Virus record (IMG/VR): IMGVR_UViG_3300035703_000036
Location: 1-64,000 of that record
Strand: one strand, 5' to 3'
Length of the DNA stretch: 64,000 nucleotides
Source: a virus
The translations under genes and the position numbers were made by a program. Below the pieces are notes generated by a model, which saw only the letters and a program-made list of their open reading frames with translations, was not told the origin of the DNA and ran no database searches. This document shows positions 1 through 64,000 of this stretch, one piece after another. The first letter of the stretch is position 1; every line of letters starts with the position of its first letter.

Positions 1-11
1 TCTCTAGTATT

Positions 12-218
12 ATGGAAAAGAATACGGTATCTCTTCAAGAACACATGAGAAGAACTGCCATACTAGAAGATATGTACATAGCCTCTGTTAAAAGAATAGA
101 TAGATTAGAAGAACCTTCAAAAATAAATGATTTATTAAAAAGCAAAGTTTTAGCTATAGCTAGTTTTATAACGGCTGTTGGCGGAGCGATTGCTGTTATT
201 ATTAAAATTTTAAAATAA
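12..218 (+). CDS. small membrane protein, holin/XhlA-like (putative)
   Basis: 68 aa. The N-terminal ~40 residues are charged and helical. One hydrophobic segment (about residues 46-65, rich in A, I, V and G) ends in IIKILK. A short coiled coil followed by one C-terminal membrane helix resembles phage XhlA-like holin accessory proteins. The role is inferred from architecture only. It could equally be a small membrane protein of unknown function. It lies at the window edge, so its operon is unknown. Confidence 0.4.
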   Translation: MEKNTVSLQEHMRRTAILEDMYIASVKRIDRLEEPSKINDLLKSKVLAIASFITAVGGAIAVIIKILK

Positions 219-428
219 TATTATGGGTAACTTAAAATGGTTTAATTAATAGATAAGTTCTAGCAAGTGTCGCTTTAAAGAATGTTTTAATTTTCTGACG
301 AGTTTGAAGGGTCAGACAAATCTTAAAGTTAAAAAAAATTCTAGGCATTGTTAAGAAAAACTGAATTACGGATAGGTTCCGTGATTTTTAATCTGATCGG
401 CAGGGGTCGATTAGTTATTGGTTTAGGT
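219..428. other. intergenic leader with hairpin
   Basis: About 210 nt without a convincing gene. A small hairpin (TCTGAC at 294-299 pairing with GTCAGA at 311-316) lies upstream of AAATCTTAAAG, which weakly resembles the CAATCTTTA motif found before other structural units. A TTG-initiated extension of the next gene (from 348) is open but has no good ribosome site. Confidence 0.3.
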
Positions 429-1004
429 ATGGCTTTTGAAAGAAAATGGGAGCAAGTTCTTCCAGTTAATCTTATTTCTGACGGTGGTGAGAACGGTTTG
501 ATTACTGTTTCTTCTACAGATGGATTTAAAGTTAAGCAGATAGCCGTTCTAAAAGCTGATAACGTTCCCACGATCAATGTTCAAATTAAAAGAGTCATAT
601 CGCCTACCCAAATGTATGTCGGCCCATCTGGTTCTAACATAGAATCAAGATCCGATGTCAGTCAGTATACAGTTGCTTTAAATGCTTCAATCGAAGCGGC
701 AGAACAAGAAAGACCAAATATTCCTCAAGTAGAACATGAACGAGCTGTTTATGAAGAAGAGCCTGTACTTGCTAAAAGAGTTGTACTTGTAGATAAATTT
801 GGCGGAAGAATTGACGAGGAAAATCCAATTCCGAGTAGAGATCCCGATAAAGTTGATTGGGATGAATTTACGACAACTTTTCCATCGCCAATAACGGAGA
901 TTTATACATATAAGAAAAATTCTGTAACAGTTATGACTGTTTCAGTCACTTACGAAACAAATGCAAAGAAAACTATAATAGCTTTGCAAAAGACGAGGGT
1001 TTAA
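429..1004 (+). CDS. phage structural protein, unknown
   Basis: 191 aa from ATG 429. The frame stays open back to TTG 348, but those extra 27 residues look like translated leader, and the ATG begins a typical soluble sequence (MAFERKWEQVLPVNLISDG). Predicted mostly beta, with no membrane segments. The stop overlaps the next start (taATG). Position before the fibre genes suggests a tail or virion component. I do not recognise the family. Confidence 0.5.
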   Translation: MAFERKWEQVLPVNLISDGGENGLITVSSTDGFKVKQIAVLKADNVPTINVQIKRVISPTQMYVGPSGSNIESRSDVSQYTVALNASIEAAEQERPNIPQVEHERAVYEEEPVLAKRVVLVDKFGGRIDEENPIPSRDPDKVDWDEFTTTFPSPITEIYTYKKNSVTVMTVSVTYETNAKKTIIALQKTRV

Positions 1005-1189
1005 TGGCTTGGCGATTTGATCCTGTCTTAGTAGATATAGTTTGGTCGGGTGAAGAAAAAAGCATGGCTGAAATCGCTATCATTGATTTTGGAAGTCAGG
1101 GAAGTGATTTAGATATAGACTTTGGAGAAAGAGAAAACGACGAATCAATCATAGACCAAGGTTATAGGGTGGCAGATGGCAATCTTTAA
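1004..1189 (+). CDS. hypothetical small acidic protein
   Basis: 61 aa, very acidic C-terminal half (DLDIDFGERENDES). Its ATG overlaps the upstream stop and its 3' end overlaps the next gene by 14 nt, so it is probably translationally coupled. No recognised domain. Confidence 0.45.
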   Translation: MAWRFDPVLVDIVWSGEEKSMAEIAIIDFGSQGSDLDIDFGERENDESIIDQGYRVADGNL

Positions 1190-1553
1190 GGCGCCCAGAA
1201 TTACTACTTCTCAAAGAGAAAATATAACTTTGCAAGTTAGTGAAATAGTTTATGATTTAGATCAAGCAGCCTTTTATGGTGGAGATGGAATTAACCAAGG
1301 CGGTTTTTTAATCGGAGAAAATTCTGGATTCAATGTGGAAACTATAACATTGACAGAAGAACATATTAGAGAAAAAAGAATAATTTTAGAAAAAGCGCCG
1401 TTAGTGCCAGAATGTGTTACGCTCCTTCCCGAAGGAGGTATTGTTCAGGCTAACGGTGTTGACTTTCGCGTTGTCGGTAGAGTTTTGAGCTGGCAAGGCT
1501 TAGGTTTAGATAATTTTTTAGAAAAAGATGAAGTACTGATTATTCAGTACTAA
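1176..1553 (+). CDS. phage virion-associated protein with fibre-tip-like C-terminus
   Basis: 125 aa. The C-terminal half (about 85-125: FRVVGRVLSWQGLGLDNFLE, then an acidic turn and a terminal beta strand ending IIQY) follows a pattern common at the ends of phage fibre and neck proteins (hydrophobic strand, SW, G-L-L, D-x-L-x-I-x-Y). Similar modules end the fibre at 1605-3908 and the protein at 58691-59011. It overlaps the preceding gene. The exact role is unknown. Confidence 0.5.
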   Translation: MAIFKAPRITTSQRENITLQVSEIVYDLDQAAFYGGDGINQGGFLIGENSGFNVETITLTEEHIREKRIILEKAPLVPECVTLLPEGGIVQANGVDFRVVGRVLSWQGLGLDNFLEKDEVLIIQY

Positions 1554-1561
1554 GTACCATG

Positions 1562-1583
1562 AATATCGAAATATCTCGATATT
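1562..1583 (+). promoter_or_regulatory. perfect 8-bp inverted repeat
   Basis: AATATCGA (1562-1569) and TCGATATT (1576-1583) around a 6-nt spacer, in the short gap before the fibre gene. No T-run follows, so this is more likely a protein-binding site or an mRNA hairpin than a terminator. TTTAACACA just after it also occurs next to the CAATCTTTA motif at 15666. Confidence 0.4.
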
Positions 1584-1604
1584 TAACACACAGGAGAGGA
1601 GTGT

Positions 1605-3908
1605 ATGGCACAACAAATTAAAAAGAAGTACCTTAAATCCGATTCAGTAGACGGTTCGAAAATTAAACTGTTGAAAGATCAGGCTTTAAGGGCTGAAGAC
1701 TCAAGTGGAGTCGAAGTAAAACTTTTAGAACTTGGTAGTTCTAATGAAGTTTTATCAAAAGGTCAAGAGATTGCCTTTAAATCTCAATTATTAGCTGAAG
1801 AAGCTGCTAGAATAGCTGGTGATGCTGCTGAAGCATCTGCTAGAGCTGCTGCTATTTCTGCTGAAGAAGCTGCTAGAATTGCAGGCGACGCTGCTGAAGC
1901 ATCTGCTAGAGCTGCTGCTGATTCTGCTATTCAATCTTCATTGAATTCAGAAATTTCTAGAGCGCAAGCTGCTGAAGGTGTTTTAACTACTAACTTAGCT
2001 GCTGAAGTAACTAGAGCTACTGCTGCTGAAGCTGCTCTTCAAGTTTCAATTGATGATGTTGACGGTTATGCTCAAGATATCCGTAACGATTTAGATCAAG
2101 AGATTTTGGATAGAGCTGCTGGTGATGCTGCTGAAGCATCTGCTAGAGCTGCTGCTATTTCTGCTGAAGCATCTGCTAGAGCTGCTGCTATTTCTGCTGA
2201 AGAAGCTGCTAGAATTGCAGGCGACGCTGCTGAAGCATCTGCTAGAGCTGCTGCTATTTCTGCTGAAGAAGCTGCTAGAATTGCAGGTGATCAAAATTTA
2301 CAAGCTCAAATCAATAATGTTATTTCTAATGTTGATCCTGCTGCTTTAGATTCTCTAACAGAAATCGTAGCTGCTTTTGAAGCTGCCGATCAAAATCTTA
2401 ACAACACTATCATCGCATTAGGAACTGCTTCTCAATCAGCTTTAGCTGCTGAAATTGCAAGAGCTACTGCTGCTGAAGAAGCTTTGGCTTCTGATTTAGC
2501 TGCTGAAATTGCAAGAGCAGAAAGCGCTGAGGAAGCATTGGCTTCTGATTTAGCTGCTGAAATTGCGAGAGCTACTGCTGCTGAAGGTGTTTTAACTGCT
2601 GATTTAGCTGCTGAAGTAACTAGAGCAGAAAGTGCTGAGGAAGCATTAGCTTCTGATTTAGCTGCTGAAGTAACTAGAGCTACTGCTGCTGAAGGTGTTT
2701 TAACTGCTGATTTAGCTGCTGAAGTAGCTAGAGCAGAAAGTGCTGAGGAAGCATTAGCTTCTGATTTACAATCTGAAGTTGAAAGAGCTATGGCTGCTGA
2801 GGGTGTTTTAACTGCTGATTTACAATCTGAAGTTGAAAGAGCTACGGCTGCTGAAGAGCTTTTAACTGATTCTAAAGTTGCTAAAGCTGGCGATACGATG
2901 ACTGGTGCATTGACTATCGATCCAGTTGGTGATGGAATGAATTACACAATGATAGATTCTAGTTATGTTGAAGTTTATTCTTCTCTACCAGATGGTTCAT
3001 ATACAGATGTAATCGTTCAAACTGACGGTTTTTCTCTTTCTAGTGATGATGGAAGTGGAAACGGAGTATTAATGCTTCTTTCTAGCCAAAATGGCGGAAC
3101 TTTCAATATCATGAAAAATGGCGAAGCTTTTATGGCTTCGGGCGAAAGTGATATTGCTACAAAAAAATATGTTGATCAACAAGATCAAGCTATTTTGGCT
3201 CAAGCTATCGTTTATGACGATGCTGTTAGAAGCTATGTTGACGCTGTTACAGGATTTATGGATGGTAGACTTGAAGGTTTGATTAATACTGAAGAGTCTG
3301 AAAGAATTGCAGCAGATGAAAATTTACAAGCTCAAATTAACAATATCGTTTCCAACGTTGATCCTGCTGCTTTAGATTCTCTAACAGAAATCGTAGCCGC
3401 ATTTCAAGCTGCTGATGAAAATTTAAATAACGCTATTTCTGCTCTTGGAACTGGATCTTCTTCTGGTTTAGCTGCTGAAATTGCAAGAGCTACTGCTGCT
3501 GAAGCTGCTATAGCTGCTGATTTAGCTGCTGAAGTAGCTAGAGCGCAAGCTGCTGAAGGTGTTTTAACTTCTGATTTAGCTGCTGAAGTAGCTAGAGCTA
3601 CTGCTGCTGAAGAAGCTTTAAGCTCAAGAGTTTCCGCTCTTGAAGCTTTAAATGACGGCCCAGAATTCCACAAGAAAAAAGTTGTGGTTGGTGCTGAATT
3701 ATCTTTTGTTGAATTAGACCATGAAGCTATTGAAAATTCAATTATGGTTTCAGTAGGAAGAATGGCTGTTCATAAAGATGAAGATTATACTGTATCTGTT
3801 GTTGGTGGTAAAACACGTTTAAGCTGGATTGGTGACTTCGCCGTTGGTGGCTTAGAAGCTATTGAAGCTGGTGATTGTGTATTTATTACTTACGCTATCA
3901 GTATCTAA
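1605..3908 (+). CDS. tail fibre with long Ala-rich coiled-coil repeats
   Basis: 767 aa with ribosome site GGAGAGGAG. Residues ~63-422 are a highly repetitive helical shaft of units like LAAEIARATAAEEALASD. A KAGDTMTGAL fibre motif follows at ~425, then a beta domain to ~515. A block DxNLQAQINN...DPAALDSLTEIVAAF occurs twice (about 228-275 and 571-620) and shows an internal duplication. A second helical stretch runs to ~685, and a C-terminal beta module ends ITYAISI. The heptad-like pattern predicts a trimeric coiled coil. Nucleotide repeats (1797-2880, 3470-3620) make copy-number change by recombination likely. Confidence 0.8.
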   Translation: MAQQIKKKYLKSDSVDGSKIKLLKDQALRAEDSSGVEVKLLELGSSNEVLSKGQEIAFKSQLLAEEAARIAGDAAEASARAAAISAEEAARIAGDAAEASARAAADSAIQSSLNSEISRAQAAEGVLTTNLAAEVTRATAAEAALQVSIDDVDGYAQDIRNDLDQEILDRAAGDAAEASARAAAISAEASARAAAISAEEAARIAGDAAEASARAAAISAEEAARIAGDQNLQAQINNVISNVDPAALDSLTEIVAAFEAADQNLNNTIIALGTASQSALAAEIARATAAEEALASDLAAEIARAESAEEALASDLAAEIARATAAEGVLTADLAAEVTRAESAEEALASDLAAEVTRATAAEGVLTADLAAEVARAESAEEALASDLQSEVERAMAAEGVLTADLQSEVERATAAEELLTDSKVAKAGDTMTGALTIDPVGDGMNYTMIDSSYVEVYSSLPDGSYTDVIVQTDGFSLSSDDGSGNGVLMLLSSQNGGTFNIMKNGEAFMASGESDIATKKYVDQQDQAILAQAIVYDDAVRSYVDAVTGFMDGRLEGLINTEESERIAADENLQAQINNIVSNVDPAALDSLTEIVAAFQAADENLNNAISALGTGSSSGLAAEIARATAAEAAIAADLAAEVARAQAAEGVLTSDLAAEVARATAAEEALSSRVSALEALNDGPEFHKKKVVVGAELSFVELDHEAIENSIMVSVGRMAVHKDEDYTVSVVGGKTRLSWIGDFAVGGLEAIEAGDCVFITYAISI
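1797..2880 (+). repeat. in-frame degenerate tandem repeats in fibre shaft
   Basis: Dense GCTGCTGAA/GCTAGAGCT-type repeats encoding alanine-rich heptads. Some units of about 60 nt are nearly identical (for example the units ending near 1910, 2250 and 2285). Open frames on other strands here are repeat artefacts. Confidence 0.8.
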
Positions 3909-3920
3909 TAATTAAAAATG

Positions 3921-3948
3921 GGGGGAAGAATAATTCTTCCTCCTTTAT
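3921..3948 (+). terminator. hairpin between fibre and tailspike genes
   Basis: 10-bp stem (3921-3930 with 3934-3943, one G-T pair) with a 3-nt loop, followed by TTTATTT. It may act as a partial terminator or an mRNA-end stabiliser. The next gene's AGGAG site begins just after it. Confidence 0.5.
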
Positions 3949-3960
3949 TTAGGAGACTTT

Positions 3961-6630
3961 ATGTCTATTTTTTACGTGAGGAAAAACGGGTCGGGCACTC
4001 ACACGACCATTCAAAGTGCATTTATTCAAGCTGTAAACGGAGATACTATCGATGTTGAAGCTGGTTTATTTGAAGAAAATGTTGATTTTTATAAATCAGG
4101 AATTACATTAAAAGGTGCAGGTAAAAACTTAACAGAAATAAGAGGAATTCAAGAATCTAACGTAACAAAAACTTGTACTTTTAATTCTGGCTCAACAACT
4201 CTAAACATACCTGCTGGAACTTCTGGTTGGTTAGTTGGACGTTATATTCAAGGGACAGGACTAGCTGCTGGAACTAGAATTGTATCTGTTTCTGCAACTT
4301 CTGTTACGGTTTCTATAGCTACAACTGCAGCTAAAACTAACCAAAGTGTTATCATGGTAGCAGTACCCGCTACTATAGTTGTCAGAGGGGCAAGCCATAC
4401 AATTAAAGATCTAAAAATTACAGCAGTTCAAGCTTTAGAGTCTAGATGTTTAGCTGATAATGCCGCTATTTTTTTCAGAACAAGTGGAAACGGGGAATTG
4501 CCAGCTACAAACTACATTCTTGAAGATTGTATTGTTGAAGCTAGAGGAGAAAGTGCAATTATGACAGATGCTTCTGCGTCTATCGGAAACGGTATTATTC
4601 GCAGAAACACTATTCAAGGTAAAACTTTTGTCGGATCATCAGCAGCACAAGTTCCAGCATTTGGAACAATGACTAAAACTGGTACTGTTTTATCTAACAG
4701 AACAATTCAGTTTAGTGATCTAAGCGGTATTACAGCTCCGCATGCTGGAAACTCTCAAGGAAGTGAAATAAATCCAGGCCTAAGAGTTGTTTCAATCAGT
4801 GGAAATGTCGTAACTGTTTCAGCAAATATTACAGATGCTGTTGGAACAAATAGATCTTTTTCTTTTGCTAACGTACAATTTAATTATCCTAACGTAGCCA
4901 GACAACTTGTTGTTGTTCAAGGTGTAAACACAGCAACTCAGTTTTTAAACAATACTGTTAATGGTGTAACTGGTAGTGGTATTTCTTACAATACTGCAGT
5001 AACTGTTGATACAGCTAATGCGGTTATTACAGGAAATACTCTTAATGGTGAATTCAAATATGGATACGCTTTAAGAGCAAGAGGTGCTGGATCTACGGTT
5101 AGCAATAACATGAACTACTCACTTCCTAGCAATCCAAATCAAGGATTTTTAATTGGGCCTACAGGTTCTCAAGTTTCTGGAATGAGTATAGGGTCGAACA
5201 CATCTATTTTAGCTAGTCTTATTGAATCTTCTCAAACTGCAGGAAATTCTTCGGTTTCTTTCCAAATGAGCAAAGATCAAATTAAAACTATTTCTAAGGT
5301 TTCATCTGATGCTTTTTATTCAAATGAAGCAAATTGGCACATGGTGTCTTTTGTTTATAAGAATACCAGCAACAACAAGAGACTTACTCCTTCTTTTAAA
5401 AATTTTTCAGCAAATAAAGTTTCTAAACTTCGCTACGGAATGATGAGTGGTGATGTTATGCAACTTCATAAAATCATTATTTCTAAGTCAAATAGACAAC
5501 ACTTAGTAATTAAAAGAAGCGAAATTGATGGAGCAAGTGCATTTGATTTTAGTTTAACTAACAACTCAACTGCAGCAGCTTGGAGTGGAAACTCAGGCTC
5601 AGGCGGTTCTGGTTCAGGCGGCTCAGGCTCTGGAATAACAGCTTATCAGTATTATAAGTTTGCAGTAAAATCTACATGGATAGGAAGTGGTAATGGCAAC
5701 ATGTTTAGAGCAGGGCCAGTAGGGTTATCAGATATTGCTTTTAAAGATGCAAGCGGAAATATTATCTCTATGTCAGGAGCTTCTGTTAACAATATTTATC
5801 CGTCAACAAATTATGGATTAGCTAATTTAATAAACGGATCTGTCGAACAGAATAATATAGATGATTTAGTAGTTTATAATTTAGCTGACGGCTCGATCTA
5901 TAATGATTTGTTTACAATCACTATGGCCTCGGCCGTAAGTGTTAGTAAATTGTTAATTGGCGCTCAAGGTGGAACTTCCGCTATGTATAACATGCCAAGA
6001 GAATTCAAACTTCTCGGATCTAACGATAACGTAAATTTTACTGAAATTTATGTATCAACTCCAGAAGCGACTACAGATACTTGGTTTAATTACAAAGGCA
6101 CATATAGAGAGTTTTCAATTAGCGGATCTGGTTCAGGCGGCTCAGGCTCTGGATTAACTTCATATCGTTATGTTAAATTTGCAGGAAAACAAGCATGGAG
6201 TGATAATATTGGAAATTCAATTTCTGATTATTTCGGCATGGCTGATTTTGGTTTAAAATGGGGCGGCACAAATCAAAATTTATCAAGTTATACTATAACT
6301 AATCTTTACGAATTAGCACAAAATCCTCAAGGTTTTGGTGCTTTAACTGATGGTACAGTTAGCAGCGGTTCGAACTATGTTAGTTGGCAACCAAACAATA
6401 CAATGAGAGATTTGTTTGTCGTTGACTTGAATAGTCCTCAGCAAATAACTGACGTATTAATTGCTCCTGTTTATGCAGGAGGAAATTACGGCAATCACAT
6501 TCCAAAAGAATTCAAAGTTTACGGTTCTTTGGATGGAGTTAATTATACGGAAATACTATCTGTAAATCAAACTGATTCTTCTTCATGGATAGGTAAAGGC
6601 GGCACTTATGCGTCTTTTCCTGTAAACTAA
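3961..6630 (+). CDS. tailspike: beta-helix plus two discoidin-like domains on Gly/Ser linkers
   Basis: 889 aa. Residues 1-~540 begin FYVRKNGSGTHTTIQSAF and continue with short repeated strands (GDTIDVEAG, GITLKGAG), typical of right-handed beta-helix (pectin-lyase fold) tailspikes. A Gly/Ser linker (about 544-558) leads to a domain at ~558-719. A second Gly/Ser linker (about 721-731) leads to a similar domain at ~732-889. Both domains share the pattern YRYxKFA...L.D......DLF.V.....I...LI...Y....PKEFK..GS.D.VN.TEI, typical of F5/8-type-C carbohydrate-binding folds. The likely role is host polysaccharide binding or degradation. Catalytic residues cannot be assigned. Confidence 0.75.
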   Translation: MSIFYVRKNGSGTHTTIQSAFIQAVNGDTIDVEAGLFEENVDFYKSGITLKGAGKNLTEIRGIQESNVTKTCTFNSGSTTLNIPAGTSGWLVGRYIQGTGLAAGTRIVSVSATSVTVSIATTAAKTNQSVIMVAVPATIVVRGASHTIKDLKITAVQALESRCLADNAAIFFRTSGNGELPATNYILEDCIVEARGESAIMTDASASIGNGIIRRNTIQGKTFVGSSAAQVPAFGTMTKTGTVLSNRTIQFSDLSGITAPHAGNSQGSEINPGLRVVSISGNVVTVSANITDAVGTNRSFSFANVQFNYPNVARQLVVVQGVNTATQFLNNTVNGVTGSGISYNTAVTVDTANAVITGNTLNGEFKYGYALRARGAGSTVSNNMNYSLPSNPNQGFLIGPTGSQVSGMSIGSNTSILASLIESSQTAGNSSVSFQMSKDQIKTISKVSSDAFYSNEANWHMVSFVYKNTSNNKRLTPSFKNFSANKVSKLRYGMMSGDVMQLHKIIISKSNRQHLVIKRSEIDGASAFDFSLTNNSTAAAWSGNSGSGGSGSGGSGSGITAYQYYKFAVKSTWIGSGNGNMFRAGPVGLSDIAFKDASGNIISMSGASVNNIYPSTNYGLANLINGSVEQNNIDDLVVYNLADGSIYNDLFTITMASAVSVSKLLIGAQGGTSAMYNMPREFKLLGSNDNVNFTEIYVSTPEATTDTWFNYKGTYREFSISGSGSGGSGSGLTSYRYVKFAGKQAWSDNIGNSISDYFGMADFGLKWGGTNQNLSSYTITNLYELAQNPQGFGALTDGTVSSGSNYVSWQPNNTMRDLFVVDLNSPQQITDVLIAPVYAGGNYGNHIPKEFKVYGSLDGVNYTEILSVNQTDSSSWIGKGGTYASFPVN

Positions 6631-6648
6631 AGATAAATCAACTATTCG

Positions 6649-6674
6649 GCAGGGTTAATAGCCCTGCTTTTTTT
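6649..6674 (+). terminator. rho-independent terminator after tailspike
   Basis: Stem GCAGGG (6649-6654) / CCCTGC (6662-6667), loop TTAATAG, then seven T. It ends the 1605-6630 transcription unit. Confidence 0.85.
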
Positions 6675-6676
6675 CT

Positions 6677-6712
6677 TAAAAAATACCCGTCGAATGGCGG
6701 GTATTATTTTTT
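6677..6712. terminator. bidirectional terminator
   Basis: Stem ATACCCG (6683-6689) / CGGGTAT (6698-6704). An A-run precedes it and a T-run follows it, so it can stop transcription in both directions. It overlaps the stop codon of the leftward operon. Confidence 0.75.
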
Positions 6713-6913
6713 CTGCTTCTTTATTCTTTTATTTTTCTTAGAAGTTTGTAAAGACGCTTCAAAACTGAAGCCTACCTGAGTATAAGTATGGATCAGCTTC
6801 ATAGCTGTTTGAGTTTCTTCTTTTTCTTTTTCATTTAAGTTCAATTCGCCTAACCTTTTTTCAACAATCGCAAAACTTAAATTTAATAAATTCATTTTTT
6901 GTTCTAAAGTCAT
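6704..6913 (-). CDS. hypothetical helical protein
   Basis: 69 aa, helical, with a very basic tail (SKKNKRIKKQKK). Last gene of the leftward operon 9195-6704. GAGGT precedes the ATG, which lies 1 nt after the upstream stop codon. No recognised family. Confidence 0.5.
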   Translation of the reverse strand: MTLEQKMNLLNLSFAIVEKRLGELNLNEKEKEETQTAMKLIHTYTQVGFSFEASLQTSKKNKRIKKQKK

Positions 6914-6914
6914 A

Positions 6915-7283
6915 TTACCTCGCTACTTGCCCTAGAGCCCATCCAGTTAAAATAACTGTAGCAACTCCAGCTCCAAAATAAAACATGTCATTGTATTTAG
7001 AATATGTGCTTTGTTTTTGAATTCTTTCTTCTAGTTTATAAGTTGTATCTTTCCAAAGCTCTGCTCTTTGATCCGCTTTATCTAAAGCTAAATCTTTAAG
7101 ACTAATCTTCTCATTTAATTTTTCAACTTCTTGATCTCTTAATTTATCTTTATTATAAAGCTTGCCTACTTCGATGTGACATTCTTTACTGTAAAGATAT
7201 TTATCTCCTTGCTTTTCGATTGTTCCAAAATCACAATCAGCAAAAGCATTAAAGCTGATAATTAGAATTAATAAAAATTTCAT
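6915..7283 (-). CDS. exported coiled-coil protein with C-terminal membrane helix (spanin candidate)
   Basis: 122 aa from the ATG at 7283 (MKFLLILIISFNAFADC), one nt after the upstream stop. A longer frame upstream exists but would displace the signal peptide. N-terminal signal sequence with a probable cut after NAFA. Charged coiled coil at ~45-90. C-terminal hydrophobic segment (FYFGAGVATVILTGWAL) at ~98-118. Two cysteines lie in the mature N-terminal part. An export signal plus coiled coil plus C-terminal anchor is the layout of a unimolecular spanin, but FAD-C is not a good lipobox, so this is tentative. Confidence 0.5.
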   Translation of the reverse strand: MKFLLILIISFNAFADCDFGTIEKQGDKYLYSKECHIEVGKLYNKDKLRDQEVEKLNEKISLKDLALDKADQRAELWKDTTYKLEERIQKQSTYSKYNDMFYFGAGVATVILTGWALGQVAR

Positions 7284-7284
7284 T

Positions 7285-7569
7285 TTAAACCTTCTTATGC
7301 CAATCGGCATCGTCCGTAGACTCTATCTTTTCTATTTTATTCTCTATCTGATCTATTTCTTTTGTAAGTTGATTTGCTGCGCCTTCAGCTCTGTCCTGCT
7401 CTTCCTTGAGCTTCTCATCCTTTAGATCGGCTTTTTTAACGTCTTTTTTGGCGCCTGAAACATTTATTTTTGAAAGCAAAATAAAAATAAAAAAAATCGC
7501 TAACACGGGCAGCAATATATAAAACAGCCAAGGTTTAGTATTTTTTAAAGACAACATTTTATCAATCAT
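7285..7569 (-). CDS. N-terminal membrane anchor plus coiled coil (i-spanin-like?)
   Basis: 94 aa. Transmembrane helix at about 15-34 (WLFYILLPVLAIFFIFILL). The rest is a charged coiled coil (KKADLKDEKLKEEQDRAEGA...EIDQIENKIEKIE), probably periplasmic. Rz-like inner-membrane spanins share this architecture, and the neighbour at 6915-7283 has the complementary one. GAGGA ribosome site. The function is inferred from form and context only. Confidence 0.5.
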   Translation of the reverse strand: MIDKMLSLKNTKPWLFYILLPVLAIFFIFILLSKINVSGAKKDVKKADLKDEKLKEEQDRAEGAANQLTKEIDQIENKIEKIESTDDADWHKKV

Positions 7570-7575
7570 GATTCC

Positions 7576-7914
7576 TCACTTGCAGTAAACTTTCCTATTT
7601 ATCATATAGACAAGATCGCTGTTTTTAATAGGTTTTTTGTTTTCAATTTCTACAAAACTATCGTGTTTGTATGGGTTATAAGTAACTTCTTTTAAATTTT
7701 TTGAATGTATTAATTCTTGAATCATGTCGCCTTCAACAAATGCGTGAACATTTTTTCTTTGTTCACGGAGAACTTTTTGCCTGCCGCCTTCTCGAACGAT
7801 AAATTTGCAGTTTTCTAAAACTACAGAGTCCGTATGCAAAATTACTCTGCCTGTGGATTTATCCTTGACGCTCCAACAGTGTTTATGCAGATTGTAATAA
7901 ACCTGAACTCTCAT
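7576..7914 (-). CDS. conserved phage hypothetical protein
   Basis: 112 aa. The pattern VQVYYNLHKHCWSVKD...GRVILHTDSVVL...KFIV.EGGRQKVLREQRKNVHAFVEGD...VTYNPYKHDSFV matches a widespread uncharacterised phage family that I recognise but cannot assign a function to. Soluble, mixed alpha/beta. Start overlaps the upstream stop (TAATG). Confidence 0.6.
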   Translation of the reverse strand: MRVQVYYNLHKHCWSVKDKSTGRVILHTDSVVLENCKFIVREGGRQKVLREQRKNVHAFVEGDMIQELIHSKNLKEVTYNPYKHDSFVEIENKKPIKNSDLVYMINRKVYCK

Positions 7915-8081
7915 TATGCTGCCTTTGGCTGAAGCACATAAACATTGTTAGTATTCAATCTTTTAGCCATTTTCAAACATTCTTTTGCCTGAGCAAGATA
8001 GTGTTGTTGACGAGTAACTCTTGCCATCATGGCATAAGTTCTAGCTAAGCTCATTAAAAATTTAATATTATCATTCATCAT
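7914..8081 (-). CDS. small helical basic protein
   Basis: 55 aa from the ATG at 8081, chosen because GGAGGT lies just upstream (a second ATG follows at 8078). A longer frame from 8111 lacks a ribosome site. One helical repeat-like segment (ARTYAMMARVTRQQHYLAQA). Stop overlaps the next start. Confidence 0.55.
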   Translation of the reverse strand: MMNDNIKFLMSLARTYAMMARVTRQQHYLAQAKECLKMAKRLNTNNVYVLQPKAA

Positions 8082-8102
8082 ACGTACCTCCGTTATAGTA
8101 TA

Positions 8103-8112
8103 ATTATACATC
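8103..8112 (-). promoter_or_regulatory. possible internal -10 (TGTATAAT)
   Basis: Leftward TATAAT (complement of 8103-8108) preceded by TG, between two genes of the leftward operon. No clear -35. Confidence 0.35.
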
Positions 8113-8113
8113 T

Positions 8114-8620
8114 TTACGGATTTTTTGTCAATTCATTTCTTAAATACTCTGGCCAATTCGTAAGTGGTTGAAATAACACTTCTTTTTGAAACTTCATATT
8201 TAACGGACTACCTTCAGTAGCAGCTTCTCTTATTAGATCGGTGTTTTCAATTTCAGGAAATTCATTTTTTACCCATAAAGTAATGATGGGCCAATTGTCG
8301 ATATTCAGAACCAAAGGCCTTTGCCCTTGATAGGCTACGGTTATAGCTTTGTCATAGTCTACCGTTACGTTGTCAGCCCATCCGGCATACTTGCCAGAAT
8401 TCTTTTTGCCTTCTCTTGTTACAAGGAAATCGATAACGTGTCTTTTGAATGTCAAAGCCGTTTCTTGATCAACTCCAGACTCAAAAAAGATCAAGGCCAA
8501 GTCTTCTACGATCTCATCTCTGTCATCCGAAGTGAATCTAGCCGTTCCATATCTCTCATTAACATCAGACTTCCAAGTATTAAATAATGCTTTTACTCTA
8601 TCTAAACTCATACCGCTCAT
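8114..8620 (-). CDS. hypothetical protein
   Basis: 168 aa, soluble, acidic and mostly helical (MSGMSLDRVKALFNTWKSDV...). AGGAG lies 6 nt before the ATG at 8620. Second gene of the leftward operon. No recognised motif. Co-transcription with the 8629-9195 protein is the only functional clue. Confidence 0.55.
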   Translation of the reverse strand: MSGMSLDRVKALFNTWKSDVNERYGTARFTSDDRDEIVEDLALIFFESGVDQETALTFKRHVIDFLVTREGKKNSGKYAGWADNVTVDYDKAITVAYQGQRPLVLNIDNWPIITLWVKNEFPEIENTDLIREAATEGSPLNMKFQKEVLFQPLTNWPEYLRNELTKNP

Positions 8621-8628
8621 ATATTCTC

Positions 8629-9195
8629 CTAAAAATCCTTATTATCAAATCTTTCGTCTACCTGCTTTCTAATCTTTGCTCGATTGACCGCTCTTTCTTC
8701 TGAGGAAAGCTTTTTGGTTTTTATTACATCTTTACGATTTTCCATTAAATCATGTAACTCTTGTCTTTGTATTTCCGTATCTACAACTATTCTGTTCAAA
8801 ACAGCTTCTTTTACTACTTGAAAGCCGTATACTTTTCCTTCTTTATTTAGTAAAGCCCTAACTAATCCGCTGTCAATCATAGATTTGATAATCTGAGGAT
8901 AGTTTTCATTTCTGAAGCTTGCTATTTTATTCAAGGCCTGTATGTTTTTATCGTTTTTGATTAAGTTTCTTAGTCCATCTCTGGTCATGTTAAAGCAAAC
9001 TCTACGCTGATAAATAACGCTATTCATTATCGAGCAGATTATTAGAGTTAGGTCTATGTTGGCTTTCTGATAGTTTCTATAAAGACTCTCCCATTCAGGA
9101 AGCCTGAGATCTTCTTCTGTTATAGTTTTAGTATATGCAAGGTAGGCTCTGCCTCTAGCATTTTCTTCAATATCTTCTACCTTAAACAAATCCAT
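8629..9195 (-). CDS. hypothetical protein, possible winged-helix regulator
   Basis: 188 aa with AAGGAG before the ATG. The central part (about 50-130) contains LTLIICSIMNSVIYQRRVCF, then a basic helix and SMIDSGLVRALLNKEGKVYG, which reads like the helix/wing of a winged-helix fold. C-terminus is strongly basic (RAVNRAKIRKQVDERFDN). A DNA-binding role is inferred only. First gene of the leftward operon, with a divergent promoter behind it. Confidence 0.45.
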   Translation of the reverse strand: MDLFKVEDIEENARGRAYLAYTKTITEEDLRLPEWESLYRNYQKANIDLTLIICSIMNSVIYQRRVCFNMTRDGLRNLIKNDKNIQALNKIASFRNENYPQIIKSMIDSGLVRALLNKEGKVYGFQVVKEAVLNRIVVDTEIQRQELHDLMENRKDVIKTKKLSSEERAVNRAKIRKQVDERFDNKDF

Positions 9196-9211
9196 AATAT
9201 CTCCTTAATAA

Positions 9212-9224
9212 ATTATACCACAGT
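9212..9224 (-). promoter_or_regulatory. extended -10 promoter of leftward operon
   Basis: Complement reads CTGTGGTATAAT, an extended -10 identical in core (TGTGGTATAAT) to the rightward promoter at 9342-9352. It drives 9195-6704. Confidence 0.65.
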
Positions 9225-9290
9225 TTTTGGAGCTTTAAAAAAAAGAAGAGACCCTCTTTCTCTTTCCTTTTTACTCTTTACTATTTACTA

Positions 9291-9333
9291 CGTCCCAACC
9301 TACGAGTCCCAAATCCAGTCCCCGTTTCGTCCC
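9291..9333. promoter_or_regulatory. four GTCCC repeats between divergent promoters
   Basis: GTCCC occurs at 9292, 9306, 9318 and 9329, spaced 11-14 nt (about one helical turn), just upstream of the rightward -10. It could be an operator or activator site for the tail genes. Confidence 0.35.
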
Positions 9334-9341
9334 CATAAAAA

Positions 9342-9352
9342 TGTGGTATAAT
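9342..9352 (+). promoter_or_regulatory. extended -10 promoter of tail operon
   Basis: TGTGGTATAAT, 17 nt before the ATG at 9369, with AGGAG between. No obvious -35, so the extended -10 probably compensates, or the GTCCC repeats bind an activator. Confidence 0.65.
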
Positions 9353-9368
9353 TATGTAGGAGAAAATT

Positions 9369-9821
9369 ATGAGTATGGAAGAATCTTTAGTAACATTTTC
9401 AATAAACTCAGTAGGAGAAAAGACAGGTCAGTCCTACATTGGATCTTTTAAAGTCCAGTGCATTATGTCCCCTATGGATATAATTGAAGCAGATAGGCTT
9501 TACAGGCAACTCCTAGGCGAGAACATAGCTTGGGCAAGCCAACAGGCTCAGAACTTCGCCTTGGCCCTAACGCAGCTCAAATATAGGATAGTTCAGGCTC
9601 CTGCATTCTGGGAGAATGACACAACCATTGGCGGATCTCACATTAAAGACTACAATGTCATTATCGAGATCTTCGACCAAGCTTTGCTTGCTGAAGAAAA
9701 CTACGTTAAAGAAAATGTCAAGAAAATGGAAATTCAAAAGAAAAAACTTGTAGACGCTATTAAATCTAAAAAGATAAAAAAGAAGGAATCACTTGAGGAA
9801 ACTGCGCTCGAAGAGGAATAA
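9369..9821 (+). CDS. tail assembly chaperone, short form (gpG-like)
   Basis: 150 aa. GEKTGQSYIGSFKVQCIMSP, an acidic helix, then LALTQLKYRIVQAPAFW follow the pattern of tail assembly chaperones (TG..Y.G.F...; ALA.L...I...P.FW). Lysine-rich C-terminus. It lies immediately upstream of the tape measure gene, the standard position, and overlaps a second frame (9778-10275). The protein should bind the tape measure during tail assembly and be absent from virions. Confidence 0.65.
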   Translation: MSMEESLVTFSINSVGEKTGQSYIGSFKVQCIMSPMDIIEADRLYRQLLGENIAWASQQAQNFALALTQLKYRIVQAPAFWENDTTIGGSHIKDYNVIIEIFDQALLAEENYVKENVKKMEIQKKKLVDAIKSKKIKKKESLEETALEEE

Positions 9822-10275
9822 AATTCCTTATCATAATTTTTATGACCAGATACAGTTAGAATCAATAGCTTCCGTTTTAATGGAAGATGATCTATATTTT
9901 TATCGAAAGATTTGTCGATGGTATTCCAAAACTTTTCACACCCCTCTGTTACAAGTATATAAAGAGTCATGGGTTCACATTCTCAGATGCTATTACGAAG
10001 AAAAGTTTGAGTCAATACCTTATAATAATCTCTTAGACTTAGCTATGGAGTCCTACACCCCTGAGCTTAATCAATCAGAGGATGAAAAGCTGGATAGTCT
10101 TATCAAGGACTTAGAGAAAGAGCAAGAGCGTACTGTATTGAAAAAACAAGGCAAGCAGCAATCTTTTATTAATAAAACCCCTATTTCTAACTCAGATTCA
10201 AAACAATCTCAACAACAACCTCAAAAAGAACTTGCAGAGATTAATCAAAGTTTTGATGATGAAGAAATAGATTAG
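9778..10275 (+). CDS. tail chaperone second frame (gpT-like, frameshift or re-initiation)
   Basis: The frame is open from 9778 and lies in +1 register relative to the 9369 gene. It can be reached by a +1 (or -2) ribosomal shift between 9778 and 9821, or by independent initiation at TTG 9793, which has AAGGA about 5 nt upstream (160 aa form). Helical, Gln/Ser-rich C-terminal tail (SKQSQQQPQKELAE). Overlapping G/GT frames before a tape measure are typical of long-tailed phages. The A-rich run AAAAAAG (9776-9782) is a possible slip site. Confidence 0.6.
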   Translation, partial: KRRNHLRKLRSKRNKIPYHNFYDQIQLESIASVLMEDDLYFYRKICRWYSKTFHTPLLQVYKESWVHILRCYYEEKFESIPYNNLLDLAMESYTPELNQSEDEKLDSLIKDLEKEQERTVLKKQGKQQSFINKTPISNSDSKQSQQQPQKELAEINQSFDDEEID

Positions 10276-10342
10276 AGTCATAAAGAACCCAAAAAGGTAT
10301 TGGCTAGGGAAAAAGAGCAAAGAGATTTAATTGTAGGAATCT

Positions 10343-12709
10343 ATGGACAATAAAGGCTTTACAATTGACGGTAGGGTTAAGCTATCGACGGAAGAATTTG
10401 ATCGTCAAGCATCCAAGTTAGAAAATCGTCTTAAAGAATTTCAAAAACTCACCAAATTTTCGGAAGAATGGTCTGGAGCTGGTCAAAGATCGGCTGGCGA
10501 CACAACTTCTCGATTTCTTGAAAGCAGTTTAAGTTCATCTAAAAGAGGACTTCTTTCTAAGCTAGAAGAGCTTAACAAGGCGTTCGAAAGCCATAAGATG
10601 AGAATGCTCAGAGCCGAAGAAGAAATTCGAGCCGCTCAATTAAAAAATAAAAAAGAAGAAATCAAAGATTTACAAGCAAAATACGAACGCAATAAATCTT
10701 TAGCACTTAAAGAACATGAAGAAATAAGAGAAGTCAAAAGACAGCTAGGTATTGGCGGCCCAGGCCAGCCCCCATCAGGCGATGGTGGCGGAATTGCTTC
10801 CGATCCCGCAAAAGAAGAAGCTTTTTTCAAAAAACATTTTAGAAATCTTGTAGCTTCCGGAGTTATTGCCGGAGTTTTAAATGCTGCTTCTCAAACTTTC
10901 AGACAAAATATAGTTTCAGAATCTCACGCAGCTCATCTTAAAGCTGAAGCCATGTCTCCGATTAATCGAGAGATGAGGCAAGCGATGCGGGGCGGCGGAA
11001 CAGAGCAGATGTTCTATCTTCAAGAAAGACAAACTGCCGCTCAAAGAGCAGCCTATGAACAAGGAATGGCTCCTTACGGAGATTTAGCAGGAATTGGAGC
11101 TAAAATTGGCGGAGCTGCTGCTGCTGGCGGTTTAATGGGAGGATTGCCAGGCGCCCTTTTGTTTTCCGGAGGAGCTTTAGCTCATACTTTAGCTGATGAA
11201 AGGCAAAGATCTTTGCTGTTCTCCCCATTCTCGGAAAGCTCAAGAAGAAAATATAAAATGATGACTGCTGCTGATGCGGCAAAATCTTATGAAGCAAATT
11301 TAGCCGCTGAAAAAGCCGCTAATCCATATAAAACTATCGCTATGGAAGACTATCAGGCCAATATTGAAAAATATGGTCAATTTCAAAGAGCTTTCGGCAT
11401 GTCAGATTACGAATTGTTTGGCGGTCGAGGCGCAGAAAGAACTAGTTTGCGCGGCGGCGCTATGCCGATAGAAACAGGCGCTTATGGTGAAGGCTGGCTT
11501 CAATCTCAAATGAAGGCCGGCGGAAGCATGAAGTTCACCCGTGAAGAAATTATGGGCGCTGCTCAAAGCTTAATTCAAGCTGGAGCTGGAACTCAGCAAG
11601 CTCTAGGTATGGCCGCTGACGTAACAGGATTTGGGCGCGATTTATATCAAACAAACGCAGCTTCAGTTTTAGGGCGCATGTCAGCTTCAGGAATGGGCGG
11701 AAGTCAAACTGAAGCTTATAAAAGAATGATGGCCGAAGCCGTCAGAATGGGTGTGGATACATCCAAGATGCCGCAAGAATTAATGCGTTTCACAGAAATG
11801 ACTTCTGCTATTGCAACACAAGGTGGAGGGTATTCTGAACGCGCAGCAATGTTAGCCGGTCAAGGGCTCGTAGGTTTTTCGCAAAGCCAAATCGCTGCCG
11901 CTGGAACTGCAGCCGAACAATATGAAAGCAGAGCAAAAGGCGCGGGGGGAATGGAAGGTCAAATGGGCCTAGGCTTCCTCATGTCTGAGAAAGGTAAAAG
12001 CTTATTCGGAACAATGGGCGCTCAGGCTTCTAATTTATTAAATCAAATATCGGCTTCAGATCTTCAAAAAGATCCGGCTCTTTTAGCAGGATTAGCAGGA
12101 AGATTAAATATTTCTGAAGAGGAAGTGATTAGAAGAGTTTCTGAAAAAGATGTTTTTAAGCAAACAAGAACAAAAGAGCAAGAAGAAATATTTAAAAGTA
12201 TTGGCGAAAAAACTAAAGGAATGTCTGCTGATCAAAGAATGGAGTTTTTAAAATCTGAAGAAGGATCAAAGCTTTATCTAAGAGCCACAGAAATAACCGG
12301 AGCAAGTGAAGGAGGTTTTCTTCAAAGAGGAGCAAGCGAAAGAATGGCTGATATCGCTCTTCGATCTGCCGTTGCTGGCGGTGAGGGCGGGACAGGAATC
12401 AAAGAAGCTCAAGCTAAATTAGAATATGAAAAGCAAAGATCAAAAGAAACCGCATCTAACTTGGAAAAAGCAGCGCAAGCTACCGGAGAGTTGGAGGGGC
12501 TAAAAAATTTATCAAATTATTTAGACGATATCAAAACCAGTTCAAAATCTTTTACTGGTGAAATGGCTATTCAAATGGTAACTCAAAAAAACTATAGAGA
12601 AGCCATTCAAAAAGGCGCCGATAGCATGGCAGCACTAAACACACAATTAGAGCAAGCAGTCAACAGAATGACGCAAATGGGTTTTGTTCCGGCAGCTAAA
12701 CCAAAGTAG
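10343..12709 (+). CDS. tape measure protein
   Basis: 788 aa. N-terminal coiled coil (about 15-135), then a Gly-rich break (GGPGQPPSGDGGG). Hydrophobic glycine/alanine segment at ~245-290 (IGAKIGGAAAAGGLMGGLPG), then a long helical region to the C-terminus. Coiled coils plus a hydrophobic central segment, next to the chaperones and upstream of the hub, define a tape measure. At the usual ~1.5 A per residue it implies a tail of roughly 120 nm. No lysozyme or peptidase domain is seen. Confidence 0.75.
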   Translation: MDNKGFTIDGRVKLSTEEFDRQASKLENRLKEFQKLTKFSEEWSGAGQRSAGDTTSRFLESSLSSSKRGLLSKLEELNKAFESHKMRMLRAEEEIRAAQLKNKKEEIKDLQAKYERNKSLALKEHEEIREVKRQLGIGGPGQPPSGDGGGIASDPAKEEAFFKKHFRNLVASGVIAGVLNAASQTFRQNIVSESHAAHLKAEAMSPINREMRQAMRGGGTEQMFYLQERQTAAQRAAYEQGMAPYGDLAGIGAKIGGAAAAGGLMGGLPGALLFSGGALAHTLADERQRSLLFSPFSESSRRKYKMMTAADAAKSYEANLAAEKAANPYKTIAMEDYQANIEKYGQFQRAFGMSDYELFGGRGAERTSLRGGAMPIETGAYGEGWLQSQMKAGGSMKFTREEIMGAAQSLIQAGAGTQQALGMAADVTGFGRDLYQTNAASVLGRMSASGMGGSQTEAYKRMMAEAVRMGVDTSKMPQELMRFTEMTSAIATQGGGYSERAAMLAGQGLVGFSQSQIAAAGTAAEQYESRAKGAGGMEGQMGLGFLMSEKGKSLFGTMGAQASNLLNQISASDLQKDPALLAGLAGRLNISEEEVIRRVSEKDVFKQTRTKEQEEIFKSIGEKTKGMSADQRMEFLKSEEGSKLYLRATEITGASEGGFLQRGASERMADIALRSAVAGGEGGTGIKEAQAKLEYEKQRSKETASNLEKAAQATGELEGLKNLSNYLDDIKTSSKSFTGEMAIQMVTQKNYREAIQKGADSMAALNTQLEQAVNRMTQMGFVPAAKPK

Positions 12710-12712
12710 TTT

Positions 12713-14545
12713 ATGGCTTACATAAAAGAAATAAAACCAAATTCATCAGATTCACATCAAACTTCACCCGGTTATGTTTTAACCTTTATTCCATTTGTAG
12801 CTAGAGAGACAAAGCCTAATAATACAGTAGATGAAGTTCAGCTTTCTACAAGAAAGCCTTTTTGCGTAATTAATGACGCAATAAACGTATCGGTCAACTA
12901 CAACAAATCAAGCTATCAACATACAATGTCAGCTATTTTACTGGCGGGCGATATTAACTATCCGACAGCAATCTGCCCCGGCGATTTTGTAGTTGTAAAT
13001 ATGCTTAATTGGCAAACAGATGTTAAAAGAGTTTATGATCAGGCGTTAGGATTTAGTAAAGTTAAAAATATAAATAACTACGATGATGGATTCAAAGGCA
13101 TATTCAAAGTTCAATCTGTTAGAAGAAATTTAAGGGCAGATCCTGAAACAGGTATTAAAAGTTTTGCTTTCACGGTTTCAGCGGCAGCCTTTACAGAATT
13201 TAATAACATATTCAATTTCAATCCAGCAATTCAATCGGCCTTCACAGAAAAAGGTACGGAGCTATATTCCAGTATAATTGGCGACTATTATGCAAATAAT
13301 TTAAAATCAGACGCATCGGTTCAAACAATCGTAGCTGATTTATTTGATATCGTTATTGGTAAAAGTCAAAAAAATTCTAATTTAAAAGTACAAAATTATG
13401 GAAACACTCACTTTATCATGCCATATAGCGTTGGCGTTTTATTAGGTCGTCAAGTTAAAGTTGCAGCGGATCTATACAACTATATCATAGGAATTTGGGG
13501 GTCTGGAAAGACCACAGGAACTATCGGCGCTGGATTTAACCTTGATTTTATTCCGGATACTTCTAAAGGTGTTAATTTTTACAAAACCGGTCAAGGTTTG
13601 CAGGGAAATAAAATTGTTAATGTAGAAAATTGGAATAACGCTACTGCATGGTCTATTGTCAGATCTAATACAAACGAACTTTTAAATGAAATGTACTCAT
13701 GCAATCGAATTGCTCCAGATGGCAAGATATATCCTACTGTAGTGGTTAGACAAAAACCTTTTACCTCAGAATCTTTTCAGGGTAAACTTGCCACAAAATT
13801 TCTATCTCTACCAAGATGGAAAATATCTCCAGATTTACTATATTCAGCCTCTCTGGGAAGAGAAGAAGCCGCAAGATTTAACTTTATTCAAGTTTTTACT
13901 AGAGCTACGGCGGATACTGAAGCTATGGATATGACCAATCAAATTGGTTTAGGTAATTTCTTATACGACAATGCAGATATTCAAAAACATGGCTTAAAAC
14001 CTTATATCGTTACATCAAATTTTGATTTCCCTACTTCGGGGCCAAACAAAGCAGAGTCTAAACAATTAAGAGCTAGAGAATGGACAGAACTTATGGCTGA
14101 TATGGTCATGGGCGGGCATTTAAAAGAGGCTGGAAGTTTAGAATTTGTAGGAATTCAAGATCCAATATGTATTGGAGATAATCTTGAGCTTGATGGAATT
14201 GTATATCACATAGAGTCAATTTCTCACACTATGTCAATAGCTCCATCTGGTCATAAAACTTTTAGGACAAATATTCAAGTATCTCATGGCGTGGATTTAG
14301 CTTCTGAAACAATGAAGAAAACAATCTACCCTGAAATGCAACACACAGACTCGGCCGCTAGACGTAAAGAAGATTGGAAAGAAAATAAGATTCTGCCAGG
14401 TTTTTCTGATACGCAAGATATACCGGGCAGATCTGAAGGTGAAGAGATAACGGACAAAGTGGATCTTCCAGCTCTTGCTCAACAAATATTTAGCAAAACA
14501 AAAAGCGCTAAGAAAACTCTTGGCAATTTAAAAGGTAAGAAGTAA
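12713..14545 (+). CDS. baseplate hub protein (gpD/gp27-like)
   Basis: 610 aa, starting 3 nt after the tape measure. The pattern ICPGDFVVVNML...GIFKVQSVRRNLRADPETG at the N-terminus, and near the C-terminus IQDPICIGDNLELDGIVYHI, then ISHTMSIAPSG and FRTNIQVSHG, match phage hub or late-control-D-like proteins, where the last segment measures against the spike. Stop overlaps the next start (taATGATA). It probably forms the trimeric ring holding the spike gene product that follows. Confidence 0.65.
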   Translation: MAYIKEIKPNSSDSHQTSPGYVLTFIPFVARETKPNNTVDEVQLSTRKPFCVINDAINVSVNYNKSSYQHTMSAILLAGDINYPTAICPGDFVVVNMLNWQTDVKRVYDQALGFSKVKNINNYDDGFKGIFKVQSVRRNLRADPETGIKSFAFTVSAAAFTEFNNIFNFNPAIQSAFTEKGTELYSSIIGDYYANNLKSDASVQTIVADLFDIVIGKSQKNSNLKVQNYGNTHFIMPYSVGVLLGRQVKVAADLYNYIIGIWGSGKTTGTIGAGFNLDFIPDTSKGVNFYKTGQGLQGNKIVNVENWNNATAWSIVRSNTNELLNEMYSCNRIAPDGKIYPTVVVRQKPFTSESFQGKLATKFLSLPRWKISPDLLYSASLGREEAARFNFIQVFTRATADTEAMDMTNQIGLGNFLYDNADIQKHGLKPYIVTSNFDFPTSGPNKAESKQLRAREWTELMADMVMGGHLKEAGSLEFVGIQDPICIGDNLELDGIVYHIESISHTMSIAPSGHKTFRTNIQVSHGVDLASETMKKTIYPEMQHTDSAARRKEDWKENKILPGFSDTQDIPGRSEGEEITDKVDLPALAQQIFSKTKSAKKTLGNLKGKK

Positions 14546-15657
14546 TGATATCCGACCCATTTCTTAATTCATCATTATTTACTGTCAGATCTGAAAATGA
14601 TCCAGAAAATCAGTTTTCAAGTAAAATATTTGGCAACAATACGCTGAAAGTTGGAGCTGTAATAGAAGTTTATGAGCCTGAAGATAAGAACAACGTTTCC
14701 AAAGCTTCAGCAGAATATGATGTAATGGTCATTGAACAGGACAAGTCTAATGGAATTAATTATTCCATTTATCGCAATTGTCTTGCTCTTGATTCATTTG
14801 GCTCAGTAGCAGACTATTTTCAAGTTAAATATAGAAAACCTAAAGATTCAAAAAAAGTTAGAAGCAACACAAAACTAAAAGATCAGCAAGGCTCAATAGT
14901 CCTTATTTTGTGCCTTGACGGTAACGCTGAAAAAGCTGTTATTGTTGGCGCACTAGCTCACCCTAATCGCAAGAAAACTTTAAACAAGGATTCTGGACAT
15001 GCGCTTGAGGGAGAGTTTAACGGGATTAAATATACGATTGATAAGAGCGGCGGCCTTACCATTACTTTCAAAGGCGCAACCGATGGAGATGGAAAGCCAA
15101 TCTCAGCAAAAGAAGGCGGATCTCAGATCAAGATAGAAAAAGACGGATCGGTAGAATTAAATGATGCCCCACTATCCGAATATGATAAAGCGGGAAATCT
15201 TAAAACAAACAAAGCAAGCTCAGCGGTCTCAGGCGAATACGAAAAAGTTAGAATAGATAAGACGGCACAATCTATATCCCAATCAGCTAGAAAGGACATT
15301 TCAGCTACGTCAGGAGCCAATGTCAATATCAGCGCAAAAGCTGATGTAAACATGAAGATGAATAATCTCATAGCTCAGGCAGAAGGCTCTGTCAAATACA
15401 AGTCAGCCGGAGAGTTTGGCGTATCTACGGATTCAGCCTTTAATCTAAAGGCGGCAAGCGGTCAGGTCACTCTAGATGATTCACTAATGATCAAATCAAA
15501 CAATGTCAACATAAACGCTCAAACTGTATCCCTAGGAGCTGGCGCAAGTCCGGCAGTCACAATGAATACGATATTTCAAGGAGTTGGATTTGCTGGCGTT
15601 CCTGTCTTTTCCCATTCAATAGGGCCTTATTCATCCGTTGTGATGATAGCTCCTTAA
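14545..15657 (+). CDS. baseplate spike protein (gpV/gp5-OB-like)
   Basis: 370 aa. The N-terminal OB-fold-like part includes KDQQGSIVLILCLDGNAEKA and VIVGALAHPN (about 113-142), the typical gpV signature. C-terminal ~250-350 is a string of short strands (SISQSARKDISATSGANVNI, GQVTLDDSLMIKSNNVNINA), as in the triple-stranded beta-helix of contractile tail spikes. It overlaps the hub gene by one nt. It should form the membrane-puncturing needle. Confidence 0.75.
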   Translation: MISDPFLNSSLFTVRSENDPENQFSSKIFGNNTLKVGAVIEVYEPEDKNNVSKASAEYDVMVIEQDKSNGINYSIYRNCLALDSFGSVADYFQVKYRKPKDSKKVRSNTKLKDQQGSIVLILCLDGNAEKAVIVGALAHPNRKKTLNKDSGHALEGEFNGIKYTIDKSGGLTITFKGATDGDGKPISAKEGGSQIKIEKDGSVELNDAPLSEYDKAGNLKTNKASSAVSGEYEKVRIDKTAQSISQSARKDISATSGANVNISAKADVNMKMNNLIAQAEGSVKYKSAGEFGVSTDSAFNLKAASGQVTLDDSLMIKSNNVNINAQTVSLGAGASPAVTMNTIFQGVGFAGVPVFSHSIGPYSSVVMIAP

Positions 15658-15665
15658 TCAATAAC

Positions 15666-15673
15666 AATCTTTA
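15666..15673 (+). promoter_or_regulatory. CAATCTTTA motif (candidate late promoter)
   Basis: AATCTTTA preceded by C, 34 nt before the ATG at 15708. One of seven intergenic copies, all upstream of structural genes on the same strand. Confidence 0.45.
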
Positions 15674-15707
15674 ACACATAAGAATTAATAAGCTTTAGGA
15701 GGGAACT

Positions 15708-16139
15708 ATGCTTAGTGAAGATACAAAATTTCGTTTAAAACATGCGGTAGCTAATAAGGCAATTGCCGAGGAAATCGAAGCTCGTTTGATCAGCTCGACG
15801 CCAGCAAACGCTTTAGCGGCTCAAATTTTACTAAAAACTCTAAATACAACTCAAGATATGGCTCTTCAAGTTGAAAGACATCTTTTTCAAGGCTTGGCAG
15901 GAGACGCTAACGGCGCTGCTGGTATGGAATTAGCTAAGAAAATCAATGGGATGATCGCTGTTGTAAACGCAAAAGCAACAGGCGTAAGCCCGTCCTCTTT
16001 TAAAGCGGCTATGGGTAGTGAACCTATGAGCGATGAAGCTTTTAAATGTTTAAGACACGCAATGGCTAATGAAGCCGCTGCTGCTGAATTTAAAGCAGCT
16101 TATAACGCAATGGTCGCAGCAGTTCAAGCAATTGTTTAA
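15708..16139 (+). CDS. tail fibre-associated protein with duplicated helical motif
   Basis: 143 aa, AGGAGGG ribosome site. LSEDTKFRLKHAVANKAIAE at the N-terminus recurs as MSDEAFKCLRHAMANEAAAA at ~105-124, an internal duplication. The next protein begins with a third version (LSPDTKDRIIISLARLEAG). All helical. It probably attaches to or assembles with the fibre encoded downstream. Confidence 0.55.
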   Translation: MLSEDTKFRLKHAVANKAIAEEIEARLISSTPANALAAQILLKTLNTTQDMALQVERHLFQGLAGDANGAAGMELAKKINGMIAVVNAKATGVSPSSFKAAMGSEPMSDEAFKCLRHAMANEAAAAEFKAAYNAMVAAVQAIV

Positions 16140-16148
16140 GGAGTAATT

Positions 16149-19100
16149 ATGTCTTATTTATCGCCAGATACCAAAGATAGGATTATCATATCTCTTGCCA
16201 GATTAGAGGCGGGAGTAGAAGTTATCGCAGCATTGGAAGCAAGTGGTGGCGGAATCACTGAAGAACAAGTTCAATTGATGATCAACACAGCTATTACAGC
16301 TTTAATAGACGGCGCCCCAGGCGCTTTAGATACTTTAAATGAATTAGCCGCAGCATTAGCAGATGATGAAAACTTTGCTGCGACAATTGCGACGGCTTTA
16401 GGCAATAAAGAAGATAAAATCACAGCAGGAACTATTTTACAATATTGGCGCGGTGATAAAACTTGGCAAACGTTAGATAAAAACGCTATCGGTCTTGATC
16501 AAGTAGACAATACCTCAGATGCTGACAAGCCTATCAGCGATGCTACTCAGTTAGCGTTAGATAATTTACAATTAGATGTAGATAACAAGGTCGCAAAAGA
16601 CGGCGATACAATGTCTGGATCATTAACAATTGATCTAAGCATTCCAAGCAGTATTCAAACTACTGATCTTGATGGCGCTAATATGTACATTCATTTTACA
16701 GATGATGCAACAAATTTAGATGTCAACACTTCACTAGAGCCAGGCGGAATTGGCTATCATTATCAAGATAACACGGTCAATAATTATATGGCAATGAATG
16801 GGCCAGATGGACAATTGAGTTTATACAATATTCAATCCTCTGTACTATACCCAACATTACCCACAAGCGATGAACACGTAACAACTAAAGCTTACGTTGA
16901 TTCAAAAGTAGAAGACTCCATAACAGACGGCGTAACAACTAAGGCTCCATCTCAAAATGCAGTATTTGACGCGTTGGCAGGAAAGTTTGATGCTATAGAT
17001 TTCAAAAATTTTAACTACGATCAAACTATGTATGTGGCAAAAAATGGCAATGACTCTACAGGAACTGGAGGTCAGCATAGTCCATTCTTAACTATTACTG
17101 CCGCTATGAACGCAATTTCTGATGCCAGCCCAACTAAAAGATACTGTATTAAAGTTGCTGCAGGTAATTATACTGAAGCTTCTTTGGCTTTGAAAGCAAA
17201 TGTATTTATCGTAGGTGAAGGTCAAAAGGACTCAGTCAGAATTACCGGAGCTGTTTCGATGGGGCCAAGTTTTATGGCCAATTCTTCTTTTGATAACCGC
17301 TCAGGTTTTTCAATGGTATCACTTCTTTCGGTTTGTGATTTCAATTGGAATACCGTTCAGTCCGCTGCAGGAAAATTATATTTTAATGAAGTAACATTTG
17401 CCTCTACTGTAAGTCTATACGGATATAATAATGCAATAGCTCAAGCTCAATTTGATAGTTGTGTTATTTTTGGGGCAATGACCATTTCCGGAATTAACGT
17501 TGGTGTTTATACTAATAACGTAAATTATGCTAACATTACCTTAAATCAACATCCAAACGGCGGAATGGCCACTATTTTAAGTACCGCTGGAGGATATTGC
17601 GCTGGAACTGTTTCTCTTGTTACTTCAGTAACCGACTTTAATCGTAGATGTTCTCTTTTTGCTCGTTCATTTTGGATGAACGCTCTAACTGTAAACGGCG
17701 CTTCATCTTATGCTGACGTAACTTATTCAAGTTTACCTTCTGCGGGGCCAACAATACTCAATGGCGGTAATGTAGTTTATATTAATCCAAGTTCAACCGG
17801 AGCAAATACTCAACTTTCTAATCTTGCTTTTCCTACAGCGGTAAATAATCCAATTATGCCTGCCGTTACAAGCAATACTAATTTAGGTGATTGGGGAAAA
17901 CAGTGGAATTGGACTTTTTCATACGTACACGGCTCTTCAGGTTCAGACTGCTATGTAATTAGCTATCCAAGCTCTTACGCGCCTGATAGTTCAGGTAGAG
18001 AAGTTGGTATTTATGCGGACGGTGCAGGTCTTCAAACAAACGTTAACGGCGGAAATATTACGTTAGGAACTTCCGCAGTATCGGGAACAGGGATCAGAGG
18101 AAAGGTTCAAGTTGACGCTAGAGAGCTTGACATGACTTCTTCCAAAATTACTAATTTAGCCGACGGAACAGCTTCTTCAGATGCGGTTAACAAAGGTCAG
18201 CTCGATGGAAAATTTAATAATCCAACAGGAACTGTTGCTGATTATATAGCGGGAGACGGATCTATTCAGCCATTCCCAACCATAGCAACTGCTTCAAATT
18301 TAACTACAGAAGTTTATAACAAAAGCGGATCTCAGATCAATAAATTTCAAGTGGTCTATATTAATGGTGGACAAGGAAATTTACCAGCTATTACATTAGC
18401 TCAAGGTAATTCTGAAGCAACTTCAAGTAAAACTTATGGAGTTGCTCAAGCAGACATTTCAAACATGAGCAATGGATATGTTTTAGCTCAAGGTAGAATT
18501 GAAAATATTGATACGGCAGTTTATGGCGGAACCGAAGGAACTTCATTGTGGTTGAGTCCGACCGTTGCTGGCGGAGTAACCATTACAAAACCATCAGCCC
18601 CTGATCACATGGTATTTGTCGGGACTATTGTTAGATCTCACCCAACACAAGGTGTTGTTGAAGTAAAAATTCAAAATGGTTTTGAGCTTCAAGAATTGCA
18701 CAATGTTGCAATTAATGGATCTCTTGCTAACAACGATACTCTTCTATATGATTCTGCAACGCAGCTTTGGAAAAACTCTTCAGCAGGGTCTGTTGTTAAT
18801 AAATTAACAAAGGGTACAAAAACTATTTTCTGTATCGACAATGGAGATTTTGCAACAGGACAAGCAGCAATCGATGCCGCCTCTCCAAATGATATTATTA
18901 TATTCGGTACTAAAGCTGGTGGATGGGGAGATCTAGTTATTCCTGCCGGAAAAACTCTTTCATTAAAAGGTTTACAGGCTGGAAGAAGTCCAAATATGGT
19001 TCAGGTTGGATCTATTACATTTAGCCCGACAACAGGTGCGAACATACTTCAGAACGAACTTTATATCGATAGCTTATACATTTATAGTACAACAGCGGAT

Positions 19101-19676
19101 TGCATTACTCACGGCGGAACTGCTCCGTCTCGTATAAGAATTAGTAATTGCTACATTAATTGCGCTGGAGCAGCTACTAGGGCTGTGGTATTTTCAAATA
19201 CTCACGCTACTTCATCGTCTTATTTGTATGACAATATAATTGGATCTTCTGCTGCGGCTACCGTAATTCAATCAAGCATAGCTTATGCTAGAGCATACAG
19301 AAATAGCGTAGACGGATCTAACGTAGGGATTACTTTGACAGCCGGAACTTTTGAAAATAATCTAACAAATTATTCAATCAATTTTGCAGGAAATGTTGCA
19401 AATATTACCGGCGGAACTTTTTTATGTGGATATTCGCTTATTTCAAATACGGGCGCAAATAGCTCTGGAGTTGCGGTTTCAACCGGAGCGGTTTTTGCAA
19501 GTTCTTACAACTCATTTTCAATTCCAACAGGAACTGGATATTGCGTAAGAGGAACTGGCGTTCATGTGTACGGATCTATGACTTTTGCAAACTCAGTACT
19601 CGCTGCTTATAACGTAAAAGTACAAAATACATTAACAAACGTAGCATATACTACGGCATTTACATTAACACCATAA
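16149..19676 (+). CDS. large tail fibre with two beta-helix segments
   Basis: 1175 aa. Residues 1-30 carry the LSxDTK helical motif. ~55-95 is the fibre repeat DGAPGALDTLNELAAALADD. ~115-130 is NTSDADKPIS. ~152 is GDTMSGSL. ~246 is TTKAYVDSKV. From ~293 (MYVAKNGNDSTGTGG) to ~650 is a beta-helix (pectin-lyase-like) region. ~717-850 is a capsid/fibre module (SQINKFQVVYINGG...GTSLWLSP...VFVGTIVRSHP). From ~894 to the end is a second beta-helix. This mosaic is typical of phage receptor-binding fibres. Confidence 0.75.
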   Translation: MSYLSPDTKDRIIISLARLEAGVEVIAALEASGGGITEEQVQLMINTAITALIDGAPGALDTLNELAAALADDENFAATIATALGNKEDKITAGTILQYWRGDKTWQTLDKNAIGLDQVDNTSDADKPISDATQLALDNLQLDVDNKVAKDGDTMSGSLTIDLSIPSSIQTTDLDGANMYIHFTDDATNLDVNTSLEPGGIGYHYQDNTVNNYMAMNGPDGQLSLYNIQSSVLYPTLPTSDEHVTTKAYVDSKVEDSITDGVTTKAPSQNAVFDALAGKFDAIDFKNFNYDQTMYVAKNGNDSTGTGGQHSPFLTITAAMNAISDASPTKRYCIKVAAGNYTEASLALKANVFIVGEGQKDSVRITGAVSMGPSFMANSSFDNRSGFSMVSLLSVCDFNWNTVQSAAGKLYFNEVTFASTVSLYGYNNAIAQAQFDSCVIFGAMTISGINVGVYTNNVNYANITLNQHPNGGMATILSTAGGYCAGTVSLVTSVTDFNRRCSLFARSFWMNALTVNGASSYADVTYSSLPSAGPTILNGGNVVYINPSSTGANTQLSNLAFPTAVNNPIMPAVTSNTNLGDWGKQWNWTFSYVHGSSGSDCYVISYPSSYAPDSSGREVGIYADGAGLQTNVNGGNITLGTSAVSGTGIRGKVQVDARELDMTSSKITNLADGTASSDAVNKGQLDGKFNNPTGTVADYIAGDGSIQPFPTIATASNLTTEVYNKSGSQINKFQVVYINGGQGNLPAITLAQGNSEATSSKTYGVAQADISNMSNGYVLAQGRIENIDTAVYGGTEGTSLWLSPTVAGGVTITKPSAPDHMVFVGTIVRSHPTQGVVEVKIQNGFELQELHNVAINGSLANNDTLLYDSATQLWKNSSAGSVVNKLTKGTKTIFCIDNGDFATGQAAIDAASPNDIIIFGTKAGGWGDLVIPAGKTLSLKGLQAGRSPNMVQVGSITFSPTTGANILQNELYIDSLYIYSTTADCITHGGTAPSRIRISNCYINCAGAATRAVVFSNTHATSSSYLYDNIIGSSAAATVIQSSIAYARAYRNSVDGSNVGITLTAGTFENNLTNYSINFAGNVANITGGTFLCGYSLISNTGANSSGVAVSTGAVFASSYNSFSIPTGTGYCVRGTGVHVYGSMTFANSVLAAYNVKVQNTLTNVAYTTAFTLTP

Positions 19677-19735
19677 TTAAATTGCACTTCCGGATACTTT
19701 GAAGGTGTATACCTGAGAACTTGATGGGGTCACAG

Positions 19736-19763
19736 AGGGGCTTAAAACGCCCCTTTGTTTTTA
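19736..19763 (+). terminator. rho-independent terminator of tail operon
   Basis: Stem AGGGGC (19736-19741) / GCCCCT (19749-19754), followed by TTGTTTTT. It closes the 9369-19676 unit. Confidence 0.85.
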
Positions 19764-19787
19764 TTATTAGTTTTTAGTACAATTTTA

Positions 19788-19796
19788 TGTTAATAT
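19788..19796 (+). promoter_or_regulatory. extended -10 promoter (TGTTAATAT)
   Basis: TG-T-TAATAT ends 6 nt before the ATG at 19803, so the transcript would begin at or next to the start codon. The same element occurs before the tRNA (21130) and the gpJ gene (43516). Confidence 0.55.
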
Positions 19797-19802
19797 ATTT
19801 GT

Positions 19803-20351
19803 ATGAATAAAGAAATAATAGAAACAATCCAATTAACTCTAAGTTCACTTAAACGCGATCCCATCGTATGTGCCAGAATTTTTTCCATAATATTTCTGTT
19901 TTATAAATTTCTCAAGAAAGACAGGATGTTCAGAGTAGATTTTCAAGCCATTATAAATTTTACAGTGTTCATGATTATGGTTACGCTTGTAAGGCTGATA
20001 GTTTTGGTTAATTTTCCAATCACAGTTCCAGCAGGATTAGAACAAGTCTCAAACATAGGAATTCTATTTGTCTTCTGGGAAGATTTGTTTTTTGCTTATC
20101 CGATCATTATAGTAGAAAACTATATCAACAACAAATACCTGAGAAATCTCCTAATTTTTGCCATTTCTTTTATGTTTATGATGGGCCATACTTATCAAGG
20201 TTTAAGAGGTCTAATCACTATTGTCATACCTTATTTTGTAATGGCTAAGGTCGGAAAGAAATACGGCTTAGGAACTTCAATGGTTGGTCACGTTATGTAT
20301 GATTTATTCACAGTGTTGACCGTTATTTTTGCATTAGCTTTATTGCCTTAG
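19803..20351 (+). CDS. CPBP-family intramembrane metalloprotease-like protein
   Basis: 182 aa with about five to six hydrophobic helices. CPBP (CaaX protease/bacteriocin-processing) signature: motif 1 W92-E93-D94 (EE in the family, here ED, without the usual Arg), motif 2 F125-x3-H129 (FMMGH), motif 3 H163-x3-D167 (HVMYD). Zinc-binding residues are therefore mostly present, and the E-to-D change and missing Arg may alter activity. No Shine-Dalgarno is seen and the promoter abuts the ATG, suggesting a leaderless mRNA. The mom-like gene starts 2 nt after its stop, so the two are co-transcribed. Confidence 0.65.
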   Translation: MNKEIIETIQLTLSSLKRDPIVCARIFSIIFLFYKFLKKDRMFRVDFQAIINFTVFMIMVTLVRLIVLVNFPITVPAGLEQVSNIGILFVFWEDLFFAYPIIIVENYINNKYLRNLLIFAISFMFMMGHTYQGLRGLITIVIPYFVMAKVGKKYGLGTSMVGHVMYDLFTVLTVIFALALLP

Positions 20352-20352
20352 T

Positions 20353-21129
20353 ATGGAAAAACCAAAGTACAACGATGAATTAAGCGAAAAGATAGGCGAG
20401 GCCTATCAATATAAAATTCGCTTAAAAAAAGCGGAAGAAGAAAAGTCCAATCCCTATTGGCAAAATGCCGACCTAGATCTTTCCAAAGCTATTGTCAAGC
20501 CAATCGATAGAACACTTGCTAAAAAAATAATTGAAGAATACGAATGGCTCGGATGTATGCCGGCGATCAGCAAGTACTATTTTGGTATATTTTTCGGAGA
20601 TGTTTGCGGCGGAGTTGTAGTTTTTAGTACTGAATATTCAGAAAATCTTGGATGCTGGAAAAAGTATGGATATGAAGGCAAGATGATATTGTTAAGCAGA
20701 GGCGTCTGCTTACATTGGACGCCAAAGAATACGGGAAGCAAGCTCATAACAAGAGCTATCAAAATGCTGCCGAAAGAATATGAAGTGATTACCGCTACAA
20801 CAGATCATTTAGCTGGAGAAGTTGGAACGATTTATCAGGCTTGCAACTTTTATTATATTGGCTCTATGCGAGATTCTAATCCAAAAGTTAATTCAAGAAA
20901 AGGCGATAGATTTGGTGTTGTGATCAATGGAAAACTATATTCAGCTAGAGCTTGCAGGGCCAAGTTTGGATCTCAAAAGAAAGCCGACATATTAAAACAT
21001 CATCCGGACGCTCAATTCGTAAAGCAAAGATCAAAGCATAGATATTTTCTGTTTAGAGGAAGTAAAGAAACTGTAGAAAAACACAAGCAAGCAATAAGTC
21101 ATTTGATTAAAGAGTTTCCTAAGAGATAA
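20353..21129 (+). CDS. mom: Mom-like adenine modification protein (GNAT fold)
   Basis: 258 aa. The core at ~52-172 shows the Mom family pattern: EWLGCMP (64-70), then a G-rich strand with GGVVVF (86-91), W-x-KYGY (102-107), LSRGVCLHWTPKNTGSKLI (114-132) and ATTDHLAGEVGTIYQAC (148-164) followed by FYYIG. Phage Mu Mom converts DNA adenines to the N6-carbamoylmethyl form and protects against restriction. The ~85-residue basic C-terminal extension is probably a DNA-binding tail. No com-like regulator is visible. It is directly coupled to the CPBP gene and followed at 14 nt by an aberrant tRNA-Gly. Homology call is strong; activity is inferred. Confidence 0.8.
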   Translation: MEKPKYNDELSEKIGEAYQYKIRLKKAEEEKSNPYWQNADLDLSKAIVKPIDRTLAKKIIEEYEWLGCMPAISKYYFGIFFGDVCGGVVVFSTEYSENLGCWKKYGYEGKMILLSRGVCLHWTPKNTGSKLITRAIKMLPKEYEVITATTDHLAGEVGTIYQACNFYYIGSMRDSNPKVNSRKGDRFGVVINGKLYSARACRAKFGSQKKADILKHHPDAQFVKQRSKHRYFLFRGSKETVEKHKQAISHLIKEFPKR

Positions 21130-21138
21130 TGTTAATAT
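21130..21138 (+). promoter_or_regulatory. extended -10 directly upstream of tRNA
   Basis: TG-T-TAATAT with its end 5 nt before the tRNA 5' base, so a transcript could start at the mature tRNA end. No good -35 at the right distance. Confidence 0.45.
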
Positions 21139-21143
21139 TATAT

Positions 21144-21217
21144 GCGGGTGTAGTTTAGCTAAAACGCCGGCAATTCCATGCCGGAGATGGCGGTGAAAAT
21201 CCGACCTGCCCGCTCCA
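21144..21217 (+). tRNA. non-canonical tRNA-Gly (UCC)
   Basis: 74 nt including an encoded CCA. Acceptor GCGGGTG pairs with TGCCCGC (two wobbles), discriminator T, TA at 8-9, D-stem GTTT/AAAC, anticodon stem CCGGC/GCCGG with TCC in the loop. Glycine identity features C2-G71, G3-C70, U73 and C35-C36 are kept. Unusual: the D-loop is only AGCTA and lacks G18-G19; the anticodon loop is 8 nt (AATTCCAT); the T-loop is TGAAAAT instead of TTCRANY; and the T-stem needs a bulged A. The elbow contact should be absent. It is either decaying or specialised for a non-ribosomal role. CTCC at its 3' end could pair with the GGAG ribosome site of the next gene. Confidence 0.65.
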
Positions 21218-21233
21218 AAAAAAAAGGAGTTTT

Positions 21234-21431
21234 ATGGATCGTAAAGATGATATGCTTTTTGCATATTGGTGGTCAAAAGTTCAATCTGAATTTCCTAGAA
21301 TCAACAAAAACGATGCCAAAGAAATCTTTTTATCGGCTTGCAACATTAAAAATAAACAAATTGAAGAATTAGAAACAAAAACCAAGCAATCGTCCAGTCA
21401 AGATAAAAGTCAAAAGCTCAGCGAATTATAA
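21234..21431 (+). CDS. hypothetical protein after tRNA
   Basis: 65 aa, AAGGAG 5 nt before the ATG. N-terminal DRKDDMLFAYWWSKVQSEFP, then a helical lysine/glutamine-rich tail. No recognised family. Starts 16 nt after the tRNA and probably belongs to the same transcript. Confidence 0.5.
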   Translation: MDRKDDMLFAYWWSKVQSEFPRINKNDAKEIFLSACNIKNKQIEELETKTKQSSSQDKSQKLSEL

Positions 21432-21450
21432 TTTGCAAATTTACTAAAAG

Positions 21451-21461
21451 TGTGGTAATAT
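21451..21461 (+). promoter_or_regulatory. extended -10 promoter TGTGGTAATAT
   Basis: 16 nt before the ATG at 21478. Same TGTGG extended -10 type as at 9342. AGAGG ribosome site follows. Confidence 0.5.
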
Positions 21462-21477
21462 AGGTCAAGAGGTAAAA

Positions 21478-21645
21478 ATGAAACCAATTGACCTTATCAT
21501 CATTGTATTAGGATTAGTCTTAACACTAACTATCACCAATCATTTGTCTGACAGGAATAAGTGTGAAAATGTTAATGGGATAATGGTTAGAAGCACGTTC
21601 AAAAATATCTGCGTAGACAAAAGTGTAGTGAGGGAGTTGGAATGA
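21478..21645 (+). CDS. small membrane/exported protein
   Basis: 55 aa. N-terminal hydrophobic helix (LIIIVLGLVLTLTIT, about 6-20), then a soluble part with two cysteines. AGAGG ribosome site. Its TGA overlaps the next ATG (aATGA), indicating translational coupling. Confidence 0.5.
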   Translation: MKPIDLIIIVLGLVLTLTITNHLSDRNKCENVNGIMVRSTFKNICVDKSVVRELE

Positions 21646-21887
21646 AATATTTATTATTATTTCTAATATCTTTTAATTGTTTTGCCATTACAGAAAAAGA
21701 ATCTGAATTAAACCTAAAAGAATGCGGATATGAGGATAGCCGAGAATTTATTCTTGATAAAAATATCGCTTGTGTCGATGTTAATGCTTGGGATTATTGC
21801 CCAGAAACAGGCGTTAGGCATTTTAATGGAATGTGTGACACAATGTCACAGGATGATTTCTTAGACAAGCATGAGGAAGTAGATTGA
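21642..21887 (+). CDS. secreted cysteine-rich small protein
   Basis: 81 aa with signal peptide MKYLLLFLISFNCFA (cut probably after CFA). The mature part has four cysteines and is acidic (CGYEDSREFILDKNIACVDV). Periplasmic or outer-membrane location expected. Overlaps genes on both sides by 4 nt. Unknown function. Confidence 0.55.
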   Translation: MKYLLLFLISFNCFAITEKESELNLKECGYEDSREFILDKNIACVDVNAWDYCPETGVRHFNGMCDTMSQDDFLDKHEEVD

Positions 21888-22300
21888 TTACAATAATGTA
21901 CGGTGGGATTACTCACCATTATGTCGGATCTAAATTACCATACTGCAATACAATTAATAATTATGGAACTATTCACAACGAATACGTGGCAGTATTGGTA
22001 GGAAATGAAAAGTACAGAGCGGGTATTTTAAGAGGAAAAGACTCTGCATGCGGTAACATATATGGCGGAATAGGCGCGACAAGTGTATCTAAAAATGTAG
22101 ATTTTGTTTTGGGCGGATACAACACTAATTTTGAAGAGTTTCATAAGCGTAACATTGAGCCGCCATCATACAAAGGAATAACGCCAGTAGCTGGTTTTGA
22201 CTTTAAAATTCCTATCTATTCTAATAAACAATATTCTATTAAAATTGACAACCTAATATCTGTCGGAATCATAACTCATTCTCTGAGCATTGATTTCTAG
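21884..22300 (+). CDS. outer-membrane beta-barrel-like protein without visible signal peptide
   Basis: 138 aa from TTG 21884, which overlaps the previous stop (ATG 21896 is an alternative). Alternating strands (YVAVLVGNEKYRAGIL, NIYGGIGATSV, GITPVAGFDFKIPI) and a terminal THSLSIDF with C-terminal Phe resemble small phage outer-membrane barrel proteins. Such proteins normally follow a signal peptide, and here the signal lies in the preceding frame (21642), one register away. A frameshift fusion or loss of the signal is possible. Confidence 0.45.
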   Translation: MITIMYGGITHHYVGSKLPYCNTINNYGTIHNEYVAVLVGNEKYRAGILRGKDSACGNIYGGIGATSVSKNVDFVLGGYNTNFEEFHKRNIEPPSYKGITPVAGFDFKIPIYSNKQYSIKIDNLISVGIITHSLSIDF

Positions 22301-22328
22301 AGGTAAAAACTAAAAACAGGAGTAAAAA

Positions 22329-22808
22329 ATGAACGAAAAAGACTTAGAAGCATTTAGAGATTTAATTGATTCCATTCACCCATCTTATAAAAGCTATAGC
22401 GTTTCTTATTTGAAAGAAATTTTCCCGCAAGAGTTTCAGGCGTTCGAAGCAGGATGCTCACACTCAAAGAAAGAAGGTCAAGCCCCTAATAAAGAGTTAG
22501 AAGAATTAAAAAGCCTTCTTGCGACTAGCGAAGAACTATCTGATTCAAAGGATGAAGATCTAAAAAATTTAAAAAGTTCGTACAATACTGCTCTGAAAAC
22601 TATTGAAGGACAAACGGCTTTGCTAAAAGAAATGACGACAAAGCTTGAATCGACAAAAAAGCTGACGGAAGAGTTACGACAAGAATTAAATCTTTTAAAA
22701 TCTAAAAACGCAGAAATGAATGCAAGATTAGAAAAACAACAAGTTAAACGTAAGATGGAGTTATCGCAAGCTACGCCAGAAGAATTAGAAGGACTGCCTA
22801 AAGAATAA
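22329..22808 (+). CDS. coiled-coil hypothetical protein
   Basis: 159 aa. The N-terminal ~40 residues are globular. Residues ~55-140 form a long coiled coil (LEELKSLLATSEELSDSKDE...MTTKLESTKKLTEELRQELN). Acidic C-terminus (EELEGLPKE). Preceded by ACAGGAG. No recognised family. Confidence 0.55.
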   Translation: MNEKDLEAFRDLIDSIHPSYKSYSVSYLKEIFPQEFQAFEAGCSHSKKEGQAPNKELEELKSLLATSEELSDSKDEDLKNLKSSYNTALKTIEGQTALLKEMTTKLESTKKLTEELRQELNLLKSKNAEMNARLEKQQVKRKMELSQATPEELEGLPKE

Positions 22809-22829
22809 ACACAAGACTAAGGCTATAAA

Positions 22830-23114
22830 ATGAAATTAAATGTAGATGATTATAGAAAAAATAAACCATTTGTGGTTAGGATTGCCATAGAAAATGGGCT
22901 TCATACAGTTTCATTTGTAGCGGCAAATACAGGCATTCCTGTATTGGCCATTCTTCATTTTATAGCCGAAGACATTGGGTATACTAAAGAAATTTTACTT
23001 CACATTAAAAAAGTGATGCACTTTTATAAATACACCCACATTTCAGGAACGGCAGATATTGATATTGAGGCCGAATTGGCTAAGCTAGAACAGGAAGAAT
23101 TTGACAATAATTAA
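22830..23114 (+). CDS. hypothetical protein
   Basis: 94 aa, mixed hydrophobic/helical (VVRIAIENGLHTVSFVAANT, IPVLAILHFIAEDIGY) with an acidic C-terminus. No classical ribosome site. Not recognised. Confidence 0.45.
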   Translation: MKLNVDDYRKNKPFVVRIAIENGLHTVSFVAANTGIPVLAILHFIAEDIGYTKEILLHIKKVMHFYKYTHISGTADIDIEAELAKLEQEEFDNN

Positions 23115-23129
23115 TAAATAGTGTACAAT
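23101..23129 (+). promoter_or_regulatory. sigma70 promoter
   Basis: TTGACA (23101-23106), 17-nt spacer, TACAAT (23124-23129) preceded by TGT. The -35 overlaps the end of the upstream coding sequence. One of the best consensus promoters in the window. Confidence 0.75.
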
Positions 23130-23141
23130 AAGGAAATAATT

Positions 23142-23297
23142 ATGGTTTATATTTTATTTGCAGCGGTATTTTATAGTTCTACAGCTACTAACTTTAAACA
23201 TGAGTTTAAAAAACAAGTAGATTGCGAAACCGCTCTTCATAATTTTAAGCTAAATTTTACCAAAGTTGAAGGTTTTTGCCAACAAGCCAGTAAGTGA
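23142..23297 (+). CDS. small exported protein
   Basis: 51 aa. Short hydrophobic N-terminus (MVYILFAAVFYSSTA) resembling a signal peptide, then a soluble part with two cysteines that could form a disulfide. AAGGA upstream. Directly downstream of a strong sigma70 promoter. Confidence 0.5.
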   Translation: MVYILFAAVFYSSTATNFKHEFKKQVDCETALHNFKLNFTKVEGFCQQASK

Positions 23298-23321
23298 ACT
23301 GTTTGGTAACATACTGTTCAA

Positions 23322-23327
23322 TATAAT
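23322..23327 (+). promoter_or_regulatory. possible -10 TATAAT
   Basis: TATAAT 17 nt before the ATG at 23344, followed by AAGGAG. The -35 is unclear. Confidence 0.35.
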
Positions 23328-23343
23328 TACAAGGAGCTATGAT

Positions 23344-23811
23344 ATGAACATATTTGCAACGTCAGAATGCCCAATTCAATCGGCTAAATTTCTGGATAAT
23401 AAACGCTGTATCAAAATGTGTCTTGAATCTGCACAGTTATTATCCACAGCCTTGCGCGTACATGGCTACAAGGGGTCTGACATTTATAGAATAGCTCACC
23501 TCAATCATCCAAGTAATGTTTGGGCGCGAACTACGCGCGGTAATTATCGGTGGCTTTTGGCTCATTTTAAAGCGTTATGCGAAGAATACACAAGGCGCAC
23601 AGGCAAGACTCATGCAAGCTCTAAACTATTATCAATATTTGAAGTTAATGCACATTTAATACCAGAAGGTAAACGCATGCCTTTTTCAAATAACGCTCGC
23701 AACCTTACTAAGGGAGTGGATTTTACGCATGTTGAAGATGTAACCGTAGCGTACCAGCTTTATCTATCATCACGCTGGGAGGCCGATAAACGTGAGCCGG
23801 TGTGGAGTTAA
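23344..23811 (+). CDS. pyrimidine dimer DNA glycosylase-like protein (Pyr_excise family, putative)
   Basis: 155 aa from ATG 23344 (AAGGAG just upstream; a longer TTG frame from 23266 overlaps the previous gene and is rejected). MNIFATSECPIQSAKFLDNK, RCIKMCLESAQLLSTAL, HPSNVWARTTRGNYRWLLAH and FKALCEEYTRRTGKTH match a very common phage family related to T4 endonuclease V/Pyr_excise. In the T4 enzyme the N-terminal amine attacks the damaged base. Many phage members lack biochemical proof, so repair of UV damage is inferred. Confidence 0.6.
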   Translation: MNIFATSECPIQSAKFLDNKRCIKMCLESAQLLSTALRVHGYKGSDIYRIAHLNHPSNVWARTTRGNYRWLLAHFKALCEEYTRRTGKTHASSKLLSIFEVNAHLIPEGKRMPFSNNARNLTKGVDFTHVEDVTVAYQLYLSSRWEADKREPVWS

Positions 23812-23812
23812 T

Positions 23813-23974
23813 ATGGAAGAAAAAATAACTTGCTTAAAACAACAAATAAAAGCCTTGGTAGCCTATATGCGTATTAAAATTGATCAAGCCGATTGGCATG
23901 CAGTTGCAGATGCTGCAATGGATATACGAGAACTAGAGGCAAAAATAAAAGTGTACGAAGAATATAAAGATTAA
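23813..23974 (+). CDS. conserved small phage protein
   Basis: 53 aa from ATG 23813 (GGAG 4 nt upstream), not the GTG frame from 23792. The pattern IKALVAYMRIKIDQADWHAV, ADAAMDIRELEAKI is a widely seen small phage family of unknown function. All helical. Confidence 0.6.
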   Translation: MEEKITCLKQQIKALVAYMRIKIDQADWHAVADAAMDIRELEAKIKVYEEYKD

Positions 23975-23986
23975 ATCGGAGATTGT

Positions 23987-24085
23987 ATGTTAATTGAACT
24001 AAAAACTTCATCTATTATAACTAGAAGTGAAAGCGCTAATTTATTTGAACTTCCTAAAGAGTTAGATAAGACCATTATTAATTAA
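23987..24085 (+). CDS. micro-protein (32 aa)
   Basis: Starts MLIELKTSSIITRSESANLF with CGGAG 7 nt before the ATG. No recognised feature. Supported only by ribosome site and spacing. Confidence 0.3.
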   Translation: MLIELKTSSIITRSESANLFELPKELDKTIIN

Positions 24086-24254
24086 TCTTATGTAAAGTTA
24101 TCTTTTTGGAATAAACTAGGTTAAACTAATTATATATGCCCCATTGGCATTTTTACCTATTTTATCAAAAATGATAATATGGGTAAAACATAGTATCAAC
24201 TTCAATGTGAAAACAATACGTTACAAAACGGTATAAATTTAATTAGAGGTAGCA
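24086..24254 (+). promoter_or_regulatory. non-coding stretch with terminator-like and long hairpins
   Basis: ATGCC/GGCAT stem (24136-24140, 24146-24150) followed by TTTT, then a 17-bp near-perfect hairpin (24151-24167 with 24172-24188, loop AAAA, two imperfect pairs). Together they could terminate upstream transcription or form a regulatory leader for the 24255 operon. Confidence 0.45.
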
Positions 24255-24365
24255 ATGGAAATTACTAAAATGATCTCACAATTTTTAGCAGAACATCCTA
24301 TAAAAAGTTTTATGTTTATTCTGGCGTTTAGATTAGTTAGTGTAAGTAGGTATGGTTGTAAATGA
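24255..24365 (+). CDS. small membrane protein (36 aa)
   Basis: MEITKMISQFLAEHPIKSFM followed by a short hydrophobic stretch (FILAFRLVSV). AGAGG 7 nt before the ATG. Stop overlaps the next ATG. Confidence 0.35.
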   Translation: MEITKMISQFLAEHPIKSFMFILAFRLVSVSRYGCK

Positions 24366-24532
24366 ATAAAATAGATATAGCATTATTACTAATATGCTTA
24401 TACGATTCTTACGCTTTACACAAGAAAAGAAAGAGAATAGCTGAGTTAGAAAACGAGCTTATTGATCTTAAGATGAAAGCGATGTTTGGTAACATAGAAG
24501 ATAGATTGGAGCCAGAATATGAAGAGAAGTGA
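24362..24532 (+). CDS. small membrane-anchored helical protein
   Basis: 56 aa. N-terminal hydrophobic helix (IDIALLLICLYDSYAL), then a charged coiled coil (KKRKRIAELENELIDLKMKA). Overlaps both neighbours, so probably translationally coupled. Confidence 0.45.
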   Translation: MNKIDIALLLICLYDSYALHKKRKRIAELENELIDLKMKAMFGNIEDRLEPEYEEK

Positions 24533-24740
24533 AGCATTAAAAATTATAGACGATGCGTACGGTGAGTTTTGTGCTGATTGGTTGAGAGCTGACTTAAACG
24601 ACCTAGAAGGGTTTGTAGCTTTGAATGAACGGATCTTGTCTGCGTTGGAGAAAGCTGGAATGATGCCTCCTGAATATATTGTAGATTACTGTCCCTTAAT
24701 GACAACCTATGCTTGGGAAAAAGAAAATGAAAAGAAGTGA
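24519..24740 (+). CDS. small phage protein, paralogue of 24727-24966
   Basis: 73 aa: MKRSEALKIIDDAYGEF...SALEKAGMMPPEY. The MKRSE..K.I start and LEKAGM.PP ending are shared with the following gene and with common T4-like phage hypotheticals. Function unknown. Overlaps both neighbours. Confidence 0.55.
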   Translation: MKRSEALKIIDDAYGEFCADWLRADLNDLEGFVALNERILSALEKAGMMPPEYIVDYCPLMTTYAWEKENEKK

Positions 24741-24966
24741 AATGGTAAAGCTAATTGTAGATTCAATAGAATTTCACAATGGCAATGATCCTAGCTGGTT
24801 AGAACAACCGAGTATGCGAAGACAAAAAGAACAGGCTTACGATGTCGCCTCTAAACTTCTATCCGATATAGAAAAAGCCGGCATGCTTCCTCCCAAATAT
24901 TCCAAAGAAATTAAGCACAAAAATGAAAAACAATTACAAATAGAGTTTATCCAAGACTGGGAATAA
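24727..24966 (+). CDS. small phage protein, paralogue of 24519-24740
   Basis: 79 aa from ATG 24727, chosen because MKRSEMVKLIVDS aligns with the start of the upstream paralogue (an open extension to 24709 does not). It contains SKLLSDIEKAGMLPPKY. The tandem pair is a local gene duplication. Confidence 0.55.
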   Translation: MKRSEMVKLIVDSIEFHNGNDPSWLEQPSMRRQKEQAYDVASKLLSDIEKAGMLPPKYSKEIKHKNEKQLQIEFIQDWE

Positions 24967-25220
24967 TGAACTTAAGTATAATTTTACTAAATTTTACAAT
25001 AAATTGCTTGGAAATATCAAGTTTACACCCTGTAAAAGAAGGGTGTATGATTATGGATGAGGATAGAAAACACAAAATAGCTAATATTTCATGTCATAAA
25101 ATCTCTACTTCCTGTAATGAATTATTCATAAAAAAGTTTCAAATAATGTGTTCTGGTAAAGATTGTAAGGGTAAAACACCCCAAAAAAGCCCTTTCTCTT
25201 CAAAAAAGACCAAAAAATAG
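24966..25220 (+). CDS. hypothetical protein, start uncertain
   Basis: Up to 84 aa from an ATG overlapping the upstream stop. An internal start at 25047 (MIMDEDRKHKIANIS) is equally plausible, because the first 27 codons overlap a hairpin (TACACCC 25024-25030 / GGGTGTA 25041-25047). Lysine-rich C-terminus with several Cys. No family recognised. Confidence 0.3.
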   Translation: MNLSIILLNFTINCLEISSLHPVKEGCMIMDEDRKHKIANISCHKISTSCNELFIKKFQIMCSGKDCKGKTPQKSPFSSKKTKK

Positions 25221-25221
25221 C

Positions 25222-25250
25222 GTGACATAATTCTATTTTCATGTTAATAT
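25222..25250 (+). promoter_or_regulatory. sigma70 promoter with extended -10
   Basis: GTGACA (25222-25227), 17-nt spacer, TG-T-TAATAT (-10 at 25245-25250), 20 nt before the ATG at 25270. Confidence 0.65.
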
Positions 25251-25269
25251 AAGTGAAAAGGGAGTTTGT

Positions 25270-25455
25270 ATGAAAGTTACAACAGACGCAAGCGAGAACA
25301 TTGTAATTACTCAACTTGAGCTTGGTAAGATGTACAACAACATCAGCAACATCTACTACTCTTTGTTTGACAAGCTTGAAACTCAGGACAAATTAAAGTT
25401 AGAAGCGGCACTAGATAATATTAGAGCAATTAGAAATAAGAATTTTGACGATTAG
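25270..25455 (+). CDS. hypothetical helical protein
   Basis: 61 aa, with GGGAG upstream. Helical (LELGKMYNNISNIYYSLFDK) and amphipathic. Has its own sigma70 promoter. Followed by a structured non-coding stretch rather than a directly abutting gene. Not recognised. Confidence 0.5.
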   Translation: MKVTTDASENIVITQLELGKMYNNISNIYYSLFDKLETQDKLKLEAALDNIRAIRNKNFDD

Positions 25456-25551
25456 AGAAGCTAAGGTCGCACCTTAGATGAACTGGAAGATACGGGGTAG
25501 TCCTGAGAGATAAGCCGACAAAGCAAGAAGCCCGACCATAGGAGCCAAAAG
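25456..25551 (+). ncRNA. GC-rich structured non-coding element (candidate)
   Basis: About 96 nt without an open frame and visibly richer in G+C than the surroundings. It contains a perfect 7-bp hairpin (CTAAGGT 25461-25467 / ACCTTAG 25471-25477, loop CGC) and possible long-range pairs (GGTCG with CGACC, CGGG with CCCG). It may be a small RNA or a structured leader of the 25552 gene. I could not match it to a known ribozyme, riboswitch, tRNA or group I core. Confidence 0.35.
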
Positions 25552-25770
25552 ATGAATGATTTAGCAAATCTCATGGTATTTTTATCGTCAACAGATACCG
25601 TTTACTCTACGTTCACAGAGCCTAAATTTATTGACGATGAAGCTATTAAGTTAGGTACTGTGTTATGTATCTCAGTAAGAGATAGTGTTAATTTTAATTT
25701 TGACAGAGATGGTAAACTGATAGGAACAAGTACAGACTCTATTAAGAGTTTTATAAAAGCGAGAAAATAA
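25552..25770 (+). CDS. hypothetical protein
   Basis: 72 aa, mixed alpha/beta (LGTVLCISVRDSVNFNFDRD). AGGAG 9 nt upstream of the ATG, within the end of the structured leader. Not recognised. Confidence 0.45.
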   Translation: MNDLANLMVFLSSTDTVYSTFTEPKFIDDEAIKLGTVLCISVRDSVNFNFDRDGKLIGTSTDSIKSFIKARK

Positions 25771-25772
25771 AA

Positions 25773-25790
25773 TATACCCGATAAGGTATA
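25773..25790 (+). repeat. hairpin repeat copy 1
   Basis: TATACC..GGTATA 6-bp stem around CGATAA. Nearly identical to copy 2 at 25813-25830 and 40 nt away. Both lie in the leader of the 25844 gene. Confidence 0.5.
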
Positions 25791-25812
25791 AATAAATAGA
25801 AACTTGTAATAT

Positions 25813-25830
25813 TATACCCGATAGGGTGTA
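25813..25830 (+). repeat. hairpin repeat copy 2
   Basis: TATACCC / GGGTGTA (one wobble) around a GATA tetraloop, ending 13 nt before the ATG at 25844. The shared core TATACCCGATA suggests a repeated protein-binding RNA or DNA operator. Confidence 0.5.
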
Positions 25831-25843
25831 GATTGGAATTAAC

Positions 25844-26071
25844 ATGATAACTAAAGGAACGCTTTCATTTAACCTTGACGAACACGAAGGGCGTGAAAGT
25901 ATGGAGAACGCTTTAAAAGCGAACCTATTCAAAATGAAAATAGACACGCTTTACAACGAAGTGTTCCGTGAGATAATGCGAAATAAAGTTGACAAATACA
26001 CGGAAGCTGAGGTAGAATTTACTGAGAAGCTTTGGCAGCGAGTAAGTTGTCATTTTGAAATGGGAGAATAG
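25844..26071 (+). CDS. conserved small phage protein
   Basis: 75 aa: GTLSFNLDEHEGRESMENAL, then IDTLYNEVFREIMRN...EAEVEFTEKLWQRV. This resembles a common phage family that begins with a LxFNLPEE..EF..A pattern; function unknown. Its leader carries the two TATACCCGATA hairpins. Confidence 0.55.
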   Translation: MITKGTLSFNLDEHEGRESMENALKANLFKMKIDTLYNEVFREIMRNKVDKYTEAEVEFTEKLWQRVSCHFEMGE

Positions 26072-26072
26072 T

Positions 26073-26249
26073 ATGAGTAATAAATTTTTAGGTTTACTTT
26101 TATTGAGTTTACCTTTCGCATTAATATTAGCTGTATGTATTGGGTGTTTAGGCTTAGTTGATGGTGTATTAGCATTTCTCTTGGCTATGCTAGCAACAGC
26201 AATCATCACTTTATGTGTAGCTAAGGGCATTGATCTTTTAGGAGAATAA
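26073..26249 (+). CDS. two-helix membrane protein
   Basis: 58 aa from ATG 26073 (GGGAG upstream); an open extension from 26055 overlaps the previous gene. Two hydrophobic helices at about 5-27 and 30-52. It could be a holin-like or superinfection-exclusion protein, but nothing beyond topology supports that. Confidence 0.5.
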   Translation: MSNKFLGLLLLSLPFALILAVCIGCLGLVDGVLAFLLAMLATAIITLCVAKGIDLLGE

Positions 26250-26250
26250 T

Positions 26251-26484
26251 ATGACCACTATAAGAAATCTAATTAAATACTTAGAGCAATGGGACGGAAG
26301 TCTTCCTCTTAATGACGGAGAATTTCAACTTGCTATGTTAGAAGAAATGGATTTTATTTTAATTAAAAGTAGAACATATAAAACGCTTCAAGAAGAGTCT
26401 CAATTCTTAGCAGCATTAGAAGAGTGTGGTGTTGATAATTGGAATGGGTACAGTGATGCTTGTGCCTTATGTAAGGAGGAGTAG
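26251..26484 (+). CDS. conserved small phage protein
   Basis: 77 aa ending with FLAALEECGVDNWNGYSDAC, a pattern (L..AL...GVDNW.GY) seen in many phage hypotheticals of unknown function. AGGAG upstream. Starts 1 nt after the previous stop. Confidence 0.55.
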   Translation: MTTIRNLIKYLEQWDGSLPLNDGEFQLAMLEEMDFILIKSRTYKTLQEESQFLAALEECGVDNWNGYSDACALCKEE

Positions 26485-26486
26485 TC

Positions 26487-26675
26487 GTGAGCGAACAAGA
26501 TAAAATGCAAAAGTGCATAGAGTTATTGCAAAATAAAAGTAACTATACTACAAGAATTATAGCGGAGTTATTGGAGTTAGATTTAATACACAACAACGGA
26601 GATATTGTATCTGGACTAGAGCATGATCTGTGGTGCTTGAATCTGATTCAAGTAAAGGCGGAAGAAAATGATTGA
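26487..26675 (+). CDS. small phage protein, paralogue of 27644-27832
   Basis: 62 aa, GTG start with GGAGGAG upstream. MSEQDKMQKCIELLQNKSNY and DIVSGLEHDLWCLN are closely matched by the 27644 gene. Helical. Function unknown. Confidence 0.5.
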   Translation: MSEQDKMQKCIELLQNKSNYTTRIIAELLELDLIHNNGDIVSGLEHDLWCLNLIQVKAEEND

Positions 26676-26931
26676 TGGTATACTAGATGAACTAAAACAA
26701 GAATACGAACGTGCTGTGTATAATGCTTATGCTGACGGTAGAAAAGAAGTGATAGAGAATGAGCTAAAGGAAGCATTAGAAGTCATTAGGTTCTATGCCA
26801 ACTCGATTAATTATTCTGCCAAAGTTGATTATAAGGGTTTACACTATATTTCTATAATCGGAGAAAAGCACGAACTTGGAGAGGATAATGGGAAAAAGGC
26901 TAGAGAGTTTTTGAAAAAATTGGAAGAATAA
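26668..26931 (+). CDS. conserved small phage protein
   Basis: 87 aa. LKEALEVIRFYA and GKKAREFLKKLEE fit a frequent phage pattern (ALEFYAD....A...L..L). Overlaps the upstream gene by 8 nt. The next gene (26966) has a related C-terminal segment, suggesting old duplication. Function unknown. Confidence 0.5.
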   Translation: MIDGILDELKQEYERAVYNAYADGRKEVIENELKEALEVIRFYANSINYSAKVDYKGLHYISIIGEKHELGEDNGKKAREFLKKLEE

Positions 26932-26965
26932 GTTTACAATTAAACTGCAAAGAGGTTTACATAAG

Positions 26966-27277
26966 ATGGACAAAAAAGACAAAGAAGCGTTTCTAAATTG
27001 GTGTTATTCAGACGCAGGGGATACGATGCTATCGACTGGTGAGCCTGAGTGGGTTTGGTATGCTGCTTGTGAGTATAAGAATAAACAATACTCCGACATA
27101 TGCGATGTTAGGATGCAGACGAGTCTGAATAATGTTAAACTTCAAGCTGAAAATGCAAAGTTGAGAAAGTGTGTTGAGTTTTACGCTGACTTAGACGACG
27201 AAGCTATATGGTATGATATTAGAGGTGTAACTTATGCTAGACAAGTGTTAAAAGAATTGGAGGGTGAGAATGAATAA
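26966..27277 (+). CDS. conserved phage hypothetical protein
   Basis: 103 aa. DKEAFLNWCYSDAG, EWVWYAACEYKNKQ and an ENAKLRKCVEFYADLDDEA helix, ending QVLKELEGENE. W.AACEYK followed by a short coiled coil is a layout common in phage hypotheticals. AGAGG upstream. Confidence 0.5.
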   Translation: MDKKDKEAFLNWCYSDAGDTMLSTGEPEWVWYAACEYKNKQYSDICDVRMQTSLNNVKLQAENAKLRKCVEFYADLDDEAIWYDIRGVTYARQVLKELEGENE

Positions 27278-27452
27278 GCTACTAACATGCTTTGTGTTCT
27301 TCCATAAATGGAAGTGCATTTTTGACAGCGAAACTCAAAAGCATAAAATGCGGGAGAAGGGTATCCCTTTGCGAGCATCTATGGCAGGGTACAGTCGCCA
27401 TCAGTGTGTGAAATGTAATAGTGAAAAGATTGAGCGTTGGAGAGCGTTTTAG
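27270..27452 (+). CDS. small zinc-ribbon protein
   Basis: 60 aa from ATG 27270 (GAGGGTGAG upstream). HKWKCI near the N-terminus and HQCVKCNSEKIERW near the C-terminus give Cys/His pairs for one zinc. Related in form to 32133-32282 and 39161-39316. Possibly nucleic-acid binding. Confidence 0.5.
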   Translation: MNKLLTCFVFFHKWKCIFDSETQKHKMREKGIPLRASMAGYSRHQCVKCNSEKIERWRAF

Positions 27453-27453
27453 T

Positions 27454-27651
27454 ATGAAGCCATTTTTAGAACTACAACTACTCGTTTTACAAAATCCAGA
27501 ACTTGCTGCGCTGCAACATAAAATTGATAACGAAACTAAAGGTATGTCGTCGTATGTAAAGTGTCTATATTTAGAGCAACTTATGTTGGATAACGTAACC
27601 ACTATGACAACTCTCCTACAGGAGTTGCGGGAGAAGACAAAAAATGAGTAA
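27454..27651 (+). CDS. conserved small phage protein
   Basis: 65 aa from ATG 27454 rather than GTG 27421, which lies inside the upstream gene. The pattern QNPELAALQHKIDNETKGM, SSYVKCLYLEQLMLDNVTTM resembles small conserved podo/myophage proteins of unknown role. Helical. Confidence 0.5.
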   Translation: MKPFLELQLLVLQNPELAALQHKIDNETKGMSSYVKCLYLEQLMLDNVTTMTTLLQELREKTKNE

Positions 27652-27832
27652 GGAAGATAAGCTTAACAAATGTATAAAACTACTACAAAGCAATAGCGAG
27701 TACAGTACAAAAATAATAACTGAATTACTAGATCTAGACATGAAGCACAATAATGGCGATATTTTATCTGGACTAGAACATGATCTATGGTGCTTGAACA
27801 ATATGATCTTAGAGGGTGAGAATGAAGAATAG
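27644..27832 (+). CDS. small phage protein, paralogue of 26487-26675
   Basis: 62 aa: MSKEDKLNKCIKLLQSNSEY...DILSGLEHDLWCLN. It matches the 26487 gene along its length, also at the nucleotide level in the C-terminal half, so duplication is fairly recent. Confidence 0.5.
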   Translation: MSKEDKLNKCIKLLQSNSEYSTKIITELLDLDMKHNNGDILSGLEHDLWCLNNMILEGENEE

Positions 27833-27890
27833 GCAGAAACAGTCGAAAAACGACGATTTTTACGTAAATTATTTAAATGAGATAAAATAA
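27822..27890 (+). CDS. micro-ORF (22 aa)
   Basis: MKNRQKQSKNDDFYVNYLNE. GAGGGTGAG just before the ATG and a stop overlapping the next ATG suggest a coupled micro-gene. Coding status is unproven. Confidence 0.25.
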   Translation: MKNRQKQSKNDDFYVNYLNEIK

Positions 27891-28291
27891 TGAGTCAGGA
27901 CGATTTAAAATTAAAAGATTTAGAATACGCCGAATATGTTGATTTTCCCATAGTTACAGAGAAGAATACGCTAATATATAAATTACCTTTTCCATGCTTG
28001 GTAATGAGTATGAGATATTACAATCTCACCCTTATAGATAAAAGCCAGTCAGATAATTTAAATTGGGATTATGAATTGCTTAATGATAAAATAATTTTTA
28101 GTGCAGATTTCATAGATATGATAGATGAAGGCGATATGGTTTGGGTGTATGCTATCAAAAAAAGCCCTATAAACTCAAGCCAAAAATCCGGATGTCAACA
28201 TCTTAGAAAATATGTCAATAAAGCAGGATCTAAAAGCTTCTGGGTATGCCCAGATTGTAAAAAAGATTTGGGTGATTGTGAAAATATATAA
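27890..28291 (+). CDS. hypothetical protein with C-terminal zinc ribbon
   Basis: 133 aa. N-terminal beta-rich domain (about 1-95). C-terminal CQHLRKYVNKAGSKSF then CPDC gives a C-x2-H / C-x2-C ribbon, the same type as in the genes at 52212 and 52683. A binding or adaptor role is possible but unproven. Confidence 0.5.
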   Translation: MSQDDLKLKDLEYAEYVDFPIVTEKNTLIYKLPFPCLVMSMRYYNLTLIDKSQSDNLNWDYELLNDKIIFSADFIDMIDEGDMVWVYAIKKSPINSSQKSGCQHLRKYVNKAGSKSFWVCPDCKKDLGDCENI

Positions 28292-28415
28292 ATACTTAGC
28301 CGATTTACGTAAAACTGATGGCTATAGCACTTTATTTACCTACCATATATCTAAATACTATACAGAATTTCGATGGAAAAACTGGGTTTTATCCTTTATT
28401 AGAATAAGGAATTGA
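28278..28415 (+). CDS. small basic hypothetical protein
   Basis: 45 aa from GTG 28278 (GGTG upstream), overlapping the previous gene's end. Tyr/Lys/Arg-rich (IYKYLADLRKTDGYSTLFTY). Weak evidence. Confidence 0.3.
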   Translation: MKIYKYLADLRKTDGYSTLFTYHISKYYTEFRWKNWVLSFIRIRN

Positions 28416-28417
28416 TT

Positions 28418-28564
28418 ATGAGAATAGGAACAGTCATATATAAAGAATCAAATAAAGAAGTCAGCGTTTTACCTATGTCCAGTACTTTTACCATTAAAAG
28501 ATCTCAAATTCCAAAACTTGTGTTATTCTTTATAAAGACATATATAAAGGGATTTTTTAAATGA
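28418..28564 (+). CDS. small hypothetical protein coupled to clpX-like gene
   Basis: 48 aa, AAGGA upstream, stop overlapping the ClpX-like ATG (ATGA). MRIGTVIYKESNKEVSVLPM, then a basic hydrophobic tail (LVLFFIKTYIKGFFK). Tight coupling suggests a partner or adaptor, but there is no other evidence. Confidence 0.4.
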   Translation: MRIGTVIYKESNKEVSVLPMSSTFTIKRSQIPKLVLFFIKTYIKGFFK

Positions 28565-29835
28565 CGTACCAAGAAGCCAGAGATTCCGGAAAACCTTTTA
28601 ATAGACAAAAATATAAAGACGGATGGTACGTAGTCGATTCTAGAGGGTTTGATTGCCATTCTAAGGATTCGACTCAAAGATTTTGGTCTGATATGGATTA
28701 CAAAGCTAATGACTGGAGAGTTCAGGAGCATGAGCTTGATGATAATTACATAGATTGGGAAGACTACGCTAGATGGGTTCAAGCCCTTGACGTTACTACT
28801 TTATCCAAAATAGAAGCAAAGCCAGAAGATCAATTTCCAAGCTTATATAAAATGGTCAACCAAGAAGGATGGGAAGATAAAGTGGAAGAAAAGAAAGAGC
28901 AAGAAGTAATTAAAAGCCCAGAGCAAATTAAGAAAAGACTTGATGAATATGTAATTGGACATGAAAAAACAAAAAAAGCATTGTCCGTAGCTGCCTACAA
29001 CCACTTAAAAAGAATGAGAGGAAGCAACATTAAAAAGACTAATGTTCTTTTGATAGGCCCAACAGGATGTGGAAAAACTTATATCGTATCAATTTTAGCT
29101 CAAATCCTCAATGTAGGCTTTCTTACTAGTGACGCGACTCAATTTACCTCTTCCGGATATCAAGGAAGAAGCGTAGAAGATCTTATTACTGATCTAATAT
29201 CAATTTGCGAAAATGACGAACATAGAGCTTCCAAGTCTATTGTGTATATCGATGAAATTGACAAGATAAAAAAGAAATCTACCGGAGATGGAACGGCAGA
29301 CGTTGGAGGTTTGGGCGTTCAACAGGCCTTGCTAAAGCTTCTAGAAGGTTCAGATGTAGCTTATTCATCAAAACACGCCTATAACGGTGAGTATGATAAA
29401 AAAATGAACACAAAAAACATAATGTTCATCTGTTCCGGAGCTTTTGTTGGCCTACCGAGTTCAAATATTCAGGAGCTAACTAAATTTGGAATGATTCCAG
29501 AATTTTTGGGTAGATTTTCAGTAATAACTCAGCTTTCTGAGCTTAAGATGGATGATTATAAAAAGATATTGACCGATTCTAAGGGATCTATTCTAAATTC
29601 ATTCAGAGAATGGTTCACAAGTGAGGGAATTGAGCTTGTCGTAGAAGATACGGCCATAACTATTATAGCTCAAAAGGCTATCGCTAAAGGGTTAGGAGCA
29701 AGAGGTCTTCAAAGTATCTTAGAAGAAGCCTTACTTAACGCTCAATTTGAAGCTCCAAGCATGGAAAATAAGCCTAAAACTTTTGTTTTAGATGGATCAG
29801 TAGTATTAACAGGTAAACCTAAATGGAATTTTTAA
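28561..29835 (+). CDS. ClpX-like AAA+ unfoldase lacking the ClpP-docking loop
   Basis: 424 aa. Residues ~120-424 are ClpX-like: YVIGHEKTKKALSVAAYNH, Walker A GPTGCGKT (166-173), pore loop GYQG (199-202; GYVG in ClpX), Walker B IVYIDEID (227-234), box VII GMIPEFLGR (310-318), sensor 2 GARGL (379-383). The segment between ICSGAFVGL and KFGMIPEF is short, so the IGF loop that docks ClpP is missing. The N-terminal zinc domain is replaced by a ~60-residue domain (MTYQEARDSGKPFNR...DYKANDW) resembling small DUF2829-like phage proteins. It probably acts as a ClpP-independent unfoldase. Confidence 0.8.
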   Translation: MTYQEARDSGKPFNRQKYKDGWYVVDSRGFDCHSKDSTQRFWSDMDYKANDWRVQEHELDDNYIDWEDYARWVQALDVTTLSKIEAKPEDQFPSLYKMVNQEGWEDKVEEKKEQEVIKSPEQIKKRLDEYVIGHEKTKKALSVAAYNHLKRMRGSNIKKTNVLLIGPTGCGKTYIVSILAQILNVGFLTSDATQFTSSGYQGRSVEDLITDLISICENDEHRASKSIVYIDEIDKIKKKSTGDGTADVGGLGVQQALLKLLEGSDVAYSSKHAYNGEYDKKMNTKNIMFICSGAFVGLPSSNIQELTKFGMIPEFLGRFSVITQLSELKMDDYKKILTDSKGSILNSFREWFTSEGIELVVEDTAITIIAQKAIAKGLGARGLQSILEEALLNAQFEAPSMENKPKTFVLDGSVVLTGKPKWNF

Positions 29836-29843
29836 TAAAAATA

Positions 29844-29872
29844 TTGACCACTGTATTTTTTTATGATAAAAT
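29844..29872 (+). promoter_or_regulatory. sigma70 promoter
   Basis: TTGACC (29844-29849), 17-nt spacer, TG-A-TAAAAT (-10 at 29867-29872), before the 29893 gene. Confidence 0.7.
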
Positions 29873-29892
29873 TTGCTCTAACAGGAGATTTT

Positions 29893-30090
29893 ATGGAAAA
29901 AATAAATGAAGAAGAAAAACAACAAGATCTTAAAAGAATCAGAGAAAGAGTTTATGAAATTCATCAAATAATTGCGGAAGATATTAAGAAAAAAGATGAA
30001 TTTTTAAAATTACACGAAGAACGCAAGGCCCAATTAGACAACGTTGTTTTTGAATTAGAAAAAATATACAAAAAATTTGAGGTTTTATAA
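29893..30090 (+). CDS. coiled-coil small protein
   Basis: 65 aa from ATG 29893 (AGGAG upstream; the longer frame to 29863 overlaps the promoter). Almost wholly coiled coil (IIAEDIKKKDEFLKLHEERK). Stop overlaps the next ATG. Confidence 0.5.
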   Translation: MEKINEEEKQQDLKRIRERVYEIHQIIAEDIKKKDEFLKLHEERKAQLDNVVFELEKIYKKFEVL

Positions 30091-30314
30091 TGGAAAATTC
30101 AGTTAAATGGGAAAAAGCAATCAGATGGAATGGAAACATTGGGGTGTTTGGAAGATTTACAATATATTCCGAAGAAGGAAAAAATTTTGTAATTATTAAC
30201 AATGATGCCGGATCAAAAACCGTGAGCCTAAAAAGCTTAAAAGAAGTTGCTGATATTATCGATAATTTCTATGCCTTACGAGGTATTCTTACCAAAGTAA
30301 AGAGGAAAGGATGA
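30090..30314 (+). CDS. hypothetical protein
   Basis: 74 aa, beta-rich (GVFGRFTIYSEEGKNFVIIN) then helical (LKEVADIIDNFYALRGIL). Single-nt overlap with the upstream gene and 4-nt overlap with the next. Not recognised. Confidence 0.5.
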   Translation: MENSVKWEKAIRWNGNIGVFGRFTIYSEEGKNFVIINNDAGSKTVSLKSLKEVADIIDNFYALRGILTKVKRKG

Positions 30315-30535
30315 TCTACCTAGATATTGATCCGATTCAGTTTGGAATTAAGCATGGAATTAAGATAAAAACTGAAAAATGTCATTTATGCGGAAGTTTG
30401 GTGACGGTAGATCGGCCTGTAATATCTAAAGATTATGTTGGTTTTGAATCAGAGCCCCATTATTCTTGTGAGGCAATTATTAAATATGTTAAACCATTAA
30501 ATAAACATTTTCTGGATAAAGTTAAAGAGGATTGA
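30311..30535 (+). CDS. hypothetical protein with Cys motif
   Basis: 74 aa. EKCHLCGSLVTVDRPV with C-x2-C and a further C in YSCEAI. Probably a degenerate zinc-binding protein. AGAGGAAAGG upstream. Function unknown. Confidence 0.45.
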   Translation: MIYLDIDPIQFGIKHGIKIKTEKCHLCGSLVTVDRPVISKDYVGFESEPHYSCEAIIKYVKPLNKHFLDKVKED

Positions 30536-30545
30536 AGGAGTTCTG

Positions 30546-30740
30546 ATGACGATACTTTTTAGATTAATTTTTGCCATTTTATTACCCATAGCCGCCGTTG
30601 TAAATTTAATTGGATACGTTGTTACTAAACAGAACTACTATTTAATTTTCTTTATTTTAAACGCAGTTTGTGCTGCTCATAATTTTATTTACTTTAATCA
30701 ACATGACGATAAGGATGGATCAGATGACGACGCAAAATAA
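30546..30740 (+). CDS. two-helix membrane protein
   Basis: 64 aa. Hydrophobic helices at about 5-27 and 31-49, with a very acidic C-terminus (QHDDKDGSDDDAK). GAAGGAG upstream. Unknown role. Confidence 0.5.
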   Translation: MTILFRLIFAILLPIAAVVNLIGYVVTKQNYYLIFFILNAVCAAHNFIYFNQHDDKDGSDDDAK

Positions 30741-30912
30741 AAAAAGCCTAGAAGAAATTTTTCATGAAATAAATCAAAAGAACTCTTCAAATGAAGAAAA
30801 ATTTAATAAATGTTTTCATAAAAACTTTAAGCCTAAAAAGCTGGTATTGGTAGAGTGCCCATTTACTGGAACTTTAGAAGAAATGGAGGTGGATGATGAT
30901 TCTGGAGAATGA
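30724..30912 (+). CDS. hypothetical protein
   Basis: 62 aa from ATG 30724, where AAGGATGG is correctly spaced; the longer frame from 30670 overlaps the membrane gene. Helical, acidic C-terminus with LVLVECPFTGTLEEMEV. Confidence 0.4.
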   Translation: MTTQNKKSLEEIFHEINQKNSSNEEKFNKCFHKNFKPKKLVLVECPFTGTLEEMEVDDDSGE

Positions 30913-31099
30913 TTTTTATATTGTTGAGCTATTGTCTGAAACACTAGAATGCTATTTGACAGATTCGGGGTTACAAAGTTTAGACGGATCTGGAAGAGTT
31001 TTTGAGGTTGAAAAATGCCTAAGTATCAAAAAAATGGATATTAATAACACTGATAACAGCCAATTAAATGATACAAAACAGGCATTTTGTATCAAATAA
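30896..31099 (+). CDS. hypothetical protein
   Basis: 67 aa. GGAGGT (30885-30890) sits 5 nt before the second of two adjacent ATGs. Acidic, mixed structure. Overlaps the upstream gene. Not recognised. Confidence 0.4.
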   Translation: MILENDFYIVELLSETLECYLTDSGLQSLDGSGRVFEVEKCLSIKKMDINNTDNSQLNDTKQAFCIK

Positions 31100-31108
31100 A
31101 GGTAAATT

Positions 31109-31672
31109 ATGAAACTACTGTCGCTTGATTTAGAAATGAATCAGCCCTCAGATAAAATAATTCAAATGGGTTATGTTATATTTGATGTTAAAAGAAAAAA
31201 AATAATCAAAAGCGTATCTATTTTTGTGAACCCTGAAGAGCTGTTGGCCGAAGAAATCGTTCAGCTAACCGGAATTACTCAAGATCAAGTAGATTCTGGC
31301 GTCTCATTGCCAGAGGCGTATAATAATTTAAAAAGTGATATTGAGCAATATCAAGTAACGAGGCACTGTTTAGAGTGGGGGCCTGACGATAGATTTCTAA
31401 GAGATCAATTAAGCATTAATCAAAAAGATTTTATTTTTAGATCTCGTTCTTACGACGTTAAAAGTTTTTATCAAATGTATCAGGCGGCTAAATCTAATGG
31501 CAAAGTTCATTCTGGGTTAAAAAGCAGTATGGAAACCCTAGGGCTTAGTTGGAATGAAGAATTTGGCCAGCCTCATAATGCTTTGGCCGATGCTTACAAT
31601 ACAGTCCTAATATATCTATTTTTAGTTGATAAAATGGTTAGATATGACAAGTTAGCAGAGATATTAAAATGA
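31109..31672 (+). CDS. DEDDh 3'-5' exonuclease (DnaQ-like)
   Basis: 187 aa. Exo I: LDLEM (D7, E9). EIVQLTGIT (49-56) is typical of the family. Exo II region WGPDDRFL (D93/D94). Exo III: H156-x4-D161 (HNALADAYNT). All DEDDh catalytic residues are therefore present. Stand-alone proofreading-type or RNA/DNA-processing exonuclease of the phage replication or host-takeover set. AAGG upstream; stop overlaps the next start. Confidence 0.85.
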   Translation: MKLLSLDLEMNQPSDKIIQMGYVIFDVKRKKIIKSVSIFVNPEELLAEEIVQLTGITQDQVDSGVSLPEAYNNLKSDIEQYQVTRHCLEWGPDDRFLRDQLSINQKDFIFRSRSYDVKSFYQMYQAAKSNGKVHSGLKSSMETLGLSWNEEFGQPHNALADAYNTVLIYLFLVDKMVRYDKLAEILK

Positions 31673-31869
31673 ACAATTTTATTTTAAAATGCCCCTTTTG
31701 CGGTAATTCAGTGGAAGTAAACTCAGAGCATCTAATGAAGAACGAAAAACTTTGCTGTATGAATTGCAATAAAGCTTTCAAAGTAGAGGTTTCGCATCAA
31801 AAGAAAGCTGAGCCAGAAGATGATTTTGGATTTTATGACAACAAAATCGATGAGGGCTATTGGGATTAA
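31669..31869 (+). CDS. zinc-ribbon small protein
   Basis: 66 aa. CPFCGNS and CMNCNKAF form a classic C-x2-C...C-x2-C ribbon at ~9-36, followed by an acidic tail. Overlaps the exonuclease gene by 4 nt. Similar ribbons bind nucleic acid or RNA polymerase; no direct evidence here. Confidence 0.55.
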   Translation: MNNFILKCPFCGNSVEVNSEHLMKNEKLCCMNCNKAFKVEVSHQKKAEPEDDFGFYDNKIDEGYWD

Positions 31870-31877
31870 ATATTTTA

Positions 31878-31906
31878 TTGACTTTATTTTTTTTACATGT
31901 TAAAAT
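31878..31906 (+). promoter_or_regulatory. sigma70 promoter
   Basis: TTGACT (31878-31883), 17-nt spacer, TG-T-TAAAAT (-10 at 31901-31906), 20 nt before the ATG at 31927. Confidence 0.75.
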
Positions 31907-31926
31907 CTAATAAAAAGGAGAAAAAC

Positions 31927-32136
31927 ATGACTAGAGCTAAAACTTACTGTTCTTGCGAAAAAGGTTCAACTAAATACCACGAAAAAGTAACCTTGAGACA
32001 GGTTGAATATGTAGTTATGGATGGATTAGACCTATGCTCTGAGTGTTTCTATTCAGTCGTGTGGCTAACAGATAAAGAGGCCATGTTACAGACAAGCAAA
32101 AGAAACGGAATGATTAGAAGTGATAAGGAACAATGA
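31927..32136 (+). CDS. cysteine-containing small protein
   Basis: 69 aa from ATG 31927 (AAGGAG upstream). Cys pairs YCSCEKG and LCSEC suggest one metal site. Strong own promoter. Function unknown. Confidence 0.5.
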   Translation: MTRAKTYCSCEKGSTKYHEKVTLRQVEYVVMDGLDLCSECFYSVVWLTDKEAMLQTSKRNGMIRSDKEQ

Positions 32137-32282
32137 TAAAAATAATTAATACAGCTCTTTGTTTTATTTTGGGCCATAAAGATAGGGTGATTATACGTAC
32201 TATAATGCCTCTTTTTAAAGGTGAAAAGATAAGATACAGGCACTGTTTATTCTGTGAAAGATGCGAAAGGCTAGAGGATTAA
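32133..32282 (+). CDS. small zinc-ribbon protein
   Basis: 49 aa. ILGHKDRVI near the N-terminus and HCLFCERCERL at the C-terminus. Same architecture as 27270-27452. AAGGA upstream; overlaps the previous stop. Confidence 0.45.
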   Translation: MIKIINTALCFILGHKDRVIIRTIMPLFKGEKIRYRHCLFCERCERLED

Positions 32283-32519
32283 ATGGCAAAATTATTGTTA
32301 ACTCAAAACAACCTAGATCAATTAGAAAAAATCATGCTAATTCAAGCAGAGGTTGCGGAAAAAGCTCAAAAGGTTTTAGACTCTCCAGTTCCAATTGTTC
32401 ACAGTTCAGCTAGTGATTTAAGAGAATCTTTACTCAAACTTGGCGCTGCTTTGGAAAAAGTTTCTCTAGATAAAAAAGAAGAAACTTCAGAATTACAGAC
32501 GATGGGAGACTATAAGTAA
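32283..32519 (+). CDS. helical hypothetical protein
   Basis: 78 aa, coiled-coil-like (NNLDQLEKIMLIQAEVAEKA, LLKLGAALEKVSLDKKEETS). Starts right after the previous stop. Not recognised. Confidence 0.45.
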   Translation: MAKLLLTQNNLDQLEKIMLIQAEVAEKAQKVLDSPVPIVHSSASDLRESLLKLGAALEKVSLDKKEETSELQTMGDYK

Positions 32520-32521
32520 TT

Positions 32522-32863
32522 ATGCCTAAGTTCAAATTTGGAGATAGAGTTATAGTCAATGGAAATAAAGGCCAAGTAGTCTCAGTTTATAAGGATTTTA
32601 ACGGAGATTATACTTGTCGCGTTAGATTTGATGACCGCAACTTATTACCGCCAGAAATGGATTATCCAGAAAACCACGTAAAACCTGATCCGGACGATTA
32701 TGATTATTTCTTTGGCGGATATTACAAAAAAGCTCCTGCCTATGTAGATACCAATAAATATTGCCCAGTATGTAAAACTGCTTGGGCTGAAACTAAATTT
32801 AATAATAAAATTTGGTATGATTGCAATAAATGTAAAAAGAAAAAAGAGGAATTGGTAAAGTGA
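32522..32863 (+). CDS. SH3/KOW-like domain plus zinc ribbon
   Basis: 113 aa. FKFGDRVIVNGNKGQVVSVY and YTCRVRFDD (1-40) look like a small SH3-like barrel. C-terminal CPVC...CNKC ribbon at ~80-106. Possible nucleic-acid or ribosome/RNAP-binding protein (inference). Overlaps the next GTG. Confidence 0.5.
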   Translation: MPKFKFGDRVIVNGNKGQVVSVYKDFNGDYTCRVRFDDRNLLPPEMDYPENHVKPDPDDYDYFFGGYYKKAPAYVDTNKYCPVCKTAWAETKFNNKIWYDCNKCKKKKEELVK

Positions 32864-33207
32864 ATAATGAAGATATATTAAAATATCAGACCTCTTGGGA
32901 AGAGTTTAGAAAAGCCTGCGAAATAAAGGCTAAAAATAGATGCCATCTAAATACTTCAGCTTGGAAAAGACTCAAGGAATTTCATATTGAGCAATATTTG
33001 CGCGACATGGAAAATCCTTTTGGTTTTCTTTTTGTTCTGAAATTTTATCATAATAGCTTTTTTAGATCTATCCCTAAATCGGCCTGTCTATATTCTTTTT
33101 ATTTAAAGAAAAGACAAGAGGATTATGGTATTATAGTAGATAAAAGCGGTATGTTTTCTAATTATAAGGATAGTTTATATGGTAGAAAAGATTCTAGTGA
33201 TAATTAG
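32860..33207 (+). CDS. hypothetical basic protein
   Basis: 115 aa, GTG start coupled to the upstream stop (gTGA). Helical, Lys/Arg-rich, aromatic-rich C-terminus. Not recognised. Confidence 0.45.
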   Translation: MNNEDILKYQTSWEEFRKACEIKAKNRCHLNTSAWKRLKEFHIEQYLRDMENPFGFLFVLKFYHNSFFRSIPKSACLYSFYLKKRQEDYGIIVDKSGMFSNYKDSLYGRKDSSDN

Positions 33208-33397
33208 CACTATTTTAGGTATAATAACAGTCGGAATGGTCAGTTTAGCCGCTTTCTTGACTGCGATAAACTTTATAAATGGAGAGAGCATGACACCTTC
33301 AGACAAATTGGGTCTTTTTATTATTTTTAGTTTCTTAATACTTCCCTTGATGATTATGGGGGTTATGGAAATTAAAATCAGGAGAGATCGTGATTAA
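33179..33397 (+). CDS. two-helix membrane protein
   Basis: 72 aa. Membrane helices at ~5-31 and 44-64, with a basic C-terminus (KIRRDRD). Overlaps both neighbours. Lies directly before a C39-like peptidase, whose partner it might be. Confidence 0.5.
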   Translation: MVEKILVIISTILGIITVGMVSLAAFLTAINFINGESMTPSDKLGLFIIFSFLILPLMIMGVMEIKIRRDRD

Positions 33398-33800
33398 ATA
33401 CAAGCGACAGCATGACAACTATTCATGTGGCGCTGTGGCTATAGAGAATTATTATCGCTATTTAGGTAAAAAATCGCCCAAGAATATCAAGAAAAAAATT
33501 AAGTGCAAGCCTAGATTGGGCAGTTATAGCGATGATATTGCCAAATTCTTTAAAAAAAGAGCTAAATATTTATCTAAATTTAGTGAAGTAACTTTTTTTA
33601 TTGATAAAGGCCCCTGCATAATAGCTTATGGAGGGCATTTTGTATTTTGTCCGTATTCAACTAAAAAATACTTTTATGCAGCAAACGACTGGAATGAAAG
33701 ACTTGGAACTTATGTGTGTTTCAAAAAAAATCCAAAATATATACTCAAAAAATTCCTAAAAGAAGAAGATATAGAGATTATTTGCTTAAATAAAAAATAA
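33390..33800 (+). CDS. C39-like papain-fold cysteine peptidase
   Basis: 136 aa, GTG start with AGGAGAG upstream. Q7 and C13 in RQHDNYSCGAVAIENYYRY, H83 in AYGGHFVFC, and D100 in AANDWN give the oxyanion Gln and Cys-His-Asp set of the peptidase C39 family. No transporter domain and no signal peptide, so it acts alone in the cytoplasm, possibly with the membrane protein encoded just upstream. The substrate could be a Gly-Gly-type leader or a host protein; this is unknown. Confidence 0.65.
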   Translation: MIKYKRQHDNYSCGAVAIENYYRYLGKKSPKNIKKKIKCKPRLGSYSDDIAKFFKKRAKYLSKFSEVTFFIDKGPCIIAYGGHFVFCPYSTKKYFYAANDWNERLGTYVCFKKNPKYILKKFLKEEDIEIICLNKK

Positions 33801-33810
33801 AGGGGTAAAA

Positions 33811-33975
33811 ATGTTAAACATGTTAATATTAATCGGAATCGCCACATTAGGACTTTTAGTTAGTTTGACTGGCGTTATCTATATGGCTAATCAGCAAAAG
33901 CAAGGTTCTATTATGGTGTCTATTGGGATAGTTATAATGCTAACATGCGTTTTTTTAAAAAGGATTTTGCTGTGA
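33811..33975 (+). CDS. small two-helix membrane protein
   Basis: 54 aa, AGGGG 5 nt upstream. Hydrophobic helices at about 3-23 and 32-50 around a short polar loop (MANQQKQG). Possible holin or regulator; topology only. Confidence 0.45.
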   Translation: MLNMLILIGIATLGLLVSLTGVIYMANQQKQGSIMVSIGIVIMLTCVFLKRILL

Positions 33976-34172
33976 ATTACAAAGAATATAGAGAAAAGAA
34001 TCCTATGTATTCTTATCCATTATCAGAAAAAGATGGTCAAGATATCTGGAAAGCGGCAAAAAAAGATCTTGTAGATAGAATACAGCACTTAACCGCCCTT
34101 GGGGTTTCTTGCTCTTCGGATATGTTAGAGATGATTGTAGAGGAAATGAATGAAAATTTGGAAAAAAATTAA
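33972..34172 (+). CDS. hypothetical protein
   Basis: 66 aa from GTG 33972, with AAGGA at correct spacing; ATG 33945 lacks one. Helical, ending EEMNENLEKN. Overlaps both neighbours. Confidence 0.4.
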   Translation: MNYKEYREKNPMYSYPLSEKDGQDIWKAAKKDLVDRIQHLTALGVSCSSDMLEMIVEEMNENLEKN

Positions 34173-34656
34173 CGATCCAAAATTTACATGCGGACTATTG
34201 GTAGGATCTGTTTTGGTTTTATTTATACTTAGTGCTATAATTGAAAAAAAGATGATACCTAAAGGATACTTAAAAAAGAAAAGTTTCTTAATGGATGGAA
34301 AGTACTATGAGGCTATAGAAATCGGAGAATGTCAAGGTAGAATCAAAGAGGCAATTAAACAGGAGGAAGAAATGTTTGTTAGAAAAAGCACTTACGAAGA
34401 TTCGCAGAGAGAAGTAAGAAGATTGCAGGAAGAAAATGATTGGCTGAAAAACCATGTAGAAAGATTAATCGAGGAAAAAGAAGGCCTTGAAAAAAGTTTA
34501 AATGAAGTAAGAGAATTAGACATGGATTTTCTAGATGCTATTACAAGAACTAAAGAAGGCAGAGCTGTCTTAAGAAAAAAATTAATAGAAAGAGGAATTA
34601 TTAAAAAGGCCGGAAAAAGTGCCTCTAGCAAAAAATTAAAGAAGAAGGCGTCATAA
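34150..34656 (+). CDS. membrane-anchored coiled-coil protein
   Basis: 168 aa. One membrane helix at ~12-31 (FTCGLLVGSVLVLFILSAII), then a soluble domain with a coiled coil at ~85-125 (VRRLQEENDWLKNHVERLIE) and a basic C-terminus (KKAGKSASSKKLKKKAS). Reminiscent of i-spanin-like or scaffold proteins; not assignable. Confidence 0.5.
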   Translation: MKIWKKINDPKFTCGLLVGSVLVLFILSAIIEKKMIPKGYLKKKSFLMDGKYYEAIEIGECQGRIKEAIKQEEEMFVRKSTYEDSQREVRRLQEENDWLKNHVERLIEEKEGLEKSLNEVRELDMDFLDAITRTKEGRAVLRKKLIERGIIKKAGKSASSKKLKKKAS

Positions 34657-34661
34657 TATCT

Positions 34662-34838
34662 ATGAGCATGTCAAAAACTTATATAAGACTTAGGTTATAT
34701 GGAATGGCTTTTTTATTTACTATAGGTCTTTCAATGTGTTTTTTGGGTTTTGTTTCGTTACTTGTCTTAGTTTTGGTAAAGCTAGAAAGGTTAATTGAAA
34801 AGTTACTTATGATGTGCGCTGGAGCGAAAGATAGATAA
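34662..34838 (+). CDS. small membrane protein
   Basis: 58 aa. Hydrophobic core ~15-40 (MAFLFTIGLSMCFLGFVSLL) with a short amphipathic C-terminus. No clear ribosome site. Confidence 0.35.
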   Translation: MSMSKTYIRLRLYGMAFLFTIGLSMCFLGFVSLLVLVLVKLERLIEKLLMMCAGAKDR

Positions 34839-34841
34839 TTG

Positions 34842-34855
34842 TGTTATTATATAAT
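34842..34855 (+). promoter_or_regulatory. -10 region before cupredoxin gene
   Basis: TG-T-TATTAT (34842-34850) overlapping TATAAT (34850-34855). AAGGAG follows. No clear -35. Confidence 0.45.
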
Positions 34856-34870
34856 AAAGGAGTTTTATTT

Positions 34871-35173
34871 ATGAGACTTTTAATTGTTGCCATTTTAACA
34901 ATTGCTGTATGCGAAGCTAAAACTGTTGTAGTAAAAGCTAGTAAAATGAAATTTAATCCTTCCGTTGTAAAGATTAGTCAAGGTGATACGGTTGAATTTG
35001 TAAATGAAGATAATATGATCCACAATGTCGTCGGATCTAAAAAAGAATTTAGAAGCCCTTTTTTAAAGAAAGGGGATAAATTTTCTCATAAATTTGAAAG
35101 TAAAGGCGTAGTGGAATACCACTGTGAGCCCCACAAGGCTATGGGAATGAAAGGAAAGGTTGAAATAGAATAA
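34871..35173 (+). CDS. exported blue-copper protein (pseudoazurin/plastocyanin-like)
   Basis: 100 aa from ATG 34871 (AAGGAG upstream). Signal peptide MRLLIVAILTIAVCEA. Mature cupredoxin: VKASKMKFNPSVVKISQGDT, VEFVNEDNMIHNV, YHCEPHKAMGMKGKV. Type I copper ligands are all present: H51, C85, H88, M93. The CxPHxAMGM arrangement is closest to pseudoazurin. It should carry electrons in the periplasm. Plastocyanin genes are known in cyanophages, but in this context it would be an unusual auxiliary gene. Followed by nucleotide-metabolism genes. Confidence 0.8.
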   Translation: MRLLIVAILTIAVCEAKTVVVKASKMKFNPSVVKISQGDTVEFVNEDNMIHNVVGSKKEFRSPFLKKGDKFSHKFESKGVVEYHCEPHKAMGMKGKVEIE

Positions 35174-35583
35174 TGAATAAAATGCCCGCAGGCCCTTCAG
35201 CTTATTGCGACATAGACGACACTCTAGTGTCTTGGCAGAAGCCTTCTAAGGCTACCGAGAAAGATTCGGTAATTGTCAGATGTCGAGGTTTTGAAGAAAA
35301 AGTTTATATCAATAAACATAATTTAAACTTTATCAAAAAACTAGCAAATAGAGGTCATTGCGTGGTACTCTGGTCGGCAGGTGGGGTCTGCTGGGCTGAA
35401 GCTGTTGCAAAAGCTTTAAAAATAGAAAAATACGTATGGGCAGTAATGTCTAAGCCGACTTATTATGTTGATGACGCTCCGGATTCAAAAAATTGGATCG
35501 GAAAGCACAGATTTATTGATTTTGACGGAAATATGTGCTATGATCATGGGGGAATGGTAAGTTACAACAAAACGGAGGAATAA
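35173..35583 (+). CDS. HAD-superfamily phosphatase
   Basis: 136 aa. Motif I D13-I-D15-D-T17 (CDIDDTL), motif II VVLWSAGG, motif III K with YYVDDAPD. A small HAD without a large cap; possible nucleotidase or polynucleotide 3'-phosphatase-like role. Start overlaps the cupredoxin stop; stop overlaps the next ATG. Context (dNMP kinase, MazG) suggests nucleotide metabolism. Confidence 0.7.
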   Translation: MNKMPAGPSAYCDIDDTLVSWQKPSKATEKDSVIVRCRGFEEKVYINKHNLNFIKKLANRGHCVVLWSAGGVCWAEAVAKALKIEKYVWAVMSKPTYYVDDAPDSKNWIGKHRFIDFDGNMCYDHGGMVSYNKTEE

Positions 35584-36257
35584 TGAAAAAAATTGTAATT
35601 GGAATTACAGGAGTTAAAACATCTGGCAAATCAACTGTAGCCAATATTTTAAAAAGAACATTGTCAGGAGCAAAAGAATCTGCTTTGGCTGATAAACTAA
35701 AAGACGTAAGTTCTAGAGTTTTTCTTGTTCCTCGTAATTATTTTGATGATCAAGAACTAAAAGAATCAAAACTAGAAGAGCCAAGAATTTTAACAATGAC
35801 AGATATTGAACAAATCATAGATTCTTTCAATAGCCTGAATAAAGTTACGCCAGAAATCAGAGAAAAGTTACATGAAATTTGCGGCATGGAATTGGATACG
35901 CCTAGAAAAATAGCTCAAATTGTAGGAACTGAAGTCCTTAGACTATTAGGAGAAGATATTCACTGTCGTAACGTTGAACTTCACGAAGGTATCACGATTG
36001 TCAGCGACATTAGATTTCCAAATGAGTTTAATTTTTTTAGAAATAATGAAGATCTAGAATTTATCCCTCTTTACATCTCAAGAAAAGAAGCAGAAAGCAA
36101 AGTTAGCTCTGGCTCACACTCTTCGGAAACTTCTGTATTCCTGTTTAAAGATGAGTGCAATAAGATTGACAATGACGGAAGCTTAACTAACACACAAGCT
36201 CAAGTTTTATCGTTGTTAACTAATGAATTAACAAAATTAAACAAAGTAATTTTTTAG
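35583..36257 (+). CDS. deoxynucleoside monophosphate kinase
   Basis: 224 aa. P-loop GVKTSGKST (10-18), RKIAQIVGTEVLR and IVSDIRFPNEF are typical of phage dNMP kinases (T4 gp1-like), which phosphorylate dNMPs, including modified ones, for DNA synthesis. AGGAG upstream (GGAGGAAT). Forms a nucleotide-pool operon with the HAD and MazG-like genes. Confidence 0.7.
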   Translation: MKKIVIGITGVKTSGKSTVANILKRTLSGAKESALADKLKDVSSRVFLVPRNYFDDQELKESKLEEPRILTMTDIEQIIDSFNSLNKVTPEIREKLHEICGMELDTPRKIAQIVGTEVLRLLGEDIHCRNVELHEGITIVSDIRFPNEFNFFRNNEDLEFIPLYISRKEAESKVSSGSHSSETSVFLFKDECNKIDNDGSLTNTQAQVLSLLTNELTKLNKVIF

Positions 36258-36269
36258 GAGAGTGAAAAA

Positions 36270-36656
36270 ATGGATAATAAAGAATATCTAGAAAAGTCAG
36301 CTCGTACTGTTAGTGATAATTACAGTGAAATTTCAACCAGAATGGTATCAGAAAATAAAGTCATAGATTTACAGCATGCCGCTATGGGAATGATAACTGA
36401 ATCCGCTGAATTTATGGACGCCCTTAAAAAGAGCATATTTTATGGTAAGAAGTTAGATACAGTAAATCTTAAAGAAGAAGTAGGAGATTTGTTGTGGTAT
36501 GCCGCTTTAGCTTTAAGAGCTTTGGATGTTGATTTTGATTCTGTTATGGATAGGAATATTGAAAAACTAAAGGCCAGATATCCTCAAAAATTTACAGAAG
36601 AAAAAGCAATTGTTAGGGATTTAGAAGTTGAAAGAAAAATTTTGGAGAAAGAATAA
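36270..36656 (+). CDS. MazG-like nucleoside triphosphate pyrophosphohydrolase
   Basis: 128 aa. ITESAEFMDALKK (43-54) and LKEEVGDLLWYAALALRALD (67-86) carry the E-x2-E / E-x2-D metal site of all-alpha NTP pyrophosphatases. Such phage enzymes may lower ppGpp or remove non-standard dNTPs. Ends overlapping the next start. Confidence 0.7.
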   Translation: MDNKEYLEKSARTVSDNYSEISTRMVSENKVIDLQHAAMGMITESAEFMDALKKSIFYGKKLDTVNLKEEVGDLLWYAALALRALDVDFDSVMDRNIEKLKARYPQKFTEEKAIVRDLEVERKILEKE

Positions 36657-36904
36657 TGACTATAGTGTTATTTCAAAAATGTTTTGATGGGCTTTTCGAT
36701 TATCTAGAAATTGGACTGACATTACCTTCAATTAAACTCGGAGCTTTAGAGCGCAATGATGTAGGAGTCATTTCTGAGAAAAAATTTGGAATTATTGCGC
36801 CCACTAATATTTATGTTTTAAAAGATTCTGATTGCGATATTTTACTGATGGAATTAAGACTCTTAGGTCTTGGCCTTTATTATAAAAGACAAAAAGGTTA
36901 TTAA
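36656..36904 (+). CDS. hypothetical protein
   Basis: 82 aa, mixed beta (GVISEKKFGIIAPTNIYVLK). Coupled to the MazG-like gene by a 1-nt overlap. Last gene before a structural unit. Confidence 0.45.
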   Translation: MTIVLFQKCFDGLFDYLEIGLTLPSIKLGALERNDVGVISEKKFGIIAPTNIYVLKDSDCDILLMELRLLGLGLYYKRQKGY

Positions 36905-36908
36905 TAGC

Positions 36909-36916
36909 AATCTTTA
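36909..36916 (+). promoter_or_regulatory. CAATCTTTA motif (candidate late promoter)
   Basis: AATCTTTA preceded by GC, 20 nt before the ATG at 36937. It marks the switch from accessory genes to a structural gene. Confidence 0.45.
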
Positions 36917-36936
36917 AGGTAACTAATTGGAATTAT

Positions 36937-38316
36937 ATGGCTTTAACTCAAGACGAAAGAATCGCTTTATCTAAAAAAATTATCGACATTCCTAGGGAAA
37001 ATGCTCAGGCCGATTTGATTAAAGATCAAATTAACGAAGGACTGATTAAAGCCCAGAATCAAGATAGTGCTAATAAATCGTTGCAAGACGATAAGACTTC
37101 CCTTATTAATGGATATCAATTAGAAATTACTAGGTATGATGGAAATACTAGAACAACAGTTCTTGAGCAAGATATCATTGACTCGGCAAATAAAATTAAA
37201 CAAAACGCTTTTTTCCCTAATGATTTATCCATTCCTTTGCCATCCGTAGCTGATGGGGTTTGGAAAAATTTCATTCCTTTTAGTAGAGGTAAGGCAATAG
37301 GTAAAAATTATTTAGAAGTCTATCCTTCAGTGATTCAGAAAGAGCAAGATCTTATTAATATTATAAATGGCTACATTTCTACTATGGAAACCTATTCTGG
37401 AATCGGAAGAAGTACAGGGCAAAAATGCACCACAACTAGCGGCTCCTGCTCCTTGCCGATTTACACTACTCAGCCTACTTGTGTTGCTGGCGGAGGGATT
37501 TGGACAGCGGGTTCAGACGTTATTGCTGCCGATCCATTAATTCAAGCTACGGCTACTTCTTTGGTTACAGCTATAAATGACTGGAAAACTTTTATTCAAG
37601 CAACCGACGCCGTTATTATCACGACAGATCCTAATTCTACAAGGCAAAATCAAAACAATATTTCAAAAAACAATATTTCAAGTACGGTTGTAGTTATTAA
37701 TAATTGGTCAGCTTTGCCTAATTTTGATACTTCTCATGGACAGACAACTTGTGTTGGATTTAACTCCTATGACCCAAATTTATTGGCAGCTACAAAATTC
37801 AGATCTGCCGAATTGCAACTAATCAAAAATCAGATAACAAATAGAGCGAATTTTATTGTCACAAGAATTTCGGAAATAAATGTTAATTTAGGATCAATTA
37901 ATCAAGATATGTCTAATGGGTCATTAATATCTGCTTCTGGATTGTACGGAGATAGGCTAAGAATAATTGATTTAAGACTTAATTTAATGTCCGGATCTTT
38001 AAATAAAGTCTATGCGATACAAAGAGGTCAAGGCGCTCAAGATGAGTTAAAATCTTCAAATGCAAATGCTCTTCTTGTATATTCTTCTGTAATGGTGGCT
38101 TCTGCTTTTAAAGCCCCATCAATAGGATCTGATAAAATTCATCTTGAAAGTATTACAGGACTTAACGTAGGAGATTCGGTCTATGTAGTTGCTGAAGATC
38201 AGCAGGAAATTTCCGCTGATATTTTGGCTATTTCTGGACTAATGGTAACTCTAAATAAGGTTATACCTCAAAAATACACCAGATCAAATAGATCCAGACT
38301 ATACAAAATAGTCTAA
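36937..38316 (+). CDS. phage structural protein (tail/baseplate region)
   Basis: 459 aa. N-terminal helical (ENAQADLIKDQINEGLIKAQ), central Asn/Thr-rich part, a Cys pair in QKCTTTSGSCSLPI, and a C-terminal beta module (DKIHLESITGLNVGDSVYVV) like those in phage baseplate proteins. No enzyme motif. The late-type motif upstream supports virion function. Confidence 0.5.
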   Translation: MALTQDERIALSKKIIDIPRENAQADLIKDQINEGLIKAQNQDSANKSLQDDKTSLINGYQLEITRYDGNTRTTVLEQDIIDSANKIKQNAFFPNDLSIPLPSVADGVWKNFIPFSRGKAIGKNYLEVYPSVIQKEQDLINIINGYISTMETYSGIGRSTGQKCTTTSGSCSLPIYTTQPTCVAGGGIWTAGSDVIAADPLIQATATSLVTAINDWKTFIQATDAVIITTDPNSTRQNQNNISKNNISSTVVVINNWSALPNFDTSHGQTTCVGFNSYDPNLLAATKFRSAELQLIKNQITNRANFIVTRISEINVNLGSINQDMSNGSLISASGLYGDRLRIIDLRLNLMSGSLNKVYAIQRGQGAQDELKSSNANALLVYSSVMVASAFKAPSIGSDKIHLESITGLNVGDSVYVVAEDQQEISADILAISGLMVTLNKVIPQKYTRSNRSRLYKIV

Positions 38317-38621
38317 TCCTGATTTAAATCTTCGCCCATGTACTTTAAATTTTCGTATTTTTGATAAACTTTATTTTTTATTTTTGCGTATTCTTTTTCA
38401 TAATAATACTGATCTATTTTTCCGCCACTTTTTAGCTCAGCATCTAGTTTCAAATACAGAAAAGCGCACTCTTTTTCATAAACATCTTTTAAATAATTTT
38501 CTACAACTAAAAGAAGTTTATCTTCGGATAGCTCACTATATCCGTTGTGCTTTTTAAATCTTTCGTAAAATAAATCTACGTAAAGTTTAAAGTCAATTGG
38601 ACGGAAATCGTTTTTCGACAT
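38313..38621 (-). CDS. hypothetical helical protein
   Basis: 102 aa, charged helical (LVVENYLKDVYEKECAFLYL). It overlaps the metallopeptidase gene upstream by 29 nt and converges with the structural gene by 4 nt. Not recognised. Confidence 0.5.
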   Translation of the reverse strand: MSKNDFRPIDFKLYVDLFYERFKKHNGYSELSEDKLLLVVENYLKDVYEKECAFLYLKLDAELKSGGKIDQYYYEKEYAKIKNKVYQKYENLKYMGEDLNQD

Positions 38622-39171
38622 AATTTTTCTCTAAAGCAGCATCAAAAAGTTCATCCAGATAATACTGGTAATGTTCATTTAAACAGTAATCACTAATTTG
38701 AATCGGGTGCATTAAAGAAGAAGGGCAGTAATCCGGTAACATTCCTCTAACTTTAATTAAGCCTAGTTTCATTAAAAAAGCCTCAATTTCTCCCCATAAA
38801 TCACCTCTTTGTTCGGCGGTATGAGGTCTATTTAAGATACAATGACCAAGCTCATGAAACATCAAAGATACTCTTTGTTCGCTAGATTGATTTTTTTCCC
38901 ACCAATCTTTATTGATATGAATTTCCTTGATCCAAGGGTAGCATGTTCCTATTACATTTTGTTCGTCATTAAAAGATCTAAAACCAATTGTTAAATTTTT
39001 TAGATGAGCCGGCTTAATCCTACCTCTTGACACAAAAACAAATTCTTTTACATAGCTAGAAGCTTCTTCGTCGATTTTGTCATATCTTTTTTTAAATACA
39101 ATTTTATTTGAACAAGAAGTGCTAAATAACATCAATATCATGAAAATAATAATTTTAATTCTATTTACCAC
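38593..39171 (-). CDS. lipoprotein zinc metallopeptidase (metzincin-like)
   Basis: 192 aa, GTG start with AAGGA upstream. Signal peptide ending FSTSC (C20), a plausible but imperfect lipobox. Zinc motif H106-E107-L-G-H110-x6-H117 (HELGHCILNRPH) and, downstream, SSLMHP (151-156), which looks like a metzincin Met-turn. It is an envelope-anchored protease, possibly active during infection or lysis. Phage homologues of this lipoprotein type exist; the substrate is unknown. Confidence 0.7.
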   Translation of the reverse strand: MVNRIKIIIFMILMLFSTSCSNKIVFKKRYDKIDEEASSYVKEFVFVSRGRIKPAHLKNLTIGFRSFNDEQNVIGTCYPWIKEIHINKDWWEKNQSSEQRVSLMFHELGHCILNRPHTAEQRGDLWGEIEAFLMKLGLIKVRGMLPDYCPSSLMHPIQISDYCLNEHYQYYLDELFDAALEKNYVEKRFPSN

Positions 39172-39316
39172 ATCTTTTCCTTACTTTTCTGCAATTTTGA
39201 CAAGTGTTAGATCTACTTCCGTGTTTGTTATACCAAGTATGTCCAAAAAGATGACACTGACTCTTTTTAAGAGCCACAAAACATATTATTAAACCTAATA
39301 TTTTTGTTAATGTCAT
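39161..39316 (-). CDS. small zinc-ribbon protein
   Basis: 51 aa. HLFGHTWYNKHG and CQNCRKVRKRC provide His/Cys metal ligands. Same style as 27270 and 32133. Overlaps the metallopeptidase start, so coupled. Confidence 0.45.
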   Translation of the reverse strand: MTLTKILGLIICFVALKKSQCHLFGHTWYNKHGSRSNTCQNCRKVRKRCGK

Positions 39317-40503
39317 AAAATCTTTGTTGCAATATCAGCCAATTCTGATCGCTCCCCTTTTGTCAAAGTAATGTGAGCCGCTATTTTTTGATCTTTAAAT
39401 TTCTCAATCACGTAACTTAAGCCATTATTTGTAGCGTCCAATCTAGGATTGTCAATCTGATCAGGATCTCCAGTTAAAATTATTTTCGTTCCTTCACCAA
39501 CTCTTGATATAATTGTCTTAACTTCGTGTTTTGTTAAATTTTGAGCTTCATCTATGATTATATATTGTTGAGGAATACTTCTTCCTCTGATATAAGTCAA
39601 AGCTTCAATCTTCATTAGTCCATCATTTTCTAGATCTTTGTAAGCATCGGCTGTGCTAACTTTTTTATCGGTGTCAAACAAAAGTTCAAGATTATCAAAG
39701 ATAGGCTGCATCCAAGGGCCCATTTTTTCATTTATATCGCCAGGCAAATATCCAATATCATTTCCCATTGGAACCACAGGTCTAGATACTAAAAGTTTTC
39801 TATACTTATTTTCCGATATAGTTTTTTCAAGACCTGCCGCTATTGCTAGTAAAGTTTTCCCAGTTCCTGCTTTTCCGCTAAGGGTAACAAGCTTAATATT
39901 ATCATCCATTAAGGCATCGATAGCACATCTTTGCTCTAAATTTTTATGCTTTATTCCCCATATTGATCTGTCTTTGCCTAGAGATTTATAAATCTCTCCA
40001 GTCCATCTTTCGAGTTTTCCACCACTTACAATGTATTGGTTAGGAAATTCAGCATTTAGTGTTGCTGCGGTTTCTAAATCAAAAAACTCCGGTTCTTTTA
40101 CAATTCCCGTATATTGCTCTTGCTCTTTGGCCAAGAATATATCGTTATGAGTTTCTGTTACAACTTCCATACAAGTAGCCATAATTTGCATAAGAATATC
40201 GTTGGTTAATAATGTAACCTCTTGAGATCCCGATATTTCTTGGGCTAAATTAATAATTTTTTGATCATTATTTTCGCCTTCTCTAGGCTTACCAAGTGAA
40301 ATTTTTCCTGTTTTTTCTTTTATTTTGCAATCTAATTGTCTTACAAATTCTCTAACATTTCTAGCTTTTTCGTCCGTGCCTACTTTAAATTTATCCAATT
40401 CCATTAAAACTTCGTAAGGTATAACGATCTCATCTCCAATTTTATTTAAAACATAAGGATCTGAAATTATTACATTTGTATCAAGCACATAAGCTTTTTT
40501 CAA
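39313..40503 (-). CDS. PIN-PhoH protein
   Basis: 396 aa, TTG start with AAGGGG upstream. N-terminal PIN ribonuclease domain (VLDTNVIISDP, D8; acidic cluster near 101 in LLTNDILM). C-terminal PhoH ATPase: Walker A GKAGTGKT (210-217), IIIDEAQN, TGDPDQID. PIN-PhoH proteins are ATP-dependent RNA helicase/ribonucleases in bacteria, and PhoH is common in phages. Likely role in RNA turnover during takeover (inference). Start overlaps the upstream small membrane gene. Confidence 0.85.
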   Translation of the reverse strand: MKKAYVLDTNVIISDPYVLNKIGDEIVIPYEVLMELDKFKVGTDEKARNVREFVRQLDCKIKEKTGKISLGKPREGENNDQKIINLAQEISGSQEVTLLTNDILMQIMATCMEVVTETHNDIFLAKEQEQYTGIVKEPEFFDLETAATLNAEFPNQYIVSGGKLERWTGEIYKSLGKDRSIWGIKHKNLEQRCAIDALMDDNIKLVTLSGKAGTGKTLLAIAAGLEKTISENKYRKLLVSRPVVPMGNDIGYLPGDINEKMGPWMQPIFDNLELLFDTDKKVSTADAYKDLENDGLMKIEALTYIRGRSIPQQYIIIDEAQNLTKHEVKTIISRVGEGTKIILTGDPDQIDNPRLDATNNGLSYVIEKFKDQKIAAHITLTKGERSELADIATKIL

Positions 40504-40637
40504 TTTTTTTCCCCTTTTAAGAGTTTTAGTTTAGGTCTAGGACGGTACAAGATTAATGATTTAGTAATAGAAAATAAGATTAAATTAAGGGCAAAAATGT
40601 TTGGTAAAATAATTAAAATTACAATAAAATCAATCAT
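40500..40637 (-). CDS. small membrane protein
   Basis: 45 aa. Hydrophobic helix FIVILIILPNIFALNLILFS, then a basic tail (YRPRPKLKLLKGEKN). Its ATG overlaps the previous stop and its TGA overlaps the PhoH TTG. Confidence 0.45.
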   Translation of the reverse strand: MIDFIVILIILPNIFALNLILFSITKSLILYRPRPKLKLLKGEKN

Positions 40638-40776
40638 TTAGATCCTTAACGAGTTCCTTTTTTAATTTTTTTCTGTCGTATTCTTTATCTGATTTTATTG
40701 TTTTATTAGGAGGCATCTTAACGCCTCTCGTCTTTATTTTAGGTAATTTAATTTTTATGCTCTTAAATTTTCCCAT
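40630..40776 (-). CDS. small very basic protein
   Basis: 48 aa, Lys-rich throughout (MGKFKSIKIKLPKIKTRGVK...YDRKKLKKELVKDLND). AGGAG 5 nt upstream. First gene of the leftward operon ending at 38313. Possibly nucleic-acid binding. Confidence 0.45.
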   Translation of the reverse strand: MGKFKSIKIKLPKIKTRGVKMPPNKTIKSDKEYDRKKLKKELVKDLND

Positions 40777-40805
40777 ATACTCCTAAAATAAAGATTGCGA
40801 GTCAC

Positions 40806-40826
40806 AATCTTTACATTGATATCAAT
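40806..40826 (+). promoter_or_regulatory. CAATCTTTA motif with ATTGATATCAAT palindrome
   Basis: AATCTTTA at 40806-40813, then a perfect 12-bp palindrome at 40815-40826. A related TGATATCAATAT palindrome follows the same motif at 52971. Confidence 0.5.
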
Positions 40827-40866
40827 ATATTACCACTCTTATCACTTAAATCAATCGGAAATTTTA

Positions 40867-43515
40867 ATGGCAAAGGGATTATTTCCAAATCTTAATAATA
40901 GTATAAATAAAGCCTTGGGTATTCAAGGGTCTACTAATATTGGAACTAATAAAAAAGCGCCTTGGGAAAATTGGAACGGCTCTAATACTGATGGCGATAT
41001 TTTTTTTAGTCCTTGGGTTATTAAACCTGAAAGATGGAATAAAACTTTTCCATATAGGTTATTAGTTTATGACGTAAGTAAAGGCGCAATAGTTGCCGGA
41101 TCTAGTGGATCTGGAAATGTTACTAATGAATACTCATACTTAGAAGGTAATGGATTTATTCTTTCTCAAGAGGCTGCTGATCCAAATTGGATTTATAATT
41201 TTCAATTAACTCCTCAGCAATTCACTGTCGCCGATCAATATTCAATAAATACTACATCAACTATGAGAGGGATTGTAGAAGAACATAATGGTGTAAAATT
41301 TAAAAATGTAACTATAGCCGGTACTACGGGTGTGTGGCCTAAAAAGCCTACAATTGCTGGAACCCCAAAAGCTCCCTCGTTTTTAGGTAGCGCTTTAGGC
41401 GGAACTTTAGAAGCTACAAAAAAACTTAATGAATCTTTGTCAAGAATTGCAAATGCCGCTACCGGAAAACATCCAAGCGGTTCTACAAATTGGGATAAAC
41501 CTGAAGATTTAGGACAAATACAGTCTACTGGATATTACCAAGCTTTATTGTTAAGTCAATTTTTAGAAAGATATGCTCAAGCAAAGAAGAATCCAGAAAA
41601 TAAATCTTGGAGATTAGTTTTAGATAATCCAAAAGAAAATCAATCTTTTGTTGTTACGCCTATAAATTTTTCTTTACAAAAAAACCAACAACATCCTCAC
41701 ATGTATAATTACAGTCTTCAATTGAAGGCTTGGAAAAGAATCAATTTAAGCATACAACCGATTGATCCTCCTACTTTTCAAGGAATTGATGCTAATTTCT
41801 TGCAAAGAATGAACTCTACAATCAGAGAAACCAGAAGAGCCTTATCTAATTCTATTAATCTTATAAAAGCAGTCAGAGGTGATTTTCAAGGGCCTTTAAA
41901 TACTTTAAGACAAACAGCTTTGGCCGTAAAAGATCTTGGCGGATTAGCGTTCACAGCCGCAGATTTGCCTCGACAAATTCAAAATGATTACAAAAGCTCT
42001 CTAAAAGACGCTTTATACATAACTAGAAATTCCTTCAAAAGAGATTCTACACAAAGAGCTAATCAAGGTACAGGCGGCGCAAGCTCATCTTCTTTAAAGA
42101 ATTCCAGCTCTACTGTTAGAGCGGCAGCGGCAGTTAGCGCGATCACTTCGGATAAACTGACTCATGAAGGAGTTTCAGATTCTTTCGTTGCTTCAGGCGC
42201 GTTGGGAGTGGGAGCTTCTCAGTTAAATCAAGTAGATCCTTTAAATAACATATTTCAAAATCCTGAAGAAAATTTTGAGTTATTTGATTCGGTTAATCTA
42301 GACTCCTTAACTTTAACCCCAGAACAGACTCAAAGAATTGAAGATGAAATAGAAAATATTAGACTTATAAATATCGATGATCTAAGAAATTTCAGAAATA
42401 CAATAGAATCTCTTGCGTATGATATTGCAAATAATTTTGGAGCCGGAGATAGTACTTACGCGTATGTCTACGGTAAGCCTACGCCTAAAACAAGAATTTT
42501 TGAAATGACTACAGAAGAAAACGAGCTTTTAACTTATTTATATGAAACTATACAATGTTACGATGTATTGACAGCAACATTATCTTGGGATGATATTAAA
42601 ATTGAATCTCCTCTAGGATATGTTGGCGGAATAGCTAAAGATGCAGGTTTAACTTTTAATGATTCTTCATCAAAATTCCTAGTTCCTGTGCCATTTGGAC
42701 TAACTATTGAGGCAATTGCAGCCAGATATCTTGCAAATCCTGACAGGTGGATAGAAATAGCTACTTTAAATAATTTAAGATCTCCATATATTGATGAAAC
42801 CGGCTTTACTTATAGCTTCTTATCTAATGGAGATGGAAGACAGTTTAATGTTGACGACAGTTCGCAGAAGCTTTATATAGGTCAAAGAATAGTCCTTCAA
42901 AGCGATACCGTTCCTCAATTTATCAGAAATGTGGTATCAGTAGAAAAAATTAGCGATACTAATTATCTCATTACAGTGGATGGGTTGGCAAATTTAGATT
43001 CCCTAACTACAATTGGAAATGCCAGAATGAGGGGTTATTTGCCGGGCACTGTTAATAGTCAAAATCAAATATACATACCTTCTGATGCGCCTTCTGATCC
43101 TGACGATAGAGTTAAAAAAATAGATGCTTTTTCTGAAGATAAATTAGTTAAAATATCCAAAGTTGATTTTTTGATCACTGATGACGGAGATCTAGCTCTA
43201 AACTCTTTAGGAGAATTTAGACTTGCGGCCGGATTAAACAATCTAATTCAGGCTTTAAAAATAAAGGTAAAAACTAAAAAAAATACTTTATTAAATCATC
43301 TAGATTTTGGCCTAGGATTAACTCAAGGAATATCTGTGGCCGATATTGAGGCTGGAGAATTAATAAATGAATTCAATAGAATAATAAAACAAGATCCCAG
43401 ATATTCTAGAGTTTCTAGGATACAAATTAAAGTTCAGCCCCCACAAATAACTATCGATATGGCGGTAGAAGTGGCGAATGGCAACGGGGTAATTCCTATA
43501 AGTTTTACTGTTTAG
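40867..43515 (+). CDS. baseplate wedge protein: LysM-like plus gp25/GPW-like
   Basis: 882 aa from ATG 40867; the longer frame to 40795 crosses the promoter region. N-terminal ~1-330 beta-rich tail-associated domain (RWNKTFPYRLLVYDV, RLVLDNPKENQSFVVTPINF). Residues ~606-645 are LysM-like (PFGLTIEAIAARYLANPDRW). C-terminal ~768-882 resembles GPW/gp25 (DLALNSLGEFRLAAGLNN, LDFGLGLTQGISVADIE, QITIDMAVEV). gp25 and LysM-baseplate functions normally sit on separate proteins, so this is a fusion. Confidence 0.65.
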   Translation: MAKGLFPNLNNSINKALGIQGSTNIGTNKKAPWENWNGSNTDGDIFFSPWVIKPERWNKTFPYRLLVYDVSKGAIVAGSSGSGNVTNEYSYLEGNGFILSQEAADPNWIYNFQLTPQQFTVADQYSINTTSTMRGIVEEHNGVKFKNVTIAGTTGVWPKKPTIAGTPKAPSFLGSALGGTLEATKKLNESLSRIANAATGKHPSGSTNWDKPEDLGQIQSTGYYQALLLSQFLERYAQAKKNPENKSWRLVLDNPKENQSFVVTPINFSLQKNQQHPHMYNYSLQLKAWKRINLSIQPIDPPTFQGIDANFLQRMNSTIRETRRALSNSINLIKAVRGDFQGPLNTLRQTALAVKDLGGLAFTAADLPRQIQNDYKSSLKDALYITRNSFKRDSTQRANQGTGGASSSSLKNSSSTVRAAAAVSAITSDKLTHEGVSDSFVASGALGVGASQLNQVDPLNNIFQNPEENFELFDSVNLDSLTLTPEQTQRIEDEIENIRLINIDDLRNFRNTIESLAYDIANNFGAGDSTYAYVYGKPTPKTRIFEMTTEENELLTYLYETIQCYDVLTATLSWDDIKIESPLGYVGGIAKDAGLTFNDSSSKFLVPVPFGLTIEAIAARYLANPDRWIEIATLNNLRSPYIDETGFTYSFLSNGDGRQFNVDDSSQKLYIGQRIVLQSDTVPQFIRNVVSVEKISDTNYLITVDGLANLDSLTTIGNARMRGYLPGTVNSQNQIYIPSDAPSDPDDRVKKIDAFSEDKLVKISKVDFLITDDGDLALNSLGEFRLAAGLNNLIQALKIKVKTKKNTLLNHLDFGLGLTQGISVADIEAGELINEFNRIIKQDPRYSRVSRIQIKVQPPQITIDMAVEVANGNGVIPISFTV

Positions 43516-43524
43516 TGTTAATAT
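43516..43524 (+). promoter_or_regulatory. extended -10 promoter (TGTTAATAT)
   Basis: TG-T-TAATAT followed by TATG, the same 13-nt context as before the tRNA. 20 nt before the ATG of the gpJ-like gene. Confidence 0.5.
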
Positions 43525-43544
43525 TATGTAAATGAGGTTTATAT

Positions 43545-46500
43545 ATGGCTGATCAACCAAAAGTTAAAAGTAGAGAGCAAATTTTAGGAGAAATGTTAGC
43601 TACATTTTTGTCTAAAACAGGTATTAACGATCTTAACGTAGGGTCTGTTAACACTTCATTTTTTGAAACAATGGCTCAGGCTATTTATAGAGCTTCTGGA
43701 GATACCTTATCTATATTAAGAGATTTTTCAGTAGATAGAGCTACGGGCGAGGCTTTAAAAAGAATTGCTACAGAAGAAAGAATTTATCCAAAATCAGCAA
43801 GAGTGGCTACTGGAAAGGTTACTATTATTGATACTTCTTTTGAAAAAATTTCAACAAAAATTTATGCAGGAGCCAACTCTCCAAACGTAGGATCTTCAAT
43901 GATTCTAGTTTCTGACGCTTCTCTTTTTACTCCTGCTGGAGCTATCTATATTGGTAGAGGAACTCCAAATGTAGAAGGGCCTATTTCGTATTCATCAATA
44001 ACGCCAGTTGGAGGATATTATCAAATTAATTTATCTACTCCAACAACTAAATTTCATAATATATCTGAATCGGTAGTACTTTCTCAAGGTGGGCTTAGAA
44101 ATATTTCAGTAGGAACCTCAGTAAGAGCGCCGGCTACAGGCGATACTGATGATATCGTTTTTTCTGTAACATCTGCTGCTGTTATTTTGGACGGAGAAAA
44201 TCAAATTTCAAATGTTCCAGTCGCTGCTCAACAGCCTGGCACTGAAGGAAACGTTCCGAGAGGTGCTATTAGAGAGTTTGTGTCTCCTCCTTTTACTGGA
44301 GCTTCCGTTATCAATGAATCTCCTTTTTCTACTGGTAGAAATGAAGAAACCGATGAAGAATTAAGAGATAGAATTAAGAGATCTCGCATATCAAAAGGGC
44401 TAGGTACTTCTATTGCAATTAAAAATGCGGTACTAGGCGCTCAAGCTACAGATGAAAGCGCAGTAGTTTCATCAGACGAAATATTTTCTTTTGGATCAGA
44501 CAACACAGTTCTTTATGTAGACGATGGAACTGGATATGAAGAAAAATCTTCTGGAGTAGGATTAGAATTTATAATAGATTCAGCTCTTGGTGGAGAACAG
44601 TATTTTCAATTAGCTACTGGTGGTAGACAGACCTCTATTTCTAAAGCCACTTTAGAGTCTATTCAGGATGGGCCTTTTGATATTATTCCTACAGATAGAT
44701 TAGCTATTTTGGTCGGCGGAGTTTTAAGCGAACATATATTTAATTCAGGAGATTTTAGAAGTGAAGGTTTTGCTACGGCTTATGAAGTCGCAGCAAGTAT
44801 CAATTCAAATTCTTCTTTAACTTTTTCGGCTTCAACTTCTTCAAATGGAAAAAGAGTAACTATTCAGGCTAAAACCGAATCTAATGAAGAGCTTTTAATT
44901 ACATCTCCCACAACTGGAAGAAATGCCGGAATTGCTTTATATTTTCCTTCAAACGAAATTCAAACTTTAAGACTTTATAAAAATAATAAACCTCTAAGCA
45001 AAAACGGTCAATCTGCTATTATTGAAAGTAGAAATCAAAGCGATTGGTCTAGCACTATTGGATCAGGAGATACATTAATAATTTCTGTAGATAATACAGC
45101 TTCAATTACATATTCATTTACGGATGCTGATTTCCTAGCTGAAGGAAACTATATATCAGTAAATAAAAACAATTCCCTTCAATCTTGGATTAATGTTATT
45201 AATAAAAAAGTTACCGGAGTAACCGCTTCTATAGATGGAAATAAAATAAAAATAATATCCAATAAAGGCGCAAATTCTACGGCTGCTTTATCGATCGATG
45301 TATTATCAACTCTAGTAAGTAAAGGGATGTTTAGCGTATCTACAGGCCTAGTTTCTTCAGGAAAAGCTGCGGATTTTATCGTATCTAGAAATACAGCCCA
45401 AATCAAACTGACCAGCCCTTTAGAAGCTGGAGATAGCTTGGCGGCAGGTTCTGAATTTACAAAAGGATATATTTACAGTTCGCCTATTTTAGGCGGAAAT
45501 TTGACTTTAACATCTGATGCTTATTTGTGGCTACTAATAGATAATGCGGACGCTGAAATTATTAGTACTGGAGTAGTTGGAGATACATTAGTAGATGTTT
45601 CTAAACCTTTTGCCAATATAGTTAGATATACATCCAACTCACCTTCAGCATTTGCAAATGTGCAAGTTGGGGATACGGTTATTGTATGGTCTAATGAATT
45701 GAGCTTAGGAAATAGGCTTGAAGCTAAAGTTTACGCTAAAACTAATACTACTCTAGATATTAAGGTAACTTCAGCAGAATACGCTGCCGCTGTAGTGGAA
45801 TCTGCAATTGTTTTTAAAGAAGGTTTTGTAGTTATTAGAACAGACAAGGCTGTACAAAAAATAAAAATTGCTTCTGGGGCTTATAACATCAATACTATAG
45901 TTTCAATTATTAATTTACAATTAATAGGGGCTACATCTTCCGTAATTGGAGATGAGATTATTAATATTACGACTGATAGCGAAGATATCTATGGTTGTGT
46001 TTTATTGGTAGCTCAAAATGATGCTGGTAAAGGTCTTAATTTTACTTTAGCATCTTTTGCTAAAACTGAATTTTCTCAATTTGCTTTTTATGAAGCTAAA
46101 AATGCAGATAGCTATTTTCCGGCTTTTGTTCATTCTAAAATAACCGATGATAATTTTGCTGACGTACCAAATTCTTTTATCACAAGTTTTAATTCTGCCG
46201 TAGTATTAGCTTCTGAAAATATTGATCCTAATTTTATGGTCTGTCCAGTAAACCCTTTTAGCCCTGTTGCTGATAATATATCGGACAATGAATGTGTTCA
46301 AATTAAAAATTTAAGCTCTAATACTGTAAACATCAATCAGAGTCCTTTAATTAGAAGATTAAGAATAGACGATAGATTTTATGCCGCTCTTCCTTTTGAT
46401 TTTGGATATAATGATTCTGTTGTGGTAATTCTTGATGCTGACGCTACTAATAAAACTTTTCCTATACCGCTATATAGAAAAGCAATAGTGAATAATACTA

Positions 46501-49500
46501 TGCCTGTAAGCGCAAATAATTTCAGAGCCTATGATTCTGATTCTGGGCCTACTACTCAATTTTCTCAATTTTTTGGATCTTCTTATAGTTTTGATAACTA
46601 TAAAGTTCTAATGCAAGCTAAAAATGCTATCAATCCTGCTTCAAATACTATCAACGAAGACTCTATACTATTTAGAAGTGCTAGATGGGGAAAAGATGGA
46701 GAAAGAATTAATGTAGGATATTCTTATCCAACATCTTCTAATCTAGGTATTTCTCATACAATCATAGTTGATTCTATGATTAATATAAAAATATCTTTAA
46801 AATCAAACGGAATAATTCCAAATACTATTGATGGCACTACAGAATGGGATGTGACTGTAACGCCAAATACCCCTGTAGCAGGAGTTGATTCAGTTACCTA
46901 TTCTTGGAATAGTATAGGAACAGATCCTGCAATGACAACTCTAAGTCCTGATCACTACGTTACAATAAACTCTTTAGGAGATTTTAGTCCGGAAAATATC
47001 GGAACTTTTAGAGTAGACTCTGCCACTTCAACATCTTTTACAGTTTTAAGGCCTAATGGCGTAGCTGTAAATGAGTCTGCAATTGCAACTTTAACTACTA
47101 ACACCATTTCCTTATATCAGAATAATAGTACGACTGCTCAGGAAATTGTAAGTTATGTAAACTCAAATCTTTCTGATTATATCTCAGCGTCTATTCTTGA
47201 TGATAATGGAGTTTCTGGGGCTGGTATAATTAATAAAAGTACTTATGAAGATACCAATTTTGCTAATGAAGGCGTAGATTTATTTGATGGAATTAATTGG
47301 ATTCTTTCGACTAATCTGTCTGCTCTTTCTCCTAGTCAACAATTTTCTTTTAAAAAATCTTTAACCATACCTAGCATCAATACCGCTACATCGGGGGCTT
47401 ATAATTTTACGGACGGAGAAGAATTAAGACTTATTCCTACGACATCAAAACAAATTAGTGAATTAATATCTACTTTAGCCGTTTCAGGTTTTACAACTTT
47501 AGGATCTGTATCAAGTTCAAATAGAGAGAGTCAATTACAAATATCTAGTCAAATATTAGGATCTAACGGAGCCGTTCAGGTAACAGGAGGAACGGCTAAT
47601 TCTGTTTCTGCTCAAGTTATAGGGCAATCAAGCAAAGTTTCTGGAACTGACTATATTAACGTCTCAGTTTTAAGATCTCAAGCGTCAGGCTTGCATGTAG
47701 ATCAAATGGTTAAATTGAGCGCGTTCTATTCTCAGAAAAAAGAAACTGGAATTAGTGAGACAACAGGTGTTACAATATTAAATAATCAGCCGACATTAGG
47801 TCAGGCTATTGTTGAATTATCGAATAGAGAAGCTCAAGATAATTATTTTGGAATTCCAAAAAATTGTTTTAGAGATAGATCTAGAGCTTTTCATGTGGAA
47901 AAACAAGGGGCGTTAGTTTGCGTATCTTGGGATGAATCTACTGGAGGAAACCCGATTTTTAATAAATTAGTTGAAATAAATGACGGCGGCGGTGGATCTT
48001 TATCGGTAGATTTTGACGCTAATTTAGGCGTGACATATTACACTGTAGCTTCAGGGAATATTAGATTTTTTGAAGTAAATAAGGGTGACAAACTAACTAT
48101 ATCAGTACTAGCTGACGCTCAAAATAATGGAACTTTTAATATTTTAGGAGTTTCTGAAGACGGCCTAACGATCGCTACCGATAATACTTCAGGATTAGAT
48201 GCCTTACCTTCAGCAATAGCCCCAAATGATATCGCAATAAATACCGAAGTTCAAGAGGGTGATACAGTTTCTATTTCTTCTCCTTTTTCTATATTAAATC
48301 AAGGAAATTTTAGAGTTATTAGAAAATATCAAAATAGTTTTTATATTGATAACCCATCTGCTGTAGAAGAAAGAGTGATTATTTCTGATAATTTGCAATC
48401 GTTAAATTTCGATGCTACAACTCAGTTTGATGTTTCAATATCTGACGGATCAATGAAAATTTCTTGGAATGGAGTTGGAACTGAGCCTAGTTTAAACAAT
48501 GCTAAATTAGGAAATATTTTAAGAGTAGGATCTGCTTTTACGGCCAATAATCAAGGCGATTTCATGGTTGTTAGATCAGAAGGAAATCAGTATCAAAAAT
48601 TTGAAATAAATTGTTCTGATGCCGTTTCAATTACAAGCGGACAATATTTTACATTAGATCTTCCAAACGGCGGAACTTCTTATTACGCTTGGTTTAATAA
48701 AGACGGATCAGGCGGAAATCCTTTTCCAATTGGCAAAACAGATATATCTGGAGGATCTGGAATTGTAATTTCCACAGGCGATTCTTCTAGTATAGTAGCA
48801 AATGCAGTTCAGGCTGTTATTGATGCGGTTGTTGGTTTTACATCAACTGTTTCCGGAAATATTGTCACAACAATCTGTGACAATGCAGGGCCTACAATCA
48901 ATGCTGCAAATGTAGACGTTGGCGGAAGCTTCTCTATTGTAATTAAAAAACAAGGCGATTATCAGTTTATTGAATGTGCTAACGCAAAAGCTTTTGCTCA
49001 GTCCGGCATAATGGTATCGGGAGTAGGTCTAGATGTTTTAGAAAGTCATATTCCTTCTCTTATTTTTAGAGAATATGAAGCAGCTATAGCCGGAGATAAA
49101 TTTGTAGTATCAGGAAGCGTATTAGGCTCAAACAATATTTCAGACTATACAATTTATGAAGTTTTAAGTAAAAATAAGATAGTAGTAAGTTCGAATATGG
49201 ACGAAGTAGAAAGTCTAGTTTTAAATTCTGACTATATTCAAGTTTATGTAGAGGAACAAAATCCTTACATTGGTTATAAAAAAATATATTCCATGCTAGT
49301 AGATCCTAGCAATTCAAATAGAATGAATTTAATTTTTGATACAAACAATCAAAGATTAAAAATTAATGACGTAGGAGAAGTTACAATATCTGCAATTGGC
49401 AAGCTATCTTTTTCTGAAGTCGTTAAAAAAGGTCTAGATTCATACCGTTATAATACAGGATTAATTGCCGAAGCAAATAGAATTGTGTACGGAGATCCTA

Positions 49501-49859
49501 GAGATAACGTAACCTACTCAGGTGTAGCGGCTGCGGGCGCTGAAATTTTCATAAAGCCGCCTTTGCCTAGACGTATTACAGTATCTATTAGCGTAAGAGT
49601 TAATACTGGCGTTCCTTTTAATAAAATTTCGGAACAAGTTAGAAGTAATATTGCATCGCTAGTCAATTCTAGCCCTATAGGTCAGTCGATAGCTATCAGT
49701 GATATTGTCGCTACTGTTAATTCCATACCAGGTGTTTTTGCTGTAGCAATCAGCTCGCCTACTTATGATGTATTAAATGATGTTATTGTAGTTAATCCTG
49801 CAGAAAAACCAATTATTATTGATATTGTCAATGATATTACAGTATCAAAGGTCGGATAA
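43545..49859 (+). CDS. giant baseplate J-like protein
   Basis: 2104 aa. The N-terminal ~330 residues match gpJ/gp6-like proteins (INDLNVGSVNTSFFETMAQA, DRATGEALKRIATEE, NEETDEELRDRIKRSRISKG). The C-terminal ~2013-2104 (ISVRVNTGVPFNKISEQVRS, IGQSIAISDIVATVNSIPGV) is the usual gpJ ending. The ~1650 residues between are inserted beta-domains, one at ~1694 (SITSGQYFTLDLPNGG...YYAWFNKDG) also present in the 53045 protein. Ordinary gpJ proteins are 300-600 aa, so the baseplate is greatly elaborated. Confidence 0.75.
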   Translation: MADQPKVKSREQILGEMLATFLSKTGINDLNVGSVNTSFFETMAQAIYRASGDTLSILRDFSVDRATGEALKRIATEERIYPKSARVATGKVTIIDTSFEKISTKIYAGANSPNVGSSMILVSDASLFTPAGAIYIGRGTPNVEGPISYSSITPVGGYYQINLSTPTTKFHNISESVVLSQGGLRNISVGTSVRAPATGDTDDIVFSVTSAAVILDGENQISNVPVAAQQPGTEGNVPRGAIREFVSPPFTGASVINESPFSTGRNEETDEELRDRIKRSRISKGLGTSIAIKNAVLGAQATDESAVVSSDEIFSFGSDNTVLYVDDGTGYEEKSSGVGLEFIIDSALGGEQYFQLATGGRQTSISKATLESIQDGPFDIIPTDRLAILVGGVLSEHIFNSGDFRSEGFATAYEVAASINSNSSLTFSASTSSNGKRVTIQAKTESNEELLITSPTTGRNAGIALYFPSNEIQTLRLYKNNKPLSKNGQSAIIESRNQSDWSSTIGSGDTLIISVDNTASITYSFTDADFLAEGNYISVNKNNSLQSWINVINKKVTGVTASIDGNKIKIISNKGANSTAALSIDVLSTLVSKGMFSVSTGLVSSGKAADFIVSRNTAQIKLTSPLEAGDSLAAGSEFTKGYIYSSPILGGNLTLTSDAYLWLLIDNADAEIISTGVVGDTLVDVSKPFANIVRYTSNSPSAFANVQVGDTVIVWSNELSLGNRLEAKVYAKTNTTLDIKVTSAEYAAAVVESAIVFKEGFVVIRTDKAVQKIKIASGAYNINTIVSIINLQLIGATSSVIGDEIINITTDSEDIYGCVLLVAQNDAGKGLNFTLASFAKTEFSQFAFYEAKNADSYFPAFVHSKITDDNFADVPNSFITSFNSAVVLASENIDPNFMVCPVNPFSPVADNISDNECVQIKNLSSNTVNINQSPLIRRLRIDDRFYAALPFDFGYNDSVVVILDADATNKTFPIPLYRKAIVNNTMPVSANNFRAYDSDSGPTTQFSQFFGSSYSFDNYKVLMQAKNAINPASNTINEDSILFRSARWGKDGERINVGYSYPTSSNLGISHTIIVDSMINIKISLKSNGIIPNTIDGTTEWDVTVTPNTPVAGVDSVTYSWNSIGTDPAMTTLSPDHYVTINSLGDFSPENIGTFRVDSATSTSFTVLRPNGVAVNESAIATLTTNTISLYQNNSTTAQEIVSYVNSNLSDYISASILDDNGVSGAGIINKSTYEDTNFANEGVDLFDGINWILSTNLSALSPSQQFSFKKSLTIPSINTATSGAYNFTDGEELRLIPTTSKQISELISTLAVSGFTTLGSVSSSNRESQLQISSQILGSNGAVQVTGGTANSVSAQVIGQSSKVSGTDYINVSVLRSQASGLHVDQMVKLSAFYSQKKETGISETTGVTILNNQPTLGQAIVELSNREAQDNYFGIPKNCFRDRSRAFHVEKQGALVCVSWDESTGGNPIFNKLVEINDGGGGSLSVDFDANLGVTYYTVASGNIRFFEVNKGDKLTISVLADAQNNGTFNILGVSEDGLTIATDNTSGLDALPSAIAPNDIAINTEVQEGDTVSISSPFSILNQGNFRVIRKYQNSFYIDNPSAVEERVIISDNLQSLNFDATTQFDVSISDGSMKISWNGVGTEPSLNNAKLGNILRVGSAFTANNQGDFMVVRSEGNQYQKFEINCSDAVSITSGQYFTLDLPNGGTSYYAWFNKDGSGGNPFPIGKTDISGGSGIVISTGDSSSIVANAVQAVIDAVVGFTSTVSGNIVTTICDNAGPTINAANVDVGGSFSIVIKKQGDYQFIECANAKAFAQSGIMVSGVGLDVLESHIPSLIFREYEAAIAGDKFVVSGSVLGSNNISDYTIYEVLSKNKIVVSSNMDEVESLVLNSDYIQVYVEEQNPYIGYKKIYSMLVDPSNSNRMNLIFDTNNQRLKINDVGEVTISAIGKLSFSEVVKKGLDSYRYNTGLIAEANRIVYGDPRDNVTYSGVAAAGAEIFIKPPLPRRITVSISVRVNTGVPFNKISEQVRSNIASLVNSSPIGQSIAISDIVATVNSIPGVFAVAISSPTYDVLNDVIVVNPAEKPIIIDIVNDITVSKVG

Positions 49860-49860
49860 T

Positions 49861-51459
49861 ATGGCAACAATTGAAGATGAAAAAAAGAGGTTAAGACAAT
49901 ATCTAAATCCTACTATCAAAGGGCCAAATGTAGATTCTGTTTTGGAATCTTTGGCTACTGGTACTTCTCATTTAATAAACAATGTTGAAGCCGTAAATGA
50001 TTCGCTATATATCGTCACAGCTCAAGGAAAATATCTTGATGCTAGATTAGCAGATAAAAATTTAACTAGACCAGAAAATGTAGGACTTTCAGACGAAGTT
50101 TTTAGACAAATAGGTATAGAAGTTTCCGCTAGAAAACAAGTAAGAGATTTAATTTTGTCTATTCTAGGTATCGTTTACGGAGAAGAGTTTACAAAAGCCA
50201 CAATGAATTCTACTGAATTTGAGCCTTATCAGCTTGAAAATGGTGACTCTTTAATGATTCAGTTTGATGATGAAGAAAAAGTAGAAGTATTCTTTGATTC
50301 ATCTCAGTTTGCTAGTATAAATGCCGCTACAGCGCAGGAAGTTGCGGATACAATTACAAAAGAAATTAGAAGACTAGGAAGAAGAGGATCTGCAGTTGCT
50401 AAAAATGATGGTGTAGGCGGATATGTAATGCTAATGTCTGAAACTTTAGGCCCCTCTTCAACCGTTAAGGTGGTTGGTGGCAAGGCTCAAAATAAATTAA
50501 AATTCCCAAGCATTAGACCTACTTCAGGACTTGCTTCAACTCAATGGAAACTGGAGCTAGTAGCGGGCGGACTTGTAAGAGCTACTTGGATTGGAGGAGC
50601 AGATCCTTCGGTTGGTAAAGTTAAAAAAAATGATTATGTAAATATATACGGATCTTCTTTTGATTCTTATAATAGAGGGACTTTTACCGTAGTAAATGTC
50701 AATGGTGGACTTGCAGGTGAAGCTTATTTTGAATTTATAAACCCAAGCGGAGTTCCAGAGACAAAAGCTCAAGGAATATCTGAAGGTGTTTTATTTTTTA
50801 ATCCAATTAGAAATACTATAAATTCTAAAACAACTTTTGCTACATTGTATCAAACAGAATCTAGATTGCTGGAAGTTTTTATGCCAGCCACTACAAAAGT
50901 AGTGAGAAGAGAAAGGATAGGATCTGCCCATTTACATGAATCTGGAGCTTCTGCATCAGACGAGCTTGGGCCTTATATTTTTGATGTAACTAAACCCTAT
51001 GTCATAGGCCAAGAAGAATGTAATACAACCACTCAAGTTGATTCTGGAACAGGAATTATTGTGAATGTGGATAATTCTGCCAATATACCAGATCAATCAG
51101 GATTTTTAGTGTTTGGCTTTGGAACTTCTTTAGAAGAAGGGCCCGTACCTTATATTGCCAGACCGTCATCAAATAGTATTATGATCAATCCTTCTTATAA
51201 ATTTAAAAATGTTCATGCTTCTGGAACTAATATATCGCTAGTTGCTCAAAATTACGCTTACGATGTAGCCAGAGATGGTTCTGATTACGCTTTCTATATT
51301 ACGGACGTAGTGGCCGGTAGAGTTTATGCGGAAGATTTAATTAAATTAGTTTATGCTACAGGTATTAAATTAGTGATTACAATCTTGTATCCTAATGATA
51401 TCGGTCTTGGAAAATACGGAACAGAAAATTCAGAGAAAGTTGTTATTTGGGGAGAATAA
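49861..51459 (+). CDS. baseplate/tail structural protein
   Basis: 532 aa from ATG 49861 (immediately after the gpJ stop); the longer frame begins inside gpJ. N-terminal ~1-110 (LESLATGTSHLINNVEAVND, QGKYLDARLADKNLTRPENV) resembles the start of gpJ/gp6-like wedge proteins. The rest is beta-domain, C-terminus helical (AEDLIKLVYATGIKLVITIL). Likely the gpJ partner in the wedge. Confidence 0.55.
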   Translation: MATIEDEKKRLRQYLNPTIKGPNVDSVLESLATGTSHLINNVEAVNDSLYIVTAQGKYLDARLADKNLTRPENVGLSDEVFRQIGIEVSARKQVRDLILSILGIVYGEEFTKATMNSTEFEPYQLENGDSLMIQFDDEEKVEVFFDSSQFASINAATAQEVADTITKEIRRLGRRGSAVAKNDGVGGYVMLMSETLGPSSTVKVVGGKAQNKLKFPSIRPTSGLASTQWKLELVAGGLVRATWIGGADPSVGKVKKNDYVNIYGSSFDSYNRGTFTVVNVNGGLAGEAYFEFINPSGVPETKAQGISEGVLFFNPIRNTINSKTTFATLYQTESRLLEVFMPATTKVVRRERIGSAHLHESGASASDELGPYIFDVTKPYVIGQEECNTTTQVDSGTGIIVNVDNSANIPDQSGFLVFGFGTSLEEGPVPYIARPSSNSIMINPSYKFKNVHASGTNISLVAQNYAYDVARDGSDYAFYITDVVAGRVYAEDLIKLVYATGIKLVITILYPNDIGLGKYGTENSEKVVIWGE

Positions 51460-51460
51460 T

Positions 51461-51889
51461 ATGGCACAGTCAGTAGTACTTAGAGGCGCTGATGTTAAAT
51501 TGTATTTAGGTGGAAAATTGTATAATGAAGTGCAGAATGTTTCCTATACAATTGATTACGGCGAGGTTGAAATTTTTGGAATTGACTGTGAATTTGCCCA
51601 AGAAATCGCGCCCACAAAAGTTGTAGTTTCTGGAAGTGTATCCGGAGTAAGAGTAAAATATTCGGGCGGATTACAAGGTCATGATGCTAGATCTAAAATA
51701 AATCAAATTCTATATGCTCCATATATATCTTTTAGATTAAAAGATAGAGATAGCGATGTAGATATATTAATGATTTCTGAAATAAAAATAACATCTGAAA
51801 CAATGAACATACCATCAAAAGGCGTTGCAGTATTATCTTTTGCTTTTAAAGGAATTATTCCTCTAAACGAAGTGGATATTTTTGGCTAA
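51461..51889 (+). CDS. tail tube-like protein (putative)
   Basis: 142 aa from ATG 51461 (GGAG upstream). The pattern NEVQNVSYTIDYGEVEIFGI, APTKVVVSGSVSG, INQILYAPYISFRLKDRD, ISEIKITSETMNIPSKG fits the small beta-sandwich of XkdM-like tail tube/baseplate-tube proteins. It could be the tube initiator rather than the main tube. Confidence 0.5.
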   Translation: MAQSVVLRGADVKLYLGGKLYNEVQNVSYTIDYGEVEIFGIDCEFAQEIAPTKVVVSGSVSGVRVKYSGGLQGHDARSKINQILYAPYISFRLKDRDSDVDILMISEIKITSETMNIPSKGVAVLSFAFKGIIPLNEVDIFG

Positions 51890-51983
51890 AATCTTCAAAA
51901 ACTTTACTTGAAATTCTATCTCCAAGCGTAATAAAATACCCAAAAAATCCAACATATAAAAACATCATAAAAATAACAAACAT
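51855..51983 (-). CDS. small membrane protein
   Basis: 42 aa: MFVIFMMFLYVGFFGYFITL then a short soluble part. ATG overlaps the lipoprotein stop (TAATG). It converges on and overlaps the end of the tube-like gene by 35 nt. Last gene of the leftward unit. Confidence 0.4.
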   Translation of the reverse strand: MFVIFMMFLYVGFFGYFITLGDRISSKVFEDFSQKYPLRLEE

Positions 51984-52219
51984 TATAATTCTGCCTTATT
52001 GTCAGTCTGACCGTTTACCATGATTGGCAATTCTCTTTTTTCATGAATATCTTTACAAATACTGTAGGCTATTTCTTCTCTAATATCTTCTCTGACCATT
52101 TTAACTACACAATCTTCAGTAGCAGTTTTTCTTTTATTTTTTCCAGTTACAGGCCCTAAAGAACAACCGGTCAAATTGATCAATAATAAAAACGACATAC
52201 ATTTTAAAATTTTAGACAT
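51983..52219 (-). CDS. small lipoprotein
   Basis: 78 aa from ATG 52219 (the frame continues upstream without signal features). MSKILKCMSFLLLINLTGC is a good lipoprotein signal with lipobox LTGC. The mature part is basic then acidic, with two further Cys. Possibly an o-spanin or envelope protein; overlaps the upstream gene end by 8 nt. Confidence 0.55.
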   Translation of the reverse strand: MSKILKCMSFLLLINLTGCSLGPVTGKNKRKTATEDCVVKMVREDIREEIAYSICKDIHEKRELPIMVNGQTDNKAEL

Positions 52220-52472
52220 CTTCTTCTCCGCAATCTTTGCATTTATAATAAAAGGAATTAAATAAAGGTTTCTTTTCTTTGTTTTCATGTTTACATAATT
52301 CTTTAGGTATAGGCGGCGGTTCATCTGGATATTCAAGATCCTCATCTTTAGGATAGCTATGAATAATACCATAACCGCCATCGTCTTCAAATTCGAAGTC
52401 AAAATCATCCATAGAATCTAGCATTTCTTCAAATGCTTTTAATAAATCTTCATCTATCTTTTTATTCGACAT
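52212..52472 (-). CDS. acidic protein with C-terminal zinc ribbon
   Basis: 86 aa. Highly acidic N-terminal half (MLDSMDDFDFEFEDDGG), Pro-rich linker, then CKHENKEKKPLFNSFYYKCK with CKDCGEE. The ribbon (C-x2-H...C-x2-C-G-E-E) is paralogous to that at the end of the 52683 gene. Confidence 0.5.
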   Translation of the reverse strand: MSNKKIDEDLLKAFEEMLDSMDDFDFEFEDDGGYGIIHSYPKDEDLEYPDEPPPIPKELCKHENKEKKPLFNSFYYKCKDCGEEDV

Positions 52473-52686
52473 AAATTACAAGAGACGTTTTGCAGCCTTC
52501 TGTTTCCTTGCACGGTCTACGTGCTGATTTTAGTTTTTTAGGGTGAACATTTTTTTTCTGTACAGATACGACCCGATTAACAGACCCATCCCAATCTCCC
52601 ATATAAACAACATCGGGTTTATCAATATAAATTTCTGTATCTTCACTAAATTTATCTAACATCATTTTTAATTCTTTGACCGTCAT
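52462..52686 (-). CDS. hypothetical protein
   Basis: 74 aa from ATG 52686 (GGAGGAG upstream). MTVKELKMMLDKFSEDTEIY then beta strands, a layout common in small phage proteins that start with a VKELI..L....D..V pattern. Overlaps both neighbours. Confidence 0.5.
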   Translation of the reverse strand: MTVKELKMMLDKFSEDTEIYIDKPDVVYMGDWDGSVNRVVSVQKKNVHPKKLKSARRPCKETEGCKTSLVIYVE

Positions 52687-52913
52687 AGCTCCTCCCCACA
52701 ATCTATACACGTATGATACGTACTTGTAAATAGGAATTTTTTCATTTTGTTAATATGCTGACATTTTTTACTTTGTTCGTATTGTTGAACAACAGGACAA
52801 GAAAGGTATGTATTTTCAGATAAACTATTAAGAGTTTCCCCTTTGGCGGAATAAGATTTGTGCATCTGAGCTAACCTATTGAATTTATTGCCTTTATACT
52901 TATCTTGAAACAT
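52683..52913 (-). CDS. small protein with C-terminal zinc ribbon
   Basis: 76 aa from ATG 52913 (AGGAG upstream; TTG 52934 is less likely). The C-terminal CQHINKMKKFLFTSTYHTC with CIDCGEEL matches the ribbon of 52212 and resembles 27890. First gene of the leftward unit, with a strong promoter. Confidence 0.5.
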   Translation of the reverse strand: MFQDKYKGNKFNRLAQMHKSYSAKGETLNSLSENTYLSCPVVQQYEQSKKCQHINKMKKFLFTSTYHTCIDCGEEL

Positions 52914-52933
52914 ATTCCAATCTCCTTTTTTCA

Positions 52934-52961
52934 ATTATACCATAAGTATGATTAAAGTCAA
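52934..52961 (-). promoter_or_regulatory. sigma70 promoter of leftward unit
   Basis: On the complement: TTGACT (52961-52956), 16-nt spacer, TATAAT (52939-52934) preceded by TATGG. Confidence 0.75.
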
Positions 52962-52970
52962 AGGAATAAT

Positions 52971-52995
52971 AATCTTTAATGTGATATCAATATCA
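52971..52995 (+). promoter_or_regulatory. AATCTTTA motif with TGATATCAATATCA palindrome
   Basis: AATCTTTA at 52971-52978, then the inverted repeat TGATAT-CA-ATATCA at 52982-52995. Same arrangement as at 40806. Confidence 0.5.
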
Positions 52996-53018
52996 TGTCT
53001 TAAAAATCCCAACATTTA

Positions 53019-53027
53019 TGGTAATAT
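53019..53027 (+). promoter_or_regulatory. extended -10 TGGTAATAT
   Basis: TG-G-TAATAT, 17 nt before the ATG at 53045. Possible host-polymerase promoter overlapping the late-type region. Confidence 0.45.
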
Positions 53028-53044
53028 TCTATTAGGGTGTAAGT

Positions 53045-56000
53045 ATGTCAGTAAGAAGAAGACAATCGTTTATTTCACAATTAAGAGTTGACGTTCCTCA
53101 TTTGCGTTCAATTGAATCGGCAACCTCGAATGATTTTGATGAATTATTAAGTGCGTTAGTCACTGGAATAAGCAAAAGCTACGTAGTTAGAGGGTTAGAA
53201 ATCTCTATGAGCGGCGCGATAGGATCTTCCGCCAATGGGTTACAGCTTATAGTGGCTAACTCTGCGATTTTACACGGAACATCAAATGTTTCCGGTACTT
53301 TTTATTCAATAAATAATTCCGCTCCAAATCAAACTCTTAGCTCAATTACAAACACAAGAGTTAGTGGATCTTTTACTCCGAGCGCTTTAAACTATATTGG
53401 GATAGAGCTTACTAGATCGGTAGACAATACTACGGCAAGCCAAGTATACCTTTGGAACCCTACATCTAAAAATGAAATCACAAAAACCCTTCCCTTGGCA
53501 GAGGTTTTGGATTATAAAATAGTAATTACATCCTCAGTGTTTGCTTCAAATGTTTTGCCTATAGCAATTATTGAAACGGATTCTGCAAATAACGTTCTTT
53601 CAGTTGAAGATAGAAGACCTCTTTTGTTTAGATTAGGAACGGCCGGATATACTACTCCAGATCCTTTTTATGTTTATCCTTGGACAAATCATTCTGAAGG
53701 TAGAACAGAGAATTTTTATAAATCAAGCTCATCCGCAGTATCTCCTTTTCGTGGCGGAGATAAGCAAATTTCAAACTTAAAAGAAATGTTAGACGCAATT
53801 ACTTCTAGTCTTAAAGAAGTAAAAGGTACGACATACTGGTACTCTTTAAATAAGGGCGGATCAATCTTTAAATTAAGAACTGATCTTGCGAATTTAGTCG
53901 TAACAGGTAGAGCGGCTTTAACTCATAGTGCAACAACTGCCGGTCGATTAAATTGGAATAAGGACATTTTTTTAAATTTAGTAGGAAGTCGTTTAAAGTA
54001 TAAAATATCAGCTAACCCTAGTTCTTCTTATGTAGTTTTAGCAGACGATCAAGTAGCTTATATAAAATTAATTAGAGGAGTAGATATTACTCCTAACTTA
54101 ATTTTTACAAACGGTTCCGCTACAGTTAGTTCTGTAGGATCTGTCGCTTGGACGGCAAATGTACTCGCTGGAGATTTCATCAAAAAAGCTGCTGAAGATG
54201 ACGGCAAATATTATAAAATATTATCTGTAAACTCAGCTTCTCAAGTTACTTTAACTGAAAATTTCGCTGAAACTTCTACAGGTTTAGCTGGAGCTGATGC
54301 TCAATATGCTTGGGGAACTTATAGCGCAGTAGCTGCGCCTTCTACTGATAGACATATCAAAGTTGTCAATCGTAAAGATATGGCAATTGAAGAAGATGTT
54401 TTTTGGTTATTTGCAAGAGATGATAACGGAACGGTGGGCCAAGAAGTTTCTCAAGTTGTGACTTTAGCGGATACGGCAAATAGTCTAGATGGAACTTATT
54501 TTTTATTAAATGCCAACGATGATATTAGAAAATTTTATGTTTGGTACGATACTGGATCAAATACTGATCCGGCTATTTCAGGTAGAACAGGAATAAAAGT
54601 ATCAATTTCTACAAACGATTCTGCGAATACGGTAGCCGCTAAAACTCAAGCGGTTATCAATACTCAGCCTGATTTTTCGGCTTCTGTGATTGGAAATACC
54701 GTAAGCATTACTAATGTTTTTGATGGAGATTCTTCTGATATTTCTGATGGAGATACAGGCTTCAGTTTTTTAACTACAACTCAAGGCGGAAAGCCGAAAG
54801 TTTACGTTAGATTCGTAGGATCAGAAGTTGAACAAGGTGAAACTCGACAAACTTCTGACAATACTAATTATGAAATAATGCTGTACACAGGAATGAAATC
54901 CGAAGCAGATTCAGCTCCTGATTATACTAACGCTATAGATAATTTAACTCCTGAAGTTACAACTATAACTCTACCTCCCGCAGCATCAATTACGAGCGGG
55001 CAATATTTTACAATAAATTCAGCGGGAGATGTATCTCGATATTATGTCTGGTTTAATAAAGATGGAGCCGGCGGAGATCCTCTTCCGGTTGGTAAAATAG
55101 GAATTCAAGTAGCAATTTCTACAGGAAATTCTAATTTAGTAGTAGCTGCGGCTACTGCTTCGGCAATTCTTTCCGTATTAGATTTTAGTGTATTAGATAA
55201 TTTAAATGGAACTATTACTGTTTCCAATAATACGGCCGGATATTGCACTAATGCTGCAAACGTGAATGTAGGCGGAAGCTTCTCTATTGTGACCGATATT
55301 GAAGGCGCAGGACATCCTAATTATTTTCTAGTAGATGGAGAAGATTTAACTAAATCTAATAAAAGATTAGATCAAGCAATTAATACTGCACTATCTGGAT
55401 TTGATCATGAAGCGTACGATGAACTTCTAACAATAGTTTCCGGATCTCCAGCAAATGATAATGAAGTAATGGGGCCAATTTCAGCTTCAACTATATTAAC
55501 AATACCTCTTGATTCTAGATCTGGAAATATAGTAAAAGGATATATTGTAGGTCAGGCTGAATTAGAAGTTTATTTAAACGGACAATATTTAGCTGTAAAT
55601 AATTCTTGGGCTGAAGTCGGAGCATCTGGATCTGAGTCTGTTCAAATACAAATTTTAATTGATTTAGTAGTAGATGACGTTCTAACTTTCCGTATTGATA
55701 ATGGTACATTAGGTAATTTTGCTACAGCTACAGGTGAAGTTAATACGGGATCTAATGTAGGAACTGGCGCTGGAGTTTTTAAAACCAAAGCCGGAGTCGA
55801 TCTTCAATTTAGAACTTTAAAACAAGGATCAAATGTAACTATTGTTCAGACTGCTGATGAATTAACAATTTCTTCTTCCGCCGGTACTGGCGTAAATAAT
55901 ATTCAATCTGTTGTGGGCACTGATTTTACAATTTTAGCTTCCCATGATTTTATTAAAGTTACCAATAGCGGTGTAAATGTTACTCTAACTCTTCCTGATG

Positions 56001-56185
56001 CTTCTTTAGTTACCGGTAAAGAATATAAAATTAAAAAAATTGATTCAGGAAATATTCTGTATATTGAATCTGTTTCAAATCAAACTTTGGATGGAGTAGA
56101 TATTACGGCTTCTCCACACGCTATTACTATTCAATATGAAAGTTTAATTATTGTATCTGACGGCAGTTCTTGGTGGGTTTTATAG
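53045..56185 (+). CDS. large tail/baseplate fibre protein with repeated beta domain
   Basis: 1046 aa. The N-terminal ~1-200 is a fibre-base-like domain (SATSNDFDELLSALVTGISK, SVEDRRPLLFRLGT). A beta domain occurs at ~479 (DGTYFLLNANDDIRKFYVWY) and again at ~647 (SITSGQYFTINSAGDVSRYY, VWFNKDGAGGDPLPVGK); the same module is inside gpJ at ~1694. C-terminal ~948-1046 (NGVNVTLTLPD-type strand, then YKIKKIDSGNILYIES and VSDGSSWWVL) is a common fibre-tip module. Likely links the baseplate to the fibres. Confidence 0.6.
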   Translation: MSVRRRQSFISQLRVDVPHLRSIESATSNDFDELLSALVTGISKSYVVRGLEISMSGAIGSSANGLQLIVANSAILHGTSNVSGTFYSINNSAPNQTLSSITNTRVSGSFTPSALNYIGIELTRSVDNTTASQVYLWNPTSKNEITKTLPLAEVLDYKIVITSSVFASNVLPIAIIETDSANNVLSVEDRRPLLFRLGTAGYTTPDPFYVYPWTNHSEGRTENFYKSSSSAVSPFRGGDKQISNLKEMLDAITSSLKEVKGTTYWYSLNKGGSIFKLRTDLANLVVTGRAALTHSATTAGRLNWNKDIFLNLVGSRLKYKISANPSSSYVVLADDQVAYIKLIRGVDITPNLIFTNGSATVSSVGSVAWTANVLAGDFIKKAAEDDGKYYKILSVNSASQVTLTENFAETSTGLAGADAQYAWGTYSAVAAPSTDRHIKVVNRKDMAIEEDVFWLFARDDNGTVGQEVSQVVTLADTANSLDGTYFLLNANDDIRKFYVWYDTGSNTDPAISGRTGIKVSISTNDSANTVAAKTQAVINTQPDFSASVIGNTVSITNVFDGDSSDISDGDTGFSFLTTTQGGKPKVYVRFVGSEVEQGETRQTSDNTNYEIMLYTGMKSEADSAPDYTNAIDNLTPEVTTITLPPAASITSGQYFTINSAGDVSRYYVWFNKDGAGGDPLPVGKIGIQVAISTGNSNLVVAAATASAILSVLDFSVLDNLNGTITVSNNTAGYCTNAANVNVGGSFSIVTDIEGAGHPNYFLVDGEDLTKSNKRLDQAINTALSGFDHEAYDELLTIVSGSPANDNEVMGPISASTILTIPLDSRSGNIVKGYIVGQAELEVYLNGQYLAVNNSWAEVGASGSESVQIQILIDLVVDDVLTFRIDNGTLGNFATATGEVNTGSNVGTGAGVFKTKAGVDLQFRTLKQGSNVTIVQTADELTISSSAGTGVNNIQSVVGTDFTILASHDFIKVTNSGVNVTLTLPDASLVTGKEYKIKKIDSGNILYIESVSNQTLDGVDITASPHAITIQYESLIIVSDGSSWWVL

Positions 56186-56192
56186 GGGTAAT

Positions 56193-56642
56193 ATGTCATA
56201 CAGACCTTACGAAGCAATTATAGCGGCAGCGGCGGGGCAAGTTTCTACGTTGCGTATTTATTTGACTAATAATACGGGCATGACTATTGTTGATTTGTCG
56301 CCAGTAAGAGCTAACCTAAACGGTGAGATGGATACGGTAGATGTTTCCATAGAATCACAAGTCATGTCCGCTGTCGGAATCCTAGAAGCAGCCACATTAG
56401 ACGGCTCGGATGGAAATGTTGTTGTAAGCGGGAAAATATCCAATATTTCAACCTCTTTTTCCCTTGGTGACTATGTTTACGTTTCTAAAATAGGCGGACT
56501 AACCAATATTCTTCCTTCGGAGGGTATTGATGGTTTTGAAGCCGGAGATTTCATAATTAGAGCTGGCGTAATAGCTAAAAATCCTATTAATCCTTTACAA
56601 AAAGATTTATTAGTAAATTTTGGTATAGTGGGGCAATTATAA
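56193..56642 (+). CDS. small virion protein (decoration/fibre-module-like)
   Basis: 149 aa from ATG 56193 (AGGGG upstream). MSYRPYEAIIAAAAGQVSTL, then VMSAVGILEAATLDGSDGNV and FSLGDYVYVSKIGGLTNILP resemble the DUF2190-like module seen inside the 16149 and 56962 fibres. Stop overlaps the next start region. Confidence 0.5.
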   Translation: MSYRPYEAIIAAAAGQVSTLRIYLTNNTGMTIVDLSPVRANLNGEMDTVDVSIESQVMSAVGILEAATLDGSDGNVVVSGKISNISTSFSLGDYVYVSKIGGLTNILPSEGIDGFEAGDFIIRAGVIAKNPINPLQKDLLVNFGIVGQL

Positions 56643-56881
56643 TGGAAAATAGAATTAGAAAAGTGGACGTTGAAAAACTTAACGAAGAGCAAATTGCTAG
56701 AGTTGAGAAAAAAATTTCTGAGGAAGTAAGCTCTATTATTAATAGAGCAGATAGTGAAATCAATAACTTACTGAATATTTACGGAATGGAAGCTGTGCTT
56801 TCTATCCAGTTTGGACTACAAGGGATTAAGGAAAAAGCCAAGAAAATAAAAGCTAAGAAAAGCCCTAAAACCTCCAAATAA
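56642..56881 (+). CDS. helical hypothetical protein
   Basis: 79 aa, coiled-coil (LNEEQIARVEKKISEEVSSI), basic C-terminus (KIKAKKSPKTSK). Directly overlaps the upstream stop. Perhaps an assembly factor. Confidence 0.45.
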   Translation: MENRIRKVDVEKLNEEQIARVEKKISEEVSSIINRADSEINNLLNIYGMEAVLSIQFGLQGIKEKAKKIKAKKSPKTSK

Positions 56882-56892
56882 AGTTTAATAGT

Positions 56893-56926
56893 AATCTTTA
56901 AATTAATCGTTCGATCGCAATCTTTA
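56893..56926 (+). promoter_or_regulatory. tandem AATCTTTA motifs
   Basis: Two copies, 56893-56900 and 56919-56926, 26 nt apart, with CGATCG between them. Upstream of the 56962 fibre gene. Confidence 0.5.
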
Positions 56927-56961
56927 TATAAAAATACCAACAATATTAGGGAGATATATTT

Positions 56962-58656
56962 ATGGCAGACATTTCAGTTTTATCGCGTTTAGTAAATGCG
57001 GTTCCACGAAATGTGGATTTATCAACAAACGCTTTAGTAGTTGATAATATCAAAATTAAGTTGGGCGGATCTTTTTACGCTACTTTTTCTGGCTCTTTGA
57101 CTGGCGCTAGAACTATTACAATGCCTGATGCTAATGTGAATTTAGGTCATATAGCAAATCTAAATACTCTTTCTGGTGTTTCTGCTGGAGATGTTGATCT
57201 GGGAACTTTCACAGGCTCAACTATTTCAGATAGTACTACAATTAAAAATGCTTTACAAGAACTAGAAACAGCAATTGAGTCTGCCGCTAGCACTACAGAA
57301 TTTCTAGATAGTGCTTTTAGAATTAAAGATCAATCTGACTCTACTAAAAAAATCGCTTTTGAAGCTTCTTCAATATCTGGCTTTGCTACCAGAACCATTA
57401 CAATGCCTGATGCTGACGTAGATTTAGGGCAAGTAAATACCGCTATCTTACAAGACGGCACAAGATCAATGGCTGCCGCTCTAAATATGGGTACTTTCAG
57501 AATTACAAATCTAGGAAGTCCTACCTCAGGCTCAGATGCAGTTACTAAAAGCTGGGTTGAATCTTACACTACAGGTCAGTTTAATTTCTTAGAAGATGTA
57601 GATGCAACAGTCGCTGACGCTACAACAACAGCGCCAGACGACGGATTACCGTCCGCGGTGGCTGGTCAAAGATATATTTTAGAAACAAACACTTCTTCTC
57701 TTCACGCTAATTGGGGAACCATTACGGGCGTTGGTGATGGTGATATTGTTCAATATGATGGAACGGCATGGCTTGTTGCTATGGATGCTTCTTCTGCTTC
57801 AGCTGAAGGAAATCTTGCTTGGGATAAAAATTTAAATGTATTCAAAAGATATCTTTCTACTTGGTCTGAATTTGGAGGTCTTTCTGGAATTACAACGGGC
57901 GCAGGTTTAGACAAATTAGGGAATACAGTTTTTGTAGATTTAGCTACCGATCCAGCTCTAGAATTTGACGCTTTAGGTGACGCCGGAAAATTAAGAGTAA
58001 AGGCTGATGAATCTACAATTGAAAGACATTCGGGCGGATTAAGAATTAAAGCTGGCGGTGTTAGTTCAAATGAACTAGGACTGGCTTCAGTTTTATTTTC
58101 AAAACTATCAGCTGACGTTATCACTGGAGCTACAGAAGAAACAGGCGCTGACGATGCTGACTCAATTTTAATTTACGACAATTCGACTTCTTTATTGAAA
58201 AAAATGACAAGAGCAAATTTCTTGTCAGGATATGAAATTGACGGATTAGTAAAACCGTTTGTTGCAGGAGAGTCTTTTGCAGCTGATACAACTTTCCTAG
58301 TAAGAGTAGCTATAAATGGCGAAACTTTAGGTAGAGTTTATAAAGCAGATAAAGCCGCAGGAGCTGAAGGTTCAGAAAATCATAAGTATTACGTAATGGG
58401 CGTTATGATGTCTACATCGTTAGTTTCTGCCGGAGATCCAATCCTAGTTAGAATGATTGGCGAACATACTTTAGGATCTTCTGACGCTAGCTTTTTGGCG
58501 GCGGATATTGGTAAGCCGGTATTTTTAACAGCTTCAGGAGCTTTCTCTTTAACTGCTCCTTCATCAACTAATGAAGCGGTTGTTAGAGTCGGTCAAGTTG
58601 TAGCTACGAATAAAATTTTAATTCACTCTATTCAATTAGTAGGAATTCAAGCTTAA
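56962..58656 (+). CDS. tail fibre protein
   Basis: 564 aa, GGGAG upstream. Repeated pattern RTITMPDANVNLGHI and RTITMPDADVDLGQV, TKSWVESYTTGQF, VATTAPDDGLP-type linkers, IERHSGGLRIKAGGVSSNEL, ILIYDNSTSLLKKMTRANFL: all typical of long beta-structured phage tail fibres. The C-terminal ~435-564 is a DUF2190-like module (GRVYKADKAAG, GKPVFLTASGAFSLTAP). Confidence 0.7.
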   Translation: MADISVLSRLVNAVPRNVDLSTNALVVDNIKIKLGGSFYATFSGSLTGARTITMPDANVNLGHIANLNTLSGVSAGDVDLGTFTGSTISDSTTIKNALQELETAIESAASTTEFLDSAFRIKDQSDSTKKIAFEASSISGFATRTITMPDADVDLGQVNTAILQDGTRSMAAALNMGTFRITNLGSPTSGSDAVTKSWVESYTTGQFNFLEDVDATVADATTTAPDDGLPSAVAGQRYILETNTSSLHANWGTITGVGDGDIVQYDGTAWLVAMDASSASAEGNLAWDKNLNVFKRYLSTWSEFGGLSGITTGAGLDKLGNTVFVDLATDPALEFDALGDAGKLRVKADESTIERHSGGLRIKAGGVSSNELGLASVLFSKLSADVITGATEETGADDADSILIYDNSTSLLKKMTRANFLSGYEIDGLVKPFVAGESFAADTTFLVRVAINGETLGRVYKADKAAGAEGSENHKYYVMGVMMSTSLVSAGDPILVRMIGEHTLGSSDASFLAADIGKPVFLTASGAFSLTAPSSTNEAVVRVGQVVATNKILIHSIQLVGIQA

Positions 58657-58661
58657 TGATA

Positions 58662-58670
58662 TGGTAATAT
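58662..58670 (+). promoter_or_regulatory. extended -10 TGGTAATAT
   Basis: TG-G-TAATAT, 20 nt before the ATG at 58691, with AGGAG between. Confidence 0.5.
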
Positions 58671-58690
58671 ATTATTAGGAGAAAATATAG

Positions 58691-59011
58691 ATGGCTAATT
58701 TTCTAAAAATCTCAAATGGCGTACCAAGATCGGCTGCTGAAACAGCTAATATGCCAATTTATGATGAGACTTTAGAGTTAGTATCCTCATCGCCAATTTC
58801 AGGTCAAATTTTAGGGCCAATTTTGACCGGAGCTGCAGTTACTCTTCCTAACAGTGGTTTTTATACGGGCGACGAATTGGAAGTTTACCTTAATGGTAAA
58901 AGACTTTACGACGTTTACGATTACAATTATTATAGTTCTACTCAAACATCTTTTACCTTCGATTTAATAGTCGGAGATGTAATTAGATTTAGAAAAGATA
59001 GGCCAGCTTAG
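58691..59011 (+). CDS. fibre-associated beta protein
   Basis: 106 aa. LEVYLNGKRLYDVYDYNYYS and FTFDLIVGDVIRFRK form a fibre-tip-type module (L..Y.NG.R......Y......F......GD.I...), comparable to 1176-1553. AGGAG upstream. Confidence 0.55.
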   Translation: MANFLKISNGVPRSAAETANMPIYDETLELVSSSPISGQILGPILTGAAVTLPNSGFYTGDELEVYLNGKRLYDVYDYNYYSSTQTSFTFDLIVGDVIRFRKDRPA

Positions 59012-59020
59012 AGGTTAATT

Positions 59021-60367
59021 ATGTCAATACCCTTTGATACGCGACAGTCAGTACAAAGAAGTAACTTAAAAAATTTAGGTAAAACTTCTGGATCAAGACT
59101 AGACGGAATCGTTAGCAATATTAATACGGAACTTGATTCTCCGTTAAAAATGTACGCTACTTTTCCTGCTGCTGACGCTAAATTAAATTTTTCTGATGCT
59201 CAAGTCACATCTGCTGACGGTACTAAAAAAGTAGTATCTCCAATTTCTAATCAAGTTTTTAGCAGTCTATCATCTCTTTGGATTGATTTTCAAACACAGG
59301 CAGTTTCAAACGCTGCTAATTTTGATATTATTTGGCCAGTTGGCAGTACAGTAGGCAAGTTTAGATCGGCTGGAATTAGCTTAACAGATTCTGGAAAAAT
59401 AAATGTTCTGTTTTCTTCCGAAGAAACTTCAGAATCCGCCCTACCAGATGCCGGAACTTTAATGGCCTCAGGCGGACTTCCTTTAGGTTACATCATATTA
59501 GAATGTACTAATAGTTTAGGATATTTTAAAACAGCCGGAAGCTCTACTAGTATAATTGAAAATACAAAAATATATAGATTTGGAGCGGGTTCTGGCGGCG
59601 GCGGTGGCTCCGGTGCTAATAATAAAGTAATATTCTCTAGCCGTGTTCTTGCAGACGGTTCAAGCGCAGACAATTGTTCTCTAGCTGTCGTTTCAAATAA
59701 AACCGAAGTAACTCTTTCTTCAGCTTATATATACGATCAAAATTCAGGAAATACTCAGGGAGATATTTTTGTATATATTAACGGGCAAAAAATTGAAAGA
59801 AAAATTGCCGGTATCAACGATTATGTAGGTAACGTTATTTTTGAAGAAGACGTATCTGGTACAAAAATTTATATTTATCAAATTGTATCAGGCCCTGCTA
59901 CTCAAGAACTTTCTGGTTCTGTTTTAATAGAATGTTGCAAAGTTAATTATACAGTCGCATCGTTAGACTCTATATCTTCTGACCTCGTATCTACAATTAG
60001 TAATTATTTCAATATAGGAAATCTTGCTTTTTTTTGGAAAAGAGCTTATGTAGCTTCTTCTGTAACTAAAGATGTAGTTATTTCAGCATTAAATATCGAC
60101 TGGTCATTAAGTAACACTTTCACTAAATCAATTTCAGCTACATCTACTTTTACTTTTTCAAATTTGCCTAGTAGCGGAAATTCTCAGACAATTATCGTTA
60201 TCGTAACTAATACCTCTGGAACGGATCGAACAGTGAATTTTCCAGCCGGTATAAAGTGGCCTGGCTCTTTTCCGGTCACTACAGTCCTAGCTAATAAATC
60301 TGTTATATATACTTTTATATGTGTACAGTCAGTAGTTTATGCCGTATCGGCAGAAGGAATGGGCTAA
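59021..60367 (+). CDS. tail fibre/adhesin-associated protein
   Basis: 448 aa. N-terminal SIPFDTRQSVQRSNLKNLGK, beta-rich middle, a Gly-rich hinge at ~190 (GAGSGGGGGSGAN), then IFVYINGQKIERKIAGINDY and a C-terminal strand-rich domain ending VVYAVSAEGMG. Located directly upstream of the polyglycine adhesin, it may be the distal fibre that carries it. Confidence 0.55.
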   Translation: MSIPFDTRQSVQRSNLKNLGKTSGSRLDGIVSNINTELDSPLKMYATFPAADAKLNFSDAQVTSADGTKKVVSPISNQVFSSLSSLWIDFQTQAVSNAANFDIIWPVGSTVGKFRSAGISLTDSGKINVLFSSEETSESALPDAGTLMASGGLPLGYIILECTNSLGYFKTAGSSTSIIENTKIYRFGAGSGGGGGSGANNKVIFSSRVLADGSSADNCSLAVVSNKTEVTLSSAYIYDQNSGNTQGDIFVYINGQKIERKIAGINDYVGNVIFEEDVSGTKIYIYQIVSGPATQELSGSVLIECCKVNYTVASLDSISSDLVSTISNYFNIGNLAFFWKRAYVASSVTKDVVISALNIDWSLSNTFTKSISATSTFTFSNLPSSGNSQTIIVIVTNTSGTDRTVNFPAGIKWPGSFPVTTVLANKSVIYTFICVQSVVYAVSAEGMG

Positions 60368-60369
60368 TT

Positions 60370-61389
60370 ATGTTACCTACACCAATGATTATTCAAGGTA
60401 ATTGGCCATTTGGCAAAGACGGCGATTTGATCATTACTTCTGGTAATGTAGTAACTATACAGGCAGGTTCTATCAAAGACTACCATTCAATTAGAATCGA
60501 TGCAGGATGTGCTTTAGTTATAGATGGAACAACTTCTACTTTACCAACAATAATTGGATGTAAAACAACCTGTGTTATCAACGGAGTTATCAGAAATAAT
60601 TCAGGATATATAGCAGGGACTTTTTCTAAAACAGATCCATTTGGACAAACTTTATCTTACACTACAGTACAAAAATTAGGTGGAGATGGAGGATTGCCAG
60701 CTTCCGGAGTGGGCGCTACTCCCAATTCAGGTCGAGGCGGTACGGACGGTTCCGGTGGTGGTGGACGCGGTGGAGATGGATCAGGATGGGCAGGTGCTGG
60801 TGGCGCCGGTGGTTACAATGGTAGCGGCGGTATATCAGGTATTTATAATTACTATCCTAGCGGTAGCAGTGGCGGTGTTTTAGTTGATAATGGAAATCTT
60901 ACTTTTGGAGACGGAGAAACAACGATATATGGAAATATAGCGGGATCTAAAGGTGGTGGTTCCGGCGGCGGTGGCGGTGGCGGAAACGGAAGAGGGTATT
61001 CAGAAGATCATAACGCCAATGGCGGTGGTGGCGGTGGATATCGAGGCGCTCACGGCGGATGTCTATATTTGCATTGTTTAAGCAGTATAACTGGCGCAGG
61101 CTTAATTGACTGTAGCGGTAAAGTCGGTTTTAAAGGCGGAACAGGAGGCTTTGATGGTGGACATGGTAACTACTTGTCTTATCAGGCTGGAAATAGTGGT
61201 GGCGGTGGCGCTGGAGGTTCTGGCGGTAAATTAAAAATTAGATGTAGAACTGCTTTTTCGGTATCTTATTCTGTTGCTGGAGCGGCAGGAGGCGTCGGAG
61301 GTTTGGCTAACTACGGAGATACAGTTACTTATCCAGGCCAACCGGGACAAACCGGAGATAATGGAACTGCAGATATTGTGTTAATATAA
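60370..61389 (+). CDS. polyglycine-rich adhesin (gp38-like)
   Basis: 339 aa from ATG 60370; the longer frame starts inside the upstream gene. N-terminal ~1-95 beta domain. From ~104 to ~333 it holds repeated Gly-rich blocks (GRGGTDGSGGGGRGGDGSG, GGSGGGGGGGNGRG, GGGGGGYRGAHGG) separated by short specific segments. This matches the polyglycine-sandwich receptor-binding adhesins of T2/S16-type phages, in which variable loops between glycine helices determine host range. Confidence 0.7.
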   Translation: MLPTPMIIQGNWPFGKDGDLIITSGNVVTIQAGSIKDYHSIRIDAGCALVIDGTTSTLPTIIGCKTTCVINGVIRNNSGYIAGTFSKTDPFGQTLSYTTVQKLGGDGGLPASGVGATPNSGRGGTDGSGGGGRGGDGSGWAGAGGAGGYNGSGGISGIYNYYPSGSSGGVLVDNGNLTFGDGETTIYGNIAGSKGGGSGGGGGGGNGRGYSEDHNANGGGGGGYRGAHGGCLYLHCLSSITGAGLIDCSGKVGFKGGTGGFDGGHGNYLSYQAGNSGGGGAGGSGGKLKIRCRTAFSVSYSVAGAAGGVGGLANYGDTVTYPGQPGQTGDNGTADIVLI

Positions 61390-61403
61390 TTAAGGAATAA
61401 TAA

Positions 61404-61805
61404 ATGTATCATTTATTTAATAAGGAAGAATATTTGGGCCATTATGTTATACGTGTAGATTTACAAGTGTTTCTAGATACTTACGCTTTAAATCACTCTA
61501 TTGGTACAGAAAATCTCCATATATATGAAAGCGAATACTTTGATGCTGCAGGAAAAGTTGTTAAATATTCTACTAAAGAAATATTATTATGTAAAATTGT
61601 TGATGAAGATATTTTTATATTAAGAAATGTCTACGATGAACTTAGATCAGATATAACTGAAGAAGAAAAAAATAATATTTTGGAAAATAAAGCCTGTATT
61701 GAAAATGGATTAGATCCAATTCATCCATGGCCAAAAAAAGAATTCAGAGAAATAGGCGGTAAAGAAGTGGTTTTAGAGACCTATCCGCTAAAGCTTGTTC
61801 TGTAA
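61404..61805 (+). CDS. hypothetical protein after adhesin
   Basis: 133 aa. LHIYESEYFDAAGKVVKYST and EILLCKIVDEDIFILRNVYD, acidic helix, then NGLDPIHPWPKKEF. AAGGAA upstream. Position just after the adhesin suggests a fibre assembly helper, but no family is recognised. Confidence 0.4.
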   Translation: MYHLFNKEEYLGHYVIRVDLQVFLDTYALNHSIGTENLHIYESEYFDAAGKVVKYSTKEILLCKIVDEDIFILRNVYDELRSDITEEEKNNILENKACIENGLDPIHPWPKKEFREIGGKEVVLETYPLKLVL

Positions 61806-61836
61806 TTGAGGCTAGTTATTAATCATATAAAGAAGC

Positions 61837-61844
61837 AATCTTTA
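61837..61844 (+). promoter_or_regulatory. CAATCTTTA motif (candidate late promoter)
   Basis: AATCTTTA preceded by GC, 62 nt before the ATG at 61907, in the gap before the last fibre gene. Confidence 0.45.
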
Positions 61845-61906
61845 TAGTAACATAGCTCAAAATTTGTATGGATAATACTTATAAAAGCTATTTTTGGGAG
61901 CTTTAA

Positions 61907-64000
61907 ATGATAAAAATTTTAGGGGTAAGTCAAGTTATACCGGTCAATACTTTGACCGCTTCGAGTATTATTGATAACGGCAGCCTTATTCTCAAGTCTA
62001 CAACTGATTCGGTTACCACTGGAGCAAACGCTACTTTAAATAACATATCAACTCCTATTATACGAGTAACTAGCAGCTCATTAACAGGGCTAGACATGAT
62101 ACCTGCCGGCGTAGACGGTCAGGAAATAACTCTATCAAACGATACCGGATCTTCTTTAATTGTAAATAACGATTCAGGAAGTACTCCTGCTAATAGAATT
62201 TTTACTGGAGCTGGAACGAGTATTGTTCTTCTTAATAGATCATCTATTAAACTACAGTATAATTCAACATCTCAAAGATGGTATGTGATAGGCGGATCTG
62301 GAAGCGGGTCAGTCGGAGCAGGCAATCTAGATATTTTGCTTTCTCAACCTTTTGACGGTTCTTCTTTAGTAGATTTTGTTCAAACAGGATTAGAGCTACT
62401 AGACAATCCAAATATTCAAGGAACAAAAACCGCTAGATTAACTCATCAGCCTTCAACGATCCAGTCTTTTAAGCAAATTAAAAGCGTAGATAATAAATTT
62501 CGAGGAAAAAATGTTAATCTAGAATTAGAAGTTAGATCAACAGCTCAATCTGGAAATGTTACAATTCAATTTTATGATGAGTCAAATTCTCAAGATATCG
62601 GAACTGTTGAGACAGTAACTACAGGGTCAGAATTAATATCGGCTGATACTAACCTTAATAACGTATTAACGAACATATCTAGTCTAGATATTTTAAAAAT
62701 TAAAGTAGGACAGTCTATCACAGGATCTGGTATTCCTGCCGGAACTATTGTGTCAGATGTTGACACGATGTCTTTAACTGTTACTATCTCTAAAAATGCT
62801 ACATCATCTTCTTCTGAAATATTGAGCATCTCAGATATTTCAAGAAAACAAATTTTTTATTTTGATATTCCATTAAAATGTTCATCTCTTTCATATACTG
62901 TAAAAGCTTTAGCTGAAAGTGATTTTCCAGAAACTTATATAGACGATTTAGTTATCCAGCTTAGTCCGTCTTCTTCATCAGTTACTCCTCCAGTTATTAA
63001 TAGCGATTTAGGATACATTGATGAATTTGGCAACACTGTAATGCCTTTAAGCCCAATTCTAACTTCTATAGTAATTCAGGCTTCTGATTTACAAAACTGG
63101 GCTTTGACAGCTGACAATGATGGAAATATTCAGATTGAAACTACGACAAATACAGCAAGTAATATTCTTTTTGTTGCTGATAATAGTCAGACTGTGGAAA
63201 TTGATATTGAAAATGAATCTTTAGTGGTAAATACAGTTACAGGTACAGGAACTTTATATGACAACATATACCTGTCCGCTCCAAACGGAATGGTTTTTCG
63301 TTTAGCTATAGATTCTAGCTATCAAATAAGCTTAGAAGATTCTGGTACTAATTCATTAAAGATACAAGACAAATTAGGTGTAAACTTATTTAAGATACAG
63401 CAAACGGTCGATGGGGCTTTAGCATATTTAAAAGCATTTACAGGAAATTTACCAACTCCAGAAACTGTAACCGGATCTTTGCCGATAGCAATAGATGCTT
63501 CGGGATCTGGTAATCCTATTTTAAAACTTTGGAATTCTGTATCTAGTTCTTGGATGACTCTTATAACAAAAGAAACAAAAAGCGACGCTTATCCTGTCGG
63601 AACAATAATAACTAGTTTTTTAGATTTGCAAACTTTTAGAACAGAGATGAATGATACTGGTACTGTTAAAAAATGGAAAATGTTAGACGGATCAAGTGTT
63701 GCGACAGATGATCTTAAAACAGTATTAAACTGGAATATACTACCTGATGGTCGCGGTAAGTTTTTAAGGATGATGGATGACACCACGACTCCTGTAAGTG
63801 ATTCGGATGTAGAGTCAAGACTTAGACATCAGAGTCAGTACATGGGATCGTACCAAGATGATGCTATGCAGGGTCACAGACACTTTTTAGGATCTTCAGA
63901 CGGTGACAATACAACGTCAGGACAAAACGTAGCAACTGGTTGGACACTTACCGGAGCTGCTGCTACCGCTAAAAATGTCATAACAGCAAGTATTATTCTT
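61907..64000 (+). CDS. tail fibre with collar-like C-terminal domain (partial, runs off end)
   Basis: At least 698 aa, open to the window end. GGGAG lies 7 nt before the ATG. N-terminal beta domain (PAGVDGQEITLSNDTGSS), a GSGSGS hinge at ~137, then fibre domains. From ~562 the tail-collar-type signature appears: YPVGTIITSFLDL, WKMLDGSS, LPDGRGKFLRMMD, then QDDAMQGHRHF (~655). This distal domain is typical of host-binding fibre tips. The end of the gene is not in the window. Confidence 0.75.
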   Translation, partial: MIKILGVSQVIPVNTLTASSIIDNGSLILKSTTDSVTTGANATLNNISTPIIRVTSSSLTGLDMIPAGVDGQEITLSNDTGSSLIVNNDSGSTPANRIFTGAGTSIVLLNRSSIKLQYNSTSQRWYVIGGSGSGSVGAGNLDILLSQPFDGSSLVDFVQTGLELLDNPNIQGTKTARLTHQPSTIQSFKQIKSVDNKFRGKNVNLELEVRSTAQSGNVTIQFYDESNSQDIGTVETVTTGSELISADTNLNNVLTNISSLDILKIKVGQSITGSGIPAGTIVSDVDTMSLTVTISKNATSSSSEILSISDISRKQIFYFDIPLKCSSLSYTVKALAESDFPETYIDDLVIQLSPSSSSVTPPVINSDLGYIDEFGNTVMPLSPILTSIVIQASDLQNWALTADNDGNIQIETTTNTASNILFVADNSQTVEIDIENESLVVNTVTGTGTLYDNIYLSAPNGMVFRLAIDSSYQISLEDSGTNSLKIQDKLGVNLFKIQQTVDGALAYLKAFTGNLPTPETVTGSLPIAIDASGSGNPILKLWNSVSSSWMTLITKETKSDAYPVGTIITSFLDLQTFRTEMNDTGTVKKWKMLDGSSVATDDLKTVLNWNILPDGRGKFLRMMDDTTTPVSDSDVESRLRHQSQYMGSYQDDAMQGHRHFLGSSDGDNTTSGQNVATGWTLTGAAATAKNVITASIIL

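Follow-up and report, generated by a model that had tools for sequence, protein, structure and literature searches.

A gene for a Mom-like DNA modification enzyme in the window (the whole 64,000-nucleotide stretch analysed, positions 1 to 64,000 of IMG/VR record IMGVR_UViG_3300035703_000036) is followed on the same strand by a gene for a tRNA-Gly(UCC)-like RNA with an altered elbow, and RNAs of this kind recur beside mom in other phages. We think it quite likely that Mom and the linked RNA form a DNA-modification module, in which the enzyme has its own glycine carrier and Gly-tRNA supplies the glycine. The linked RNA looks chargeable yet unfit for protein synthesis, and we infer that it is charged and that Mom transfers the glycine. 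The locus contains the following features:

19803 to 20351, plus strand: membrane-protein gene, 182 aa, weakly Rce1/CAAX-protease-like (Pfam, E = 0.006).
20353 to 21129, plus strand: mom-like gene, 258 aa, for a GNAT-fold DNA modification enzyme (Pfam Mom, fold match to Mu Mom).
20737 to 20739, plus strand: codon of Ser129, the equivalent of Mu Mom Ser124 (alignment, conservation).
21144 to 21217, plus strand: tRNA-Gly(UCC)-like RNA gene, 74 nt, with encoded CCA (sequence, relaxed ARAGORN, covariance model R1).
21144 to 21150, plus strand: 5' strand of the acceptor stem, GCGGGTG (helix 98.9% paired across 26 relatives).
21153 to 21165, plus strand: D arm GTTT-AGCTA-AAAC, no G18G19 (sequence, relaxed ARAGORN).
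21167 to 21184, plus strand: anticodon arm CCGGCA-ATTCCA-TGCCGG, 6-bp stem and 6-nt loop, anticodon TCC at 21175-21177.
21189 to 21206, plus strand: T arm GGCGG-TGAAAAT-CCGACC, T-loop TGAAAAT at 21194-21200, bulged A at 21204.
21207 to 21217, plus strand: 3' strand of the acceptor stem TGCCCGC, discriminator T73 and CCA (sequence).

The protein encoded at 20353-21129 matched the Pfam Mom profile PF25680 with 92.2 bits (cut-off 27.1, E = 4.6e-26) and also PHROG 1384, "Mom-like DNA modification protein", which bears out the mom-like call of the first-pass annotation. Its AlphaFold2 model (pLDDT 82.6) retrieved the Mu Mom crystal structure 8bv8 as the top Foldseek match (E = 1.3e-11), followed by GNAT-type acetyltransferases, suggesting a Mom-type GNAT fold. 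Ser129 aligned with Mu Ser124 and was invariant in 27 homologues; the title of 8bv8 labels Mu Mom S124A an "inactive mutant". The membrane-protein gene ends with its stop at 20351, mom begins 1 nt later, and the two share an apparent operon; we claim no membership of the former in the Mom/tRNA system. A promoter scan around the mom/RNA locus gave matches at chance level only.

The RNA gene follows mom after a gap of exactly 14 nt (21130-21143), as previously claimed, and reads GCGGGTG-TA-GTTT-AGCTA-AAAC-G-CCGGCA-ATTCCA-TGCCGG-AGAT-GGCGG-TGAAAAT-CCGACC-TGCCCGC-TCCA. All 7 bp of its acceptor are paired, two of them as G-U. Elements of the acceptor, U73, CCA and the UCC anticodon are the identity elements of tRNA-Gly, and the window RNA carries the full set (G1-C72, C2-G71, G3-C70, U73, C35, C36, CCA). 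The canonical elbow is absent, with a D-loop of AGCTA lacking G18G19 and a T-loop of TGAAAAT instead of TTCRANY. The earlier description of an RNA that keeps its charging identity and misses elbow features is thus correct for the window, and we add that the anticodon stem closes to 6 bp and leaves a 6-nt loop in place of the standard 7 nt, which some relatives can form.

Default ARAGORN and Rfam at the gathering threshold called no tRNA in the window, and ARAGORN, run on 104,000 nt of the 104,662-nt phage sequence, found 0 tRNA genes; the window RNA is the only tRNA-like gene found in these 104 kb. Relaxed ARAGORN labelled it tRNA-?(Glu|Gly). It scored 23.0 bits against RF00005 (gathering cut-off 29) and 74.5 bits with covariance model R1, built from mom-linked copies with the window in its training set. 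The -ps50 mode of ARAGORN was rejected as evidence, having produced dozens of false calls per locus. The folding energy of the single RNA was not significant (z = -1.6), and the case for the RNA therefore rests on recurrence.

To measure recurrence, a first pattern (GCGG, TTCC, TGNAA, CCGCTCCA) was run on 2.9 million viral contigs blind to mom; the scan patterns were derived from mom-adjacent copies, and the scanning itself takes no account of mom. The altered-T-loop tRNA-Gly pattern was present in at least 119 contigs. Mom was directly adjacent in 45 of the 119 matches listed, compared with 1 of 120 contigs for a control pattern with a normal TTCRA T-loop (Fisher p = 3.9e-15 among the matches listed, 3.4e-13 on unique sequences among them), where contig counts do not equal independent events since the contigs include many fragments and several near-copies. 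The sole Mom-adjacent control contig (L265) is intermediate, with a near-normal elbow yet the same bulged A, and it alone in the mom-linked upstream set keeps G18G19 and TTCRANY. In the first set, all 50 mom-adjacent elements among the matches listed share the mom strand. Around 160 Mom ORFs, a generic structural scan that reached 400 nt out found 52 matches on the sense strand, 0 on the antisense strand and 0 in shuffled sequence. BLASTN of one element against named phages returned no match. Two candidates were not counted: an R1 match in Melnitz-3 (L337, 497-570), whose acceptor AGGGGAA differs and which lies about 1 kb from mom, and a normal-looking tRNA-Gly 0.5 kb from mom in L077.

A second scan, which required the bulged T-stem and relaxed the acceptor, gave 102 contigs, and Mom was adjacent in 101 of them, an almost deterministic linkage for this subtype. 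This count comprises 40 of 40 bulged-A contigs found previously, 57 of 62 new ones with a same-strand Mom within 250 nt, and four resolved singly. Among the latter, Mom is convergent with the element and overlaps it in L455, is truncated where the stored sequence ends in L482 and lies just outside the stored locus in L469; in L500 (1-672, record G152) the Mom frame holds ten TGA codons, with the element beginning 2 nt past the mom stop. In the exception, L481, the contig begins 68 nt before the element. Since some test loci had entered the training of our own Mom HMM, we repeated the association with the independent Pfam model, which detected Mom in 49 of 50 bulged-A records and in none of the 50 controls. 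The first-pass annotation had proposed a search for neighbouring atypical tRNA-Gly genes at mom in other phages, and both scans found them. The bulged pattern was absent from the bacterial and archaeal genomes searched, so the mom-linked form looks phage-restricted. Default ARAGORN called 6 of the 102 elements.

At least some of the TGA codons in L500 fall at conserved glycine positions of Mom, so TGA is probably decoded as glycine in this phage (table 25, Gracilibacteria/SR1-like host). A Mom-like frame with three internal TGA codons also occurs in record G025 (locus L130, 24877-25443), about 10 kb from an altered tRNA-Gly; this frame is either recoded or decayed.

Further, the RNA itself shows signs of conservation. 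In 26 sequences, G1C2G3-C70G71C72, U73 and CCA are invariant and anticodon C35C36 nearly so. These sequences contain 103 two-sided changes, compared with 31.6 in shuffles, and sliding the pairing lowered covariation and destroyed the signal. Stems of the window RNA and its counterpart in L001 differ by compensatory changes. The covariation, the shuffles and the antisense controls together support the view that selection probably acts on the RNA.

The position of the RNA relative to mom is variable. The window has the side-by-side, non-nested form, and the RNA is likewise 3' of mom in Psychrobacter and Arthrobacter phages and several contigs. Many downstream copies overlap the 3' end of mom, and in several lineages (L025, L148, L152, L165, L175, L192) the mom frame continues there across the RNA. 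Psychrobacter phage vB_PmaS_Y8A carries two tandem copies without a D-arm directly after mom; in Arthrobacter phage Timinator the element overlaps the mom end and CTA replaces CCA. The Moms of the window and L001 are 80% identical, yet their RNAs lie on opposite sides of mom. Copies upstream of mom usually fall within its reading frame, with the start codon 4-13 nt ahead of the tRNA. Of 71 distinct upstream arrangements, 69 have a mom frame that stays open across the RNA, and 67 keep the same frame; 64 have an in-frame ATG or GTG no more than 20 nt before the tRNA, usually at -4, -7, -10 or -13 and in 39 with a Shine-Dalgarno-like sequence. In many nested copies Mom homology begins a few codons past CCA with no start codon between. 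A tRNA nested in this way implies that one transcript cannot yield both tRNA and Mom; the nesting may be either a switch or a tolerated overlap. Locus L087 (6954-8960) has two tandem mom-like genes with an identical tRNA-like element at the 5' end of each.

This mostly 5', in-frame position would also suit a structured control element of the mom message that supplies no glycine, a tRNA-like operator at which GlyRS binding or RNase P cutting limits Mom, along the lines of the tRNA-like operators of thrS or of Com control in Mu. Cleavage of an RNA inside the reading frame would destroy the mom message. Mom is described as toxic on artificial expression (PMC12707154), and mom translation is regulated in Mu (PMC6483171). 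We nevertheless regard this explanation as improbable: the RNA is 3' of mom in the window, the two named phage groups and several contigs, changes side between 80%-identical Moms, and is convergent in L455, and an operator needs neither the full glycine identity set nor an encoded CCA.

A linked tRNA is not a general requirement of Mom. Searching by Mom homology yielded 80 viral loci; of the 74 that we scanned with R1, which hold the closest relatives of the window Mom, 4 contain the element (window, L001, L025, L064), all of them in the training set of the model. No linked element was found near mom in Mu, Listeria, Proteus, Salmonella SP-038 or ICP1 phages. On a tree of 106 Mom domains (a quick tree with some long branches), element presence needs 14 changes, at least 8 of them forced by supported branches, which indicates that the RNA was repeatedly gained, lost or relocated and yet remained associated with mom.

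Altered-elbow tRNA-Gly genes also occur without Mom, namely in phage tRNA arrays, Patescibacteria and Ruminococcus. L082, L083 and relatives are phage loci with 67-69 nt tRNA-Gly-like genes that have TGNAA T-loops and a conserved location, with no Mom in the records checked, and in L082, L088 and L099 the short element stands beside one conserved gene. In L154 and L180 (records G036 and G046) one genome holds both an altered tRNA-Gly and a strong Mom, separated by more than 50 kb, and the two may act in trans.

How a dedicated tRNA could serve Mom can be outlined in a few steps. The translation features that the mom-linked RNAs have lost are G18G19, the usual T-loop, in many cases a normal anticodon loop and, in the Psychrobacter phage, the D-arm. 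Host GlyRS would charge the RNA with glycine, and the charged RNA would bind EF-Tu and the ribosome poorly, so that, in our proposal, the Gly-tRNA stays available to Mom. Mom would then accept the glycyl group, probably on its counterpart of Mu Ser124 (Ser129 in the window), and pass it to the adenine N6 of phage DNA, giving N6-glycyl-adenine. Attack of the glycyl amine on C6 via a five-membered ring would convert this to N6-carbamoylmethyl-adenine, the known product of Mu Mom; the two compounds are isomers. Mom enzymes without a linked RNA, which are the majority and include that of Mu, would draw on host Gly-tRNA. A GNAT with an active-site serine can act by a ping-pong mechanism (PMC8072286). 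Such a hand-over of glycine from tRNA to Mom to adenine would be chemically sensible, and it is our best explanation of the sequence data.

A review assumes an acyl-CoA such as glycyl-CoA as the Mom donor (PMC7824862). We favour Gly-tRNA, because a translation-stripped glycine tRNA is tied to Mom in diverse phages and because Fem, a second and unrelated system of glycine transfer, draws on tRNA of the same kind. Additionally, we lean towards the broader view that Mom enzymes in general are glycyl-tRNA:DNA transferases, representing the first aminoacyl-tRNA-dependent DNA modification, and that some phages nest a dedicated tRNA-Gly in the Mom frame, where a transcript becomes either enzyme or cofactor.

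The RNA might instead counter host anticodon nucleases, as a decoy or spare tRNA, or be an RNA substrate of Mom, and form an anti-defence cassette with mom. Both would belong in counter-defence operons, and TmcA, a tRNA-acting GNAT, is among the fold neighbours of the predicted window Mom (2zpa). We consider this very unlikely, since the glycine identity in every copy and the linkage to Mom only would be left unexplained, and an often abnormal anticodon loop makes a poor decoy. That the RNA is an ordinary, degenerating phage tRNA-Gly helping to decode GGA, the commonest glycine codon of this phage (46%), is hardly credible in spite of the related elbow changes in tRNA arrays and Patescibacteria and the near-canonical elbow of L265, given the tight mom linkage (50 of 50 listed first-set copies on the mom strand, one convergent copy in the second set, L455), the conservation with covariation rather than decay of the odd bulged A and TGNAA T-loop, the 6-nt anticodon loops, the D-armless tandem copies of phage Y8A and the near absence from tRNA arrays (2 other tRNAs in the 830 kb around the 102 bulged-A elements).

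A glycine tRNA tied to mom in many lineages thus points to Gly-tRNA as the glycine donor of the proposed module and makes the donor question testable. The mom loci also show a tRNA gene nested in frame within a protein-coding gene, and they expose a class of tRNAs that are probably non-translating and mostly escape standard tRNA finders. Nothing on a Mom-tRNA link was found in the open literature searched. That literature did not name the donor of the Mom modification; other Mu Mom papers may name it, in which case the mechanism would be less novel and the novelty of the dedicated nested tRNA unaffected.

Mu Mom (8bv8, PF25680) and the window Mom belong to the same family, with a GNAT fold and a conserved catalytic serine. 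In contrast to the window, Mu has no tRNA-like RNA near mom and uses the zinc-finger regulator Com, and its Mom lacks the extra N-terminal helical part of the window protein.

The closest likeness to the RNA is found in staphylococci, whose non-proteinogenic tRNA-Gly has GG18-19 replaced, binds EF-Tu weakly and feeds cell-wall glycine transfer (PMC4052509). The altered-T-loop pattern, searched for in 257 Gb of bacterial and archaeal sequence, mainly matched the tandem tRNA-Gly genes of Staphylococcus, Macrococcus and Mammaliicoccus; the likeness that the first-pass annotation had drawn to these RNAs therefore holds at the level of sequence, with the same elbow signature in Staphylococcus and Macrococcus. 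The other real-looking matches came from Patescibacteria, some Ruminococcus and further Bacillota; an altered elbow by itself is therefore no proof of a non-translating role. An A18/G55-type elbow was seen in cellular tRNA-Gly of Bacillota MAGs (L358, L405, L420, L438) and Patescibacteria (L343, L360, L373, L375); outside staphylococci such tRNAs may be ordinary in their lineages or have other non-ribosomal uses. Like the window RNA, the staphylococcal FemXAB tRNA-Gly(UCC) keeps glycine identity and has altered GG18-19 and T-loop, and it is reserved for non-ribosomal glycine transfer (pentaglycine bridge, FemXAB). Unlike the window RNA, it is encoded in host tandem tRNA clusters with no linked DNA-modifying enzyme, has no bulged A in the T-stem and forms a normal 5-bp/7-nt anticodon arm.

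Fem, L/F-transferase, MprF and others spend an amino acid from tRNA outside the ribosome (PMC4052509, PMC4810233). These aminoacyl-tRNA-dependent transferases are work-alikes of the proposed Mom system; their known acceptors are peptides, lipids and small molecules, with no DNA acceptor described there. If our proposal is true, DNA joins the substrates of aminoacyl-tRNA-dependent enzymes.
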